Position numbers and translations under genes: made by a program | Assembly (NCBI RefSeq): GCF_002754935.1 | Contig: NZ_CP018092.1 | Coordinates: 1,364,001-1,428,000 of the forward strand | DNA length: 64,000 nt | Direction of reading: 5' to 3' | Source of the DNA: Thermostichus lividus PCC 6715 | GTDB lineage: Bacteria; Cyanobacteriota; Cyanobacteriia; Thermosynechococcales; Thermosynechococcaceae | Notes under the pieces: model-generated | Database searches by the model: none | Told to the model about the DNA's origin: nothing | The model's input: the letters and a program-made list of their open reading frames with translations, nothing else | In this document: one piece after another, positions 1 through 64,000 of the stretch | How positions within the stretch are numbered: the stretch's first letter is position 1 | Layout: every line of letters starts with the position of its first letter

Positions 1-1475
1 CCCGTATCAAACCAGCCCTCGCTGTCTAGAACCTGCGCAGTTGCCTCAGGTTTGTTGTAGTAGCCTTTCATCACCTGCGGCCCTTTGGCCAGTACTAACC
101 CCTTTTGGCCAAATGCCATCTGAGCTTTGGTGTCTGGGTCAACAATTTTAATGGCAGTATCGGGAATAGGGCGACCCGCCGACCCCCGCAGGTTGGCCCA
201 ATAACGCCGCGCTGTTAAGACAACGGCTGTTTCAGTGAGGCCGTAGCCAACTAAAACCTCTAGACCAATCACTTCATAAAAGGTATCCAAGTGGGGAGCC
301 AAGGCACCCCCACCACTAATGATTTGCTTAATTTCACCGCCGGTGGCCTCACGGATTTTGCGGTACACCTTCGCTTCGCCAAGCCGGTATAGGGGCTTCA
401 GCAGCGCTGTTTGCAGCCGTGCGACAAATTTTTCCCAGCCGGTTGGGTTGGGGTTGGTTAAACTCAGTCCCGTAAGAAGCCGCCGTTGTAGAACGTATTG
501 GCGACCCACACTGAGGAAAAACTGTGCCAGTCGCCGCTTCTTGGCGGGGGCATCCCGCAGTTGTTTTTGTACCCCTTCGTAAAACCCTTCCCAGATGCGG
601 GGCACGGCAATCATGTAGTGGGGTTTACAACGTTTGAGGTCATTTTTGAAGTGGCGCAAGTTGGTGTAGGTTTGGGTACAACCCGCTGCAAATAAAAAAT
701 ACTCTGCCACCCGCTCGTAGGCGTGCCAGATGGGCAAAATACTCAAGGTGCGATCGCCAACATTGGGTTGCACAATGGCCCAGAGGTTCACAATCTGACT
801 CAGCAGACCACCGTGGGTGACCATAACCCCCTTGGGTTGACCCGTGGTGCCGGAGGTGTACATCAGGGTTGCCAGATCCGTCGGGGCGATCGCCACTGTG
901 CGCACCGTACCGTACTGTCCTTCATGAAACACTTGGCTAAAGTTTAATAGCCGTAGGGCGAACCCCTCCAGTTCTGGGGATTCTGTACTGAGCAGCACAA
1001 CCGTTCTAACCATTGTTTCCGCTAACCCCGCCTGCAACTTTTGCAGGGTGGCAAGGTTTTCCACTAATAGGAGGGTTGAGCCGCTATCGCGCAAAATATA
1101 AAGGAGTTCCTGCGCGTCGGCAGTGCCACTGCGGACAACATTAATGGCACCGGCCATCATACTTCCCTGATCGGCAATCAGCCAGCGGGGGCTATTGTCG
1201 GCAAACAGGGCAACGCGATCGCCGTGTATAACCCCTAGGGCTTGCAGTCCTGCCGCAAAGCGTTGAATGCGTTGATAGAGTTCACTGTAGGTAATGCAGG
1301 TTGCGGGATCTTCGTAGGGGGCATCGAGGGCAATCACGTCTCCATGGCGCTGTGCCAACAATGGCCAGAGTTCCGGCAGGGCTTGGAGAGTTTTGTAGGG
1401 TAAAAAGTGATCCGGTAGCGAGGCATCCCCCACTAATCCCGTCACCGGAGTATAAGTATAGGCTGCCGTCGTCAT
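1..1475 (-). CDS. aas: Long-chain acyl-ACP/acyl-CoA synthetase (AMP-binding), C-terminus outside window
   Basis: Activates free fatty acids with ATP to acyl-ACP or acyl-CoA; in cyanobacteria this family recycles fatty acids released from membrane lipids. The reverse strand reads open from an ATG at 1473-1475 with no stop to base 1, giving about 491 residues of an enzyme usually near 640-660 aa. Visible motifs are the P-loop-like TSGTTGQPKG, the downstream GYGLTET adenylate motif, and GWFDTG, which is the last thing before the window edge. A purine-rich GGAGGGAG precedes the start. It is divergent from maf. Family assignment is firm; ACP rather than CoA as acceptor is inferred from cyanobacterial practice. 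Confidence 0.88.
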   Translation of the reverse strand, partial: MTTAAYTYTPVTGLVGDASLPDHFLPYKTLQALPELWPLLAQRHGDVIALDAPYEDPATCITYSELYQRIQRFAAGLQALGVIHGDRVALFADNSPRWLIADQGSMMAGAINVVRSGTADAQELLYILRDSGSTLLLVENLATLQKLQAGLAETMVRTVVLLSTESPELEGFALRLLNFSQVFHEGQYGTVRTVAIAPTDLATLMYTSGTTGQPKGVMVTHGGLLSQIVNLWAIVQPNVGDRTLSILPIWHAYERVAEYFLFAAGCTQTYTNLRHFKNDLKRCKPHYMIAVPRIWEGFYEGVQKQLRDAPAKKRRLAQFFLSVGRQYVLQRRLLTGLSLTNPNPTGWEKFVARLQTALLKPLYRLGEAKVYRKIREATGGEIKQIISGGGALAPHLDTFYEVIGLEVLVGYGLTETAVVLTARRYWANLRGSAGRPIPDTAIKIVDPDTKAQMAFGQKGLVLAKGPQVMKGYYNKPEATAQVLDSEGWFDT

Positions 1476-1593
1476 CTCCCTCCCTCCAGATGCCTCATAA
1501 AGATAATAAATCGTCAATGCCGTAGCTAACGCAGTTTCAGGAATTTCAATGCGAAACTATACATGTTGGTGTGCCTTGCTTTACTGAAGAACT

Positions 1594-2193
1594 ATGCTGC
1601 CCTTTGTGCTTGCCTCTGCTTCCCCGGCTCGCCGTCAACTGTTGCAACAAATTGGCATCGAGCCGATTGTCCAGCCCAGCCATTTTGATGAATCAGTGAT
1701 TCAGGCAACAACCCCCACAGAACTGGTGCGCCTGTTGGCACGCTGTAAAGCGGAGACCATTGCCCACACCTACCCACCCCCTGCGGTGGTTCTAGGCTGT
1801 GACTCCGTGCTGGTGATGGATGGCAACATTTATGGTAAGCCCGCTTCAGCGGCAGAGGCGATCGCCCGTTGGCAGCGAATGCGCGGTCAAACTGGCGAGC
1901 TATTAACGGGGCATGCCCTCATCGATGTAACTCACGGATACACTAGCGTTGACGTGGAAACGACCCAGGTCACCTTTGCGCAGGTGAGCGATGCGGAAAT
2001 TACGGACTATGTGATGTCCGGTGAACCCTTGGCCTGTGCTGGTTGCTTTGCCTTGGATGGCCGAGGGGGAGCCTTTGTGGAAAAAATCATTGGCACCCCT
2101 AGTAACGTCATTGGCCTGAGCTTGCCCTTGCTGCGGCGGATGCTGGCTCGTATGGGGTATGCCCTGACGGATTTTCGCCCCCCATGCATCTAG
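1594..2193 (+). CDS. maf: Maf family nucleoside triphosphate pyrophosphatase
   Basis: Cytoplasmic house-cleaning pyrophosphatase that hydrolyses non-canonical or modified nucleoside triphosphates to monophosphates; related to the septum inhibitor Maf. The 199-aa protein begins [17 protein letters not shown], the diagnostic Maf N-terminus (LASxSPRR), followed by the GCDSVL segment that holds the catalytic aspartate and KPASAAEA. Length is normal for the family. It lies 52 bp upstream of rplS on the same strand, so co-transcription with rplS is possible but not shown. Confidence 0.92.
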
Positions 2194-2245
2194 ACAATGC
2201 TGTCGAATTGACCTATGCTAAGAGATTGCGAGTTAAGGAACTGTC

Positions 2246-2608
2246 ATGAACGCCCAAGACATTATTCGCTCAATTGAAGCGGAGCAACTAAAAGATGACT
2301 TGCCCGTGATTCATGTGGGCGATCGCGTCCGGGTTGGGGTGAAAATTCAAGAAGGTGGCAAAGAGCGGGTTCAGCCCTACGAAGGGGATGTCATTGCCAT
2401 GCGCAATAGTGGCATCAACCGCTCTATCACGGTTCGGCGCGTTTTTCAAGGCGTGGGTGTTGAGCGGGTTTTTTTACTGCACTCACCGCGAATTGATAGT
2501 ATTAAGGTAGTGCAGCGGGGTAAAGTTCGGCGGGCGAAGCTCTACTACCTGCGCAATTTGGTGGGTAAAGCAGCGCGGATCAAAGCACGATTTGATCGGC
2601 CACTTTAA
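2246..2608 (+). CDS. rplS: 50S ribosomal protein L19
   Basis: Structural protein of the large ribosomal subunit at the 30S-50S interface. The 120-aa product has the hallmark central stretch ([20 protein letters not shown]) and the [20 protein letters not shown]-terminus. Bacterial L19 is about 115-120 aa, so it is full length. An upstream TAAGGAA lies just before the ATG. The tRNA-Trp gene follows within 15 bp, the usual cyanobacterial rplS-trnW order. Confidence 0.97.
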
Positions 2609-2622
2609 ATACCTTTAGTCTT

Positions 2623-2695
2623 GCGTCCTTAGTTCAGTTGGTAGAACGTCGGTCTCCAAAACCGGATGTCGGGGGTTCGAGTCCTCCAGGGCGCG
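2623..2695 (+). tRNA. trnW: tRNA-Trp (CCA)
   Basis: A 73-nt cloverleaf: acceptor strands GCGTCCT and AGGGCGC pair over 7 bp (one G-U), discriminator base G, D-arm with AGTTCAGTTGGTAGAAC, anticodon loop CTCCAAA giving anticodon CCA at 2656-2658, and T-arm GGGGG-TTCGAGT-CCTCC. The 3' CCA is not encoded. It directly follows rplS; its 3' end abuts the stop codon of an opposite-strand ORF. Confidence 0.96.
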
Positions 2696-3079
2696 TTAAT
2701 TTTTTACGCAGGGGTATAAGCGTAAGGTAACAAGGTTCTGTAACTGCTGAGCGAGGCGATAGGCTTGCTGCTCATAAAGTTCCAAGGTAATAGCGGCAGG
2801 GAGTTGCTCAATAAAGGCACGCGATCGCGGCAGGGGTAGGCCAGTAATTTTAGTAATTAAGTTGCCGATTTCTAAGGCAACTTCAGTATTGCGAGGGGCA
2901 TCTAGCCAGAGTCGCCACGATCGCCGCGGTGCTAATGCTCCCTGTTCAATCCGCCGCAGTCCTTGAATCGTTGCTAAAATCACCAAGCGATCGCCCACGG
3001 TGAGTTGGAGCATATCACTGGGTAAACACTGCTGAGTGCCCTCGCCACCGAGGAGTTGTTCGTGGCGATTGTAAAACAC
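2696..3079 (-). CDS. Truncated protein resembling the C-terminal domain of a TrkA/RCK-type potassium channel protein
   Basis: A 127-aa ORF starting at a GTG just beyond the cobW stop. It opens in mid-domain (FYNRHEQLLGGEG) and contains GDRLVILATIQGLRRIEQG, which resembles the RCK/TrkA C-terminal ligand-binding domain at the end of cyanobacterial potassium channel proteins of several hundred residues. No membrane pore or NAD-binding domain is present. The same frame stays open upstream into the 3' end of cobW (LAADVSV), as if the rest of the gene had been replaced by cobW. It may be a gene remnant or a free-standing small protein. The family call is by eye and uncertain. Confidence 0.5.
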   Translation of the reverse strand: MFYNRHEQLLGGEGTQQCLPSDMLQLTVGDRLVILATIQGLRRIEQGALAPRRSWRLWLDAPRNTEVALEIGNLITKITGLPLPRSRAFIEQLPAAITLELYEQQAYRLAQQLQNLVTLRLYPCVKN

Positions 3080-3081
3080 GC

Positions 3082-4098
3082 TTACATCAGCCGCGAGACC
3101 AAGTCTTGGCGATCAATCCCCTTGCCAATCACCACCAATCGCGTGTGCCGGGATTCGTGGGGCTGCCACAGGCGATCGTAGAACACCTCCAACCGCTGAC
3201 CCACCCCCTGCACCACCAGTCGCATCGGCTTCCCCTCAATTGCCGCAAAGCCCTTGATGCGGTAGATGTCGGGTTCCTTTAACAGGCGCTCAAGGGACTG
3301 GCGTAAACCATTGAGGTCGCAACATCCCATCTCTAGGCAAACCGCCGCAATCTCCTCATCATGATCATGCTCCGCCTCACCATCGTGGTGGCTAGGTCGC
3401 TGCCCTAAATCCTCCTCAACCGCTGCATTAAACCCAAGAAGTAACTCTGTAGGCACCTGCCCGTGGCTAGCCGCAATGACCTTAATGCGCGAGGGCAGTT
3501 GGGCTTGCAGGCTCTCAACAAGGTGCTGAGGTTGACCTGCCGCCAGTTGATCGGTCTTGGTCAGGATCACTAAATCCGCACAGGCCAGCTGATCGCTAAA
3601 GAGTTCTTCGAGAGGCGTGTCATCGTGCTGCAGACTCTCATCTGCGGCCTTTTGGGCAAACAGTGCCTCCACATCGGCACTCACTTGTCCAGCGGCGAAG
3701 GCGAGTCCATCCACCACCGTCACCACGCCATCTACCGTGGCAGCATGGCGTACCTCTGGCCAACGAAACGCCATCACCAAGGGTTTGGGTAATGCCAAAC
3801 CGGAGGTTTCAATGACAATGTGGTCAATTTGCTGCCGCCGTTGCAGCAACGCCTGCATCGTTGGCAGAAACTCATCCTGTACCGTGCAGCACAGACAGCC
3901 GTTAGTCAGCTCCCAGATCCCAGCCGTTTCAGTACAGCACGACTCTAGCAGGTCGCCATCAATCCCCACATCCCCAAACTCATTGACAATCACCGCAATC
4001 CGTCTGCCCTGGGCATGGCTGAGCAGATGACGAATCAGAGTGGTTTTGCCGCTACCTAAAAAGCCAGTAATGATCGTTACAGGAATCTTTGCCGCCAT
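3082..4098 (-). CDS. CobW/COG0523 family GTP-dependent metallochaperone
   Basis: P-loop GTPase of the G3E class that delivers metal (zinc, cobalt or other) to target proteins. The 338-aa protein has the Walker A motif GFLGSGKT at about residues 12-19, the metal-binding GCLCC at about 67-71, an NKTDQ-type specificity motif (LTKTDQL), and a His/Asp-rich loop (HHDGEAEHDHDEE) near residues 238-250 that could hold metal. The CobW C-terminal domain follows. Its ATG overlaps the glcD stop by one base (TAATG), implying translational coupling. The cognate metal and client are unknown; cobalt for B12 is not implied by context. Confidence 0.88.
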   Translation of the reverse strand: MAAKIPVTIITGFLGSGKTTLIRHLLSHAQGRRIAVIVNEFGDVGIDGDLLESCCTETAGIWELTNGCLCCTVQDEFLPTMQALLQRRQQIDHIVIETSGLALPKPLVMAFRWPEVRHAATVDGVVTVVDGLAFAAGQVSADVEALFAQKAADESLQHDDTPLEELFSDQLACADLVILTKTDQLAAGQPQHLVESLQAQLPSRIKVIAASHGQVPTELLLGFNAAVEEDLGQRPSHHDGEAEHDHDEEIAAVCLEMGCCDLNGLRQSLERLLKEPDIYRIKGFAAIEGKPMRLVVQGVGQRLEVFYDRLWQPHESRHTRLVVIGKGIDRQDLVSRLM

Positions 4099-5567
4099 TA
4101 AAAGACCTCAACCTGTGGGTAGGCGTTGACGTGGTGTGCCCCTTCGCCACAGGTGCGCGGGGTTGGAAACAGTTTTTCCGGATTGGCGAGCCGCTTCGGA
4201 TCGAAGGCTGAGCGCACCTGCTGCATGGTTTCTAGATCCGCTGGGCTGAACATTTCAGGCATGAAACAGGCTTTGTCACTACCAATGCCATGCTCGCCGG
4301 AAATACTTCCTCCCAAGCGCACACAGAGCTTGAGAATTTCCCCTCCAAGAGCTTCGACCTCAGCAAGGGCACCGGGCACGGCTTGATCGTAAAGAATCAG
4401 AGGATGCAAGTTGCCATCCCCCGCATGGAAGACGTTGGCAATGCGGTAGCCGCTGCGCTGACTCAGTTGCTCAATTTCCTTAAGAACGGTGGCTAATTGA
4501 CTGCGGGGAATCACGCCATCCTGGACAAAATAGTTCGGACTCAGGCGACCCGCAGCAGCAAAGGCGGCTTTGCGACCTTTCCAGAGGCGTAGGCGTTCCT
4601 CGGCGGCGGTAGCAATCCTGACGTGGCGCGCCCCTTGAGCATAACAAATCTGTGACACTCGCTCTTGGAGGACGGGCACTTCTGCCTCTAGGCCATCCAC
4701 TTCCACCAAAAGCACCGCCCCAGCATCCCGGGGATAGCAATTGGTCGCCACTACGTCTTCAACCGCATTGATGCTGAGGTTATCCATAATTTCCATCCCA
4801 GCGGGGATAATGCCAGCACGGATAATGGCAGAGACCGTTTCCCCTGCTGCTTCAATTGTGGTGAAATCTGCCAATAGGACGGCGATCGCCTCCGCTTGCT
4901 TCAGAACCCGCAGGCGAATTTCCGTGGCAATTCCCAAGGTTCCCTCAGAGCCAACAAACACACCCGTCAGATCGTAACCGGGCATCTCTGGCACAGCTCC
5001 GCCCAGTTCAACAATCTCACCATTGGGCAAGACGACCGTTAGTCCCAAGACATGGTTAGTGGTTACGCCATATTTTAAGCAGTGAACCCCACCAGAGTTT
5101 TCTGCGACATTGCCACCGATGGAGCAAATAATCTGACTTGAGGGATCCGGTGCGTAGTAGTAGCCCTGATCGGCAACAGCTTGGGTAACCCAAGCGTTAA
5201 TGACCCCAGGCTGGACAACAACTTGCTGATTCGCTAGATCCACGTCCAGAATTTGGTTCATGCGGGCGGTAACAATCAGGATGCCATCGGCCAGCGGTAA
5301 GGCACCACCCGATAGCCCCGTTCCTGAACCGCGAGCCACAAAGGGTACACGGTAGCGATCGCATACCTTAAGAATAGCCGCCACCTGCTCGGTAGTGGTG
5401 GGCAGAACCACTAACTTTGGCCGTTGGCGATATATGGCTAGGCCATCGCATTCATACACCAAGCTTTCCGACTCATCAGTGATTAGTCCGCTACTGCCGA
5501 CAATGAGCAGCAGTTCCTCTGTAATGCGTTGCCATGGAGTGGTTTGCACCAGTGTGTTCATTGGCAT
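4098..5567 (-). CDS. glcD: Glycolate dehydrogenase FAD-linked subunit GlcD
   Basis: Oxidises glycolate, the product of photorespiratory phosphoglycolate salvage, to glyoxylate. The 489-aa product has a PCMH-type FAD-binding domain with ARGSGTGLSGGALPL at about residues 79-92 and SIGGNVAENSGG further on, and the FAD-oxidase C-terminal domain containing HAGDGNLHP and SGEHGIG, which are typical of GlcD. The iron-sulfur subunit GlcF and second flavin subunit GlcE are encoded about 21 kb away. I use the first ATG; an internal ATG two codons later is also possible. cobW is coupled downstream. Confidence 0.93.
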   Translation of the reverse strand: MPMNTLVQTTPWQRITEELLLIVGSSGLITDESESLVYECDGLAIYRQRPKLVVLPTTTEQVAAILKVCDRYRVPFVARGSGTGLSGGALPLADGILIVTARMNQILDVDLANQQVVVQPGVINAWVTQAVADQGYYYAPDPSSQIICSIGGNVAENSGGVHCLKYGVTTNHVLGLTVVLPNGEIVELGGAVPEMPGYDLTGVFVGSEGTLGIATEIRLRVLKQAEAIAVLLADFTTIEAAGETVSAIIRAGIIPAGMEIMDNLSINAVEDVVATNCYPRDAGAVLLVEVDGLEAEVPVLQERVSQICYAQGARHVRIATAAEERLRLWKGRKAAFAAAGRLSPNYFVQDGVIPRSQLATVLKEIEQLSQRSGYRIANVFHAGDGNLHPLILYDQAVPGALAEVEALGGEILKLCVRLGGSISGEHGIGSDKACFMPEMFSPADLETMQQVRSAFDPKRLANPEKLFPTPRTCGEGAHHVNAYPQVEVF

Positions 5568-5831
5568 CCCAGCGTTGGCTGACCCTATCTATTGTGCCAG
5601 AAGCCCCAGACATCCTCAATGAGTCTCAATGAGTGCTCTGAGGTGGCTGGCCTCGGAACGTCCCTTGCTAAGTGGCTGTGACGGGAGACATCCCCTCAAG
5701 AGCGTAAAAATTTATCACCCTTGGTTCCGCTCACTGTTAAGAGTTGCTGAATTTCTCTAAAGCTGCCAATTTTCAAGTGATACATTACAACCTATACCCC
5801 CTATACCCTCCATGTAGCGAGCTTTTAGAAC

Positions 5832-6107
5832 ATGAGCCAACACCTCACCCATCCCCTCATGCCGATCTTAGTGATTTTGAGCACTGCTTCAGCGGCATCT
5901 GCTTTGCCACGCGGTGGTTTTGGTGGTGGCTTTGGCGGGGTTCGTGCCCCATCCGTTGGTGCTGAGCGCAACTTCAGTAATCGTTTTGTAGATGTTCACC
6001 CCACTGCCAACTGGGATAACCGCGTCAACACGATTGATCCAGACGATGCGCAACGGTCACTGCTTGCTGTTAACTACGCCTTTGCGCATATCACTGACGT
6101 GGTCTAA
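5832..6107 (+). CDS. Small Gly-rich putative secreted protein
   Basis: A 91-aa ORF with a hydrophobic stretch (MPILVILSTASAASALP from about residue 10) that could be a signal peptide ending near an Ala-Leu-Pro, then a Gly-rich segment GGFGGGFGG and a polar tail. No family is recognised. The ATG lacks a convincing Shine-Dalgarno sequence, and a second in-frame ATG at 5859 would give a cleaner signal peptide. The product could be the head of a formerly longer protein. Reality of the gene is moderate at best. Confidence 0.4.
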   Translation: MSQHLTHPLMPILVILSTASAASALPRGGFGGGFGGVRAPSVGAERNFSNRFVDVHPTANWDNRVNTIDPDDAQRSLLAVNYAFAHITDVV

Positions 6108-6232
6108 CTGACTGTGCCCGTCGCTATCGGGGTTATAGAGGCGCCAATCAATCACCCAGAACTGTCCAGTTGGCCTGTTACACACAAGCCCAGTCTCGAT
6201 CGCCAGCACTCGTTCCTCTGTCGGTTACTGCA

Positions 6233-6568
6233 TTAGACTAGAAACTGCTCCCAACCATCCCCAAACTGAAAACACATCGTTGGAAAAATCGCTTCCAGAT
6301 TTGGATCCGGTCGCGGAATCACTGTTGAAGACAGATACAGAGTTTTCTCCTTAGGGCTTTCGGCAGGAATCCGTTTGGCTGCTTCTACACCAGCCGCAAC
6401 CGCAATTTGCACCTCTGACACATCGCCACGAACAATAATTGTCAGCCGCGCCCCACTCACACGCTCATACCCTACAAGGGTGACCCGGGCAGCCTTGACC
6501 ATCACATCAGCAACAGCCAACGCGGGAGGATGACCTAGCACTTCCACCATCCCAACGGCAATGGGCAT
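6233..6568 (-). CDS. Carboxysome shell protein, CcmK family (single BMC domain), satellite locus
   Basis: Forms hexagonal tiles of the carboxysome shell. The 111-aa protein begins MPIAVGMVEVLG and has KAARVTLVGYE and RGDVSEVQIAVAAGVEAAK, classic BMC-domain sequence. The pore loop reads ERVSGAR, where the major shell proteins CcmK1/K2 have KIGSGR. It is about 8-9 residues longer than CcmK2 (about 102 aa), with an insert after the AAKRI helix and a divergent tail (FGDGWEQFLV). It stands alone, with no ccmL/M/N/O nearby, as satellite CcmK3/4-type genes do. Which paralog number applies cannot be settled here. Confidence 0.85.
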   Translation of the reverse strand: MPIAVGMVEVLGHPPALAVADVMVKAARVTLVGYERVSGARLTIIVRGDVSEVQIAVAAGVEAAKRIPAESPKEKTLYLSSTVIPRPDPNLEAIFPTMCFQFGDGWEQFLV

Positions 6569-6896
6569 GAATGCAGCTCCTACACAAAAAAGACGGTTAC
6601 ACTCGCTTGTGAGGTGCCTGACCCCAAGACTAGGCCAGCCTCGTCAGGTATTAAGGGGATGGACTGAACGAGACGCCCCCTCTTATACGTGCGATGTCTT
6701 AGGGTTTAGGCGCGGCAGTGTAAGCTCAGCATACCATTTCCTCTGTACCCACACATAAGCCAGATCTGGAGTAACCATTACAGATGGTTATTACCAGAAT
6801 CAGATTTGCTGATGCGTTGACGTTACCCTCCCAATCTGCCAAGACGTGTCCCCTCAGCCCCATAATGAACTAAGGTTAGCAATTTGTGGTTTAACG
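6569..6896. other. Intergenic region between ccmK-like gene and cyclophilin, no gene seen
   Basis: About 330 bp separating divergent genes. The ORFs here lack recognisable composition or start signals. It must contain promoters for both flanking genes, but I see no convincing -35/-10 pair. A GTG at 6846 is in frame with the cyclophilin but adds residues before the lipoprotein signal, so it is unlikely to be the start. Confidence 0.5.
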
Positions 6897-7616
6897 ATGA
6901 GATATTTGCATCTAAGCACACTCTTTCCACGGCTAGTTGCATTGCTGGCAGTTATATTCCTCGTGAGTTGTGCCTCTCTCTCTTCGGTTGCTGACACTAG
7001 TTCGATTCCTGGAGCACAAAGTAATACATCTATGGCAAATTTACCTCGACTGAATGGTGATGCCACCGTAGTGATCACCGTTAATGATCGCCCAATTACC
7101 ATTCAGGTCAATGGTGCCGCAGCACCCATTACGGCTGGCAACTTCGTTGATCTTGTCAATCGCGGTGTTTACGATGGCACTGTGTTTCACCGCGTGGTGC
7201 GCGAGCCACAGCCGTTTGTGGTGCAAGGGGGAGACCCGCAAAGCACTGATCCGACTGTGTCACCCCAACTGTACGGCACTGGCTCATTTATTGATCCAAA
7301 GACAAATCGCCCCCGTTACATTCCCCTTGAAATTTTAGGCAAAGGCAGTAGCACTCCTACCTATAGTCAGGCAGGCAAGGTATCACCGCAACTCAATCAC
7401 ACCCGCGGCGCAGTGGCGATGGCGCGATCGCAATTGCCGGATTCCGCCTCGGCGCAATTTTACATTGCGCTGCAACAACTCGATTTTCTGGATGGCAACT
7501 ATGCTGTCTTTGGTTATGTTACAGAGGGGATGGATGTGGTGGACAGTATCCAAATGGGCGATCGCATCCAGTCTGCTAAAGTCGTGGCGGGGCTGGAGCA
7601 TCTACAGCAGCCATAA
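6897..7616 (+). CDS. Peptidyl-prolyl cis-trans isomerase, cyclophilin type, lipoprotein
   Basis: Catalyses proline isomerisation during folding of exported proteins. From the ATG at 6897 the 239-aa protein has a signal sequence with a lipobox (IFLVSCAS), predicting a lipid-anchored periplasmic or thylakoid-lumen protein. The cyclophilin domain follows, with [28 protein letters not shown] and the later segment [18 protein letters not shown]. The GTG 51 bp upstream is rejected because it would bury the signal peptide. The 3' end overlaps the convergent DUF2062 gene by 41 bp. Confidence 0.88.
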
Positions 7617-8112
7617 GCGATCGCCGACGAAAGCGTTGGCGGAGGGTGGGCAACAGCCGCAAGCAAAGGCTATAGGTGAGCAAGCCAGCAACAACCCCCA
7701 CCCAAACACTGCCAAACATCAGAATAGTAGCCATTTGTCCCCCCTGCTCAAGCACTGATGCCCAAGAGTCCACGCCTGTTAACACTAGGGATGGCTGACC
7801 CAACAGCCACCAGCCCACTTGAAAGTTGAACCAAAACAGGGGCACATAGGTAAAGGGATTACTGACCCAAGTTGCAAGTGCTGCGAGGGGCTTGTTCCCC
7901 CTCAGGAGAAGTGCCAAGCCAACAGCAATAATCATTTGGCCACCAAACAGAGGCAACATACCAGCAAACACACCGGCTGCCAGCCCCCGTGCCACATGTT
8001 CAGTACTCCCATGGGAGCGCATCAGACGTAAATAGTAATAACGAACCGACCGTCGTAAGTTTTGCTGCCAGCGGAAGCGGCGTGGATGCTCAAACAAGGG
8101 CAACGGCACCAT
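7576..8112 (-). CDS. DUF2062 domain membrane protein
   Basis: A 178-aa protein with a basic N-terminus ([20 protein letters not shown]) and the DUF2062 signature: [42 protein letters not shown]. Three or four hydrophobic segments predict an inner-membrane protein. Function of the family is unknown. It is convergent with the cyclophilin gene, with overlapping 3' ends, and divergent from rpoB. Confidence 0.82.
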
Positions 8113-8407
8113 AAGGTTCTCGGTAGAGCTTGAAATGAACTAACTACCCCGCTGTGTAGGCGGTACGGGTTTACGAAACCCCACTTTCCACCATAGCAGA
8201 GAATTTCTTTCTCTTCTTGTGCCCTAGGCGCTTGATTGATCCCGTCTGCTTGCACGCCTCTGAAGTAGCGCCAAGACAGCCAAGACTACGTCCAGTTGCT
8301 GATTCGTCGCCACTGTACATTACAATCTCGTCAACAATAACCCTTAAGCCCATTTGCCGTACACTTCTGTGCTATGCTCCTAGGTAAGCGGCTTGCCAGC
8401 GCAATAG

Positions 8408-8419
8408 TGACACGTGTCA
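8408..8419. promoter_or_regulatory. Perfect 12-bp palindrome upstream of rpoB
   Basis: TGACACGTGTCA is a perfect inverted repeat about 150 bp before the rpoB ATG and about 90 bp upstream of the candidate -35 box. Its symmetry is that of a dimeric regulator's operator, but no regulator is known to me for it. It may be chance. Confidence 0.35.
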
Positions 8420-8500
8420 ACGTCTTTTTCGCCCCCCTTAGTCATGACACCAATTCTCCAGCAGCACAAGGGCTGTGTGGAGACTTTTTGCTGTCTGTTA

Positions 8501-8530
8501 TTGACAGCGTTACCACAAATGTCTTAGGAT
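8501..8530 (+). promoter_or_regulatory. Candidate sigma-70 type promoter of rpoB-rpoC1-rpoC2
   Basis: A consensus -35 hexamer TTGACA (8501-8506) and a TAGGAT -10 hexamer (8525-8530) are separated by 18 bp. The predicted start lies near 8537, leaving a 5' leader of about 35 nt that carries the AGAGGA ribosome-binding site at 8560-8565 before the ATG at 8571. Seen by eye only. Confidence 0.6.
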
Positions 8531-8570
8531 GCAAGATCCGCGTTTTAGCGATACCCTCTAGAGGATATAC

Positions 8571-11500
8571 ATGGCTAGTAACCAGACTTACACGCCACCC
8601 GCTTTTACCTTGCCAGACCTTGTCGAGATTCAGCGGGCCAGCTTCCGATGGTTTCTTGAAGAAGGGCTAATTGAAGAACTAGAGAGTTTCTCACCTATTA
8701 CGGATTATACGGGCAAAATTGAGCTGCACTTCTTAGCCAAAGACTACAAACTGAAGCAGCCCAAGTATGAAGTAGATGAGGCCAAACGTCGGGATGCCAC
8801 CTATTCAATGCAAATGTACGTCCCGACCCGTTTGATTAACAAAGAAAACGGCAACATTATTGATCAGGATGTCTTCATTGGGGATCTGCCCCTGATGACC
8901 GACCGTGGCACATTTATTATCAATGGTGCTGAGCGGGTCATTGTCAACCAAATTGTGCGCAGCCCCGGTGTCTATTACAAGTCTGAAACGGACAAAAATG
9001 GGCGCCGCACCTATAATGCCAGCCTTATTCCTAACCGCGGAGCATGGCTAAAATTTGAGACCGATAAAAATGACCTCCTGTGGGTGCGCATTGACAAAAC
9101 CCGTAAACTATCGGCTCACGTGCTTCTCAAAGCCTTGGGCTTAAGTGACAGCGAAATTAGCGAACGGCTACGTCACCCTGAGTACTACCAAAAAACCGTT
9201 GAAAAAGAGGGTAAATTCACCGAAGAAGATGCCCTCATTGAGCTATACAAAAAACTGCGCCCCGGGGAGCCACCCACCGTTTCTGGCGGTCAGCAGTTAC
9301 TTGAGTCCCGTTTCTTTGACCCCAAGCGCTACGATCTTGGCCGTGTGGGTCGCTATAAGCTCAACCGCAAGCTGCAACTGAATATCCCTGACTCGGTGCG
9401 GATTCTCACCCCAGAGGATATTTTGGCGGCCATTGACTATCTCATTAACTTGGAATTTGACCTTGGTAGTATTGACGACATTGACCACTTAGGGAACCGT
9501 CGGGTTCGCTCGGTGGGAGAACTGCTCCAGAACCAAGTGCGAGTGGGCTTGAACCGCCTCGAGCGGATTATTCGCGAACGGATGACGGTTTCCGATACCG
9601 ATTCCTTGACCCCTGCTTCGTTGGTGAATCCCAAGCCCCTAGTGGCGGCAATTAAGGAGTTCTTTGGCTCCAGTCAACTGTCGCAGTTCATGGATCAAAC
9701 CAATCCCCTAGCAGAGCTAACCCACAAACGGCGCTTGAGTGCCCTAGGTCCAGGTGGGCTGACACGGGAGCGCGCTGGTTTTGCGGTACGGGATATTCAC
9801 CCCAGCCACTATGGTCGCATCTGCCCGATCGAAACCCCGGAAGGCCCTAACGCCGGTCTAATTGGCTCCTTGGCCACCCATGCCCGGGTCAATGAGTACG
9901 GGTTTATTGAAACGCCCTTCTATCCGGTGAAAGAGGGACGAGTCCTCAAAGATCAGCCCCCCATTTACATGACGGCAGACGAAGAGGATGATAAGCGGGT
10001 GGCACCCGGAGATGTCTCCACCGACGAAAACGGCTACATCCTTGGGGATGTGGTACCTGTGCGCTATCGCCAAGACTTTACCACCACCACACCCGATCAG
10101 GTGGACTATGTGGCAGTCTCGCCAGTGCAAATTATTTCAGTGGCCACTTCCCTGATTCCCTTCCTTGAGCACGATGACGCCAACCGCGCTCTGATGGGGT
10201 CTAACATGCAGCGGCAAGCGGTTCCCCTGCTGCGATCGCACCGTCCCTTGGTGGGTACCGGCTTGGAGGCGCAAGCTGCCCGTGACTCGGGGATGGTCAT
10301 CCTCAGTCAAACGGATGGGGTCGTGACCTATGTGGATGCCAACCAAATCCGCATCAAAACCGACAACGGCGGCGAGCTAACCTACACCTTGCAAAAATAC
10401 CAACGCTCCAACCAAGACACCTGTTTGAATCAACGCCCCATTGTCTTCATGGGCGATCGCGTCCGTGCAGGTCAAGTCATTGCCGATGGATCAGCCACCG
10501 AGGGAGGCGAGCTGGCCTTGGGGCAAAACATTCTTGTGGCCTACATGCCATGGGAAGGCTACAACTACGAAGATGCCATCCTCATCAGCGAGCGGTTGGT
10601 GCAGGAGGATGTCTATACCTCCATTCACATTGAAAAATACGAAATCGAGGCGCGGCAAACCAAACTTGGCCCCGAAGAAATTACCCGCGAAGTCCCCAAT
10701 GTCTCAGAAGATGCCCTGCGGCAACTGGACGAAAACGGCATTATCCGCGTCGGCGCGTTTGTTGAAGCGGGGGATATTCTGGTGGGCAAAGTTACCCCCA
10801 AAGGCGAGTCGGATCAACCACCGGAGGAAAAACTGCTGCGAGCCATTTTTGGTGAAAAAGCACGGGATGTCCGGGATAACTCCCTACGGGTACCCAACGG
10901 TGAAAAAGGCCGTGTCGTTGATGTGCGCGTCTTTACCCGCGAGCAGGGAGATGAACTGCCCCCGGGCGCCAATATGGTGGTGCGGGTCTATGTGGCTCAA
11001 AAACGCAAAATCCAAGTCGGCGATAAGATGGCGGGTCGCCACGGTAACAAAGGGATTATTTCTCGAATTCTACCGGTGCAAGATATGCCCTTTTTACCAG
11101 ATGGTCGCCCGGTAGATATTGTCCTCAATCCCTTGGGGGTGCCCTCGCGGATGAACGTCGGCCAAGTTTATGAGTGCTTGCTGGGCTGGGCGGGTGAATG
11201 TTTAGGGCGGCGCTTTAAGATCACCCCCTTTGACGAAATGCACGGCAAGGAAAAATCTCGCGAAACCGTGCATGCCAAACTGCAAGAAGCCAAAGAAAAA
11301 GTAGGTCAAGATTGGGTCTTTAATCCTGCGGATCCGGGCAAAATGGTGGTCTATGATGGCCGCACCGGTGAACCCTTCGATCGCCCCGTCACGGTGGGGA
11401 TGGCCTACATGCTCAAGCTAGTGCACTTAGTCGATGACAAGATTCATGCCCGCTCAACTGGCCCCTACTCCCTCGTGACCCAGCAACCCCTTGGTGGCAA

Positions 11501-11903
11501 AGCACAGCAGGGAGGGCAACGCTTTGGCGAAATGGAAGTATGGGCACTGGAAGCCTACGGCGCCGCCTATATTCTGCAAGAACTGCTCACCGTTAAATCT
11601 GACGATATGCAGGGGCGCAATGAAGCCCTCAACGCCATCGTCAAAGGTCAATCCATTCCGCGACCGGGCACCCCAGAGTCCTTTAAGGTGCTGATGCGGG
11701 AGTTGCAATCCCTGTGTCTGGATATTTCTGTGCGTAAGTCCAGTATTCCCAGCTTTGATGACGATGGCGAGACCAAGCCAGACCCCGAAGTGGATCTGAT
11801 GGTGGATGTCAGTCCACGGCGTACCCCTGTGCGTCCCACAATCGAATTTGAGTCCTTGCAAGGGGATGACTTTGAAGAAAAAGACAGTGTCACCACTCCC
11901 TAG
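8571..11903 (+). CDS. rpoB: DNA-directed RNA polymerase subunit beta
   Basis: Catalytic beta subunit of RNA polymerase. The 1110-aa protein carries [23 protein letters not shown], the fork and rifampicin-pocket region ([31 protein letters not shown]), [20 protein letters not shown], and the C-terminal [24 protein letters not shown]. Length fits cyanobacterial RpoB. It is the first gene of rpoB-rpoC1-rpoC2, 71 bp before rpoC1. The usual upstream neighbours in many cyanobacteria (rpsT, tatD) are not here. Confidence 0.98.
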
Positions 11904-11930
11904 ATCAACAGCTACGTGGGGGGAGTTTTT
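11895..11930 (+). terminator. Terminator-like hairpin overlapping the rpoB stop codon
   Basis: ACTCCC (11895-11900) can pair with GGGAGT (11921-11926), followed at once by TTTT. The loop is 20 nt and includes the rpoB stop codon, so the stem is short and weak. It could act as an attenuator between rpoB and rpoC1 or have no effect. Confidence 0.35.
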
Positions 11931-11974
11931 GCCTCTCCCTTTAACCTATTTATTGCCAGAGGATTCGTGAGTTT

Positions 11975-13843
11975 ATGCCCAGAATCGAGCAACGCTTTGA
12001 CTATGTAAAAGTGTCTCTCGCCTCACCGGAACGCATTATCCAGTGGGGAGAGCGCACCTTGCCCAACGGTCAAGTCGTGGGTGAAGTCACAAAGCCAGAA
12101 ACCATTAACTACCGCACCCTCAAGCCAGAAATGGACGGTCTCTTTTGTGAGCGCATTTTTGGGCCAGCAAAAGATTGGGAGTGTCACTGCGGTAAATACA
12201 AGCGCGTGCGGCATCGCGGCATTGTCTGCGAACGCTGTGGTGTGGAAGTCACGGAATCTCGGGTACGGCGGCACCGCATGGGCTACATTAAGCTGGCCGC
12301 CCCTGTGACCCATGTTTGGTATCTCAAGGGAATTCCCAGTTACATGGCCATTCTCCTTGACATTCCGCTGCGGGATGTAGAGCAAATTGTTTATTTCAAC
12401 TCCTATGTGGTGCTTAACCCCGGCAATCATCCCAACTTGACCTATAAGCAACTGCTCAGCGAAGACCAGTGGCAAGAGATCGAAGAGCAGATCTACAGCG
12501 AAGATTCCGAACTTGAAGATATTGAGGTCGGTATTGGTGCTGAGGCCATTCAACGTCTTTTACAGGATTTGGATCTGCCCGCAGAAGCAGAGCAATTGCG
12601 GGAAGAAATTCTTAACTGTAAAGGCCAGAAACGCGCCAAGCTCATTAAGCGCCTGCGGGTGATTGACAACTTTATTGCCACAGGAGCTAAGCCGGAGTGG
12701 ATGGTGCTCACGGTCATTCCAGTGATTCCGCCGGATTTGCGCCCCATGGTGCAGTTAGATGGTGGACGCTTTGCCACCTCTGACCTCAATGATCTCTACC
12801 GGCGTGTGATTAACCGTAATAATCGCCTTGCCCGCTTGCAGGAAATTCTGGCACCAGAAATTATTGTCCGGAATGAAAAGCGGATGCTCCAGGAAGCCGT
12901 GGATGCACTGATTGACAATGGCCGCCGGGGTCGCACGGTGGTGGGTGCCAATAATCGCCCCCTCAAGTCCCTCTCCGATATTATTGAGGGCAAACAGGGA
13001 CGCTTTCGTCAAAACCTGCTTGGAAAACGGGTGGACTACTCTGGTCGCTCGGTGATTGTGGTGGGGCCAAATCTGCAAATGCACCAGTGTGGCTTGCCCC
13101 GGGAAATGGCCATTGAATTATTCCAGCCCTTCGTGATTCATCGGCTGATTCGCCAGCAGATTGTCAATAACATTAAGGCCGCCAAGCGCATGATCCAGCG
13201 CAATGATCCGGTGATTTGGGATGTGCTCGAAGAAGTCATTGATGGGCATCCGGTGCTGCTGAACCGCGCCCCAACACTTCACCGCTTAGGGATTCAAGCC
13301 TTTGAGCCGATTCTGGTGGAGGGTCGGGCGATTCAACTGCATCCACTGGTGTGTCCGGCCTTTAACGCTGACTTTGACGGCGACCAGATGGCGGTTCACG
13401 TTCCCCTCTCCATTGAAGCCCAAGCGGAAGCACGGATGCTGATGTTGGCGTCTAACAATATCCTCTCGCCAGCAACGGGTAAGCCCATTATTACGCCTAG
13501 CCAAGATATGGTGCTCGGCTGCTATTACTTGACGGCGGAAAATCCAAAGCTACCGGACTATGGCGATCGCTACTATGCCAACTTTCAAGACGTTGTCATG
13601 GCCTACGAACAAGGCAAGTTACCGCTACACGCCTTTGTCTGGGTTCGCTACGACGGCGCTGTGGATGATGGCGATACCAGTGAGCCAACGGTGACCACCC
13701 ACAGTGACGGCTCACGATTACTGGAGTATGCCCTGCGGCGGGTCAAGGAAGATGCCAATGGTCAACTCATTTCTCAGTACATCCGCACCACCCCCGGTCG
13801 TATTATCTACAACCAAACCATTCAAGAAGCCCTAGCCAGTTAA
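11975..13843 (+). CDS. rpoC1: DNA-directed RNA polymerase subunit gamma (beta' N-terminal part)
   Basis: Cyanobacteria split the beta' subunit in two; this 622-aa gamma subunit is the N-terminal part. It has the zinc-binding [20 protein letters not shown] near residue 70-90 and the universal catalytic magnesium motif [18 protein letters not shown] precedes the ATG at 11975. It is followed 19 bp later by rpoC2, so the stoichiometric partners are made from one mRNA. Confidence 0.98.
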
Positions 13844-13862
13844 TTTGGGAGACCCCATCACC

Positions 13863-16800
13863 ATGACTGAGACGACCCCTGTTTTCTTTAACCGCATCAT
13901 TGACAAAAAAGGATTGCGGAATTTAATTTCGTGGTCTTTCAGCCACTTTGGCACTGCCCGCACAGCGGAAATGGCCGACAAGGTCAAGGATTTGGGTTTT
14001 CGCTATGCCACCCGCGCAGGTGTCTCCATCAGCGTTGATGACCTCTTGGTGCCGCCGAAAAAACAAGAGTTGCTCCAAGCTGCCGAAAAAGAAATCAAAA
14101 CCGCTCAGGATCGCTACTCTCGCGGGGAAATTACCGAAGTAGAGCGCTTCCAAAAAGTCATTGACACTTGGAATACCACCAATGAAGAACTCAAAAACGA
14201 GGTGGTGCGTCACTTCCGGAATACAGATGTGCTCAATTCCGTCTATATGATGGCCTTTTCGGGAGCACGGGGAAATCTTTCCCAAGTCCGACAGTTGGTG
14301 GGGATGCGTGGTCTAATGGCTAACCCTCAAGGGGAAATCATTGACTTGCCGATTAAAACGAACTTTCGAGAAGGGTTGACGGTTACGGAGTACATTATCT
14401 CCTCCTACGGTGCCCGTAAGGGGCTGGTGGATACGGCTCTGCGCACGGCAGACTCAGGTTACCTGACGCGGCGACTGGTGGATGTTTCTCAGGATGTCAT
14501 TATCCGTGAAGAGGACTGCGAGACTGAGCGCGGTATTACCCTGCGCAGTATGACTGTAGGCGACAAGGTGCTGGCTCTTGAAGATCGCTTGCTGGGGCGA
14601 GTGGCTCTTAAGGATGTGTGCCATCCAGAAACCGGTGAGGTTCTTGTAGCTAAAAATCAACCCATTTCTGCTGAATTAGCCAAAATTATTGTCAAAGCAG
14701 GCATTGAAGAGGTTGCGGTGCGATCGCCCCTGACCTGTGAAGCCACCGGCTCCGTCTGCCGTCTGTGCTACGGTTGGAGCCTCGCCCACGCGCAACTGGT
14801 GGATATGGGGGAAGCCGTCGGGATTATTGCCGCTCAGTCGATTGGGGAGCCTGGCACGCAGTTAACGATGCGCACGTTCCACACCGGCGGTGTATTTACT
14901 GGCGAAGTGGCGCGGCAAGAGCGGTCTCCCTTTGCCGGAACGGTAGAGTATGGCAAAAAACTCCGTGTGCGTCCCTTCCGCACCCGCCATGGAGAGGATG
15001 CCTTCTTAGTGGAAACCTCCGGCAAGTTGAGTGTCAAAGCTGGACAGCGCAGCCAAGAGTTTGACGTTTCGCAAGGGTCAGTTCTCTTAGTCAAAGATGG
15101 CGAACAGGTGACAGCGGGGCAATTGCTAGCGGAAGTTGCCCAGACCTCCCGCAGTGTGCGCAAGTCCACCGAAAAAGTCACCAAGGACGTGGCCTCTGAC
15201 CTCGCAGGTCAAGTGAAGTTTGTCAATCTTGAGGCAGAAGAGAAGCGCGATCGCCAAGGCACCACCACCCGGGTTGCCCCCAAAGGAGGATTAATCTGGG
15301 TATTGTCCGGCGAAGTGTATAACCTTCCTCCCGGAGCCGAGCCTGTCGTCAAAAATGGCGACTCTATTCAGGCGGGGGCGGTGCTTGCGGAAACTACTGT
15401 TAAAACTGAACACGGTGGGGTTGTCCGCCTGCCAGAGCAGCAGGAAAGTAAAAGTGGCCGTGAAGTTGAAATTATTACCGCCTCGGTGATGCTGGACAAA
15501 GCCAAAGTGCTTAAAGAAACGCATCAAGGCCGCGAGCACTACATCATTGAAACGGCTGCGGGTCAACGCTTTTCCCTAAAGGCGGCTCCGGGTACAAAGG
15601 TGGCCAATGGCCAAGTTGTCGCGGAACTCATTGACGATCGCTACCATACGCCGACTGGCGGTATTCTCAAGTACGCCGGCATTGAAGTGGCGAAAAAAGG
15701 GAAAGCCAAACAAGGCTACGAAGTGCTCAAGGGCGGCACACTCCTGTGGGTGCCCGAGGAAACCCACGAAGTGAACAAGGATATTTCCCTGCTGTTAGTG
15801 GAGGACAGCCAGTACGTAGAAGCGGGCACCGAAGTCGTCAAGGACATCTTCTGCCAAAACAGCGGCGTTGTGGAAGTCATCCAAAAAAATGACATTTTAC
15901 GGGAAATTATCATTAAGCCCGGAGACCTCCACTTGGTGGATGATCCTGAAGCAGCACGACTGAAGCACGGCACCCTTGCCTATCCGGGAACTGAAATTTT
16001 GCCGGGGTTGGTTGCCGAGTCCCTCTGTCAAGTGGACTACCTTGAAGATAGCCCTGAAGGACCGGCAGTGCTCCTGCGCCCTGTGCAAGAGTTTAGCGTG
16101 CCTGATGAGCCATCGGTGCCTAGCCAAGATTCCAGTGATGCCTCTGGTCAATCTATTCGCCTGCGGGCAGTCCAACGCCTTCCCTATAAGCATGATGAGC
16201 GGGTCAAATCCGTCGACGGGGTCGATCTGCTGCGGACACAACTCGTCCTTGAAATTGGCAGCGAAGCACCACAGTTGGCGGCAGATATTGAAATTGTTGC
16301 TGACGAGTCCGACAGTGGGGCACAACGGCTACAACTGGTTATTTTGGAATCCTTGGTAATTCGGCGGGATGTCTCTGCTGACCAAACCCAAGGCAGCACC
16401 CTCACCTCCCTGCTAGTAAAAGACGGCGATCATATCGAGCCGGGGGCTGTCATTGCCCGTACGGCCATCAACGCCAAGCAGGCGGGGCAGGTACAGGGAA
16501 TTCTCCGCAGTGGTGAGTCAGTCCGCCGTATTTTAGTCATTACCGAGGACGATCTCCTCCGCATTGATACCAACGGGAACCCCGTCAGCGTGCAGGTTGG
16601 CGATCTCTTACGTCCGGGAGATGAAATTGCCAAAGGGGTTGAGTGTCCTGAAACCGCTGCCGTCATGGAGGTTGCCAGCGATCACGTTGTGCTGCGGTTA
16701 GCACGCCCCTACCTTGTTTCACCGGGGGCAGTCTTGCAGATCGAAGACGGTGACTTGGTGCAGCGGGGAGATAACCTTGCCCTCTTGGTCTTTGAGCGGG

Positions 16801-17855
16801 CGAAAACCGGCGATATTATCCAGGGTCTGCCACGGATTGAGGAACTGTTGGAGGCTCGCCATCCCAAGGAAAAATGCATTCTAGCCATCCGCCCAGGCAC
16901 CTGCCAAGTGACCTACAGCAACGATGACACCGTTGATCTCAAGGTTATCGAAGAAGATGGTGCTATCCAAGAGTACCCGATGCTGCCGGGGCAAAACCCA
17001 ATTGTCGTGGATGGGCAAAAAGTCAATGTTGGCGATCCGCTCACCGATGGCCCAATTGATCCCCATGACATCCTCTCTATTTACTTTGAATACTACAAAC
17101 CCGAAGGCCTATTGAAAGCAGCCCAAATTAGCTTGGAAAAAGTTCAAGCCTTCTTAGTCAACGAAGTGCAGTCGGTGTACCTTACCCAAGGGATTGAAAT
17201 TTCCGACAAACACATCGAAGTGGTGGTGCGGCAAATGACCGCCAAGGTGCGCATCGATGATGCCGGAGATACCATCCTCATTGCTGGGGAAATGATGAGC
17301 CTGCGTCAAGCCGAGCAGGCCAATGAACCCATGGCGCTAACCGGCGGTGCCCCTGCCCAATACACCCCTGTTCTATTGGGCATTACCAAAGCCTCGCTGA
17401 ATACCGATAGCTTCATTTCCGCCGCCAGTTTCCAAGAAACAACGCGGGTACTGACTGAAGCTGCCATTGAGGGTAAATCGGATTGGCTACGGGGTCTCAA
17501 GGAAAATGTGATTATTGGTCGTCTTATTCCGGCTGGCACGGGCTTCAATAGCTATGAAGACACTGCCAATGGCGAGGAAGAAGGGTTTGAGGAGAGTGAA
17601 GATCGCTCTGGTCGCACCCACATCGTAACCTTTGAGCCTGAACCTGAACCAGTGCCGCGCCCTAGCGCAGACTTGAGCGAAGATGTGTTAATCGACGATG
17701 AAACGGCATCTCACGTTGTCCAGCAATTTACTGGCTCCCGTTCCAGTCGTGTGGCATCTAGCTACGACCTCGATGATGAGGATGAGCTGATCGGGGATGA
17801 CCTCGATGACGATGACTTTGAGGATGATTATGAGGATGACGAAGACGACGATTGA
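13863..17855 (+). CDS. rpoC2: DNA-directed RNA polymerase subunit beta' (C-terminal part)
   Basis: C-terminal half of the split beta' subunit, about 1330 aa from the ATG at 13863, which follows GGGAGA. A TTG 18 bp upstream is in frame but lacks a ribosome-binding site. Early conserved parts include [20 protein letters not shown] and [20 protein letters not shown], then [19 protein letters not shown]-type zinc ligands and [27 protein letters not shown] long cyanobacteria-specific insertion of repeated barrel-sandwich (SBHM-like) units occupies roughly residues 360-1000. The tail is strongly acidic (runs of Asp/Glu). Confidence 0.97.
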
Positions 17856-18016
17856 TGCTCATTCAGCCAAGCCGCCACGTCCCATCGGAGTAGGAAGCAA
17901 TTCACGTGCGATCATTGGGGCTGGCAGGGTGGCGCTGATTCCAACGGCGCAAAAAACGCCCAAGCAGTGGCAGCGCTTGTAAACCGCCCTAGCAGTTCTT
18001 GCTTGTTCAAGTAATG

Positions 18017-18043
18017 GAGACTCCTTGCGGTGCAGGGAGTCTC
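18017..18043 (+). terminator. Strong 12-bp hairpin downstream of rpoC2, no U-tract
   Basis: GAGACTCCTTGC pairs with GCAGGGAGTCTC around a GGT triloop, 12 bp including one T-G pair. No run of T follows. It sits 160 bp after the rpoC2 stop. It probably serves as transcript terminator or 3'-end stabiliser of the rpo operon. Confidence 0.55.
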
Positions 18044-18192
18044 AACATATTAGTAACTTCCCTAGCCGAGAGTTATAAACGAGAGTTCAGGACAAGGACG
18101 CGCAGGTAGGCTAGCCCTGCGTTGCTCAAACTGGCAATCAACACCCCCTGATTGCAACCACAAAAGAGTACACTAGGGACGATATTACTAAT

Positions 18193-18208
18193 TTGTAAAA
18201 CTTTACAA
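18193..18208. promoter_or_regulatory. Operator-like inverted repeat upstream of the redoxin gene
   Basis: TTGTAAA-AC-TTTACAA is a perfect 7-bp inverted repeat with a 2-bp centre, 45 bp before the redoxin ATG, inside an AT-rich stretch likely to be the promoter. The geometry suits a dimeric transcription factor. The regulator is not identified. Confidence 0.45.
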
Positions 18209-18252
18209 TTTGTCACGCTTTCGCCATTGACAGGCGATCTTCAGGAGGTTCT

Positions 18253-18834
18253 ATGGCACGAACAGAATCCACAATGCTGGCCTTGGGTACCCCAGCACCC
18301 GACTTTCAACTCCCCGATGTGGTGACCGGACAAACCATTTCCCTGGGTACCTTTGCCGAGAAAAAGGCGCTCTTGGTGATGTTTATCTGCCGCCATTGCC
18401 CCTATGTCAAACATGTCGAAAAGGAACTGGCTCGACTGGGACAGGACTACAAAGACAGTGACTTGGGTATTGTGGCGATCAGCGCCAATGATGCAGCCGC
18501 TTACCCAGATGATGCCCCCGACTCCCTCAAGGCCATGGCAATGGAATTGGGGTTTACCTTTCCCCTGTGCTACGACGAGAGTCAAGAAACTGCTAAGGCC
18601 TATACCGCGGCGTGCACCCCAGACTTCTTCCTCTTCGATGGCGATCGCAAACTGGTTTACCGTGGGCAATTAGACGATAGCCGCCCCCGCAACGATGCAC
18701 CAGTGACCGGCAAAGACCTGCGGCAGGCAATTGACACTGTTTTAAGCGGTGGCACCCCCAGCGAGGATCAAAAACCAAGTCTGGGCTGTAATATCAAGTG
18801 GAAACCGGGGAACGAACCAGCCTACTACGGTTAA
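18253..18834 (+). CDS. Thioredoxin-like redoxin (AhpC/TSA family)
   Basis: A 193-aa thioredoxin-fold protein. It begins with the redoxin pattern LGTPAPDFQLPDV and has an active-site-like CRHCPYVKHVEKEL, in which two cysteines are separated by Arg-His rather than the Gly-Pro of thioredoxin. The later strand NDAAAYPDDAPDS matches thioredoxin-family proteins of the YbbN/peroxiredoxin-like type common in cyanobacteria. Probable role is thiol-disulfide exchange or peroxide handling; the substrate is unknown. A strong AGGAGG precedes the ATG and an operator-like palindrome lies just upstream. Confidence 0.83.
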   Translation: MARTESTMLALGTPAPDFQLPDVVTGQTISLGTFAEKKALLVMFICRHCPYVKHVEKELARLGQDYKDSDLGIVAISANDAAAYPDDAPDSLKAMAMELGFTFPLCYDESQETAKAYTAACTPDFFLFDGDRKLVYRGQLDDSRPRNDAPVTGKDLRQAIDTVLSGGTPSEDQKPSLGCNIKWKPGNEPAYYG

Positions 18835-18974
18835 CAATGGCGTTAGTTGATTGATGCTGGTTTGGGCATGATGAAATAGACAACGGTGGCACTTTTACAC
18901 CAGCTTGTCAGTCATCACCCTACTGGTATTATCAATGCCAAGGGTTCTGCTGTGTTGACGCGACTAATTTTTGG

Positions 18975-21008
18975 GTGTGTGTAGTGAAAAAGCAACCTTC
19001 TCCCCTTTTGCCAATGCTGCCTGTGGCGGCTGCTCTCAAAACCGTGACCATGGCCATCACGGCGGGGGCAATTGCCCTTGGCACCGTTGGTCTAGCGGCT
19101 GTACACGCCCAAGATACGCCCGCGCCACCAGCAGTCACCCCACCACCTGAGCCAACCCCTACCCCAGAAGCAGAGCCTCCCGCCACTACGTCCACACCGG
19201 CAGTGCCACCGCCCTCTGTCAGCCAACCTGCCGCTGACGAACCCCAAGTTCTCATTGCTGAAGTGGTGGTGGAAGGGGCAACCCCCGAACTCGAGCAACT
19301 GGTCTATCAGGTGATCACCACCCGTCCGGGAGGCACTGCCACTCGCAGTCAACTCCAGCAGGACACCAACGCCATTTTTGCAACCGGTTTCTTTGCGGAT
19401 GTCAATGCCCAGCCCAGCGACACACCTCTTGGGGTACGCATTACATTTGTGGTGCGCCCCTATCCTATTTTGCGTGCTGTTCAGGTAGCCGGGAACCAAG
19501 TCCTCAGCCAAGAGCGCGTCAGTGAAATTTTTGCCCCCCAAGTGGGTCGCAATATTAACCTGAAGCAATTGCAAGAAGGCATTGAGCAAATTAATGCCTT
19601 TTACAAAGACAATGGCTACATTTTGGGTCAGGTCGTGGGTACCCCCCAAGTGGATCCCGATGGCGTCGTCACGCTACAGGTGGCCGAAGGGGTGGTCGAA
19701 GCAGTAACCTACCGCTTTCTGAATAAAGATGGCGAACCCACACGCCAGCACACCCGAGATTTTGTCATCAGCCGCGAAATGGACACCCAGCCCGGTGTGG
19801 TTTTGAACCAAAATGTTGTCCAAGGGGATTTGCGCCGTTTATTTGAACTCGGCTTGTTTGAAGATGTACAGGTTGCTCTCGAGCCTGGTCAAGACCCGCG
19901 CAAAGTTAATCTGATCCTCAACTTCAAAGAACGCAACACCGGTAGCATTTCTGCTGGGGCAGGCTATAGTTCAGCAGCAGGGCTGTTTGGTACTGTAGCG
20001 TTCCAGCAAAATAACCTCTTTGGCCGCAACTGGAAGTTTGGTGTTGAGGCACAGGGGGGTACCGAAGGGGAATTCCTGTTTGATGTGAATTTTACCGATC
20101 CTTGGATTAAAGGGGATCCCTATCGCACCTCCTATACCGTGAGTGCCTTCAACCGCTTAAACGTTCCCTATACCTTTAGTAATGGCCCAATTAATGTCCC
20201 TCTGCCCAACGGTGACCTTCCCCGAATTAACCGTTTGGGGTCAGCGATCTTCTTTACACGCCCCTTTACTAAAGATCGGGATTTAGTGCGCACCGCTTGG
20301 ACTGGCTCGGTGGGGCTACAGTACCAGCGGGTTACCTCGATGGATGGGGGCTTCGTTCGCTTTGACACAGATAAGTTGGGAAATTGCTTAACCTTTCCGG
20401 ATAATGGGGTTTGCCGCGGCTTTAACGACCTCTTTACAGTGCAAGCAGCCATTTTGCGAGATTTACGCAATGACGTGCTGCGACCCACCAGTGGCCAAGT
20501 CATTCGCTTGGGGGTAGATCAGTCGCTGCCGCTGGGGGCAGGCAATATTTTGATGAGCCCTGTCCGTGGTAGCTACAGCTTTTATATTCCTGTGAATTTC
20601 TTGAGAATTGAGGGGCCGCAAACCCTCGCATTTAACATCCAAGCAGGGAATATCTTCGGTGATTTACCCCCCTACGAGTCCTTTACGATTGGTGGGGCAA
20701 ACTCGGTGCGTGGTTGGGAAGAGGGAGCCATTGGATCGGGGCGTGCCTTTGTGCAGGGCACCGTGGAGTATCGCTTTCCCATTTTCAATATTGTGGGTGG
20801 TGCCCTATTTTTTGATGGTGCCAGTTTGCTAGGCACCCAGTCCAGTGTGCCCGGTCAACCCGGCATTGTGCGGGGCAAACCCGGTGAAGGCTTAGGCTAT
20901 GGTGCAGGTCTGCGGGTCAACACTCCCTTGGGGAATGTGCGGGTGGACTTCGGCTGGAACAATGAAGGGGGAAATGCCTTTAGTTTCGGCATTGGTGAAC
21001 GCTTCTAG
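18975..21008 (+). CDS. bamA: Outer membrane assembly protein BamA/Omp85
   Basis: Inserts beta-barrel proteins into the outer membrane; homologous to chloroplast Toc75. About 677 aa: a signal peptide (basic KK, then a hydrophobic core ending near VHAQ), a Pro-rich linker (APPAVTPPPEPTPTPEAEPP), POTRA domains over about residues 90-330, and a C-terminal beta-barrel with the Omp85 motif VRGWEEGAIGSGRAF and a final aromatic residue (GIGERF). Start is a GTG at 18975 or 18984; both keep the signal. lpxC follows 5 bp later, linking outer-membrane protein and lipid A biogenesis. Confidence 0.93.
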   Translation: MCVVKKQPSPLLPMLPVAAALKTVTMAITAGAIALGTVGLAAVHAQDTPAPPAVTPPPEPTPTPEAEPPATTSTPAVPPPSVSQPAADEPQVLIAEVVVEGATPELEQLVYQVITTRPGGTATRSQLQQDTNAIFATGFFADVNAQPSDTPLGVRITFVVRPYPILRAVQVAGNQVLSQERVSEIFAPQVGRNINLKQLQEGIEQINAFYKDNGYILGQVVGTPQVDPDGVVTLQVAEGVVEAVTYRFLNKDGEPTRQHTRDFVISREMDTQPGVVLNQNVVQGDLRRLFELGLFEDVQVALEPGQDPRKVNLILNFKERNTGSISAGAGYSSAAGLFGTVAFQQNNLFGRNWKFGVEAQGGTEGEFLFDVNFTDPWIKGDPYRTSYTVSAFNRLNVPYTFSNGPINVPLPNGDLPRINRLGSAIFFTRPFTKDRDLVRTAWTGSVGLQYQRVTSMDGGFVRFDTDKLGNCLTFPDNGVCRGFNDLFTVQAAILRDLRNDVLRPTSGQVIRLGVDQSLPLGAGNILMSPVRGSYSFYIPVNFLRIEGPQTLAFNIQAGNIFGDLPPYESFTIGGANSVRGWEEGAIGSGRAFVQGTVEYRFPIFNIVGGALFFDGASLLGTQSSVPGQPGIVRGKPGEGLGYGAGLRVNTPLGNVRVDFGWNNEGGNAFSFGIGERF

Positions 21009-21013
21009 GAGGA

Positions 21014-21901
21014 ATGAAGATGCACACTGCACCATTGCCAACTGCGGTTGACTCGTCGTGCCAACACACCTTGGCGGCACCCCAGCACTGGTCAGGGGTT
21101 GGCTTGCACTCTGGGTGTGAGGTTAGCGTCACCCTGCAGCCAGCCCCAGCCAACAGCGGTCGCTGCTTTGTACGGGTAGATTTACCTCAGCACCCCAAAA
21201 TTCCTGCCCGGATTGACCACGTACAATCGACACAATTGGCCACAGAGCTGGTAGGCGCTGGCGCAAGTGTTCGCACGGTGGAGCACTTACTCGCAGCACT
21301 GGCGATCGCCGGTGTGGACAACGTCGTCATTGAAGTGTCAGGGGCGGAAGTTCCTGTCCTCGATGGCTCAGCGCAACCATGGCTGGATGGCATACTCGCT
21401 GTGGGGCTGGCGGCACAGGAGGCACAGCGTCCCTGTGGTGCGCTCAGAGAACCCATTACCCTTTACGAGGGCGACGCCTTTGTCAGTGCTGTGCCTGCTC
21501 CCGCAACCCGGGTAAGCTACGGGATTGACTTTGCCTATGTAGCCATTGGTCGTCAGTGGTGTAGCTTTAGCCCTGCCGAGCTAGCAACAGAGATTGCCCC
21601 CGCGCGTACCTTTGGCTTTGCTGAGCAGGTGGAGTATTTGCGTGCCCAAGGCTTGATTCAAGGCGGGAGTTTAGACAATGCCCTTGTGTGCAGTGCAACA
21701 GGATGGCTCAATCCACCACTACGGTTTGCCGATGAGCCAGTGCGTCACAAGCTACTAGACTTCTGGGGAGATTTGGCTCTTTTGGGGGTTCCCCCCACTG
21801 CCCATTACGTGGCCTACAAAGCCAGCCATCACCTGCATACTCAACTGGCAAGGGCGATCGCCCCCCGTCTGTCCCCAGCTAGCACCCATTCTCGCCTATG
21901 A
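21014..21901 (+). CDS. lpxC: UDP-3-O-acyl-N-acetylglucosamine deacetylase
   Basis: Zinc-dependent deacetylase, the committed step of lipid A synthesis. The 295-aa protein shows HWSGVGLHSG, the zinc-site helix RTVEHLLAALAIAGVDN, the DGSAQPWLDGI segment, PARTFGFAEQVEYLRAQGLIQGGSLDNALV, and the second zinc histidine in VRHKLLDFWGDLALLG. AGGAGG lies just before the ATG. It is the second gene of bamA-lpxC-fabZ-lpxA. Confidence 0.96.
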   Translation: MKMHTAPLPTAVDSSCQHTLAAPQHWSGVGLHSGCEVSVTLQPAPANSGRCFVRVDLPQHPKIPARIDHVQSTQLATELVGAGASVRTVEHLLAALAIAGVDNVVIEVSGAEVPVLDGSAQPWLDGILAVGLAAQEAQRPCGALREPITLYEGDAFVSAVPAPATRVSYGIDFAYVAIGRQWCSFSPAELATEIAPARTFGFAEQVEYLRAQGLIQGGSLDNALVCSATGWLNPPLRFADEPVRHKLLDFWGDLALLGVPPTAHYVAYKASHHLHTQLARAIAPRLSPASTHSRL

Positions 21902-21934
21902 TTTGTTTATCCCTCATTGCCAATCCGACTGTCT

Positions 21935-22399
21935 ATGGCCACCTTGACCGAATTGCCTCCCACCTCGCCCGTCCTGAGTGTTACCGACCTGCAACAGTTA
22001 CTCCCCCACCGTTATCCCTTTCTCCTTGTGGATCGGGTGATTGACTATGTCCCCCAAAAGTATGCCGTGGGGCTGAAGAACGTAACCATCAACGAACCAT
22101 TTTTTCAGGGGCATTTTCCGGGTCGCCCTATTATGCCGGGGGTGTTAATTGTCGAAGCCCTTGCCCAAGTGGGGGGGGTGGTGCTGATGCAAATGGACTG
22201 GGCGAAAGATAAGCTCTCAGTCTTCGCGGGAATTGATAAGGTGCGTTTTCGGCGACCGGTTGTGCCGGGGGATCAGTTAATTCTGCGCGCAGACTTGCTC
22301 GTGGTGAAGCAGCAGCGTATCGGCAAAATGCAAGGCCGTGCTGAAGTCAATGGCCAATTGGTATGTGAAGGCGAGATGATGTTCTCCCTTGTGGACTAG
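21935..22399 (+). CDS. fabZ: 3-hydroxyacyl-ACP dehydratase
   Basis: Dehydrates 3-hydroxyacyl-ACP in fatty acid synthesis, and so competes with lpxA/lpxC for the hydroxyacyl pool. From the ATG at 21935 it is 154 aa. Hot-dog fold motifs: [14 protein letters not shown], then the catalytic His in [24 protein letters not shown] 18 bp upstream is in frame but less likely. It lies between lpxC and lpxA, the conserved order in cyanobacteria. Confidence 0.95.
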
Positions 22400-22408
22400 T
22401 CAGAACAA

Positions 22409-23218
22409 ATGATGCAAACGCTGATCCATCCTACTGCCGTTATTCACCCCAACGCTGAACTGGATCCTACCGTCCAAGTGGGTCCCTATGCGGTTATTGG
22501 CGAGCAGGTGCGAGTGGGGGCGCATACGCAAATTGGCGCGCACGTGATTATTGAAGGCCCAACGGATGTAGGGGTGGGAAACCGCATCTTTCCGGGGGCA
22601 GTGATTGGCACTATCTCGCAGGATCAAAAATATACTGGCGCAAACAGTGCCCTGCGGATTGGGGATTACAACACGATTCGCGAGTATGTGACCATTAACC
22701 GTGCCAATGGCGAGGGGGATGCAACGATCATTGGCAATCATAACTTGCTGTTGGCCTACGTTCATGTCGCCCACGACTGCGTCATTGAAGATCAGGTCGT
22801 GATTACCAACGCAGCCTCTATCGCTGGTCACGTCTGCATTGAATCCAAAGCCCGCATTGGTGGCATGGTGGGGATTCATCAGTTTGTCCACATTGGCCGG
22901 TTGGCGATGGTGGGAGCAATGGCACGGGTAGATCGGGATGTCCCCCCCTATATGCTTGTGGAGGGTCACCCTGCCCGGGTGCGTGCCCTCAACCAAGTGG
23001 GACTGCGGCGGTCTGGGGTGAGTGACAGTGAGATGCGAGATCTCAAAGAGGCGTTTCGTATTCTTTACCGTCGGGATTTACCCTTGACAGAGGCGATCGC
23101 CCAGTTAGGGATGCTCCCACCCTCTGAACACTTAGATCATTTGCAGCGGTTTTTAACCTATGCCCGCGAAGAAGGGCGGCGCGGCTTAACCCCCAGTGGG
23201 CGCTCCACCCTAGACTAG
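22409..23218 (+). CDS. lpxA: Acyl-ACP--UDP-N-acetylglucosamine O-acyltransferase
   Basis: First acylation step of lipid A synthesis. The 269-aa product is a left-handed parallel beta-helix built of hexapeptide repeats (IHPTAVIHPNAELDP, VQVGPYAVIGEQVRVG and so on), with the catalytic-loop His in LLAYVHVAHDC and the C-terminal helical region LKEAFRILYRRDLPL. It begins MMQT, 9 bp after fabZ. lpxB, often next in cyanobacteria, is not adjacent here; trmL follows instead. Confidence 0.95.
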   Translation: MMQTLIHPTAVIHPNAELDPTVQVGPYAVIGEQVRVGAHTQIGAHVIIEGPTDVGVGNRIFPGAVIGTISQDQKYTGANSALRIGDYNTIREYVTINRANGEGDATIIGNHNLLLAYVHVAHDCVIEDQVVITNAASIAGHVCIESKARIGGMVGIHQFVHIGRLAMVGAMARVDRDVPPYMLVEGHPARVRALNQVGLRRSGVSDSEMRDLKEAFRILYRRDLPLTEAIAQLGMLPPSEHLDHLQRFLTYAREEGRRGLTPSGRSTLD

Positions 23219-23222
23219 CTGG

Positions 23223-23735
23223 ATGCTGTTTGCTGATCCCATGCCCGCTGTTGTCCTTATCCATCCGCAAATTCCACCAAATACAGGTAATATTGCCCGC
23301 ACCTGCGCAGCAACTCAGACCCCCTTGCACCTGATTGAGCCGTTGGGGTTTGAACTGAGCGATCGCTACCTCAAGCGTGCCGGTCTCGACTATTGGCCCT
23401 ACGTGGAACTCTATTGCCACACGGGTTGGGACACCTTTTTGCAAACACATCAATCCTCCATGGGCGGGCGACTCATCGCCTTTGAACCGGCGGCGGAAAC
23501 CCTCTACTGGGATTTTCGGTTTGCTCCCACCGATTGGCTGGTGTTTGGCAGCGAACCCGATGGCATTCCTGAAGCCGTCTTGCAGACCTGCGATGCCTAT
23601 CTCACGATTCCCATGTGGCAATCTGCCGTGCGGAGCTTAAACCTCTCTGCCTCGGTGGCGATCGCCTTGATGGAAGCCTACCGCCAACTCCATCAGCACC
23701 ACGCAGGGAATTTCCCCCCCAAGTCGCTACACTAA
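23223..23735 (+). CDS. trmL: tRNA (cytidine(34)-2'-O)-methyltransferase TrmL
   Basis: SPOUT-family methyltransferase that modifies the wobble nucleotide of leucine tRNAs using S-adenosylmethionine. The 170-aa protein has the family opening VLIHPQIPPNTGNIARTCAA, the region LKRAGLDYWPYV, and the knotted SAM site LVFGSEPDGIPE and IPMWQSAVRSLNLSASVAI. Length and all motifs fit. It starts 4 bp after the lpxA stop, so it is probably the last gene of that transcript or coupled to it. Confidence 0.93.
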   Translation: MLFADPMPAVVLIHPQIPPNTGNIARTCAATQTPLHLIEPLGFELSDRYLKRAGLDYWPYVELYCHTGWDTFLQTHQSSMGGRLIAFEPAAETLYWDFRFAPTDWLVFGSEPDGIPEAVLQTCDAYLTIPMWQSAVRSLNLSASVAIALMEAYRQLHQHHAGNFPPKSLH

Positions 23736-23768
23736 TCCTTGAGTCCTCATATCTATAGAAAATACCCC

Positions 23769-23924
23769 ATGACCAACTCTCCTACCCCAGATGCCAAGCC
23801 GAGCTACGTCAAATTAGCCATGCGCAATATGGTACGCAAGGGCGGTAAATCTCTGACCCACTTTGCCCTTACGAGCTTGGGGTTACTGGCAGTGCTCGTC
23901 AGCTTATCCTATCTCACCCGCTAA
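23769..23924 (+). CDS. DUF3285 small membrane protein
   Basis: A 51-aa protein from the ATG at 23769. It has a polar N-terminus ([19 protein letters not shown]), a basic stretch [12 protein letters not shown] and one C-terminal membrane helix (about residues 31-48). This pattern is the cyanobacterial DUF3285 family, of unknown function. A start 30 bp upstream is possible but adds unrelated residues. ybeY follows after 2 bp. Confidence 0.8.
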
Positions 23925-23926
23925 GC

Positions 23927-24448
23927 ATGAGCGTAACCGTCTATGTAGAAGTGCATCAGCCCCTGCCGGGGATTGATCTGGCGGCATTGCCTTGGCAGCA
24001 GTGGCTACAGATATGGCTACACATGGTGGAACCCGCGAGTGCCCGCAGCTATGAACTAACACTGCGCTTTACATCGGATCAAGCAATTCAACGCCTCAAC
24101 CACCAGTTTCGCCATCGCGACCAACCCACCGATGTTCTGGCCTTTGCCACAAGGGATGAGGGGGTATCCCTCGCCCCTGGGGAACCTGAGTACCTCGGAG
24201 ATGTCATTATTTCTGTGGAGACTGCTATCCAACAGGCTCAGGTAGGTCAGCACCCGCCACTTAGCGAAGTGGCATGGTTGGCCTCTCATGGTTTGTTACA
24301 CCTCTTAGGCTGGGATCACCCAGATGCAACACAGTTAGCAGCCATGCTGGCACAACAAGCGCAGTGCTTGCAGGCAGTGGGTTTAGCGCCTCCACCCTTG
24401 ATCTTCTCTGGAGATTACGTTCATGATGATCAAACGAAAGGGGGATGA
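23927..24448 (+). CDS. ybeY: Endoribonuclease YbeY (rRNA maturation factor)
   Basis: Zinc-dependent single-strand endoribonuclease needed for 16S rRNA 3' processing and ribosome quality control. The 173-aa product holds the H-x3-H-x5-H zinc motif in [11 protein letters not shown] and the preceding [14 protein letters not shown] and [11 protein letters not shown] segments, all diagnostic. It is placed 2 bp after DUF3285 and before dgkA, the ybeY-dgkA order common in bacteria. Confidence 0.95.
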
Positions 24449-24636
24449 GTGTGCTTAAATAGTTAGCGTTTACATAGCAGGTTTTTAACTTTTTTTTGTT
24501 AGGGTGTGTGAACTATGGCCTGTTTCCCTGTTGTCCTAGAGAGCATCCTAGAGTGAGAGGGGTATGGTGAGTACCTCTGTCAGCTTCTGTTCTTGCTGCC
24601 ATAGGCTGTGGGGTTGGTTTCTTTAGCACCGGTGTG

Positions 24637-25101
24637 ATGGATAAGGGTATGACACAAAAATTACTTGCGGCCTACGCAGAAAAAACGAGTGGAACACTAC
24701 ACCTGCGACAGCGCTCCTATCGGATGGCTACGTCTTTAATGAGTAGTTTCCGCTATGCGTGGGCAGGGGTGCAGTATGCATTCCAAACTCAGCGGAATTT
24801 CCGGATTCACACCGCTATTGCCGTGACGGCGATCGCCCTTGGTAGCCTTCTAAGGTTGTCACCGGTGGAACTGGCAGTCATTATCCTCACAATTGCCGTT
24901 GTGATGGGCTTAGAACTCATCAATACCGCCCTAGAGGCAGTGGTGGATCTCACGGTTGGCAAGGAGTACCATGACCTCGCCCGTATTGCCAAAGACTGTG
25001 CTGCAGGTGCTGTCCTTGTGGGCGCTACCGCCGCACTAGCGGTTGCCGCCGCCTTAATTTTACCGCCCTTGGTCTATCCTGTTTTGAGAACGCTGTTTTA
25101 G
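24637..25101 (+). CDS. dgkA: Diacylglycerol kinase family protein
   Basis: Integral membrane kinase that phosphorylates diacylglycerol or undecaprenol. The 154-aa protein has the DgkA core: SSFRYAWAGVQYAFQTQRNFRIH, then EVAL-type helices and the catalytic segment VVMGLELINTALEAVVDL, with three membrane helices. It extends N-terminally by about 35 residues relative to E. coli DgkA, as in other cyanobacteria. The start may be ATG 24637 or ATG 24649. About 190 bp separate it from ybeY, so it may have its own promoter. Confidence 0.9.
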   Translation: MDKGMTQKLLAAYAEKTSGTLHLRQRSYRMATSLMSSFRYAWAGVQYAFQTQRNFRIHTAIAVTAIALGSLLRLSPVELAVIILTIAVVMGLELINTALEAVVDLTVGKEYHDLARIAKDCAAGAVLVGATAALAVAAALILPPLVYPVLRTLF

Positions 25102-25124
25102 GGTTGAACTCTCGTTGACATCCT

Positions 25125-25144
25125 CCCCGACGCAAGCAGCGGGG
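25125..25144. repeat. IS200/IS605-type end hairpin
   Basis: CCCCG (25125-25129) pairs with CGGGG (25140-25144) just beyond the 3' end of the decayed TnpB. It follows TGACATCCTCC, a motif also present near 37954. Subterminal imperfect hairpins of this kind are what TnpA of this family recognises. Confidence 0.6.
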
Positions 25145-25155
25145 ATTCCCAAGCC

Positions 25156-26020
25156 TCACGACTTAGGTTTCTGCTTCTTTCCATTGCTGGACTTGCGCAA
25201 CTGCCCTTTGAGCGTGTGCTCATCAGGTCTTACGTTAGCTCCACAGACTGACACCGTGTGTCCCACGGCCAAAATGGTTATCGCTGCATTCATATCTCGG
25301 TCATGGTGGACTCCACAGTTGGGACAATCCCACTCCCGCACAGGCAACGGCAATCGTTTGGTTTTCACGGATGAGCCGCGTCGTTACCCTGTGCAGATGG
25401 TCTTGTCTGGCGTTGGCAATCTGTTGGTGGATTCGAGCAAGGTTAAGTCGTGCTTTTTCTCGATTGCGAGACCCCTTTTGCTTGCGACTCAATGCCTTTT
25501 GTGCCCGTCGCAGTTGTTTGTCTCGCTGGTCAAGATGCTTGGGATTGGCAACCTTTTCGCCTGTACTCAGGGTGACAAGACTGCTAATCCCTACATCCAA
25601 GCCTACAGCGTTGGTGGAAGGTGGCAAGGTCAAATCGCGTGGATCGTCAAACGGCAGGCTGGTGTACCACTGCCCCGCAGGATTCAGGCGAACAGTAACG
25701 GTGGATGGCTCAACACCATCTGGCAATTGCCTAGACCATCGGATAGTCAATGGCTCGGAGCACTTTGCCAGAAACACTTTACCGTCCTTCCACTTAAAGG
25801 CAGACCCAGTAAATTCTGCACTACCGCCGTTGCGCTTCTTTTTGAAGTTGGGATATTTCGCCCGACCTGCAAAGAAGTTACTGAAAGCGGATTGCAGATG
25901 CCTCAATCCTTGCTGCAAAGGAACGCTGCTGACCTCGTTGAGAAATTGCAGGTCATCCTACTGTTTCCACGCCGTCAACAAAGCAGAGCTTTGAACATAA
26001 TCAATTCGCTGTCTTAACAT
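25156..26020 (-). pseudogene. tnpB: Decayed IS200/IS605-family TnpB (RNA-guided nuclease ancestor of Cas12)
   Basis: Reverse-strand TnpB remnant, no TnpA beside it. From 26020 the reading runs LRQRIDYVQSSALLTAWKQ, then an in-frame TAG at 25958-25960, then a long open part with GRAKYPNFKKK and the RuvC-I motif VGLDVGISSL. After RENQTIAV the frame shifts directly into [20 protein letters not shown], the zinc finger and RuvC-III region, so a segment of roughly 60 codons that should carry the RuvC-II glutamate is missing. The N-terminal 30 or so residues are also gone. It cannot encode an active nuclease. Confidence 0.85.
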
Positions 26021-26164
26021 TGTGTCTTAACATTGTATTGTAAAAAATTGTAAATTCTGTGAGACTAGTACCCCTGTACGGCAACTTCGGAGGCGTCGAG
26101 CCTCGCTCAGTTGCCGCTCCTGTCCCTCCCTGCCCTAAAACGGTAGGGTTTCTCGGAAGTAGCG

Positions 26165-27418
26165 ATGAAACAGACACTGATAGCACTGCTGGGGGAGGCA
26201 GCAATTACAGCGGTGAGCGACCTAGGCGATCGCCATCCCCACTTACGCGGTTACCTTCCGGAAGCAGCCTTTATTGTCACCCCTCCTACCCCTGAGCAAG
26301 GGGCAGCGGTAGTGGCCTGCGCCCATCGTGAGGGCTGGCGGGTGTTAGCCCTCGGAGCCGGCACGAAACTCAATTGGCTAGGGGGACACCCCAAGGTTGA
26401 TCTTTTTTTGCGGACAACGGCGTGGCAACAGGTCATTGATCATGCTGCTGCCGACATGACGGTTACCACCCAAGTGGGAATTCGCTTTCAGCACCTTCAG
26501 CACCAGTTAGCCAGAGCCGGTCAATGGATTGCGGCGGATCCGCTTTACCAAGACACTGCAACCCTTGGCGGGTGTTTGGCCACCCAAGCTAACGGGACGC
26601 TGCGCCACCGCTATGGTTCTTGGCGCGATCAATGTCTTGGGGTGCAGTTTATTCGTAGTGATGGTCAACTGGTGAAAGCGGGCGGGCGGGTGGTTAAAAA
26701 TGTGGCGGGCTATGACCTGATGAAGTTGCTGGTGGGTAGCTATGGCAGCTTGGGGATTCTCACAGAGGTAACCTTACGGGTCTATCCATTGCCAGATGCG
26801 GTTCAGCGGTGGCAGTTACACGGGGATCCTGCCGCATTGGCCACTGGGCTAGACGCCCTCTTGGCAAGTTCGCTGACCCCGGTGCGATTTGATCTAGTTT
26901 TGGAGCCCAGTGGTCGGCTGTTGCTGGATCTAGAATTCCATACCCTGCGGGAGGTTATAGCCAGCGGCACCTTGGGCGATCGCCTCGCTGACATTGCCAC
27001 TGCCAGCCAACTGAGCCTACACCTACAAGAACCAGCTGGAATTCTTCTCAACCCAACCCCAGAGCAGGTGATCCTCAAGGTAGGCCTGTGCCCTAGGGAT
27101 GCCCTCAAGGGGCTGATCTATCTCCACCAAGAGGCCAGCCGCTTGCATTGTGAGTGTCGCGCCACGGTGGCGATCGCCCAAGGGATCGGCTATGCCTATC
27201 TCCATGGTGATACCGCAGCCTTAGAGCAACTCATTCGCAGTCTGCGCCAGTGGGTGCAGCGGGGCTATGTCACCCTTTTGGCCGCGCCGCTGTCCTTAAA
27301 GCAGCAGCTTGACCCTTGGGACTATCGCGGCAATGCCCTTGAATTGATGCGGACTCTTAAGCAACAATTGGATGCAACGGGTGTCTTTGGTGCTGGCGCT
27401 TTTGTTGGTGGTCTCTAA
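26165..27418 (+). CDS. glcE: Glycolate dehydrogenase FAD-binding subunit GlcE
   Basis: Second flavin subunit of the glycolate dehydrogenase complex. The 417-aa protein has an FAD-binding type 4 domain in its first half: VLALGAGTKLNWLGG, DPLYQDTATLGGCLATQANG, and GGRVVKNVAGYDLMKLLVGSYGSLGILTEVTLRVYP. It lacks the full C-terminal oxidase domain of GlcD, as expected for GlcE. It precedes glcF by 56 bp, making a glcEF unit, with glcD elsewhere (4098-5567). The decayed TnpB element lies directly upstream. Confidence 0.9.
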   Translation: MKQTLIALLGEAAITAVSDLGDRHPHLRGYLPEAAFIVTPPTPEQGAAVVACAHREGWRVLALGAGTKLNWLGGHPKVDLFLRTTAWQQVIDHAAADMTVTTQVGIRFQHLQHQLARAGQWIAADPLYQDTATLGGCLATQANGTLRHRYGSWRDQCLGVQFIRSDGQLVKAGGRVVKNVAGYDLMKLLVGSYGSLGILTEVTLRVYPLPDAVQRWQLHGDPAALATGLDALLASSLTPVRFDLVLEPSGRLLLDLEFHTLREVIASGTLGDRLADIATASQLSLHLQEPAGILLNPTPEQVILKVGLCPRDALKGLIYLHQEASRLHCECRATVAIAQGIGYAYLHGDTAALEQLIRSLRQWVQRGYVTLLAAPLSLKQQLDPWDYRGNALELMRTLKQQLDATGVFGAGAFVGGL

Positions 27419-27474
27419 GCAACGTTGTATCGACATCCCCCTGTCCGAAGGGCAAGGGTCTTACGGAGGTTTGC

Positions 27475-28809
27475 ATGACAGCCATTGATCCCGTTGCGGG
27501 GTTTGACCGCCATTCTCCGCCCGATCCAACCCTTATTGATGCCTGTGTGCACTGTGGGTTTTGCCTCGCAACCTGCCCCAGCTATCGCATCCTTGGCACG
27601 GAAGCCGACTCCCCCCGTGGGCGCATCTATCTCATGGATGCCATTAATAACGGTGAAGCCCCCTTGGCAGCGGTGGCCAACCACTTTGACACCTGCTTGG
27701 GGTGCCTCGCCTGTGTAACTACATGCCCGTCGGGGGTGCAGTACGACAAGCTGATTAGTGCCACCCGCGCCCAAGTGCAGCGCAATTACCCCCGGGCGCC
27801 TGTGGCTCGCCTCTTCCGGCAGTTTATTTTCCAAACCTTGCCCTATCCAAATCGGCTGCGCCCCCTTTTACTGCCCCTATGGCTTTACCAGCGCCTAGGA
27901 TTAGCGGCACTGGAGCGGCGAGTGGGGGGACTGACGCGCCTGTTACCAAAGCCGTTGGCGGCGATGTATGCCATGCTACCGCCGCTCTCAGCGGCGAGCT
28001 TTCGGGATACTTACCCGACGGTAATTCCTGCCCAAGGGAAACGGCGGGGGCGTGTGGGGGTGATTCTGGGCTGTGTGCAGCGACTCTTTTTACCAGAGGT
28101 GAACGATGCGACGATCGCCGTTCTGAGTGCCAATGGCTTTGACGTGGTCGTGCCGCCGCAGCAGGGCTGTTGTGGGGCGCTGCCGCACCACCAAGGGGAA
28201 GAAGCGCAAGCCCAAGCCCTTGCCCGACGCATGATTGATTGTTTTGCAGCGGCAGCGGTGGATAACGTCCTCATCAATGCCTCGGGGTGTGGACACACCC
28301 TCAAGGAGTATCATCACCTGCTGGCTCAGGATCCCGACTATGGCGATCGCGCCCGGCACTTTGTTGCCAAGGTGGACGATGTCCAAGTCTTTTTAGCAAC
28401 CAAGGGACTGGTGACCCCCCTCCATCCCCTCAGCGATCGCCCCTTGACCTTGGTGTATCAAGATGCCTGCCACATGATCCACGGCCAAAAAATTCGCCTA
28501 GAACCGCGCCAACTCCTGCGGCAGATTCCCCAAGTGCAGTTGCGCGAACCCATTGATGCAGCACTGTGCTGTGGCAGTGCCGGGGTCTATAACATTTTTC
28601 AGCCTGAGGTGGCCGCAGAACTGGGGCGGCAAAAGGTGCGCAACCTCCTCAACACCCGTCCCGATGTCATTGTCTCTGCCAATGTGGGCTGTAGTGTGCA
28701 ACTGAAGCGGCACCTGCAGGATCAGGGGAGCCGGGTTCCCGTCTATCACCCCATGCAGTTACTAGAGAGGTCAATTCGTGGCCAACCGCTGCCCCTAGGA
28801 GAGGTCTAG
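27475..28809 (+). CDS. glcF: Glycolate dehydrogenase iron-sulfur subunit GlcF
   Basis: Electron-transfer subunit passing electrons from GlcD/E flavins towards quinone. The 444-aa protein has two 4Fe-4S ferredoxin motifs, [13 protein letters not shown] (about residues 24-36) and [14 protein letters not shown] (about 75-88), followed by two cysteine-rich CCG domains with GCCGALPHH and [16 protein letters not shown] precedes the ATG. Its 3' end overlaps the convergent nadA by 15 bp. Confidence 0.94.
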
Positions 28810-29748
28810 CATCCGTTGAATGGGCTGAAGCGCCGCACGGCGAATATCTTCGGGCAGGTCGATCTGGGGTTGGCGATCGCGCATACATAGATACAGCTTT
28901 TCGAGGGTATTTAGCCGCATAAAGGGACACTCATTGCAGTTACAGGTTTGATCGCGAGGCGGAGCAGGGATAAAGGTTTTGTGGGGATGCCGTCGCTGCA
29001 TTTGGTGCAAAATCCCCGGTTCGGTAACGACGATAAAGGTATCTTGGTCGTGGGTGTCGGTGTACGTCAGGAGCGCCGTGGTCGAGCCAATAAAATCGGC
29101 ATGACGCAGCACCCCCTCTTCGCACTCCGGATGGGCAATAACCTGTGCCGTTGGGTGCTGGGCTTTTAATTCGAGAATTCGCCGCTCTGAAAACGTTTCA
29201 TGGACAATACAACTGCCCTCCCACAGCACCATCTGCCGTCCGGTTTGCGCCATCACATAGCGCCCCAAATTGCGATCGGGGGCAAAAATGAGGGGTTGAT
29301 CCGCTGGCAGTTGCTGGACAATCTTCACCGCATTGGAACTGGTGCAAATAATATCGCTGAGGGCTTTAATCTCGGCTGTGCAGTTAATGTAGGAGATCAC
29401 CAAATGGTTGGGGTGGCGTGCCTTAAAGGCGGCAAAAGCATCTGGGGGGCAGCTATCGGCCAAGGAGCAGCCAGCAGCCAAATCCGGCAGTAGCACCAGC
29501 TTCGTGGGGTTGAGAATTTTGGCCGTTTCCGCCATGAAGTGAACCCCAGCAAAGACAATGACATCCGCCGTCGTCTGCGCCGCTTGCCGCGACAAACCCA
29601 AGGAGTCACCAATATAATCAGCGACATCTTGAATGGCCGGATCTTGGTAGTAATGCGCCAAAATAACAGCGTTCAGCTCTTGCTTGAGCGCCTGAATGGC
29701 TGCAACTAAATCTGTTGGTAGGGGGGGGCGGGCAAGGGTGGCAAACAC
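28795..29748 (-). CDS. nadA: Quinolinate synthase NadA
   Basis: 4Fe-4S enzyme that condenses iminoaspartate with dihydroxyacetone phosphate to quinolinate in NAD synthesis. The 317-aa protein shows [21 protein letters not shown], a first cluster cysteine in [29 protein letters not shown], the segment [17 protein letters not shown] and the C-terminal CNCNECPFM, all typical NadA features. It is convergent with glcF and overlaps it slightly. Confidence 0.96.
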
Positions 29749-29809
29749 AGTCGCTCAACGTCCTCTGAATGAAACGGGTGTTTTCTATTATAGTGATTTT
29801 TACCAAAAT

Positions 29810-31305
29810 CTAGCGATCGCCCGCGAGTAATTGCTGCACCAGCGATCGCGCCCCATAGCTCACCCCTGCTGTGCCCTCCCCCGGATGCACCGAGTCGCCC
29901 ACCAGCCAAAGGTGAGGAATAGGGGTACGGGTCGCCAGACTAAAAGAGCCAAAGGTGCTCAGGCGCTGACTAATGCCACCGACAATGCCATCTAGGCGGG
30001 CGGTGTAGCGCGCAAAGGTGCGGGGGGTGGCCGCTTCGCAGTGGATAATGTGCTCTGGCCGCAGATCAAAGAACTGCCCCAACCGCGCCAGTGCCTGTTG
30101 GGTATAGGCTGCTTTTGTGCGCCCATAGTCTAAATCGGGCTGTCGCCAAAAATTTGGCTCCGTAAAACTAGAGGCAATGAGGGTGCGATAGCCCTCAGGG
30201 GCACGGCCATCCGCCGGCTGACTCACCGAGACAAACAGCGAATTATTTTCACCAATGGGGCCGGTGCCATCGTAGAGAAATTGCAAGTGGGGAGGGCAGT
30301 TCTCAGGAATGGCGGCGTCTTTCACCCCTAAGTAGAGCACAAACGCACCAGAGGCAGGGGGCAGGGTTTTCAGGCGGTGCAGATAGCCCCTAGGAATTGC
30401 CTTCCCAAGTAGCTGGGGCAAATTTTGGGCCGGGACGTTGGCAATAACATGATCCGCGTCAACCCGAGTGGTGGTTTTGGTTTTTAAGTTCTGTACCTCT
30501 ACCCCCACAGCACGGCCGTGATCAACCAGAATTTGCGTGACCCAATGGCGGGTGTGAATTTGGCCGCCATCGCGCCGGATAGCTGTGGCCAACCGATCAC
30601 TGAGGACTTGCATACTGCCGTGCAGATGATAAAGCCCATGGGGTGCCTGAGACAAACACAGAGCTGTAGCCGCATACAGGAGTGCGGTTTCTGAGGCATC
30701 GACTTGGGAGTAGAGCTTAAGTTGCAGATCTAAAAACTGCCGCAGGCGGCGATCGCCCCCTAAGCCCCACAGATGCAGCCAATCCGTCACCGTCATCAGG
30801 CTCAGCGGCAGTGTCAGCACGGTATCGGGGCGCAGCGCCTGCACCAACTGCCAGAGATCAAAGGGGGTGCGCGGTGGCAAAATGGGCTGGCGCTGTTGAA
30901 ACCGCCAACTAATGGCAAAGAGCTGTTCTAAGCTTTGCCAAAAGCCTGCACTGCCCGGAAAGTGTTGTTGTCGTTCCTGTTGCCAGCGCTGGCGATCTCG
31001 CCAGACCTGAATGGGCGTTGTCTCGTTCGGCAAGTAAACTGCACAGGCTGGATCGCAGGGAGTTGCGGTGGGTAGGGGAACCTCCAGTTCAGAGAAAATT
31101 TGCTCGTGGATTCCCCCGGTTCCAAGCCAGCGACTTGGGTGGCACCGACATCAAAGGTAAAGCCACGCCGCCAAAATGTTGACGCACATCCTCCCAGTTG
31201 CTGCGCTTGCTCAAAAACGGTTACCCCGTAGCCGTGCCGCGCTAACAAGGCTGCCGCCGTTAAGCCACCGATACCAGCCCCGACAACCACAACTTGACGG
31301 GTCAT
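29810..31305 (-). pseudogene. crtD: Carotenoid desaturase (CrtD-like, phytoene desaturase family), one-base frameshift
   Basis: FAD enzyme of carotenoid synthesis; the sequence resembles cyanobacterial C-3',4' desaturase CrtD, which makes myxol-type carotenoids. The N-terminal part (to about residue 65) has the dinucleotide fold VVVGAGIGGLTAAALLARHG and FDVGATQVAGLEPG. It then leaves frame at a run of five G (complement of CCCCC at 31113-31117); one added G restores GIHEQIFSELEVPLPTATPC and joins the remaining frame (VYLPNETTPIQVW to the C-terminal SVHPGEGTAGVSYGARSLVQQ). Corrected length is 498 aa. Either a real mutation or a homopolymer error. Confidence 0.85.
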
Positions 31306-31369
31306 GCCTCATCCTCAAAAACCCTACCTAGTTCCTAGGATGGCACTTTTTTAAGTTTTGTAACAAGTC

Positions 31370-31828
31370 TTAGTTAGGCAAGATGCGCATTAAGGGTTGG
31401 CCGTATTCAATGGGGGCGGCGTTCTGCACCAGAATCTCAACCACTTGGCCGTTGACTTCTGACTCAATCTCGTTCATTAGCTTCATCGCTTCGATAATAC
31501 AGACCACCTGTCCTTTGGTGACCCTATCGCCCACTTCCACAAAGGGCGGCTCATCGGGGGCCGGAGCGCGGTAAAACGTACCCACCATGGGGGCAGCAAT
31601 ATCCACGGTTTTGCGGTTGGCCGGGGGTGGGGTGGGTTCTGAGTCTGCCGCTAGCACCGGGGGAGCCGGGGGTGAGGCTGCTGTAACCACTGGCGGGCTA
31701 GAGCTACTGAGGTGCTCACCCTTGCGCAGTTGCAGTTCCAGTTCACCGCTTTTGAGGTTGAGTTCGGTGACACTGGTTTGATCAAACATCAACAACAGTT
31801 CGCGTACTTGGTTGAGATCAAGCTCCAC
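31370..31828 (-). CDS. accB: Acetyl-CoA carboxylase biotin carboxyl carrier protein
   Basis: Carries the biotin that shuttles CO2 in acetyl-CoA carboxylase, the first step of fatty acid synthesis. The 152-aa protein has an N-terminal helical part (NQVRELLLMFDQTSVTEL), an Ala/Pro-rich linker (about residues 45-75) and a biotinyl domain with the biotin lysine in IIEAMKLMNEIES. It follows efp on the reverse strand with an 11-bp gap; efp-accB is a conserved pair in bacteria. Confidence 0.96.
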   Translation of the reverse strand: MELDLNQVRELLLMFDQTSVTELNLKSGELELQLRKGEHLSSSSPPVVTAASPPAPPVLAADSEPTPPPANRKTVDIAAPMVGTFYRAPAPDEPPFVEVGDRVTKGQVVCIIEAMKLMNEIESEVNGQVVEILVQNAAPIEYGQPLMRILPN

Positions 31829-31839
31829 ACCCGTTACTC

Positions 31840-32397
31840 CTATTCGCGGCCAAGGTAAGAATCGGTGCGGGTATCAATGCGAATCCGCTCACCCACTGAG
31901 ATAAATAACGGCACCATGACTTGGGCGCCGGTCTCGACGATGGCTGGCTTTGTGCCGCCGGTGGCGGTATCCCCTTTGACCCCAGGATCGGTCTGCGTGA
32001 CTTCTAAGACGACGGAGTTGGGCAACTCAACCTCAAGGACTTGCTCGCCCCATTTGATAATATTCACTTCCATGCCTTCTTTGAGGTACTTGGCGCGATC
32101 GCCCATCTGACTCGGCGACAGCCGTGCCTCTTCGTAGCTTTCCATATCCATAAAGACGAAATCTTCGCCATCTTTATAGGTATGTTGCATGGTGCGTTTT
32201 TCTAGGGTGGCTTGGGGAACCGTTTCCCCAGCACGAAAGGTGCGCTCAATTACATTCCCCGTCTGCACGTTTTTTAATTTGGTGCGCACAAAGGCCGAGC
32301 CTTTACCGGGCTTGACGTGTAAAAACTCAACAACCCGCCAGACGGAACCATCTAGCTCAATACTCACACCCGGGCGAAAATCATTACTGGAAATCAT
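31840..32397 (-). CDS. efp: Elongation factor P
   Basis: Relieves ribosome stalling at polyproline by binding between the P and E sites. The 185-aa, three-domain protein starts [17 protein letters not shown] and has the tip loop [19 protein letters not shown], in which the lysine of PGKGSA is the residue that is modified in many bacteria. The C-terminal signature [17 protein letters not shown] is complete. It is upstream of accB in the same direction. Confidence 0.97.
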
Positions 32398-32592
32398 GTC
32401 CTACCGTGCAGTTCACCAAGCTACCATTGTACCGTTGTGAGGTTCCGATTCCGGCGATCGCCCCTAGGATTTCCCTAGACTTGGATCCATTAGCACCCCA
32501 AGGAATTGTTACGTTTGGCTTACCACCGTGTAGTGATAGAATTACCCTAGATGTAATGTACTTCGGCTAACGACAGGCTAAGGACAGTAACT

Positions 32593-32835
32593 ATGGCAGC
32601 AACCCTTGAACTGTGCAATGAAAATGTTGAAAAAGTTCTTGATGAACTGCGCCCTTACCTGATGGCGGACGGCGGCAATGTTGAGCTTGTCGAAATTGAA
32701 GGTCCAGTGGTGCGGCTGCGGTTGCAGGGAGCCTGTGGGTCGTGCCCCAGTTCAACGATGACCCTGCGTATGGGGATTGAACGCAAGTTAAAAGAGTCGA
32801 TTCCCGAAATTGCTGAAGTGCAGCAAGTGCTATAG
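32593..32835 (+). CDS. nfu: NifU-like iron-sulfur scaffold (Nfu type)
   Basis: An 80-aa protein consisting of a single NifU C-terminal domain, the main Fe-S cluster scaffold of cyanobacteria and the ancestor of plastid CnfU. It has [19 protein letters not shown] and the cluster-binding CxxC in [14 protein letters not shown]. Full length for this class. It is divergent from efp and followed 40 bp later by crr6. Confidence 0.94.
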
Positions 32836-32875
32836 GGTGCTTGTAAATTGGTAAAAATGCGAGGGGAGCGTTCCT

Positions 32876-33352
32876 GTGGCGATCGCCATTGCGCTTAAGC
32901 CAGACACGATTGATCGCCTTGATCTGACGCCCCTCAGTGCTGCCTTGGAGCCACTGATGGCCGCAGGTACCCTGCTTGAGCACCATCAGTCCCTAAGCTT
33001 TACCATTGAGTATCCTCGCCCTGACGAGGACCCCGATTTAGAGTTATCAGAGCTTGCCCCGGTGCGTCTCTGGTTTATTCGTGCCGATGTTTGCTATCCG
33101 TGGCTGCCCTACCTGCTCAACTGGTCAGAGGGGGAACTGGTTCGCTATGCCGCTATGCTGATTCCCCACGAGTTTCATCCGCAGCAGGGCATTGTGTTTA
33201 ACCCCCAAGCCCTTGATATTTTTGTTATGGCCAAGGTCTTTACCCTGTGGCAATGGTTGCAAGCCCACGGCTACGCCGCCCCCGAAAAGGTGAAGGCCAT
33301 GGCCGCTATCTTTGGCTACGACCTAGATAGCGATCTGTTTGCCCTGCTGTAA
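32876..33352 (+). CDS. CRR6 family NDH-1 assembly protein
   Basis: A 158-aa soluble protein resembling the cyanobacterial and chloroplast CRR6 (DUF1817) family, which helps incorporate NdhI into the photosynthetic NDH-1 complex. Conserved-looking parts are RVWF-type strand PVRLWFIRADVCYPWLPYLLNW and GIVFNPQALDIFVMAKVF. Translation starts at a GTG whose first codons overlap a HIP1 octamer. It lies with other photosystem assembly genes (ycf3). Family call is by eye. Confidence 0.75.
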   Translation: MAIAIALKPDTIDRLDLTPLSAALEPLMAAGTLLEHHQSLSFTIEYPRPDEDPDLELSELAPVRLWFIRADVCYPWLPYLLNWSEGELVRYAAMLIPHEFHPQQGIVFNPQALDIFVMAKVFTLWQWLQAHGYAAPEKVKAMAAIFGYDLDSDLFALL

Positions 33353-33423
33353 CCTAGCGAGGCGAGTTGCTGCGGGTCGTAGTTCCTTTGATACACTAAG
33401 CAAAAGACTACTCCCTACGTACT

Positions 33424-33945
33424 ATGCCGCGATCGCAACGGAACGATAACTTCATTGACAAAACCTTTACGGTCATGGCCGATCTCATTCTCAAGGTTTT
33501 GCCCACCAGCTCCCAAGCCAAAACCGCCTTTGCCTACTATCGCGACGGGATGTCAGCGCAGGCGGATGGTGAGTACGCCGAGGCACTGGAAAATTATGAA
33601 GCAGCTCTTGAACTGGAAGAAGACCCCAACGATCGCAGTTATATCCTGTACAACATTGGCCTGATCCACGCCAGTAACGGTGAGCACGAGAAGGCATTGG
33701 CCTACTATCACCAAGCCCTTGATCTAAATCCGCGGATGCCCCAAGCCCTCAATAACGTGGCGGTTATCTATCACTATCTCGGGACACTGGCTGAGGAGCA
33801 ACAGAACTCCGAGGAGGCAGAGCAGTTATTTGATCGGGCAGCGGACTACTGGAAACGGGCGATTCAGCTTGCCCCTAATAACTACATTGAGGCACAGAAC
33901 TGGCTGAAAACCACCGGGCGATCCAGCATGGATGTGTATTTCTAG
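33424..33945 (+). CDS. ycf3: Photosystem I assembly protein Ycf3
   Basis: Thylakoid-associated chaperone for photosystem I subunits. The 173-aa protein begins [15 protein letters not shown] and contains three TPR repeats over about residues 35-150 ([54 protein letters not shown]), matching the Ycf3 of cyanobacteria and plastids in length and order. gatC follows 10 bp later. Confidence 0.96.
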
Positions 33946-33955
33946 GTAGCAACCC

Positions 33956-34249
33956 ATGGGAACTAAAGTGATTACCGCAGAGGATGTGCGCAAGGTGGCT
34001 CACTTAGCGCGCTTAGCCATTGAGGAAAGCGAAATTGCCGCCCTGACTGCTCAGCTAGATAGCATTCTTGACTACGTGAACCAGCTTAGTGAACTGGAGG
34101 TTAGCACTGTGGCACCCACCACCCGTGCCATTGAAGTGAGTAATGTAACCCGTCCCGACACCTTGAGCACCGACGCAAACCGCGAAGACCTGCTGGCGAT
34201 CGCCCCTGATCGCGAAGATGACTTTTTCCGTGTGCCCAAAATTATTTAA
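33956..34249 (+). CDS. gatC: Asp-tRNA(Asn)/Glu-tRNA(Gln) amidotransferase subunit C
   Basis: Small subunit of the GatCAB amidotransferase that converts Glu-tRNA(Gln) to Gln-tRNA(Gln). The 97-aa protein has [32 protein letters not shown] and the C-terminal FFRVPKII, diagnostic of GatC. gatA and gatB are not in the window, which is normal for cyanobacteria. Confidence 0.95.
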
Positions 34250-34257
34250 CCCTGTTT

Positions 34258-34719
34258 GTGCGCCGTCAACCCCTGCAACTGGATCTGTTTCCCTTTCTGT
34301 CGATTTTGGCCTGTACGATTGGCACCCTGATCCTACTGGTGGTGGTCATTAGCGTCAGCAGCCTCACTCGCGAGCGCACTACCGTCCAAATTTTGGCGCG
34401 GGAAACAGCCCAAAATGATGGTCGCGCCCCCCGCTATTTAGAATGCCGCCGCGATGGGGTCGTCATCCATCCCCAACGGCAACTGGTTCTCCAATCGCAG
34501 TTAGCCAGCAACACGTCATTGCTGGCGATTTACCTTGCCAACCTGCGCAACCGGGGCGATCGCGAATACGTGATCATTGCCGTGCGTCCCGATGGCTTCC
34601 CCTGCTTTGAGCAGGTACGCGAACAGGTTGAGCGTGCTGGTCTGGCCATTGGCTACGAACCCTTTAATGCTGAGTGGGAGTTGTGCGTCCCCGCCCCGGG
34701 GCGCTCTAACTGCCCTTAG
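34258..34719 (+). CDS. Single-pass membrane protein, ExbD-like N-terminus
   Basis: A 153-aa protein starting at a GTG 8 bp after gatC. The N-terminus RRQPLQLDLFPFLSILACTIG followed by LILLVVVIS resembles the start and single transmembrane helix (about residues 12-32) of ExbD/TolR-type proteins, but the periplasmic part (residues 40-153) is not clearly ExbD. It may be part of an energy-transducing or biopolymer-transport complex; no ExbB partner is nearby. The 3' end overlaps the convergent TPR gene by 4 bp. Confidence 0.65.
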   Translation: MRRQPLQLDLFPFLSILACTIGTLILLVVVISVSSLTRERTTVQILARETAQNDGRAPRYLECRRDGVVIHPQRQLVLQSQLASNTSLLAIYLANLRNRGDREYVIIAVRPDGFPCFEQVREQVERAGLAIGYEPFNAEWELCVPAPGRSNCP

Positions 34720-35768
34720 TTACGTTGGTGCATTGCCTCTTTGACCTTGGTCTCCCCCTGAGGATTGTTTTGTTCTCGGTAGAGTTTTAGTGCCGTTTGG
34801 TAGGCACTACGCGCCTCTGAGCGACGACCTTGCACTGCCAAGGCGCGTCCGAGCTTATAGAACCCTTCAGGGTTGGTGGGGCTAATGCGGGTAATTTGGC
34901 GGTAGGTGGCAGCCGCCTCCAGAGGGTTATTTTGCTGCATCAGCAGATCTCCTAACTGGATATAGGTGAGAAGGCGCTCTGGATTCAGGGAAATCATCCG
35001 GCGATAGGCTTGTACAGCGCGCTGGGGTTCATTCGCCGCTGCGGCTAGCTCAGCAATTTGCTCTAGTAGGTCTAGATCTCGCTGACCCATTGCCATCGCT
35101 TGGTCAATGGCCTGCCAACCGCTGGCTGGGTCTCCAGCCGCCAACAGTGCCATCCCCAAATTCAGTTGCACCGAGGCATTATTGGGGGCTAAACGTGCAG
35201 CTTGCCGGAGCGTGGTAAGAGCCTCCGCCACGTTGCGCTGCTGGAGCAAGAGCACGCCTAATCCCTTATGGGCAGACCAACTGCGTGGCTCTAAGCTAAT
35301 CACAGAGCGGTAGGCCTGGATCGCCCCTTGGGGATCGCCAAGGCGCGCCAAAATCACCGCCAGCCCTTCGTAGGCTTGAGCATTGCGATTATTGAGGCGA
35401 ATGGCTTGGCGATAGGCAGCCGCAGCCCCATGGTTTTCCCCCATCATCCCTAGGCTGTAGCCCAAGGCATAGTAAAAGTCTGGGTTTTGGCGATCGAGTT
35501 CAATGGCTTGCTGGTAAGCACGGGCAGCCTCCGCAAATTGCCCCCGCTGGGCATAAATAAACCCAAGGGCAGAATGAACACGAGGATTGCGACTATCGCT
35601 TTGCAGGAGTTGCTGATAGACCGCAAGGGCTTGATCGTAGCTGCCCGCCTCCACCAAACGACGACCTTCCTGCATGAGCACGGCCAATTGACTATTAGCA
35701 ACCGCAGGGGTGGCAACCCCTAAGGTCACAGCGATCGCCCCTAGGGCGCACATCTGTCGTAATTTCAT
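34716..35768 (-). CDS. Exported TPR repeat protein
   Basis: A 350-aa protein with a signal peptide (MKLRQMCALGAIAVTLGVATPAVA) and about eight tandem tetratricopeptide repeats, e.g. SYDQALAVYQQLLQSDSRNP and DPQGAIQAYRSVISLEP. TPR proteins are scaffolds for protein-protein contacts; here location is predicted to be periplasmic or luminal. No enzymatic domain. The specific partner is unknown. Confidence 0.82.
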   Translation of the reverse strand: MKLRQMCALGAIAVTLGVATPAVANSQLAVLMQEGRRLVEAGSYDQALAVYQQLLQSDSRNPRVHSALGFIYAQRGQFAEAARAYQQAIELDRQNPDFYYALGYSLGMMGENHGAAAAYRQAIRLNNRNAQAYEGLAVILARLGDPQGAIQAYRSVISLEPRSWSAHKGLGVLLLQQRNVAEALTTLRQAARLAPNNASVQLNLGMALLAAGDPASGWQAIDQAMAMGQRDLDLLEQIAELAAAANEPQRAVQAYRRMISLNPERLLTYIQLGDLLMQQNNPLEAAATYRQITRISPTNPEGFYKLGRALAVQGRRSEARSAYQTALKLYREQNNPQGETKVKEAMHQRN

Positions 35769-35950
35769 CGTGAGTGAGTTCTCCTCGCAACAATTAACCG
35801 ACGCTTAATGGTTGTTTACGCATCCCTTAAGAGATGCTGCAAATTTCCCCGGTGGCGATCGCCACAGCGTGAGAATTTATATAAACAAGAAACTAAGGGT
35901 CTATTCTGGACAATTTTGACCCGAATGGCAAATCAAAAGGCAGGTGTCCG

Positions 35951-37942
35951 ATGGCAAGACAATGCAACATTGCCCTGATAGGCAGCTACAACAGCGGTAA
36001 GACGACCCTTCTCGACAGTATTTTACGCCTCACCCAAACCATCAATGGCAAGGCCAGCAGCCTCCTCGATAGCAGCCCTGAAGCCCGCGATCGCCACATG
36101 GGCACAGAAATCAACGTGGCCTATGCCCACTGGGGGGAGCTAGAGGTGACTTTGCTAGACTGCCCCGGCTCAGTAGAGTTGCTCCAAGAAACCCTCAATG
36201 CCCTTATCGGAGTTGATATGGCCATTGTGGTGTGCGAACCCCTCAGCGATCGCGCCTTTACCCTCACCCCCCTATTTAAATGTCTTGACGACTGGCAGAT
36301 CCCTCATATTCTCTTTGTGAATAAGATGGAGCGCTCTCACGATTCCTTTATGGACATTCTGGCTGCCTATCGTCAGGTCTCCACGCGGCCACTGGTGCCC
36401 CACCAATACCCCATCTGGAACGGTGATGATTTGCTAGGCTACATCGACCTTGTCAGTGAAGACGCCTACCACTACCACGCGGGTGCTGCCGCCGATCTAG
36501 TGCCCTTCCCCAATGCCCTGCGAACTGTGGAGCAAGCAGCGCGGGCTGAACTCCTTGAAGCCCTAGCCAACTACGATGATCACCTACTAGAAGAGCTACT
36601 GGAGGACATTGCCCCACCCACGAGCGAAATTATGGCAGATTTGCGCTGGGAGCTAGGAGCCGACCTCATTGTCCCCGTCTTCTTTGGCAGCGCCCAAACA
36701 GATTACGGCGTGCGCCCCCTCCTAGCCGCCCTAGAGCGGGAAGCACCCGCCGCGCAGGAGACGGCGGCTCGTCGTCAGCTCGCTGGGGATGCCCCCTTGG
36801 CACAGGTCTTGAAAACCTTTTATTTACCCCAAGGGGGCGGCAAGCTCTCCTTGGTACGCGTGTGGCAGGGCACCCTCACCGATGGCATGAGCCTTAACGG
36901 TGTGCGTATTGGCGGGATGTATCGCGCCCTTGGGCACCAACTACAATCCCAAAATCAAGCCACCGCTGGCGACATTGTCCTCTTGGCACGCCTAGAGGGA
37001 ATTGCCACCGGTGACACCCTTAGTCTGGATGGTCAAGCAGCGGCTCTCCCGCGCGCCGAACAGCTTAAGCCGGTCTATGCCCTAGCCATTACCCCCACCA
37101 AACGCAGTGATGAAGTCAAGCTAACCACGGCGCTGCAAAAGCTCCTAGAAGAAGATCCGGCTCTACGCTGGGAACACCACGGCGACACCCACGAAATTAT
37201 CCTTTGGGGACAAGGGGAAATTCACCTGCACATCGCCCTCGATCGCCTGCGGCGGAAGTACAACCTGCCCATGCAAACCCATCTGCCGCGTGTGCCCTAC
37301 AAAGAAACCATCCGGCGTAGCACCCACAACAGCCATGGGCGCTATAAGCATCAAACCGGCGGCCATGGTCAATTTGGGGATGTCTATCTAGACATTGCCC
37401 CCCTCAGTCGCGGCAGCGGTTTCCAGTTTGCTGAAACCATTGTGGGGGGTGTGGTGCCCAAGCAATATATTCCGGGGGTTGAGCAGGGAGTGCGGGAATT
37501 TCTCAACCATGGCCCGCTGGGCTTTCCGATGGTGGATTTGGCGGTGACCCTCACCAATGGCTCCTATCATTCTGTGGATAGCTCCGAGCAAGCGTTCCGC
37601 CAAGCAGCCCGCCTCGCCATGCAAGCGGGGATTCCTCAGTGCGAACCGCAACTGCTAGAGCCAATTATGAGGGTGCACGTGTGGGTGCCCAAAGCCTTTA
37701 CTGCTAAAGTCATGCAAGCCCTCACGGGTCGCCGGGGGCAAGTGCTGGGTTACGACCAAAAGGCAGACTGGCCGGGGTGGGAGCAAATTGAGGCTTACCT
37801 GCCACAGTCAGAAATGCATGACTTCGTTGTGGAGCTGCGCTCAATCACCATGGGGGCTGGGGGTTTTCACTGGGAGTTTGACCATTTGCAAGAAGTACCC
37901 GAAAAACTAGCGGCAGCCATTCTTGCCGCCCACAGTAGCTAG
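35951..37942 (+). CDS. Elongation factor G paralog (EF-G-like GTPase)
   Basis: A 663-aa translational GTPase with the domain order of EF-G: G domain, domain II, III, IV (RVPYKETIRRS, GGHGQFGDVYLDIAPL) and V. The P-loop is GSYNSGKTTL, where translocating EF-G has AHIDAGKTT, and switch II is LLDCPGSVE rather than DTPGH. FVNKMERS is the guanine specificity motif. These changes fit the EF-G-like paralog class seen in cyanobacteria and other bacteria, whose cellular role is not established. It is shorter than canonical EF-G (about 690 aa). The canonical fusA should be elsewhere. Confidence 0.85.
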   Translation: MARQCNIALIGSYNSGKTTLLDSILRLTQTINGKASSLLDSSPEARDRHMGTEINVAYAHWGELEVTLLDCPGSVELLQETLNALIGVDMAIVVCEPLSDRAFTLTPLFKCLDDWQIPHILFVNKMERSHDSFMDILAAYRQVSTRPLVPHQYPIWNGDDLLGYIDLVSEDAYHYHAGAAADLVPFPNALRTVEQAARAELLEALANYDDHLLEELLEDIAPPTSEIMADLRWELGADLIVPVFFGSAQTDYGVRPLLAALEREAPAAQETAARRQLAGDAPLAQVLKTFYLPQGGGKLSLVRVWQGTLTDGMSLNGVRIGGMYRALGHQLQSQNQATAGDIVLLARLEGIATGDTLSLDGQAAALPRAEQLKPVYALAITPTKRSDEVKLTTALQKLLEEDPALRWEHHGDTHEIILWGQGEIHLHIALDRLRRKYNLPMQTHLPRVPYKETIRRSTHNSHGRYKHQTGGHGQFGDVYLDIAPLSRGSGFQFAETIVGGVVPKQYIPGVEQGVREFLNHGPLGFPMVDLAVTLTNGSYHSVDSSEQAFRQAARLAMQAGIPQCEPQLLEPIMRVHVWVPKAFTAKVMQALTGRRGQVLGYDQKADWPGWEQIEAYLPQSEMHDFVVELRSITMGAGGFHWEFDHLQEVPEKLAAAILAAHSS

Positions 37943-38222
37943 AGGATCCGCCAGTGACATCCTCCCAACGCTGCTGATCCACGGGTACAGCGCAGGCTTC
38001 CTTCGCCCCGCCAAAGGCGTATGGATATTCCTGCCCCACGCCACTGCATGCGCCAAAGCAACGTGGCGAGGGAAGGGTCGCCAACCATCCCTTTGAGAAT
38101 ACCAGCGGCGCTTGAAGCCATAAAAACCGCAGTAGCAGGCAGAGAACAGATACGGAAAACCGCCCCTCCAGCGAGAGACGGTTAGAGATAGAGATTTAGT
38201 AATCTTCTAGGCTCTTGAGCAA
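37943..38222. repeat. Intergenic stretch with a solitary IS200/IS605-like end
   Basis: About 280 bp without a convincing gene. It begins with TGACATCCTCCC, the same motif that marks the end of the decayed TnpB element at about 25118, and continues with CGCTG and CAGCG arms of a short hairpin. The remainder resembles non-coding IS flank. Likely a stub left by an excised or degraded element. Confidence 0.45.
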
Positions 38223-39305
38223 TTAGCTGTTGATGCTCGGGGCAATCATGGCCACAGGGGCAGATTCAGCACTGGCTAAGTCAAGCGGGAAGTTATGCGC
38301 ATTGCGCTCGTGCATCACTTCCATCCCCAAGTTGGCACGGTTGATGATGTCGGCCCAAGTGTTGATCACATTCCCTTTGGAATCAATCACCGAGTGGTTG
38401 AAGTTGAAACCGTTCAGGTTGAAGGCCATGGTGCTGATCCCCAAAGCGGCGAACCAAATCCCCACCACTGGCCAAGCGGCTAAGAAGAAGTGCAGCGCCC
38501 GACTGTTGTTGAAGCTGGCGTATTGGAAGATCAAACGACCAAAGTAACCGTGGGCAGCCACGATGTTGTAGGTCTCTTCTTCTTGGCCAAATTTGTAACC
38601 GTAGTTTTGCGACTCGGTTTCGGTGGTTTCACGAATCAAGCTGGAGGTCACCAAGGACCCGTGCATGGCGGAGAACAGAGCGCCACCAAAGACACCGGCC
38701 ACACCCAACTGGTGGAAGGGGTGCATCAGGATGTTGTGCTCCGCTTGGAACACAATCATGAAGTTGAAGGTACCGGAAATACCGAGGGGCATACCATCGG
38801 AAAAGCTACCTTGACCAATGGGGTAGATCAAGAACACGGCAAAGGCCGACGCCAAGGGAGCAGAGTAGGCAACGCAAATCCAAGGACGCATCCCCAGACG
38901 GTAGCTGAGTTCCCATTGCCGACCCATGTAGCAGGAGGCACCCAGCAAGAAGTGGAAGATGATCAACTGGTAAGGACCACCGTTGTAAAGCCACTCATCG
39001 AGAGAGGCGGCTTCCCAGATGGGGTAGAAGTGCAAGCCAATGGCGTTGCTGGAGGGCACCACAGCACCCGTGATGATGTTGTTGCCGTAGATAAGCGACC
39101 CGGACACAGGTTCACGGATGCCATCGATGTCCACCGGAGGAGCAGCAATGAAGGCAATCACAAAGCAAATGGTTGCGGCTAGCAGCGTTGGGATCATGAT
39201 CACCCCAAACCAGCCCACATAGAGCCGGTTATCGGTGCTGGTGACCCAATTACAAAACCGCTCCCACAGATTTGCGCCTTCGCGGCGCTGGAGAGTCGTA
39301 GTCAT
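38223..39305 (-). CDS. psbA: Photosystem II reaction centre protein D1, PsbA1-like isoform
   Basis: D1 binds most cofactors of photosystem II, including the manganese cluster. The 360-aa protein starts at the ATG at 39303-39305 ([10 protein letters not shown]); the longer upstream frame is rejected. Ligand residues are in place: Y161, D170, H332, E333, H337, D342 and the A344 cleavage site (DLA/SAES). Residue 130 is Gln, as in the constitutive PsbA1 form of Thermosynechococcus, where PsbA3 has Glu; C144 and P173 exclude the PsbA2 type. Only one psbA is present here. Confidence 0.97.
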
Positions 39306-39539
39306 AGTCGTAATGAATCTAATGTATATAGATGACAAAACCCTTAACAATTGAAATAAAATGCAAGGGCTTAAGCATTAATCTATAGTTTTTGACTAGG
39401 AAGAGGGAGTGATCTAAATTCTTGTTTTCAAAACTAAATGATTGGTAAACTGTATTTATTTTTCTTTACTAATTTATTTGAGGGCGATCGCCCCAGCTTC
39501 GAAATTACGACAATAGTGAGGTTGTACATTACATATTGC
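39306..39539. promoter_or_regulatory. AT-rich divergent promoter region of psbA and purK
   Basis: About 230 bp of markedly AT-rich DNA between divergent psbA and purK, including TATATA-like and TTAAC/TTGCAT elements. Individual -35/-10 boxes cannot be assigned with confidence. A HIP1 octamer lies at about 39484-39491. No 6S RNA-like structure was seen, although the gene for 6S RNA adjoins purK in some cyanobacteria. Confidence 0.5.
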
Positions 39540-40700
39540 ATGGTGAACTCAGGACAATCCCCTATTCCAAGCATTGGTGTCATTGGTGGTGGCCAGTTGG
39601 CATGGATGTTGGGGTTAGCGGCCAAGGAGATGGGGATCAGCCTTTGGGTGCAAACCCCCGACCCTAAGGATCCAGCCGTAGCGGTTGCGGCGGGGGTAAT
39701 TTACGGTGCGGTCAGTGATGTGATGGCCACCCAGCGGTTGGCTGCCCACACAGAGGTCATCACTTTTGAAAACGAATTTGTCGATCTGGGCGCGCTACAC
39801 GCCCTTGCAACGCAAGGAGTCTGTTTTTATCCGACCTTGTCTTCCTTGGCACCCCTGCTAGATAAGTATCAGCAACGACGCTTTCTGCAAGAGTTGGGGA
39901 TTCCGATCCCGGCCTTCACCTACTTAGAAGAGTGGCCAACCGTGCTACCCTGCGTGATTAAGGCCTGCCGCCATGGGTACGATGGTCAGGGCACGTTTTT
40001 AATCCGCACGGAGGCGGCGTGGCAAGAGTTTCGGCAGCGATGGCTAGAGATCCCAGCGCAGCACTTTCTTGCAGAGGCGTTTGTTCCCTATACCCATGAG
40101 CTGGCGATTATGGCGGCGCGATCGCCCCGGGGGGAGATTGCCCTCTATCCAGTGGTAGAAACCCAGCAGGTCAACGCAATTTGTCGGCGCGTGATTGCCC
40201 CAGCCGCGGTTACGCCAGCCATTGTCCAGCAGGTGGAGCGCATGGCAACGGAGATTTTGAATGCCCTAGAGGCAGTCGGGATCTTTGGCATAGAGTTCTT
40301 TTTAAGCGCCACCGGGCAGGTGCTCGTGAATGAAATTGCCCCCCGCACCCATAATTCGGGTCACTATACGATTGATGCCTGTGCCACCAGCCAGTTTGCC
40401 CAACATCTGCGGGCAGTGAGTGGGCAGCCCCTTGGCAGCACGGCGATGCATACTCCGGCAGCAGTCATGGTGAATTTGCTGGGGTTAGCAGCGGCGGAGG
40501 TAGATTACACTGCTAAATGTATGGCTCTAGCGGCTCTTCCCCACGCACATTTGCACTGGTACAGCAAGAAAGAGGCCTACGCGGGGCGTAAGCTGGGGCA
40601 CCTGACTGTGTTGCTCGATACCCCTGAGGCAGCAGCAGCCATGATTCAGCAAGTCGAAGCAATCTGGTATGGTGCTAGTGTGTCTGCCTCGCTGTGCTAA
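39540..40700 (+). CDS. purK: 5-(carboxyamino)imidazole ribonucleotide synthase
   Basis: ATP-grasp enzyme of purine synthesis that carboxylates aminoimidazole ribonucleotide. From the ATG at 39540 it is 386 aa, opening with SIGVIGGGQLAWMLGLAAKEMG, then ENEFVDL, KACRHGYDGQGTF, FVPYTHELAIMAARS and NEIAPRTHNSGHYTIDAC, all PurK signatures. An in-frame upstream extension of 34 residues is AT-rich and non-homologous. The stop overlaps the next ATG (TAATG). Confidence 0.96.
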   Translation: MVNSGQSPIPSIGVIGGGQLAWMLGLAAKEMGISLWVQTPDPKDPAVAVAAGVIYGAVSDVMATQRLAAHTEVITFENEFVDLGALHALATQGVCFYPTLSSLAPLLDKYQQRRFLQELGIPIPAFTYLEEWPTVLPCVIKACRHGYDGQGTFLIRTEAAWQEFRQRWLEIPAQHFLAEAFVPYTHELAIMAARSPRGEIALYPVVETQQVNAICRRVIAPAAVTPAIVQQVERMATEILNALEAVGIFGIEFFLSATGQVLVNEIAPRTHNSGHYTIDACATSQFAQHLRAVSGQPLGSTAMHTPAAVMVNLLGLAAAEVDYTAKCMALAALPHAHLHWYSKKEAYAGRKLGHLTVLLDTPEAAAAMIQQVEAIWYGASVSASLC

Positions 40701-42244
40701 TGCGTCCCTCGCGTCTGCCCTTCCCGCAACCGCTAGATAAAGCTGCCCTAGGAGTCATGTTGGTGGCGGCGCTATTCACGCTGCTTCTGCTTTGGGGGGG
40801 AGATCGCACCCATGCCCAAGTGCGCTACTTTACTTGGCAAAACCGCGATATTGGTGCTGACGATCGTGCCTTTATCTTGGCGTTTAATCGTCTCATGGAT
40901 TGGTCGTCGGTGACGCAACACTTAAGGATTGAACCGCCCCTCGCAGGTAAAGCTAGTTGGTCAGGGCGGCGCTTTGCCTACACGCTGACCCAGCCTATTC
41001 CCTACGGCCAAACCTTTCAGCTCTCCCTTGATGAAGCGGTTTCAGTTCCCCAAGGTAAACCCATGCAAGCCTTTCAGGGCCAGTTCCGCAGTCGCGATCG
41101 CGTCCTTGTATATCTTGGCTCAGGGGTGGAGGAAGGACGACTCATTCTCTATAACCTGACCCTGCAACAAAAAACCTTTTTGAGCCCCCCTAATTTACGG
41201 GTGTTTGATTTTCAGCCCTATCCCGCTGGCGATCGCATTCTCTTTAGTGCTAGTGAGCGGGGCGAACAAATGAGCTTTGACCCCCAACTTTATACGGTTA
41301 CCACGGGTCTGCATTTCAATGCCCCAGACCGTCCGCGCCGTCAACCGCGCCCTATTGGCGAGCTCTCCTTAATTCTCGACAATAGCGACTACCAAAATCT
41401 ACGCTTTCAGTTGGCAAACGACGGCAGCAAAATTATTGTGCAGCGGGTTAATCGTCTGCAACCAATGGAGAGTTCCCTGTGGCTGCTGGATCGCAACTTT
41501 CAGCCCCGCCGTCTAAACCAAGCGGCGGCGGGAGATTTCCGCATTGCCCCTGATAACCAGCATCTTATTATTGCCCAAGGTCAGGGGTTGGCGATCGTGC
41601 CGTTGGTGCCTGAGAGTAAGGAAACCGCCTTTGACTTTCTCCCGCAGTACGGCATGGTTCTCGATTTTAGCCGCGATGGTCGCAAGGTTGCGGTGGTGAA
41701 GTTTAATCCGAATTTCTCGCGATCGCTATACGTGGTGAACATTTTTGGTACCCATGAAGAGTTGTTGACCGTGAATGGCTCCATCCTTGCAGCGCAGTTT
41801 GACCCTAGAGCAGAGCACCTTTATGTGATTCTGACGCGGATTGAAGGGGACGAAACATACCGTGAGGTACCCTATTTAGGACTCTTTGACCTGAAAACTA
41901 AGCAGTTATACAAGCTCAAGGACTTTGCTCCACAGCAGGACTTATACCTGAGCTTGTCTCCCGATGGGCGCACCTTGGCCGTGGACTATGCCGAGGGTCA
42001 CTCAACTCCCGATACCATTGACAATAGCGATCTGTATGGGGATACTGCCCCCCTAGAGGGTTCCCCCGATCTCCTAGGGGAGCTACCCACCCCTGACACT
42101 GGCGAGGCACCCCCACGCTCTGAGCAACCCCAGCCCCAACAGCACCAAATTTGGCTTTTCCCCCTAGAATTAAATCAGGATAAGATTACAGTTGGGATGC
42201 CAGAACCGTTGGCACCCGGTCTGCAAGCACGGTGGTTACCCTAA
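40700..42244 (+). CDS. Membrane-anchored or exported protein with propeller-like repeats
   Basis: A 514-aa protein with an N-terminal hydrophobic helix (about residues 18-38; uncleaved anchor or signal ending THA). An Ig-like segment (residues 40-140) is followed by WD/TolB-like repeats, e.g. VFDFQPYPAGDRILFSASERG, FRIAPDNQHLIIA, LDFSRDGRKVAVV and LSLSPDGRTLAVDY. The tail is Pro/Glu-rich. Function is unknown; such proteins usually mediate envelope protein contacts. It is translationally coupled to purK upstream and to DUF2103 downstream by TAATG overlaps. Confidence 0.75.
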   Translation: MRPSRLPFPQPLDKAALGVMLVAALFTLLLLWGGDRTHAQVRYFTWQNRDIGADDRAFILAFNRLMDWSSVTQHLRIEPPLAGKASWSGRRFAYTLTQPIPYGQTFQLSLDEAVSVPQGKPMQAFQGQFRSRDRVLVYLGSGVEEGRLILYNLTLQQKTFLSPPNLRVFDFQPYPAGDRILFSASERGEQMSFDPQLYTVTTGLHFNAPDRPRRQPRPIGELSLILDNSDYQNLRFQLANDGSKIIVQRVNRLQPMESSLWLLDRNFQPRRLNQAAAGDFRIAPDNQHLIIAQGQGLAIVPLVPESKETAFDFLPQYGMVLDFSRDGRKVAVVKFNPNFSRSLYVVNIFGTHEELLTVNGSILAAQFDPRAEHLYVILTRIEGDETYREVPYLGLFDLKTKQLYKLKDFAPQQDLYLSLSPDGRTLAVDYAEGHSTPDTIDNSDLYGDTAPLEGSPDLLGELPTPDTGEAPPRSEQPQPQQHQIWLFPLELNQDKITVGMPEPLAPGLQARWLP

Positions 42245-42591
42245 TGGCAGCGGCAACTGGTCGAGTTGTTCTGAATCACTCTACCCATATTGAGGGGCTG
42301 ATTCCCGTCCTAGAAAAGTTGGCCAAGGTAGCGGGCATTACCACCCTCACTCCGGGGGTGATTGCCCCGGTCAAAGGCAAGTCTCCCCACCTGCACCTGC
42401 GAGTGTCAGTGCCCATTAAGGGAGGCTTCAAGGTCATTGCACGCCGTGGCAAAACGGTGCAAGAGGTCTTTGTTGTTACCCACCTGAGCGAGGCGGAACT
42501 AAAAGGCGCGATCGCCACTGTTTTAACGACATGTAGCAAGAAGTCCCCGATGCTACAGCAGGCGAATCGTGGGATGAATTGCGACCAATAA
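42244..42591 (+). CDS. DUF2103 family protein, C-terminus possibly altered by an IS
   Basis: A 115-aa protein from the ATG at 42244, which overlaps the preceding stop (TAATG). The core (VVLNHSTHIEGLIPVLEKLA, ITPGVI-type strand, GKSPHLHLRVSVPIKGGFK) matches DUF2103, a small cyanobacterial and archaeal family suggested to bind metal. From CSKKSPMLQQ onward the sequence merges with the start of the adjacent TnpB pseudogene, so the last 15-20 residues may derive from an insertion. Confidence 0.75.
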   Translation: MAAATGRVVLNHSTHIEGLIPVLEKLAKVAGITTLTPGVIAPVKGKSPHLHLRVSVPIKGGFKVIARRGKTVQEVFVVTHLSEAELKGAIATVLTTCSKKSPMLQQANRGMNCDQ

Positions 42592-43583
42592 CAACAACCA
42601 ACGAACAGAGATTAGCCCTAGCCAAAAGCTTTGGCTGCTGTCGCTGGTACTGGAATTATTCGCTCAACTTGTGCCAAGAAACCTACCAATCAACTGGGAA
42701 AGGGTTATCACGCTCAGCTATTCAGGGAGTACTCCCTAGCCTAAAGAAGCAGCACCCTTGGCTGAAGGAAGCTTACTCGCAGTGCTTGCAAGTTGTGGCT
42801 CTAAATTTATCCACGGCTTACAAGAACTTTTTTGAGGGAAGAGCGAAGCTACCAAGATTCAAATCCAAAAAAGGTCGTCAATCGATGACCTACCCTCAAA
42901 ACGTCAAAGTAGAAGGGGATGACGTTAAACTCCCTGGAAACGTTGGGACGTTGTACTGCTGTCAACATCGAGAGTTTGAGGGAAAAATCAAATCGGCTAC
43001 GGTTTCGCTCAATCCAGATGGGAAGTACTATGTGTCCCTCCTCGTTGAGGATGGCCGAGAGCAACCTCCTCCTAGTCCTGAGGGGAAAGCAATAGGCATA
43101 GATTTAGGGCTGACTCACTTCGCAATTACGAGTGACGGCTCAAAGTTTGATCATCCTCGACACTTAGCCAAACATGCTCGTAACCTAAAGCGCAAATAGA
43201 AGAAGCTTTCTCGCAAAAAGCAGGGAAGCAACAATCGCGATAAAGCTCGACAGCGAGTCGCTCGCGTTCACAGTAAAATAGCTCGCTGTCGTGAAGATTT
43301 TCTACACAAGCTATCCCGCAAGATAGTCAACGACAACCAAGTGATTGCTGTAGAGAATCTTTATGTGAAGGGGATGGTGCGAAATCCCAACCTCGCTAAA
43401 GCGATTAGTGACGGTGGTTGGGGGATGTTTTGCACCATGCTCAAGTACAATGAAGCCTTGCGGATATTGGAGTTAGGAACTCGCTCTACTGCCTTTGGGA
43501 GGGAACGTAAGTCATCTGGTAAAACGTCGGTTTTGTTAGATGCTGTCCCCGTTGAACAAGGAAGCCGCTTATCTAGCCCGTAG
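42579..43583 (+). pseudogene. tnpB: Decayed TnpB (IS200/IS605 family, second copy)
   Basis: Reads as TnpB in one frame: EQRLALAKSFGCCRWYWNYSL, helical region, and RuvC-I GIDLGLTHFAITSDG. An in-frame TAG at 43197-43199 follows NLKRK, where family members have Gln. Reading continues KKLSRKKQGSNN and RuvC-II VENLYVKGMVRNPNLAKAI. After LKYNE the gene jumps to the tail LGTRSTAFGRERKSSG, so the zinc finger and RuvC-III aspartate are deleted. The 5' end also lacks the normal initiator. No TnpA accompanies it. Confidence 0.85.
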
Positions 43584-43600
43584 CGATGAGGAGCGGTAGT

Positions 43601-44134
43601 TCACCTTAACTCACGGTAAGCTTGGAGAGCCGCTTGTTTAGTGTCTTCGGGCACTAGGGGAAAAGTGCTGAGAATATGGACAAATTCGGTTTCGGTGAGA
43701 CCATACAAATGGGCAATGATGCCATCCAGTTCCGCCCGCAATTTTGCCCGTTCAGCTTCGTCGGTAACGCCACGCCCCTCGTTAGCCCTCACCCTACATT
43801 CCTCTCCCAAAGAGGGAGAGAGTGGATGGTCTTGTCCCCCTTCTCCAGCTCCAGAACGGGAGAGGGGAGCAAGAGTACTGTCCGGTTCCCCTTCTCCCCC
43901 CTTGAGAGAAGGGGTTAGGGGATGAGGGAAAACCGCCGCCCACAAATCCTCAAACTCCGGCGTAGTGCAAATCAGCTTCGCCGCCCGCTCCACAATTTCA
44001 GCAAACCATTTATCCCCTTCTTGAAGCCGAGGAACAGGCATTGAGTAAACATAAAACATATTGCAATGAGCTGTTACTTTCTGACGAATCATAAAGTCAA
44101 ATAAAAAACTATTTAAGATAGAAGCTGCTACCAA
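43601..44134 (-). pseudogene. C-terminal fragment of a large DNA methyltransferase/restriction enzyme with in-frame repeat insertion
   Basis: A 177-aa stub. ASILNSFLFDFMIRQKVTAHC and FYVYSMPVPRL are typical of the target-recognition end of type IIG/Eco57I-like methyltransferases, proteins normally above 900 aa. No SAM-binding or catalytic NPPY part remains; a TGA stop lies 12 codons before the first usable start. Between WAAVFP and the final helix (DEAERAKLRAELDGIIAHL) the reading passes through a palindromic repeat, adding about 50 low-complexity residues without breaking frame. It is surely inactive as an enzyme. Confidence 0.7.
43786..43928. repeat. Palindromic repeat, family member 1 (143 bp)
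   Basis: Bounded by CCCTCACCCTA and, inverted, TTAGGGGATGAGGG. Inside are further hairpins, e.g. CTCTCCC/GGGAGAG and CCTTCTCCCC/GAGAAGGGG. The same outer ends and an inner CTTCTCC hairpin recur at 46676-46758. It lies inside the methyltransferase fragment. Confidence 0.75.
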
Positions 44135-44189
44135 TAATTCCGGCTCTATCGTCCGAGTTATGCTTAATCAATAGCTAAATGCCAGCAAA

Positions 44190-44636
44190 TTAAGCAGGGG
44201 TCAAATCAGTGGGAAAGTTAGGGTCAAAGAGTTGTTCGGGTGTATAGGGACAACTTTGGGGTAAATCCTCATAGTCTAAAGGGGTTTCACCCACAACTAA
44301 ATCCTTACCAGATTCATAAGCATCGGCAATTATCTCTGTCAGATAGGGTTTGAGGCTAGGGTTTTGACCGATTAGTTTTTGTGCTGCTCGCCGTTGCTCG
44401 CGAATTGTGGCTCGCCAACTTTTACTACGCTGTTCCGGTTGGTAGTGCCACTTCAACAGGTGCCCAATTAAAATTCCTAAGCGACTTTCCAGTTCTCGAC
44501 GTTCCTGCTTTCCCAATGACTCAATTTCCTCCACCAAATTTGGGATGTCCAGATGCTTGAAATCGCCTTCCTTAAGCAACTTTGACTGCTCCAGTGTCCA
44601 GGCATAGAAATCCGTTTCGTAGAGATTGGATGGCAT
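44190..44636 (-). CDS. DUF29 family protein (copy 3 of 3)
   Basis: A 148-aa all-helical protein of the DUF29 family, abundant in cyanobacteria and of unknown function. Conserved marks are YETDFYAWTLEQSKLL, DIPNLVEEIESLGKQE, LIGHLLKWHYQPE and SWRATIREQR. The first 44 residues equal those of the neighbouring copy at 44653-45102, while the rest diverges. It is the last of three consecutive DUF29 genes on this strand. Confidence 0.88.
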   Translation of the reverse strand: MPSNLYETDFYAWTLEQSKLLKEGDFKHLDIPNLVEEIESLGKQERRELESRLGILIGHLLKWHYQPEQRSKSWRATIREQRRAAQKLIGQNPSLKPYLTEIIADAYESGKDLVVGETPLDYEDLPQSCPYTPEQLFDPNFPTDLTPA

Positions 44637-44652
44637 ATATTCAAGTCCTAAC

Positions 44653-45102
44653 TCAGATCATTGAATTCAAATCAGCGGGAAAATTTGGATCGAACAGTTG
44701 CTCGCATGTATAAGGACAAGTCTTCGGCAAATCCTCATAATCCAAGGGAGTCTCTAGCCGTACTAGATCGACTCCAGCTTTATATCCCTTAGCGATCGCC
44801 TCTAACAAATAGGGCTTGAGGCTAGGGTTTTCGTCCAACAGATCTTCGATTTCACGACGTTGGATTTGAATGGTCACGCGCCAGCTTTTGCTGCGCTTGT
44901 CGGGCTGATAATCCCACTTCAAAAGATGCCCAATTAAAACACCGAGTCGGTTTCTCAGTTCCTGACGCTGTTGCTTCCCCAATGACTCAATTTCCTCCAC
45001 CAAATTTGGGATGTCCAGATGCTTAAAATCGCCTTCCTTAAGCAACTTTGACTGCTCCAGTGTCCAGGCGTAAAAATCAGTTTCATAGAGATTGGATGGC
45101 AT
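44653..45102 (-). CDS. DUF29 family protein (copy 2 of 3)
   Basis: A 149-aa DUF29 protein starting at the ATG at 45100-45102; a 12-residue upstream extension overlaps copy 1 and is rejected. Its ribosome-binding GAGGAG lies over the end of copy 1, so the two are probably co-translated. It shares the exact N-terminal 44 residues with copy 3 and shows DKRSKSWRVTIQIQRREIED and the tail TCEQLFDPNFPADL. Confidence 0.88.
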   Translation of the reverse strand: MPSNLYETDFYAWTLEQSKLLKEGDFKHLDIPNLVEEIESLGKQQRQELRNRLGVLIGHLLKWDYQPDKRSKSWRVTIQIQRREIEDLLDENPSLKPYLLEAIAKGYKAGVDLVRLETPLDYEDLPKTCPYTCEQLFDPNFPADLNSMI

Positions 45103-45103
45103 A

Positions 45104-45571
45104 CTAATTCTCCTCAGTGGATTGCAGCCAAAAGTCATTATTCAATAATTGCTCGATGGCGCGATCGTAACTCCATGCATCCGGAAAAGAGACTTGAGGA
45201 TATTCCTTCCGTACATTTTTAAGCGCAATTTGCCAAGCCTTATCAAAACTGAGTTCCCATCGATTGCTTAAGCTCGGTGCGGTATCTAATAAAACTTCTA
45301 GTTCCGAACGCTGAGTCCGAATTGTTCGCTCCCATCCATTGTAGTCACCGGGCAAGTTCACATATAACCGTTTTAATAAATGTTCTAGTAAAACAATTAA
45401 ACGACTAATCAATTCCTTTTTCTGAGAGATCCCCAATGCCTCTACCTCTTCGATCAAATGCTCAATATCCAGATGGTCAAAGTCCCGTGCTTTCAGCTTG
45501 GCAACCGTATCTTCTGACCACAACAAAATATCTTGGTCATAGAGGGAGCTTAGATTTGGGGTTTGAGACAT
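45104..45571 (-). CDS. DUF29 family protein (copy 1 of 3)
   Basis: A 155-aa DUF29 protein, the first of the three in transcription order, preceded by a clear AAGGAG. It is the most divergent copy (YDQDILLWSEDTVAKLKARD, LDIEHLIEEVEALGISQKKE, WERTIRTQRSELE). Its stop lies 1 bp before the next ATG. Function unknown. Confidence 0.86.
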   Translation of the reverse strand: MSQTPNLSSLYDQDILLWSEDTVAKLKARDFDHLDIEHLIEEVEALGISQKKELISRLIVLLEHLLKRLYVNLPGDYNGWERTIRTQRSELEVLLDTAPSLSNRWELSFDKAWQIALKNVRKEYPQVSFPDAWSYDRAIEQLLNNDFWLQSTEEN

Positions 45572-45674
45572 TAGAGAATCTCCTTAACGATCTATGGCGG
45601 TTGTCTATTCGGTTAGGACAAATTTTGGCTTCTACACTGCGGCAGTTCTCCCTCACATCGGGTAGGGCTGGAAG

Positions 45675-45694
45675 CCCCGTACTTCAGTGCGGGG
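45675..45694. repeat. IS200/IS605-type hairpin (solo end A)
   Basis: Seven-base stem CCCCGTA/TGCGGGG (one wobble) with a CTTCAG loop, followed by AGGAAAGC. This form is typical of the subterminal hairpin at the right end of IS200/IS605 elements in cyanobacteria. No neighbouring tnpA or tnpB remains. Confidence 0.6.
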
Positions 45695-45850
45695 AGGAAA
45701 GCTCCTTTAGCAACTTCAGTTGTTTTAGGTTATAATTGTACTGCGGACACCAGAAACGGTTGTTCAAGGCACTGGTAACGGTCGATTGGGGGTGTTGTAA
45801 ACCACCCCAGGGGCTCGCGGTTGGCTTGCTAACTGCAGGGCTACTAAAAG

Positions 45851-45870
45851 CTCCCTGCTTTAGCTGGGAG
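45851..45870. repeat. IS200/IS605-type hairpin (solo end B)
   Basis: CTCCC pairs with GGGAG, and after a T-T mismatch GC pairs with GC around TTTA. Preceded by AAAAG and followed by TAGTTTAC. With end A it may bound a short non-autonomous element of about 200 bp. Confidence 0.5.
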
Positions 45871-45913
45871 TAGTTTACAACTATCATTCATTGTCAATAG
45901 CGGCTGTCGCATG

Positions 45914-46513
45914 CTAAGGCTGCACAATTACCCGTGTACCCACTTCAATTTTCTCGAATAGGGCACGAATATCACTGTTACGCATCCGCACGCAACCATG
46001 GGACACTGCTTGGCCAATAGCAGACTCGTTGGGAGTTCCGTGGAACCCCGCATAGTTGTTATTCCCCATCGGGGCAAACACAATGAGGCGATCGCCCAAG
46101 GGATTGCGTGGCCCCGGCGGAATCACTGACCCAGTAAAGGGGCTTTCCCAGCGGGGGTTGACCACTTTATGGAGGACTTTAAATTGACCTTGGGGCGTTT
46201 CCCAGCCCGGCTTACCCACCGCAACTGGGTAGCTAACCAGCACCTGATCACCCTCGTACAAGAAAACACGGCGCTCCCGTAACCGCAGGACAATCTTACG
46301 CTCTAAGGCGGGTAAAAAATTAGCAGCATCCCCCAGAGGAGGTAATGCCATTGTGGGGGGAGCAATCGTCAATGGTAAATACGGCTCTGTGTCAGGGGCA
46401 CGACTCAGGGTTGCCTCAGCAGGGACAGCACCAGCACTGCTGTAGCCAGTAGCGATCGCCCCGATAGCGCCTATCAACAAACCCCAAAAATGTGTTTTTC
46501 CCCACCGTGACAT
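45914..46513 (-). CDS. L,D-transpeptidase (YkuD domain)
   Basis: Periplasmic enzyme that forms 3-3 cross-links in peptidoglycan or attaches proteins to it. From the ATG at 46511-46513 it is 199 aa, with a signal peptide (WGLLIGAIGAIATGYSSAGA) and the YkuD domain whose catalytic motif is SHGCVRMRNSDI, preceded by GFHGTPNES. A longer upstream frame exists but has a non-conserved 32-residue leader. It lies alone beside the accessory island. Confidence 0.9.
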   Translation of the reverse strand: MSRWGKTHFWGLLIGAIGAIATGYSSAGAVPAEATLSRAPDTEPYLPLTIAPPTMALPPLGDAANFLPALERKIVLRLRERRVFLYEGDQVLVSYPVAVGKPGWETPQGQFKVLHKVVNPRWESPFTGSVIPPGPRNPLGDRLIVFAPMGNNNYAGFHGTPNESAIGQAVSHGCVRMRNSDIRALFEKIEVGTRVIVQP

Positions 46514-46675
46514 GATGACGACTCCTAGCTTAATCTTTTTTGTCAATATGGGGTTACTTATGAGCTTGACTACCACTGAAGCTATGCTCTTGTACCCCAC
46601 ATTGTGCATTTGCTAAATAGCAAAAAGCGGCGTTGCCGAATGGAAGTATGATGTTCGGGTGTGAGTCTTTTGCCA

Positions 46676-46758
46676 CCCTCACCCTAGCCCTTTCCCAAAG
46701 GAGAGGGAACAAGACTCTTAGCGCCCTTCTCCTTGGGGAGAAGGGTTGGGGATGAGGG
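46676..46758. repeat. Palindromic repeat, family member 2 (83 bp)
   Basis: Begins CCCTCACCCTAG and ends TTGGGGATGAGGG, inverted with respect to the start. Inner hairpins include CTTTCCC/GGAGAGGG and CCTTCTCC/GGAGAAGG. The same family as 43786-43928, here intergenic and shorter by about 60 bp. Confidence 0.75.
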
Positions 46759-46803
46759 CAGCCACACTCAGCAACACCCAAAAAGCTACCGTTGGTTACA
46801 CGC

Positions 46804-47217
46804 CTAGTACAGAATCCGAGCAGGTGGCATAGCAGGCGGTGGAGCAGCAGCAGGGATGCGAGCTGGAGGTGGAGCGGTGACCTAGGGGACTTGAATCGGG
46901 GTCACGGCTACGTAGGGAGGGGCAGGAACAATAGCAGCACAAATGATTTTGGCCGTTGGGACGCTGGCCTTAGGCTTGAGAATCACGGCAATATCCATCC
47001 CCTCAACAATTTCAGCCCGGAAAGGGCGCTGGCGATGTTTGCGATCAAACACCACCACAATTTCTTCTCCCCACGGCTGGCGTAGAGTGACATTATCGCC
47101 ATCAATATTGGTAACAATTCCCCGCACAGCCTTGACCTCACGGGCTTCGGCGGGAGCTAACATCACAGTTGCACAAGTTGCTGTTGCAGCAAGGGCAACC
47201 ACAGCGGCACGACGCAT
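46804..47217 (-). pseudogene. Small exported protein with an in-frame premature stop
   Basis: From the ATG at 47215-47217 there is a clean signal peptide (RRAAVVALAATATCATVMLAPAEA) and a short beta-rich domain (RGIVTNIDGDNVTLRQPWGEE). Translation meets TAG at 46882-46884 after VTPIQVP. The frame then stays open for 25 more codons of matching Pro/Ala-rich sequence (VTAPPPARIPAAAPPPAMPP) and ends ILY-stop at 46804. The Pro-rich tail looks like original coding sequence, so the internal TAG is probably a recent nonsense mutation or sequence error. The short form (111 aa) would still be exported. Function unknown. Confidence 0.6.
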
Positions 47218-48097
47218 ATTAAACACAGCTTTACTCCTGTTTAATCAATCCAAACCACGGTATTTAGGCGTGTTGAACAATTTCTTGACGCCCCACAAAA
47301 AAGCAATCCCAGTCATTCAAACCAAGTGTCCTTAGAACGAACTCAGGATTCTAGAACTTGAATACTGAAAATTGCATGAACGAAAAGTGAATAATTACCC
47401 GCATTGTACGAACGAGTTCCCGAGAGCGTCAAGGTTTATCGATGAATCTTGATACTTCCTTAAGGACATCAACATTGACCTATTGCTGTCCTAGGACAGT
47501 CGTCCATGCCATCAATGGGCGGTGCTACCGCTCAGCAGACTGGTTGCTGGCGTAGCTGACAACGTGCCTAGGGGTGTTTGACTTCTCCCCTCCTTGAAAG
47601 AGAGGGGATTCCCAAAGGATGCTACGCAACGGGCTGAAGCCGCGTTGCTTCGCTTTTCCCTTGAGCTGTCACCCACAACTTAATGCGGGTGGGGGCAGTC
47701 AAAGACCCCCTACTCACCTCAAGCATTTCTGCTATTGGGACTACGTTTATGTTTCGGTTCGTGGTTTCGCACTTTTCAACACTAGCCAGTTCGATACGCT
47801 CAACATCCTGCCATTGCTTGCAGTGGTTTAGGCTTGCCGCCAAAGCGGTAGTGACTTACTTGCCGGGATCTCTCCGTACTAGGATGTTTCTTCGCGTAGT
47901 TGATACGCCTACTTTCCACGTCTCTAGTTTAACACATAGAGAGGGCTAAAGCCCCCTGAGTTGGCTGTATCCCCTCGCTAAAGCGGAGGGGTTTTAGCCC
48001 GCCCACATCACTACTATAACGATAGGCTGCCCAACCTCAAGCACTCAATAGACAGGTGTTTGCTGGTTACGGCATACGTGACCTGCTAAAGGTGTCG
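47218..48097. other. 880-bp region with remnants of an IS200/IS605-like element
   Basis: No intact gene. 47218-47580 shows nothing recognisable. 47587-48000 is bounded by element-like hairpins. A reverse-strand open frame at 47622-47843 (VSRGSLTAPTRIKLWVTAQG) may be the variable C-terminal tail of a TnpB, but no catalytic motif remains and I am not sure of this. 48001-48097 is plain spacer before ackA. Confidence 0.5.
47587..48000. mobile_element. Degenerate IS200/IS605-like element, ends only
   Basis: Left hairpin CCCCTC/GAGGGG at 47587-47607 is followed by GGGATTCCC, as at the end of the decayed TnpB element near 25141. The right end has nested inverted repeats: GGGCTAAAG (47943-47951) against TTTTAGCCC (47992-48000), enclosing a CCCCTCGC/GCGGAGGGG hairpin at 47971-47991. 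The interior has stops in every frame apart from short ORFs. Confidence 0.5.
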
Positions 48098-49333
48098 TTA
48101 AGCGGCTAAGACTTTTAGGCAGGCACGGGCGATCGCCCAATCTTCCTGGGTCTGTAGGACAAGCACTCGAACCCTAGAGGTAGCGCTGGCAATGTCGCGA
48201 TCGCCATGGTGTTGTTCATTCGCCACAGGGTTGAGGTGCACCCCTAGCCACCCCAGACCGTGGCACACATCAGCCCGCACCGATGGCGCGTTTTCACCAA
48301 TTCCCGCTGTAAACACCAGTGCATCCACCCCTCCCAAAGGCGGGATTAAGCTAGCAATGCCCCGCTGTAGCGAATAGATAAAGCAATCGTAGGCAAGCTG
48401 TGCTGCTGCTACTCCCTGATCGATGGCTGCCAAAATTTGACGTAAATCATTACTAATGCCGGAAACCCCCAACAGTCCCGACTGCCGATTGACCAGTTGA
48501 TCTAACTGATCCACGCTGTAGCCACGGCGCAGCAAATACAGCAAAATCCCCGGATCAATATCACCACAGCGAGTGCCCATCATCACCCCCGCAGCAGGAG
48601 TAAAGCCCATGGTCGTCTCAACACACTGGCCTCCTTTAACCGCTGCCAACGAGCAGCCATTGCCCAAGTGACAGGTAATTAACCGTAATGCTGTCGGGGG
48701 CAGCTCTAGCAGTGGAGCGGCACGTTCACTGACGTACTGATGGCTAATGCCATGGAAGCCATAGCGTTGAATACCTGCTGCGCTCAATTCTTGGGGGATA
48801 GGATAGGTTCGCGCCACCCTTGGCAGGTGAGCATGGAACGCTGTATCGAACACGGCCACTTGCGGAATCTGTGGGCAGAGTTGCTCCATCACCTCGATGC
48901 CTGCCAGATTTGCGGGATTGTGCAAAGGAGCATACTCACTAAATTCAGCGATCGCCGCTTTAACAGCAGCATCAACCTGTACAGGAGCCTGATAGCGCAA
49001 ACCGCCATGTACCACTCGATGCCCAATCATGCAAATATCATCTAGGGTCTGCACAACAGCGGTCTGTCCCTCGGTGAGAGTCGCTAGGAGAGCCTTTATC
49101 CAAGCAGGCAACCCAGTGATCGCCCCTTGAGGATGGGTGAGGATGCTCTGGTACTGTTGGTGCGAAGTCTTGACCTTGAGCTTTGCTGTTGTTGGGTCTT
49201 CTCCCCAATCCAACAGAGCGTGCCAACAGGGCGGGGGCACAGTGTCTGGCTCAGCCTCCAGTTGATACAAGCAAACCTTCAGGCTACTGGAGCCAGCATT
49301 TAGTACCAGTATCGTCGTTGGAAAACGTGTCAC
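48098..49333 (-). CDS. ackA: Acetate kinase
   Basis: Interconverts acetyl phosphate and ADP with acetate and ATP, used in dark fermentation and acetate overflow. The 411-aa protein has LVLNAGSSSLKVCLY at the N-terminus, GHRVVHGG, CHLGNGCSLAAVKGGQCVETTMGFTPA and FTAGIGENAPSVRADVC, all acetokinase signatures. No pta gene is adjacent. A small 57-aa ORF lies immediately upstream in the same direction. Confidence 0.96.
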   Translation of the reverse strand: MTRFPTTILVLNAGSSSLKVCLYQLEAEPDTVPPPCWHALLDWGEDPTTAKLKVKTSHQQYQSILTHPQGAITGLPAWIKALLATLTEGQTAVVQTLDDICMIGHRVVHGGLRYQAPVQVDAAVKAAIAEFSEYAPLHNPANLAGIEVMEQLCPQIPQVAVFDTAFHAHLPRVARTYPIPQELSAAGIQRYGFHGISHQYVSERAAPLLELPPTALRLITCHLGNGCSLAAVKGGQCVETTMGFTPAAGVMMGTRCGDIDPGILLYLLRRGYSVDQLDQLVNRQSGLLGVSGISNDLRQILAAIDQGVAAAQLAYDCFIYSLQRGIASLIPPLGGVDALVFTAGIGENAPSVRADVCHGLGWLGVHLNPVANEQHHGDRDIASATSRVRVLVLQTQEDWAIARACLKVLAA

Positions 49334-49347
49334 CGGAGGTGCCTTAA

Positions 49348-49521
49348 TTACTGCTGCGTTTGAATTTGCTGGTTATCGAGGGCATCCAACAGCTCAGCTA
49401 AGGCAATGATATCCTCACCATCGTATTCCCGCTTCCAGAGCAGTTGGGAAATTTGGTTTTCAATAGCTGAGGTCAACACCTGCGTTTCCAGCACACGGCG
49501 GACTAACCGTTGAATCATCAT
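49348..49521 (-). CDS. Small conserved-looking helical protein, 57 aa
   Basis: A short ORF starting MMIQRLVRRVLETQVLTSAI and ending NQQIQTQQ. The sequence is amphipathic and acidic in the middle (REYDGEDIIALAELLDALDN), with codon use like neighbouring genes and a plausible operon position 14 bp before ackA. No family is recognised with certainty, though similar tiny proteins are common in cyanobacteria. Confidence 0.6.
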   Translation of the reverse strand: MMIQRLVRRVLETQVLTSAIENQISQLLWKREYDGEDIIALAELLDALDNQQIQTQQ

Positions 49522-49791
49522 AGGCTTCGAACTCTTAGGGCACGTGCTCAGTTGCCTTCTAGGTTAGCCTACCGGATTGGCAGACAACGACTTGTAGCCA
49601 CTTTGTGAAGTGTCACAATTTCCTATAGTTTAGGGAGTGGGATCATAAAGTCTGGTGACCCTAGCATAGGGGATCATCGTATTTAAAGTAAATCGTGTTT
49701 CGATAAATTAAGGAAAGTTGAAATTCTAAAATATACCGGATATACTAAAGGGCGACTTTTGTAAACCCGGCAACAGTCCTTATAGCAAAAA

Positions 49792-49796
49792 GGAGG
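49792..49796 (+). promoter_or_regulatory. Strong Shine-Dalgarno that fixes a TTG start
   Basis: GGAGG within AAAAAGGAGGTAGG lies 9 bp before the TTG at 49806. No ATG or GTG in frame is equally well placed, so TTG is taken as the initiator of the DUF3155 gene. Confidence 0.7.
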
Positions 49797-49805
49797 TAGG
49801 GCAAC

Positions 49806-50111
49806 TTGGCCAGAAGACGGAAGCGGAAGAGTCGGCGTCGTCTTGAAGGGCGCAGGATCCTTGAGTGCGTACCTCAATATAGCATTGAGAGTGGCGAAGA
49901 TAAACCAGTGACCGCGGCTCGGAAATTCATTCAGGCTAAGGGGATCGCGCCACCTGCCTTACTCCTTGTCAAGCGTAATGAGCATACAACCGATCGCTAT
50001 TTCTGGGCAGAAAAAGGGTTGTTTGGTGCGCAGTACGTTGAAGAGAATCATTTTTTATTTCCCAGCTTGCGGGAATTAGCTGAAGAAAAAATGGCAGCCA
50101 CAGCACGCTAG
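49806..50111 (+). CDS. DUF3155 family protein, TTG start
   Basis: A 101-aa basic protein of the cyanobacterial DUF3155 family. The N-terminus is very basic (ARRRKRKSRRRLEGRR), followed by IPQYS-type segment VPQYSIESGEDKPVTAARKF and YFWAEKGLFGAQYVEENHFLFPSL. Function unknown; the basic arm suggests nucleic-acid contact. A strong ribosome-binding site supports the TTG. An intrinsic terminator follows at 50149. Confidence 0.82.
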   Translation: MARRRKRKSRRRLEGRRILECVPQYSIESGEDKPVTAARKFIQAKGIAPPALLLVKRNEHTTDRYFWAEKGLFGAQYVEENHFLFPSLRELAEEKMAATAR

Positions 50112-50148
50112 CGGCTGTAGTTTTTAACAAAAGATTATTTCTGAGAAC

Positions 50149-50184
50149 AACGAGCTAGGGCACCTCTCTGGCTCGTTCTTTTTT
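50149..50184 (+). terminator. Rho-independent terminator after the DUF3155 gene
   Basis: AACGAGC (50149-50155) pairs with GCTCGTT (50171-50177), followed by CTTTTTT. The 15-nt loop is long but stem plus U-tract are clear. It ends the DUF3155 transcript and separates it from rbp. Confidence 0.75.
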
Positions 50185-50465
50185 AAGGGATTCCCAACCA
50201 CGTTCAGCAGGCAATGTTCAACGTAGTTTTTTTAAGTCGGGGGATCGGCCAACGTGTTCATAGCATCAGCGGTGGCAGGCGATCGGAACCCCCAAGCTCC
50301 CTAGGTACTGACGCCGCTAGGTATTAATTTCTTTTTAACCTTTTTGATTCCTAGGGCAACCATCGTTAACTTTCGTTGCAATTCATAGGATTCTGTAGCG
50401 TGGATCGCATGGATAAATGGAGTCTAAAGGCTATGATGAACTCAAATTGCTTCTGAGTTCGGGTT
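50185..50465. other. Leader region of the RNA-binding protein gene
   Basis: About 280 bp without a gene, AT-rich in part, containing several CCTAGG-like boxes (50298-50303, 50351-50356). Genes for cyanobacterial RRM proteins often have long cold-responsive leaders; whether this is one cannot be judged from sequence alone. Confidence 0.4.
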
Positions 50466-50711
50466 ATGACACTGTACATTGGCAACCTCTCCTATGACGC
50501 GACCGAGGAAAATCTGCGCGAAGTGTTTGAAAAGTATGGCGAAATTCGCCGGATTGTGTTGCCGGTGGATCGTGAAACAGGCAAACGTCGTGGTTTTGCC
50601 TTCGTAGAGCTAGTGGATGAAAGTCAGGAAACGGCAGCAATTGATGATCTCGATGGCGCAACATGGCTAGGACGCGTGCTCAAAGTGAATAAGGCGAAGC
50701 CAAAGCAGTAA
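50466..50711 (+). CDS. rbp: RRM-type RNA-binding protein (Rbp family)
   Basis: An 81-aa protein made of one RNA-recognition motif: RNP2 LYIGNLSY at the N-terminus and RNP1 KRRGFAFVEL near residues 39-48. Cyanobacterial Rbp proteins are cold- or stress-induced, and some direct mRNAs to thylakoids. It lacks the Gly-rich tail of some members and ends with KAKPKQ. Confidence 0.93.
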   Translation: MTLYIGNLSYDATEENLREVFEKYGEIRRIVLPVDRETGKRRGFAFVELVDESQETAAIDDLDGATWLGRVLKVNKAKPKQ

Positions 50712-50782
50712 GACGCCATCCAAATCTCTCATCCCAAGGGCATACTGGTAGAGAAGTGCTGTTGAGTTTCGCTTGTTTTGCT

Positions 50783-51334
50783 ATGCCCCGACGTTCTCCC
50801 CCGCCGCGATCGCCCTCCCGTGCTCGCCCTCAGCCCAGTCGAGTATCGGAAACGGAGTCCAAATTTAACTCCCGTACCCTCGCGGTCTTGGGAGGAGTGT
50901 TTATTATTGGTGTTGGTGTTGGTGTCACCTTTAGTAAAACCACCACCCTCAACCCCGATAATGTAGCCTCTACCCAGTTTATTGATCAGGCAGCACCTAA
51001 CCCCGATATTTGCGTTCAGTTTGGCGCGAGTGCCATTGCCGTTGACACCCGTATTTTTGTTACCTTTAACCCCTTCTCTGTGTTTGTGTCCCAGCCTCTG
51101 ATGCAGCCGGGCTGCGTGATCCGAGCCAACAACGTTGCACTGCTGGAGCAACGCAAACTCATTACGGGCGAGCAGTTACGCACCTGTCGGCAGCGACTCA
51201 ATACCTTTGGCTATGTCGGTAACCTCGAAGGTAACCCCGACATTAGCTGTGTCTATCAAAGTAATACCGATAAGAATCTCTTCTTGAAATTATCGGGGCT
51301 CAGTAGTGGCTCAGCAGACACCAATAATTTTTAG
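50783..51334 (+). CDS. DUF3172 family membrane-anchored protein
   Basis: About 183 aa from the ATG at 50783. It has a basic, Pro/Arg-rich N-terminus (PRRSPPPRSPSRARPQ), one membrane helix (TLAVLGGVFIIGVGVGVTF) and a periplasmic domain with conserved Cys residues (ICVQFG, PGCVIRANN, TCRQRLN, ISCVYQ). This is the cyanobacterial DUF3172 family of unknown function. The four cysteines could form disulfides. It is directly upstream of an MlaE permease. Confidence 0.8.
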   Translation: MPRRSPPPRSPSRARPQPSRVSETESKFNSRTLAVLGGVFIIGVGVGVTFSKTTTLNPDNVASTQFIDQAAPNPDICVQFGASAIAVDTRIFVTFNPFSVFVSQPLMQPGCVIRANNVALLEQRKLITGEQLRTCRQRLNTFGYVGNLEGNPDISCVYQSNTDKNLFLKLSGLSSGSADTNNF

Positions 51335-51343
51335 AGGAGAGGT

Positions 51344-52135
51344 ATGCGGAAACGGCCTCGCTGGCGGCTTAATCAGGGGACTCAACGCTTTGGCTCTGCT
51401 TTTATGTTGGCGGGGAAAGTTACCTTCCATCTGCTGAAAGGTCGCATTTCCTTTCGTAATTGCATGAATCAAATGGCGTTGGTGGGGCCAGAATCGGTGG
51501 GGGTTGCCCTCATTACCGCAGCCTTTGTGGGGATGGTGTTCACCATTCAGGTGGCGCGGGAGTTTATTACCTTTGGCGCTACCTCAGCGGTTGGTGGGGT
51601 GCTGGCGATCGCCCTCACCCGCGAACTGGGGCCTGTATTAACAGCGGTTGTGTTGGCGGGTCGGGTAGGGTCTGCCTTTGCTGCCGAAATTGGCACCATG
51701 AAGGTGACGGAACAAATCGATGCCCTCCATATGCTGGGCACTGATCCGGTGGACTACCTCGTGGTTCCGCGTTTTATTGCCTGCCTGCTGATGTTGCCGA
51801 TTTTGAATATTCTTTCCTTGGTAACTGGCTTGTGGGGCGGGATGATCATTGCCGATTATCTCTACGGCATTCCCCGCACCATTTACATCGAGTCTATTCA
51901 AAACTTTCTACAATCGTGGGATATTTGGAGTTCTATTATTAAATCCGGAATTTTTGGCGCTGTTGTGGCCATCATTGGCTGTAACTGGGGGCTGACCACC
52001 ACAGGGGGGGCAAAAGGGGTGGGACAATCCACCACCGCAGCAGTGGTGATGTCGTTGCTCGCAATCTTTATTCTGAATTTCTTTCTCTCGTGGGCGCTAT
52101 TTGGCGGGGAGAGTAATTTGATTCCGACGTTCTAG
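51344..52135 (+). CDS. mlaE: MlaE/Ycf63 family lipid ABC transporter permease
   Basis: Permease of the Mla-type phospholipid or glycerolipid transporter between inner and outer membranes; the plastid homologue is TGD1/Ycf63. The 263-aa protein has the family core RELGPVLTAVVLAGRVGSAF, AAEIGTMKVTEQIDALHMLG and five predicted membrane helices. AGAGGAGAGG precedes the ATG. Its ATPase and MCE-domain partners are not in the window. Confidence 0.93.
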   Translation: MRKRPRWRLNQGTQRFGSAFMLAGKVTFHLLKGRISFRNCMNQMALVGPESVGVALITAAFVGMVFTIQVAREFITFGATSAVGGVLAIALTRELGPVLTAVVLAGRVGSAFAAEIGTMKVTEQIDALHMLGTDPVDYLVVPRFIACLLMLPILNILSLVTGLWGGMIIADYLYGIPRTIYIESIQNFLQSWDIWSSIIKSGIFGAVVAIIGCNWGLTTTGGAKGVGQSTTAAVVMSLLAIFILNFFLSWALFGGESNLIPTF

Positions 52136-52136
52136 G

Positions 52137-52526
52137 ATGACGCAAGACTTACGGACGGGTCAGGGCTGGCGTGTTGGCTGGCGCAGCGCGTCTGATGCAT
52201 TCCCCGCGCTGGTGGGGAGTGACGACTGGGCAATTGAACTTACCGCCGCCGAATTCCAAGCCTTTACTGCACTACTGGCCCAACTGACGCAGCAGTTACA
52301 GGGGATGAGCAGTGAACTGATGCCCGACGAGGCGATCGCCCTCACCGCTAGCAATGACCAGATCTATCTAGAGCTTGACGGCTACCCCCATGCCTACGGC
52401 TTACACCTGATTGTGCTTCAGGGGCGGCGGGCTGAAGGGAAATGGCCTGCGCCGGTATCAGCGGATTTCCTGCTGGCGTGCGCTGAGTTGGCTGCGACCC
52501 TCAAGTGCCCCAACGCTGAAAGCTAG
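52137..52526 (+). CDS. DUF1818 family protein
   Basis: A 129-aa soluble protein beginning 1 bp after the mlaE stop. Recognised by GQGWRVGWRSAS..FPALVGSDDWAIELTAAEF-type sequence and YLELDGYPHAYGLHLIVLQG with GKWPAPV. DUF1818 is a cyanobacterial and plastid family without known function. Operon with mlaE is likely from the spacing. Confidence 0.82.
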   Translation: MTQDLRTGQGWRVGWRSASDAFPALVGSDDWAIELTAAEFQAFTALLAQLTQQLQGMSSELMPDEAIALTASNDQIYLELDGYPHAYGLHLIVLQGRRAEGKWPAPVSADFLLACAELAATLKCPNAES

Positions 52527-52560
52527 AATAAAATCAATTGTTTTAGTTGCTGTCGCCCCT

Positions 52561-55451
52561 ATGACCTCTGCCAAGCCTCCCAAGGTGACACCTGCCCTTG
52601 CTGCGTTGGTGAACACCACAAAGCAACTGCAACAGCAGGAGCAACTGGTGGGACTATTGCCCCCCCTCATTAGCTATAGCACTGACGCTCTGGGGATGGC
52701 CTTTGTCTGGTTGGCGATCTACAACGAACGTGGCAAACAATTGATTGGACAGGGGGGCATCACCCCTGTGGGCGAGGTAGGGCTGCTCAAGCAAAAAATA
52801 CCGCTAGTCCCGGGTAGCCTTTTAGACCAAGTCCTCATGCAACGTAAGCCCATTAGCTTACCCAGCCTCAAAGAGGAACCCCGCCTTGGCGAGTGGCGCG
52901 ATGCGGCAGTGCGGCTGGGGATTCAAGGTGCTGTGATTTATCCGATTGTGCGGCATCGCCACCCCCTTGGGGTACTGATGCTAGGCTCAACTACGTGGGG
53001 CGAAACGCTACGGGGAGATGACCTTGCCCACATGACCCTCTTGATGAGCGTCCTTGGGGCTGAAGTTGAACGGCTAACGGCCACCAAGCCCAGCAGTGAC
53101 CCCCCTCAGGCCAGCGTACCCGTAGTGGGTCACGATGACCCCATCCACCATTTACTACAGGAGGCCAGCCGTGCCAACACCCTTGGCCAGCGTATTGAAG
53201 CACTGCTGTTGGCCTTGCATCAGTTCTGCCAACCCCAGCGCACGAGTTTGTTTTGGCGTGACTTAGAGCAGCCCCTCTACCGTCGCCGCAGTTACACCCT
53301 CGGTAAGCCTATGGGGCGCGAGAGCCAGCGTCAACCCTTGGCGATTACCCAGCAAGAATTGGGGGGATGTTATGCTGCCTTGGCGGGGGGGCAAACCGTA
53401 AGTGTCAGTGACATGCAAAGCGTGGTCAGCAGTACGGCTCCGCTGCGCCTGATGCAGATGCTGAACTGCCGTGCCTTAGTGGCTACTCCATTCTCATGGG
53501 CACCGAGGTGATGGGATTCCTGACCCTTGAGAAAGCGGAACCCTATCCATGGAATGACAACGAAAGGAGACTATTGCGAGTCGCAGCAGATCTATTGGCC
53601 TTGGCCGCCCCCGTAGAGCGTGCCGAGCAGATGCTGGGGCAAACGCAGCAAGCGCAAAGCCTACTGAGCGATCTCACCCAAGCAATCTGTGATGAACAGG
53701 ACTGGAAACGAGTGCTACAACAGGCGGGGGAGAGGCTGGCAGCAGAATTTGCAGCCCAGTGGGTATTTTTACTCAGCTACAATTCCCTCAGTCAAACCTT
53801 TGATGTGCTGCTTCAGCATCCGGCACCGCGAGGGCGCGATCGCCATCCACCCTTGCCACCCCTGCAAAAAATGGATTGGCAATTACTGGAAACCGCAACC
53901 ACCGCGATCGCCCTCGAGGACTATACCCACGAACTGCGATTGTTCTCGTGGAAAGATGCCCTCAGCAAACTGAATATCAAATCCTTGATGGTGGCCACCA
54001 CCACTCCGGGGCATTCCCTAGAAGCCGTGCTCTTGGTGGGTCGCAGCGAGCCAACCCTATGGGGGCGATCGCAACAAACCCTTTTGCAAGACGTTGCCCG
54101 TGCCCTTGGCCTCCTCAGTCATCAATGGCAACTGCAAACAACCAACAGCCAGCAAGAGCAGGTGCGCTCGGCAATGTTGGCAGGACTAGCGGCACTACAG
54201 CGCACCCAAAATCTGGAGCGTGCAGAATTAGCGGGTCTGCAACACATCATGAACCTAATGCAGGTGCCCCTAGTGGCCTTGGTTACGTGGCCTCCGGGTC
54301 AGACAACTGGCTGGATTGTTGCGCCACCTCCGGGTCACCCGAAGTTTGCCATCCGGAATGAGGCGGAAGTTGCCATCTACGAAGACCCCCTCATCCACAG
54401 CGCCCTCATGGCCTCCCAAGCCGATCTGAGTACCAATCCCCACGCGTGGTTAATTCAAACCACCGCAGCAGCACTTGACCCCCGTACCCGCGAATGGCTT
54501 TGTGGGCCAGATATTGGCCAAGTGTTGGCGATCGCCCTGCGAACAGATCCTGAGTACGAGCCTTCAGGAGTATTAATCATTGCCGATCGCCCCCAGCGTC
54601 TCTGGTCAACCCTACACCTAGAGTCATTGATTACCCTAGTAAACCACATGGCTTGGGCACACCGCAGCATTTGCTTAGTGCAGGTGCTCACCCAGGGTTG
54701 GCAAACCCTAGAAAACCTAAACTGGTACAAACATCGGCGAGTCGAGCACGCCTACGGCCAACTGGCCAGTACCTGCAACCAATTTAACCAGTGGTTGCAA
54801 CAGCACCCCGAGCAGGCAGATCCGCAGCTGCGCCGCCTCGGGAGTTTACTCCAGAGTCAACTGGAATCCCTGCATCCCCTACTGACGAAGGAAATATGGC
54901 AACTTGAAAAGTCCGTTGACAGTGCTGGTTTGGCAGTCATTCTCAAGCGCACCCTCGACCGCATTGAACACTGGAAACAAAAGAAAGACCTCTGGATTCA
55001 GGTGCACAACCAACCTGTGCTCACCCTCAACGGCGATATTAGCAAGCTAGAGCTAATCCTTTACGAGTTACTTTTATTTGCCTGCCAGCGATCGCCCTCC
55101 CAAGGACGGGTGGATCTCTGGTGTCAGCAACTCGAAGGAATAGGGCAGGGAGGCAAAGCCCTTGCATGGCTCGAGCTGTCGATTACCGATAATGGCGACA
55201 TCGACCCACGCTTGCTCATTGATCTGCACCACCTCGATCATTTAGATTGGCTGGCACCGTCCAGCTTAGATCACCCCCCCGGTCGCCACCTCAAAGTCTG
55301 CTTTGCCCTCTGCCAGCGACTTGGCTATACCCTCGATATGTACAAACTAGAGGATGGCCGTGTCCTCAGCCGCTTAGTGATTCCCCTCAACAATGGCGAT
55401 AGTGGCACCTTCGAACTGCAACAATTGTCCCAACCGCGCTCCCCCCAATGA
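52561..55451 (+). pseudogene. GAF-domain sensor-kinase-like protein, one-base frameshift and degenerate ATPase
   Basis: Two frames, 52561-53511 and 53496-55451, form one 963-aa protein if a base is added near 53491-53495, giving ATPF then LMGTEVMGFLTLEK. Three GAF-like domains lie at about residues 40-180, 200-360 and 400-600. A kinase-like part begins at LNWYKHRRVEHAYGQL. In the ATPase region the N-box reads LELILYELLLFACQRS, without the usual asparagines, though the G1 motif ITDNGDID remains. The protein may therefore bind signals without phosphorylating. Its stop overlaps the feoB start (ATGA). Confidence 0.78.
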
Positions 55452-57239
55452 CCCCGAGCACCATTGCCTTACTGGGGCTACCCAATACCGGTAAATCCAC
55501 CTTCTTTAACCGCATTGCTGCGGCTCGTACTCGGGTGGGCAACTGGCCGGGCATCACCGTAGATATGGCTCAGGCCACCGTGACCCTCAACGGCGAAAGC
55601 GTCACCCTCGTGGATTTACCCGGCATCTACGATCTGGCGGGAACCGCTGCCGATGAAACCATTGTGCGGCAGTTTCTTTCCCAGGTGCCGGTGCGGTTAA
55701 TTCTGGTGATTCTCAATGCCAGCCAAATTCAGCATCAGTTACGGTTGGTGCTGCAAGTCAAAGCGTGGGGAATTCCAACGGTCGTTTTGTTGAATATGGT
55801 GGATGAAGCGCGACGATTGAGAATTGAGATAAACACCCAAGCGTTGGGCGATCGCCTCGGTGTACCCGTGGTTGCCCTGAGTGCCAAGTATGGCGGTGGC
55901 TATCTAGAGGCCTACCACACCCTCAGCCATGCCCTGCAGCACGCCCCCATCCCCTCACAGCCTCTGCAAGAGCCTGTGCTACCCGATATTCCCCCTGAGG
56001 CAGTCGCACCGTTCCTCAAAGGAGTTGTCACCTGGCCCAGTTTGCCCCAACAAACCCTGACGCAGCGGCTGGATCGCTGGCTGTTGCACCCCCTGTGGGG
56101 GCTGCCCCTGTTTTTCGTGGGACTGTACCTTGTCTTTCAAGGGGTGTGGAGTCTTGGGCTAGGGGTACAGGGTTGGCTCAGCGATGGTTTTGAGCAGTTA
56201 CAAGCCACCGTGCTCAGCCCCCTCGTAGCGCCGTGGCCACCCTTGTGGCAGAGCATGGTGGTCGAGGGGCTGTATGGGGGCATCACCACCGTTGCGTCCT
56301 TTGTGCCTTTAGTAACAATTTTTTTTATTGCCATGGCCATCATTGAGGACAGTGGCTACCTAGCGCGAGCCGCGTACTTAATGGATGGTCTCATGGCGCG
56401 ATTAGGACTAGATGGCCGCAGTTTTGTGCTCAGCCTCATGGGGTTTTGGCTGCAACGTCCCCGCCTTGATGGCCACGCGCGTCATCCGCTCACCGGGGCT
56501 GCGGCTGCTGACGATGCTGGTGATTCCCTTCTCCCTGTGCTCGGCACGGCTACAGGTGTTTGTCTTTCTCATTGCCTGTTTATTTCCCCCCCACTGGGGA
56601 GCGGTGGTGCTCCTGTCTCTGTACGGTTGGAGTGTTGTGGTTGCCCTGCTCACTGCCCTGTGCGCCCAAGGGTATTTTCCCAATACAGATCCATTTCTTT
56701 TGGAGTTGCCCCCCTATCGTTGGCCAACCTTGGCACAGGTGGGGTGGCGGGCATGGGGGGAGGTGCAGCATTTCTTGGCGCGCGCCAGTGGATTTATTAT
56801 GGCGGGGGTACTGGTGGTGTGGGCACTCACCCATTTGCCCCTCAGTGCTGCTCCTGCCAGTGCCGAAACTTGGGCAGGTCAATTGGGTCTGGCTCTACAA
56901 CCGCTGTTAGCTCCCGTGGGTATTACGCCACCGTTGACCATTGCCTTGATCGTGGGGTTCGTGGCCAAGGAGATTGTCATTGGTGCGTTGGCCGTCATTT
57001 ACCAGTTACCTGGCAGTGAGCTACAGCAGGCGATCGCCCGAGATCTCACGCCCCTACAGGCCTATAGTTTTATGGTGTTTACGTTGCTTTATACCCCCTG
57101 CTTAAGTACGCTGGCGACCCTGTGGAGCGAGTCGAAGCAGTGGCGATTTACCGTGTTTGCGACCGTCTATGCCCTTGGCATCGCGTGGCTGGTCAGCGGT
57201 AGTGTGTATCAACTGGGACATTGGTGGGGGTGGGGATAG
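55448..57239 (+). pseudogene. feoB: Ferrous iron transporter FeoB, one-base frameshift
   Basis: GTP-dependent inner-membrane Fe(II) importer. The first frame has the G domain (GLPNTGKST, VDLPGIYDL, NMVDEA) and the first membrane helices through GRSFVLSLMG. At 56444-56447 there are four T where three are needed; with three T the sequence reads FGCNVPALMATRVI, a conserved FeoB core, and continues in the second frame to YQLGHWWGWG. Corrected length is 596 aa, shorter than E. coli FeoB (773) as for many cyanobacteria. No feoA is adjacent. Error or true mutation cannot be told apart here. Confidence 0.87.
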
Positions 57240-57985
57240 TGACCACTCTGTGGGGCGTTGGCGTAGGCCCTGGCGATCCGGAGTTAATTACCCTCAAAGG
57301 CTGGCGGCGGCTGCAAGCAGCACCGGTGGTGGCCTTTCCGGCAGGGGTGCAAGGGCGTATGGGGGTGGCAGAGCAGATTATTGCCCCCCATCTGAAGCCA
57401 CAGCAGGTACGGCTCCCCCTTGAGTTTCCCTACGTCTTGGACGAGAACCAGTTGCAGCAAGCATGGCACATTGCGGCTGAGTGTGTCTATGACTACCTGC
57501 AGCAAGGACTGGATGTGGTGTTTGTCTCGGAAGGGGATGTGAGCTTCTATAGTACCTTCACCTACCTTGGCAGCGCTGTCCAGCAGCTTGACCCCACGGT
57601 ACCCCTAGGAATTATTCCGGGAATTTGCTCGCCCTTAGCGGCAGCGGCGGTCTTGGGGCTGCCCTTGACGTGCGGCGGCGATCGCCTCGCTATTTTACCT
57701 GCTATGTACCATGCAGATGAACTCACCCAAGCATGGGGATGGGCCGATGTTCTTGTCTTAATGAAAGTACGGGCGGTCTATCCCCAAGTGTGGCAGTGGT
57801 TGCAGACCCATAATCTGCTGGCGCAAGCGGCGGTGGTGATCTGGGCAACAACCCCCCAGCAACAGGTGTATTACCCTCTGACTCGCTGGCCTGCCTTAGA
57901 GCTACCCTACTTTTCACTGTTGCTGGTGTGGAAATATGCCTCCCCATTTCGGTCTGACAAAAAAATGGGGCATTTCACAATATAG
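57239..57985 (+). CDS. cobI: Precorrin-2 C(20)-methyltransferase
   Basis: SAM-dependent methyltransferase of cobalamin synthesis. The GTG at 57239 overlaps the feoB stop (TAGTG); earlier TTG/GTG codons are less likely. The 248-aa protein has GVGVGPGDPELITLKG, VSEGDVSFYSTFTYLG and GIIPGICSPLAAAA, the CobI/CbiL signature. The last 15-20 residues (SPFRSDKKMGHFTI) lie over a hairpin and next to an IS1 scrap, so the original C-terminus may have been altered. Confidence 0.92.
   Translation: MTTLWGVGVGPGDPELITLKGWRRLQAAPVVAFPAGVQGRMGVAEQIIAPHLKPQQVRLPLEFPYVLDENQLQQAWHIAAECVYDYLQQGLDVVFVSEGDVSFYSTFTYLGSAVQQLDPTVPLGIIPGICSPLAAAAVLGLPLTCGGDRLAILPAMYHADELTQAWGWADVLVLMKVRAVYPQVWQWLQTHNLLAQAAVVIWATTPQQQVYYPLTRWPALELPYFSLLLVWKYASPFRSDKKMGHFTI
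57942..57970. terminator. Hairpin at the 3' end of cobI
   Basis: CCCCATTT (57942-57949) pairs with AAATGGGG (57963-57970), an 8-bp stem within the last codons of cobI, at the boundary with the IS1 remnant. It may be an insertion-sequence end or a terminator. Confidence 0.45.
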
Positions 57986-58012
57986 AATAGATATGAGTTA
58001 GAGAAGAAACGA

Positions 58013-58147
58013 ATGCAGTGTCCCAAATGTCAATCGACCCACATCCGTAAGAATGGACAGAACAGACAAGGGAAACAGAATCATATTTGCGTCACCCGTG
58101 GACGGCAATTCATTAAAAATTATGACAGACCAAACAGAACTGCCTGA
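58013..58147 (+). pseudogene. IS1-family InsA N-terminal remnant
   Basis: A 44-codon ORF (MQCPKCQSTHIRKNGQNRQG) matching the zinc-ribbon start of IS1 InsA. C3, C6 and C26 are present; the fourth cysteine is Arg29. The reading ends soon after with no trace of the remaining InsA or of InsB. It is a decayed scrap between cobI and ribH. Confidence 0.75.
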
Positions 58148-58231
58148 GCGCTCAGCAATGCCGTTTCGTCTTTGGGGGCGGCTCAAGTCTATCTTACAGA
58201 AATTGAATTAATTATATTAAATTATACTAAC

Positions 58232-58795
58232 TTATAAGGTCGTGCTGGGCGGTGACCACGATTCCTCGGTAATTATGGTAGCACTGGGGCGCAACTGGGC
58301 TGACTCCATGCTGCCATGGACTTGTAATGCTTGGATAAGGTTAGCCATTTCTAGGGCATTGAGGGCATACTCCCACCCTTTGTTGCTTTTAATGCCTGCT
58401 CGCTCTAGCGCCTGCTGCATCGTATCGGTCGTGAGGATGCCATAGACAATGGGAACGCCGGTTTGCATCGCAGCCGTGGCAATCCCTTTGGTAACTTCGG
58501 CGGCCACATAGTCAAAGTGCGGGGTTTGACCACGAATGACCGCACCGAGGCAGATTACAGCCGCATAACGACGGCTCGCCGCCATTTGGGCAGCCACAAG
58601 GGGAATTTCAAAGCTGCCGGGTACCCAAGCATAGTCCACTTGAACTCCCTTGGGGTTTGGGTCAACCCCATGGCGACGTAAGCAATCTTGGCAGCCTTCC
58701 AGCAGCTTAGTGGTAATCAAGTCATTAAACCGGGAAATGACTATGGCAAACCGTGGTGAGCCAAGAACTTGATAGGTGCCTTCAAAAACAGCCAT
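58232..58795 (-). CDS. ribH: 6,7-dimethyl-8-ribityllumazine synthase
   Basis: Penultimate enzyme of riboflavin synthesis, forming icosahedral or pentameric shells. From the ATG at 58793-58795 it is 187 aa with [52 protein letters not shown] (catalytic His), and [16 protein letters not shown]. Longer upstream frames lack homology and are rejected. The C-terminal tail after VHGSMESAQ is longer than usual. It follows the GH10 gene on the same strand. Confidence 0.95.
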
Positions 58796-58839
58796 AGGGG
58801 AGGTTGCAGCCGATAAAGCATTAGGGCAGTTGCCCCTTC

Positions 58840-60135
58840 TCAGTATAACGTGCCCTTGGGCACTCCTAGGTTGCAATCCTCAACTGAGGGAGGCGGTTTA
58901 CAGCCGAAGGGTGAGTGTTGTTCCCCCTCTGGTAAGACGAACTCTTGGCTAGCGGTTTTGCCTTTGGCGGTTACTGTTAAGCGATAGCGCCCGAGGTATC
59001 CTCGCCCTTGCCAGTGTCCTGCTTGGTTGGTTTTACCGCTGAGCGTTGTCCACCAGTCCTGAAAGAGGAGTTGGCGGTAGGTACGGGCGGCGCTTTTGGG
59101 CGAAAAATCACGGCGGTAGAGTGCGGCTTGGGGTCGCCAGTGGTTGCCTTCCCAAAACCCCCAGAGCAGAATTTCTTTGACGGCGGGGTGGGCAAAGGCA
59201 ATACGATAGATCTGCCGTAGGGTCTGCGCCTGCTGCTCCTCGTCCGCAAGGCTAACGCTAACTTCAGTAATTTTTAGGGGTAAGTTAAATTGCGCTAAGG
59301 TATCGAGGGCACGCTGCATTTTAGCCGCATCGAGCGGGTATTCTAAATGGGCTTGAATGCCAATGCCACCAATGGGTACCCCTTGGTTAAGTAGTGTACG
59401 AATCTGCTGAACATAATCGTCGAGGCGATCGCCTTCGATAATGCCGTAGTCGTTCACGTAGAGCACGGCTTTGGGGTTGCCTTCGTGGCACCACTCAAAC
59501 ATCTCCTTAACGATGCCATCTCCTAAGCGGCTGCGGAAAAAATTACCGTGAAGCATTTCGTTATTAACATCAAACTCATTGATGCGCCCACGGTAGTGAC
59601 GACAAACAGCGATGGCATGGGTCTTGACTGCGGAGCGCAATTGCTCGGGAGTTAGGGTTTTGAGCCATGCTGGATTGAACTGTTCTACTTCCCAAAAGAG
59701 GGTGTGCCCCCGCATGGGCCAACCTTGCGCCTCACTCCAAGCTAGGATGCGATCCGCCATCGTAAAGTCTAGCTTGCCCTGCTCTGGCTCAAGGTCATAC
59801 CACTTCAGGGCATTTTCATGAACAGCGGCATTAAAATTCTGACGGGCGGTATCTCGGTACCAGTTGGCTGCTGCCGGTGGCGATGGTGCAAACATCGCTG
59901 TATCTAAGGCAACACCAAAGGCAAAGGTGTGGGTTTGCTGACTCAGCATGATACTGGCATTGGCAATCCCCCGTCCTTGAGCATCTTCCACAACCACGGT
60001 GAGGGGAGCTTGCCGCAGTTGTTCGATGCGTGCTGTTAGAGCATCGGTGGCAGAAGTGGCTGATTGCCGGGCACAGGCCAGCACCAATCCAGCACTCAAG
60101 CACAGCAACAGCAGATAGCGCAGGAGCTTTAACAT
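58840..60135 (-). CDS. Glycoside hydrolase family 10 (endo-xylanase-like) lipoprotein
   Basis: A 431-aa predicted lipoprotein ([11 protein letters not shown] lipobox). After a short beta-rich N-terminal domain (about residues 40-75) it has the GH10 barrel: the acid/base Glu in [10 protein letters not shown] and the nucleophile Glu in [10 protein letters not shown], with [14 protein letters not shown] and [13 protein letters not shown] completing the active site. Such enzymes cleave beta-1,4-xylan or related glycans. Its native substrate in a phototroph is unclear; remodelling of its own sheath polysaccharide is possible. Family call is firm, activity is inferred. Confidence 0.88.
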
Positions 60136-60223
60136 TGCTGCTCGAAAAAAACGTTTCCCTTCAACGGTAGCAATTTCTATATAACAACAGCTATGAGCAG
60201 CAGGACGGGTGATCCTGTATAGA

Positions 60224-60312
60224 CAACTCCTTCAATGGTTCCGCTTTTTTCAGGGGAGGCATCGCCCTGTAGCAACGATCGCCATAGCCTAGCAGGGAAC
60301 CTGAAGGAGTTG
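60224..60312. ncRNA. Candidate structured RNA element between clpB and the GH10 gene
   Basis: CAACTCCTTCA (60224-60234) pairs with TGAAGGAGTTG (60302-60312), and GGTTCC (60237-60242) with GGAACC (60296-60301) after a 2-nt bulge, a 17-bp closing helix in total. Inside, CAGGG (60251-60255) pairs with CCCTG (60265-60269). The roughly 90-nt fold is possible on either strand. No U-tract follows, so it is not a simple terminator. No known family is recognised. Confidence 0.4.
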
Positions 60313-60338
60313 ATCTTAACAGCCGCTTACCGGGGGAC

Positions 60339-62963
60339 TTACGATGTGGCTAAGGCAGCCGTAGCATCCTGGCGTTGGAAGACAAGTCGCTCGTTATCCC
60401 CCACCTCAACGATCACTGTATCCCCATCATAGAAATCGCCACGGAGAATGCCTTTGGCTATAGGGGTTTCCAGTTGTTTTTGCACTGCCCGCTTCAGCGG
60501 ACGGGCACCATAGACGGGATCGTAGCCTACCTCGACTAGGAAGTCGATAGCTTTGTCCGAAAGGGCGAGGGTAATGTGGCGATCGCTCAGGCGATCTTGC
60601 AGCCGCTGCACTTGCAGTTTCACAATCTGCCGCAACTGCTCTTTGCGCAGGCTATGGAAGATAATAAACTCATCCACGCGGTTGAGAAATTCTGGGCGGA
60701 AGTGGTTGCGCATGGCCTCCATAACGCGGTTGTACATTTCACTGTAGCGGCTGTCATCCCCGGCCACATCCAGAATGTATTGCGAGCCGATATTGCTGGT
60801 CATGATAATGATCGTGTTTTTGAAATCGACGGTGCGCCCTTGGGCATCGGTGACCCGCCCATCATCAAGAATTTGCAGGAAAACATTAAACACATCGGGA
60901 TGGGCTTTTTCAATTTCATCAAAGAGAACAACAGCGTAGGGACGACGGCGAATGGCCTCGGTCAGTTGCCCGCCTTCGTCATAGCCAACATAGCCCGGCG
61001 GGGCACCAATGAGGCGAGATACGGCGTGTTTTTCCATGTACTCGGACATGTCAATGCGTACCATGGCCTCTTCGGTGTCAAACATGAAGGCCGCCAGCGT
61101 CTTAGCGAGTTCGGTTTTACCCACACCCGTTGGGCCGAGGAAAATAAAGCTAGCAATGGGACGGTTGGGGTCGGCTAAACCCGCCCGGGAGCGCTGAATG
61201 GCTTCAGCCACAGCGGTAACGGCCTCGTCTTGGCCAATGACTCGCTTGTGGAGTTCGTCTTCTAGGTGCAGCAGTTTTTGCGCTTCTGATTCCACCAGCT
61301 TGCTGATGGGAATGCCGGTCCACTTGGAGATGATTTCAGCAATGTCTGCCTCGGTGACTTCATCCCGCAGCAGCGATCGCCCACCGACTTGGGTCTGCTG
61401 TAGCTTGGCTTCGGTATCGGCCAGTTGTTTTTGCAGATCCGTGAGTTTGCCGTACTTCAGCTCTGCAGCGCGGTTGAGGTCATAGTTGCGCTCGGCCTGC
61501 TGAATCTCAATGTTGACTTTTTCAATATCTTCCTTAATGGCTTGCAGTCGATCAATGACTTCTTTTTCCGCTTGCCACTGGGCATTGAGGCGACTTTGCT
61601 CTTCCTTGAGATCGGCGAGTTCTTTCTCCAGTTTTTCGAGGCGATCGCGAGAAGCGGCAGAGGTTTCTTTTTGCAGCGAGAGCCGCTCCATTTCTAGCTG
61701 CAAAATTTTGCGGTCAATTTCATCCAGCTCCTCAGGTTTAGAGGTAATCTCCATTTTCAGCTTGGCGGCTGCCTCATCCACAAGGTCGATGGCTTTGTCC
61801 GGCAAGAAGCGATCGCTAATGTAGCGGGTTGACAGTGTGGCCGCAGCCACCAGAGCCGTATCGGAAATTTTCACCCCATGGTGAATTTCGTAGCGCTCTT
61901 TCAGACCCCGCAAAATCGAGATCGTATCTTCAACGCTGGGCTGATCCACATAGACCTGTTGAAAGCGCCGCTCTAAGGCTGCATCTTTCTCGATATATTT
62001 GCGGTATTCATCAAGGGTGGTGGCACCAATACAGCGCAGTTCCCCCCGCGCCAGCATGGGCTTGAGCAGGTTGCCCGCATCCATCGCCCCTTGGGTTGCC
62101 CCTGCCCCCACAACGGTATGGATTTCATCAATAAAAAGAATAATCTGGCCGTTGGACTCGGTTACCTCTTTGAGCACTGCTTTGAGGCGCTCTTCAAACT
62201 CACCGCGGTACTTGGCACCGGCAATCAGCGCCCCCATATCCAAGGCAATGAGTTGGCGATCGCGCAGGGAATCGGGAACATCCCCCGCCACAATACGCTG
62301 AGCCAAGCCCTCGGCAATGGCAGTTTTACCCACCCCCGGCTCGCCAATTAAAACCGGATTATTTTTAGTCCGCCGCGAGAGAATTTGAATCACCCGCCGA
62401 ATTTCATCATCACGCCCAATCACCGGATCCAGCTTGCCTTGGCGGGCAAGGAGCGTCAGATCACGGCCATACTTTTCAAGGGAGGCGTATTTTCCTTCTG
62501 GGTTTTGATCCGTCACTTTTTGAGTACCGCGAATTTGCTGAATGGTTTCTCGTAGCCCTCGTTCTGTGAGGCCAACATCCTGGTAGAGCTTTTTGCCGAA
62601 GCGATCGTCGTGAGTAAACCCCAAGACTAAATGCTCAATCGAGATAAAGTCATCCCCAAATTGTTTACGCACCTCGTCAGCGCGATCTAGGAGCTTATCC
62701 AGACTTTGCCCCAAATAGACGCCACTGGGATTCGCAATCTTGGGCTGACGATTGATAAACTCATCGGTGAGATCCCGCAGCCGCTGTACAGAGCAACCAG
62801 CTTTCTGAAAAATTTGCGTTGCCAAGCCATCCTGCTCCAGCAACGATTTCATCAAGTGTTCACTTTCAAGATTTTGCTGTTGAGCCTGTTTGGCTAAATC
62901 TGGTGTGCGGGCGATCGCCGCCCATGCCTTCTCGGTAAATAGATTTGGATTGGATGGTTGCAT
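60339..62963 (-). CDS. clpB: ATP-dependent disaggregase ClpB
   Basis: Hexameric AAA+ chaperone that rescues aggregated proteins with DnaK, central to heat tolerance. The 874-aa protein has the Clp N domain (about residues 1-145), first ATPase with [13 protein letters not shown] and pore-loop region, a coiled-coil middle domain (about 410-530, rich in [19 protein letters not shown]), second ATPase with [13 protein letters not shown], and the C-terminal domain with [18 protein letters not shown]. Length is normal. The GH10 gene follows on the same strand after about 200 bp. Confidence 0.97.
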
Positions 62964-63191
62964 GGCTAGACCCCCTGACCCGTGCTGGTCTGGTAATGTT
63001 TTTAACTATTTGTATTGTAGATGTGACCAAGCTACAGACAGTTTCGGACTTCCCTACTGCCAAGGTAGGATTAACGCCCACCTTCAAGGGTAGTTTATAG
63101 AAAATGGAGGGCACGGGAACCAGATAAACCCCCTTGCTTCAGGTCGGGGATACAGAATGGTTCCCGCGCCGCTGCAAAGTGGCAGAGTTGA
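62964..63191. other. Intergenic region upstream of clpB and beyond tnpA
   Basis: About 230 bp. The clpB-proximal half is AT-rich on the reverse strand and should hold its promoter; I see no CIRCE (TTAGCACTC-type) inverted repeat. Nearer tnpA, runs of CCCCC (63129-63133) and GGGG (63146-63149) flank CTTCAGG, resembling a weak IS200/IS605 end hairpin. Confidence 0.4.
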
Positions 63192-63614
63192 TCAACCCTG
63201 GCACTCCTCGATATAGCGCTTAACGGTTTGAGCCGACACATTGCCACAGGTTCCCCAATAAAACGACCTGGCCCAAAGCGGATCTTTTTGGTAGAGCTGC
63301 TTCAGCCAGGGAAACTCCATCCTAAGATGCCGTGAACTGTAGCCTTTCAGGATGTTCACGACTTGAGACGCTGACATTCTAGGCGGGAATGATGCAAAAA
63401 CGTGAACGTGGTCTATCAGGGTGCGGTCAATCTCGATGGCCTCAATCTCAATGTCATTGTTCGCCGCCGCCTCTCGGATATACCGCTTCGTGGCCTCAAT
63501 GATAGCCTCATCTCGAAAGATTTTGCGCCGCTTAAAGGGTATCCAGACAAAGTGGTGCCCTGATTGATACTTGGCGTGGCGCGTTGACTTGACCTGTATA
63601 CCATCTTGCCTCAT
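63192..63614 (-). CDS. tnpA: IS200/IS605-family transposase TnpA (HUH Y1)
   Basis: Single-strand transposase that cuts and joins hairpin-marked element ends. From the ATG at 63612-63614 it is 140 aa, with GHHFVWIPFKRRKIF, the HUH motif in IDHVHVFASFPPRMSASQVV and the catalytic tyrosine near the C-terminus in TVKRYIEECQ. The gene looks intact. It is divergent from a tnpB 82 bp away, the layout of IS605-type elements. This is the only apparently intact transposase in the window. Confidence 0.88.
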   Translation of the reverse strand: MRQDGIQVKSTRHAKYQSGHHFVWIPFKRRKIFRDEAIIEATKRYIREAAANNDIEIEAIEIDRTLIDHVHVFASFPPRMSASQVVNILKGYSSRHLRMEFPWLKQLYQKDPLWARSFYWGTCGNVSAQTVKRYIEECQG

Positions 63615-63695
63615 AGCGGTTAAACCGTTGCCCTGCATATTGCCGGTAACTGCACACCTATAGTATAGTTTTTAGGACGGACGCACTACAGTCAT

Positions 63696-64000
63696 GCTGA
63701 TTAACAAAGCCTACAAATTTCGCATCTACCCGAATCAGGAACAGGAGCAATGCTTTGCTCACCACTTTGGCTGTGTGCGGTTTGTCTACAACCGGATGTT
63801 GGCGCTGTTCAAGGAAACGCGCCAGTTCAATAAGAAAGGGTTCGTCAAGTACCAGGTCACGGCACCCCGCTACTTTCGCAAGGCGGAGGCACGGATTTCG
63901 CGGTTACAACAGGTTTTGGCGGCTAAGCAAAAAGGGAGTAACAACTGGCGGAAGGTAAAGAAAAAGCTGGCCATCGCCTATGAGCGGGTGGCCTTTAAGC
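63696..64000 (+). pseudogene. tnpB: TnpB with a large internal deletion, 3' end outside window
   Basis: Starts normally (MLINKAYKFRIYPNQEQEQC, GCVRFVYNRMLALFKET) but after about residue 55 jumps to APRYFRKAEARISRLQQVL and KQKGSNNWRKVKKKLA, a segment that in full-length TnpB lies well after the RuvC-I motif. Roughly 150 or more codons, including the GIDLG aspartate, are missing without a frame break. It runs off the window end, so the rest is unknown. A partner to tnpA, probably inactive as a nuclease. Confidence 0.75.

Follow-up and report, generated by a model that had tools for sequence, protein, structure and literature searches.

Among the described systems that most resemble the locus analyzed here are the Type-2 BREX-related (BR) loci, in which an HKD/PLD nuclease and Snf2 helicase are combined with an N6-methylase and in which RNase modules (HEPN, PIN) are located inside the operon (PMC12839542). 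According to the available portion of that report, Type-2 BR systems combine the helicase and methylase with DUF3780 and a core ATPase, DUF3780 is present in 98% of Type-2 BR loci, and HEPN and PIN RNases are backup effectors inside these related helicase-methylase loci (PMC12839542). The DUF29 family is widespread in cyanobacteria, and we found no earlier clue to its function; in a literature search, neither DUF29 as a word nor PF01724 was found, and the word-start matches that were checked were to other DUF numbers. Here, one DUF29 subfamily is assigned to the slot of a defense operon that also accommodates toxin-antitoxin genes, which makes its function directly testable.

The window, i.e., the whole stretch of 64,000 nucleotides that was analyzed, contains three intact, full-length tandem DUF29 genes on the minus strand, based on ORF calls and Pfam searches. 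The first gene of the array, c0 (45104 to 45571; 155 aa; PF01724 E 7e-38), is of a divergent type and is followed after 1 nt by c1 (44653 to 45102; 149 aa; E 4e-52), which has a middle part of type A, and c1 is followed after 16 nt by c2 (44190 to 44636; 148 aa; E 1e-52), which has a middle part of type B. All three proteins match DUF29 with 130 to 178 bits (cut-off 22.5) over positions 1 to 137 or 138 of 138. The host genome (G000; 2.66 Mb, one contig) has five DUF29 genes, i.e., the three of the array and a pair near 2.618 Mb. DUF29 is predicted to be a four-helix protein, and an AlphaFold model of c1 has a pLDDT of 90.7. The best fold match of this model, and the only convincing one, is the solved DUF29 structure 3FCN from Rhodospirillum rubrum (TM 0.58), a distant member of the family, while matches to translin/C3PO were weak. 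The HEPN RNase fold, with its R-x4-6-H motif in the last helix, was not recovered, there being no HEPN structure among the PDB matches listed; H59, which together with D9, W13, D30, and E37 is invariant over 52 divergent DUF29 sequences, lies in predicted helix 2. W74, K62, and R82 are present in at least 94% of these sequences.

The initial annotation placed the array beside a former defense gene and IS ends, and both are real. A minus-strand ORF (43601 to 44134; 177 aa, including an in-frame insert of low complexity) is the C-terminal remnant of a IIG-type methylase; it is 65% identical to the C terminus of a 1,577-aa methylase that is encoded downstream of c0-c1 in the congener G010 and about 50% identical to DNA methyltransferases of Synechocystis plasmids. 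Beside this truncated gene lies a decayed IS605-type tnpB (OrfB) on the plus strand (42579 to 43583; Pfam HTH_OrfB_IS605 and OrfB_IS605) with an in-frame stop at ~43199. Upstream of c0, in the position of the helicase gene in relatives, lies a repeat element of ~227 bp (45653 to 45879; no strand assigned), which is one of 28 genomic copies that are 176 bp or longer and 94 to 100% identical. This repeat resembles a nonautonomous element. The N-terminal part of the methylase subfamily was not found in the host genome, the only relative being a 30% identical one at 2013773, and the helicase had no match there. In G003, the helicase and methylase genes are both broken while the DUF29 ORF is open, and in the host genome, G004, and G001 (the sister of G004), the DUF29 ORFs are likewise open, the genes for helicase and methylase being missing or disrupted. 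DUF29 is itself a broken gene in several congeners and is, therefore, not indispensable. We are confident that the array is the remnant of a helicase-methylase defense operon in which the helicase gene and all but the end of the methylase gene were lost and DUF29 was kept intact. The link to defense is stronger than originally claimed because this DUF29 subfamily resides in the defense operon itself.

The complete arrangement is seen in relatives. In G010, the orthologues of c0 (G010a) and c1 adjoin each other between a Snf2 helicase gene, which has frame breaks, and the gene for the 1,577-aa methylase; this protein matches the type IIG profile REase_MTase_IIG PDLC03628 with 7e-156, and the window holds only a C-terminal remnant of such a methylase. 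The order helicase-DUF29-methylase recurs in Microcystis, Hydrococcus, Leptolyngbyaceae, and other cyanobacteria (L064, L100, L101, L102, L103, L108, L229, L231, L232, L233, and L236); elsewhere, DUF29 is found beside the helicase or the methylase alone, at contig ends or after gene loss. In the helicase, a PLD domain at the N terminus is combined with Snf2 domains, while the methylase has an Eco57I domain (4e-28 for L100). The C terminus of the helicase was matched in 51 of 390 cyanobacterial genomes. Across 30 loci, of which a few with more distant helicases have no adjoining methylase, the slot is empty (L199, L201, and L210) or holds VapBC (L202/L234, L213, and Synechocystis plasmids), VapB with DUF4258 (L214), MNT-HEPN (L221), XisH-like genes, or one to three DUF29 genes. 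A single DUF29 gene is present in L200, L208, L211, and L212, and the c0 type also occupies the slot in L098, L104, L230, L231, and L236. Sometimes further toxin-antitoxin genes stand beside DUF29, as do DUF433/DUF5615 in L064. DUF29 was in the slot in 11 of 15 cases when the helicase identity was 80% or higher but in none of the 15 cases with a more distant helicase; because the DUF29-carrying helicases are 81 to 98% identical to the query, the operon spread recently and these loci are not independent.

Several further features were observed at these loci. A 209-aa protein without a Pfam match is encoded between helicase and DUF29 in L229 (4375 to 5004), L230 (reversed; 3241 to 3870), and L232 (4300 to 4929); on visual inspection, this protein shows a PD-(D/E)XK-like motif (VDYLLA...IIEAKKD). 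The G010 methylase (L064, 9588 to 14321) reads through in-frame GEG-rich repeats that, by eye, enclose a DUF559-type endonuclease-like segment; similar repeats are also present in the helicases and in the methylase remnant of the window. A Leptolyngbyaceae contig (L098, 1 to 1319) has three DUF29 genes (c1 type, c0, and c1 type) before the methylase.

What may DUF29 do in this position? The slot between helicase and methylase could be a cargo site for toxin-antitoxin-like modules, of which DUF29 would be one. Because DUF29 shares the slot with RNase toxin-antitoxin pairs, persists after loss of the operon, and is present on very small plasmids, we suggest that it may have a maintenance or backup role, coming into play once the main defense is hit or lost. 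The single DUF29 genes in the slot argue against a canonical toxin-antitoxin pair of two genes. A toxin-antitoxin-like role as such is a tentative guess from the shared position, and the main arguments against it are that DUF29 is often a solitary gene and that the majority of its copies are located elsewhere. Taken as a whole, and including the suggested role, the reading that the array is the surviving cargo of a helicase-methylase defense operon is the best explanation and, in our view, a probable one.

Alternatively, DUF29 could belong to the helicase-methylase system as an integral subunit, involved in, e.g., target reading or complex assembly. Its fixed place between both genes in many cyanobacteria would be consistent with this idea, as would the tight spacing of the DUF29 genes in the operon loci, which are separated by short gaps or overlap by 4 nt. 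However, closely related operons have no DUF29 (L199, L201, and L210) or have RNase toxin-antitoxin genes instead (L202), the DUF29 ORFs are open after the loss of both partners, and such partners are lacking for most DUF29 genes: none of the 60 DUF29 loci from G012, G016, G018, and G019 matched the helicase or the methylase. We, therefore, consider a subunit function unlikely.

Equally unlikely, in our assessment, is that DUF29 genes are passengers, i.e., small mobile genes inserted wherever a site is convenient, with the conversion described below arising neutrally from short homology. DUF29 was found in 51 of the 58 cyanobacterial genomes sampled, with up to 27 dispersed copies per genome and no constant partner; some copies are on plasmids, including one of 5.1 kb beside rep, and homology suffices for conversion. 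On the other hand, DUF29 is under purifying selection (omega about 0.1), the polar residues D9, D30, E37, and H59 are invariant over the divergent sequences mentioned above, and the operon slot and gene order are conserved in distant genera. 

Based on Pfam matches of 110 neighbor ORFs and 110 control ORFs (<600 aa) from four genomes, no transposase family was among the families matching at least two members. Uma2 matched seven DUF29-neighbor ORFs and fewer than two controls; this family is very abundant (117 copies in G018 and 38 in G012), and its adjacency to DUF29 in these two genomes is not convincing. The enrichment near mobile DNA suspected initially was, thus, not seen around the DUF29 genes of four other genomes. 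Phage records had no DUF29 match, and two IMG/VR contigs did. Among the plasmid-borne copies, one (L035, 612 to 1043) lies directly after rep on the 5.1-kb Rahnella plasmid pHW104, which has rep and mobilization genes, and one on Acidiphilium pACMV2 (L036, 3992 to 4435) overlaps a helix-turn-helix gene by 4 nt.

Returning to the array as surviving cargo of the defense operon, c1 and c2 correspond to the two copies (2 and 3) that were initially described as sharing 44 identical N-terminal residues and almost unchanged DNA over ~130 bp, followed by divergence. This description held. Over codons 1 to 44 (44971 to 45102 in c1 and 44505 to 44636 in c2, both on the minus strand), the proteins are identical and the seven differences among 42 comparable codons are all silent (dN 0, dS 0.33), while beyond them protein identity is about 66 to 70% (66% over codons 45 to 105) and synonymous sites are saturated (dS 2.1 by NG86 over codons 45 to 105; not computable for codons 106 to 150). 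Synonymous divergence along the genes is, thus, not uniform: 7 of 40 codons differ synonymously in the 5' part vs 37 of 67 in the rest (Fisher p 1e-4). The homogenized tract begins at the ATG, upstream of which the two genes differ, and the likelihood breakpoint is at codon 42 (dlnL 21.7). In terms of structure, the tract spans predicted helix 1 and extends into helix 2, so that its boundary lies inside the latter and not at a domain border.

The remainder of the two genes keeps a separate ancestry and is under purifying selection. Over codons 45 to 150, the orthologues of c1 are G004a, G200_c1, and G033_c1, while those of c2 are G004b, L103, L104, G200_c2, and G033_c2. For three orthologue pairs, omega in the middle part was 0 to 0.15, i.e., orthologues show no excess of amino acid change; over codons 45 to 105, omega is about 0.1. 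The middle types are few, old, and common to distant cyanobacteria; c2, for instance, is 90% identical to the Hydrococcus protein of L103. These data bear on the suggestion in the initial annotation that one half may be kept constant while the other varies, as in recognition modules, which was not supported as stated. A rapidly diversifying recognition part, comparable to restriction specificity subunits or pilin cassettes, would agree with a middle that differs between neighbors with shared ends, including the pairs L083 and L066, which share their last codons as well; however, the low omega between orthologues, the old types common to several families, and the lack of any silent cassettes or invertase that we could see make it improbable. 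The middle may be spared because the types differ in function, such that conversion is selected against, or because the middles are too different to pair.

Comparison with relatives supports an exchange between neighbors. The congener G004 has a pair orthologous to c1 and c2 (G004a and G004b) in conserved order. Over codons 1 to 44, DNA identity is 95% for c1/c2 and 89% for G004a/G004b but only 71% for c1 and its G004 orthologue, and c1 and c2 differ from their G004 orthologues at 18 to 19 of 32 to 33 silent codons. By contrast, over codons 45 to 105, protein identity is 80% for c1/G004a and 82% for c2/G004b vs 66% for c1/c2. Accordingly, the quartet tree of codons 1 to 44 favored (c1,c2)(G004a,G004b) by 51 lnL (AU p against orthology 3e-10 to about 1e-7), whereas outside of these codons (c1,G004a)(c2,G004b) was favored by 17 lnL (AU p about 0.002 to 0.003). 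The same reversal was observed in AU tests of G004 against G200 and G033, which represent two further genera, while for the G000/G200, G000/G033, and G200/G033 comparisons the short 5' part leaves the AU topology unresolved. Hence, in three comparisons (G000/G004, G004/G200, and G004/G033), the tract groups by genome and the flanks group by orthology, as for interlocus conversion. A second G004 pair, G004c/G004d, is identical at every site of codons 16 to 53 (dS 0), and outside of these codons dS is saturated or far higher. In G001, the counterpart of this pair has a dS of 0.89 over codons 16 to 53, and the orthologues G004c and G001d have a dS of 0.91 inside the tract vs 0.14 outside; this conversion is truly recent. 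We are nearly certain that c1 and c2 are paralogues of old standing and that short-tract recombination between neighbors, i.e., gene conversion, has homogenized their first ~44 codons. Of the "recent gene conversion" proposed in the initial annotation, conversion is, therefore, borne out by the discordance with orthologues in the AU tests and by the recurrence and unlinked control described below, while "recent" applies to the c1/c2 tract in a relative sense only, given its dS of 0.33. In addition, the G200 and G033 loci (L229 and L232) are ~91% identical in DNA up to the start of c1, and identity rises to 99% from about codon 40 of c1 (around 5280) before falling again, mainly at the c2 start, which argues that the 5' end of DUF29 is also a site at which blocks of the locus recombine.

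The same pattern recurs across cyanobacteria. We surveyed 13 tandem DUF29 pairs from 10 genomes, all with middle parts that are at least 50% identical, and used 163 unlinked pairs as a control. The tandem pairs are not all independent in that those of G004 and G001 share ancestry. In every one of the 13, mismatches are fewer on the 5' side of the breakpoint, which lies at codons 38 to 77. The pooled synonymous codon difference was 17% in the 5' part vs 48% in the middle for tandem pairs and 48% vs 58% for unlinked pairs, and a 5' difference below 25% was found for 10 of the 13 tandem but only 6 of the 163 unlinked pairs (Mann-Whitney p 1.5e-6 for tandem vs unlinked, with one value per locus). 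At a matched middle identity of 0.5 to 0.7, 5' protein identity was 0.92 in tandem pairs and about equal to that of the middle in unlinked pairs. Family-wide conservation is no higher over codons 5 to 44 (0.59) than over codons 45 to 65 (0.62). Because unlinked pairs have no excess of 5' identity and family conservation is not higher in the 5' part, the cause is exchange between neighbors and not a family-wide N-terminal constraint, which is ruled out. Altogether, 5' homogenization is recurrent and independent in tandem DUF29 pairs of cyanobacteria, and it depends on linkage. As a further conversion control, tandem Uma2 pairs provided a single usable pair without 5' bias and are, thus, a weak control. 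In some tandem pairs (L083 and L066), the last codons are also shared, leaving a distinct middle between two shared ends; L066 is the second pair of the host genome (G000:C1:2618170-2619343), which has the same 5' homogenization. That selection alone holds the N-terminal half constant in both copies, without any exchange of DNA, is extremely improbable, since the identical protein sequence of c1 and c2 over codons 1 to 44 and the near-identical N termini of c1-type genes in distant cyanobacteria would fit this idea but the homogenized silent sites, the silent differences from the G004 orthologues in the same stretch, the unlinked paralogues without such constancy, and the AU tests refute it.

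If conversion between neighbors is combined with the operon context, a more specific model can be considered. DUF29 proteins may act together through the N-terminal part that they have in common (helix 1 plus the beginning of helix 2, including D9, W13, D30, and E37), while the distinct middle part (H59, K62, W74, and R82) may set the partner or target of each copy. We speculate that the DUF29 proteins are a new class of backup or guard effectors in the toxin-antitoxin slot, often encoded by one gene only, in which neighbors form mixed complexes via a conversion-matched N-terminal module, the middles recognize different partners, and the orphan persists after operon loss; as a complete model, this is doubtful, and more so than the toxin-antitoxin-like role by itself.

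Compared with known systems, the helicase-DUF29-methylase operon resembles the Type-2 BR loci in its PLD-Snf2 helicase, its methylase, and the RNase modules embedded in it. It differs in that DUF3780 was not noticed here and in that the backup effectors presented in the available portion of that report do not include DUF29 (PMC12839542). Class 1 DISARM (DrmD helicase and DrmMI methylase) is similar in that the best PADLOC match of the G010 helicase fragment is DrmD (7e-28) and that the G010 methylase has secondary matches to DrmMI; however, this methylase matches REase_MTase_IIG far better (7e-156), and drmA, drmB, and drmC were not seen among the ORFs, read by eye, of 17 kb around the G010 locus. 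The type II toxin-antitoxin modules of restriction-type operons (VapBC, MNT-HEPN, and DUF433/DUF5615) occupy the same helicase/methylase slot as DUF29, which differs from them in often being a single gene without a recognized toxin fold. Finally, as in concerted evolution by interlocus gene conversion, DUF29 paralogues within a genome are closer to each other than to their orthologues, silent sites included, and mainly so for linked copies. DUF29 differs in that conversion is repeatedly confined to the first third of the gene, sometimes together with the last codons, and leaves an old and distinct middle. The gene thus offers a clear natural example of recurrent, one-sided recombination, in which one part of neighboring genes is matched while the other parts are kept apart.
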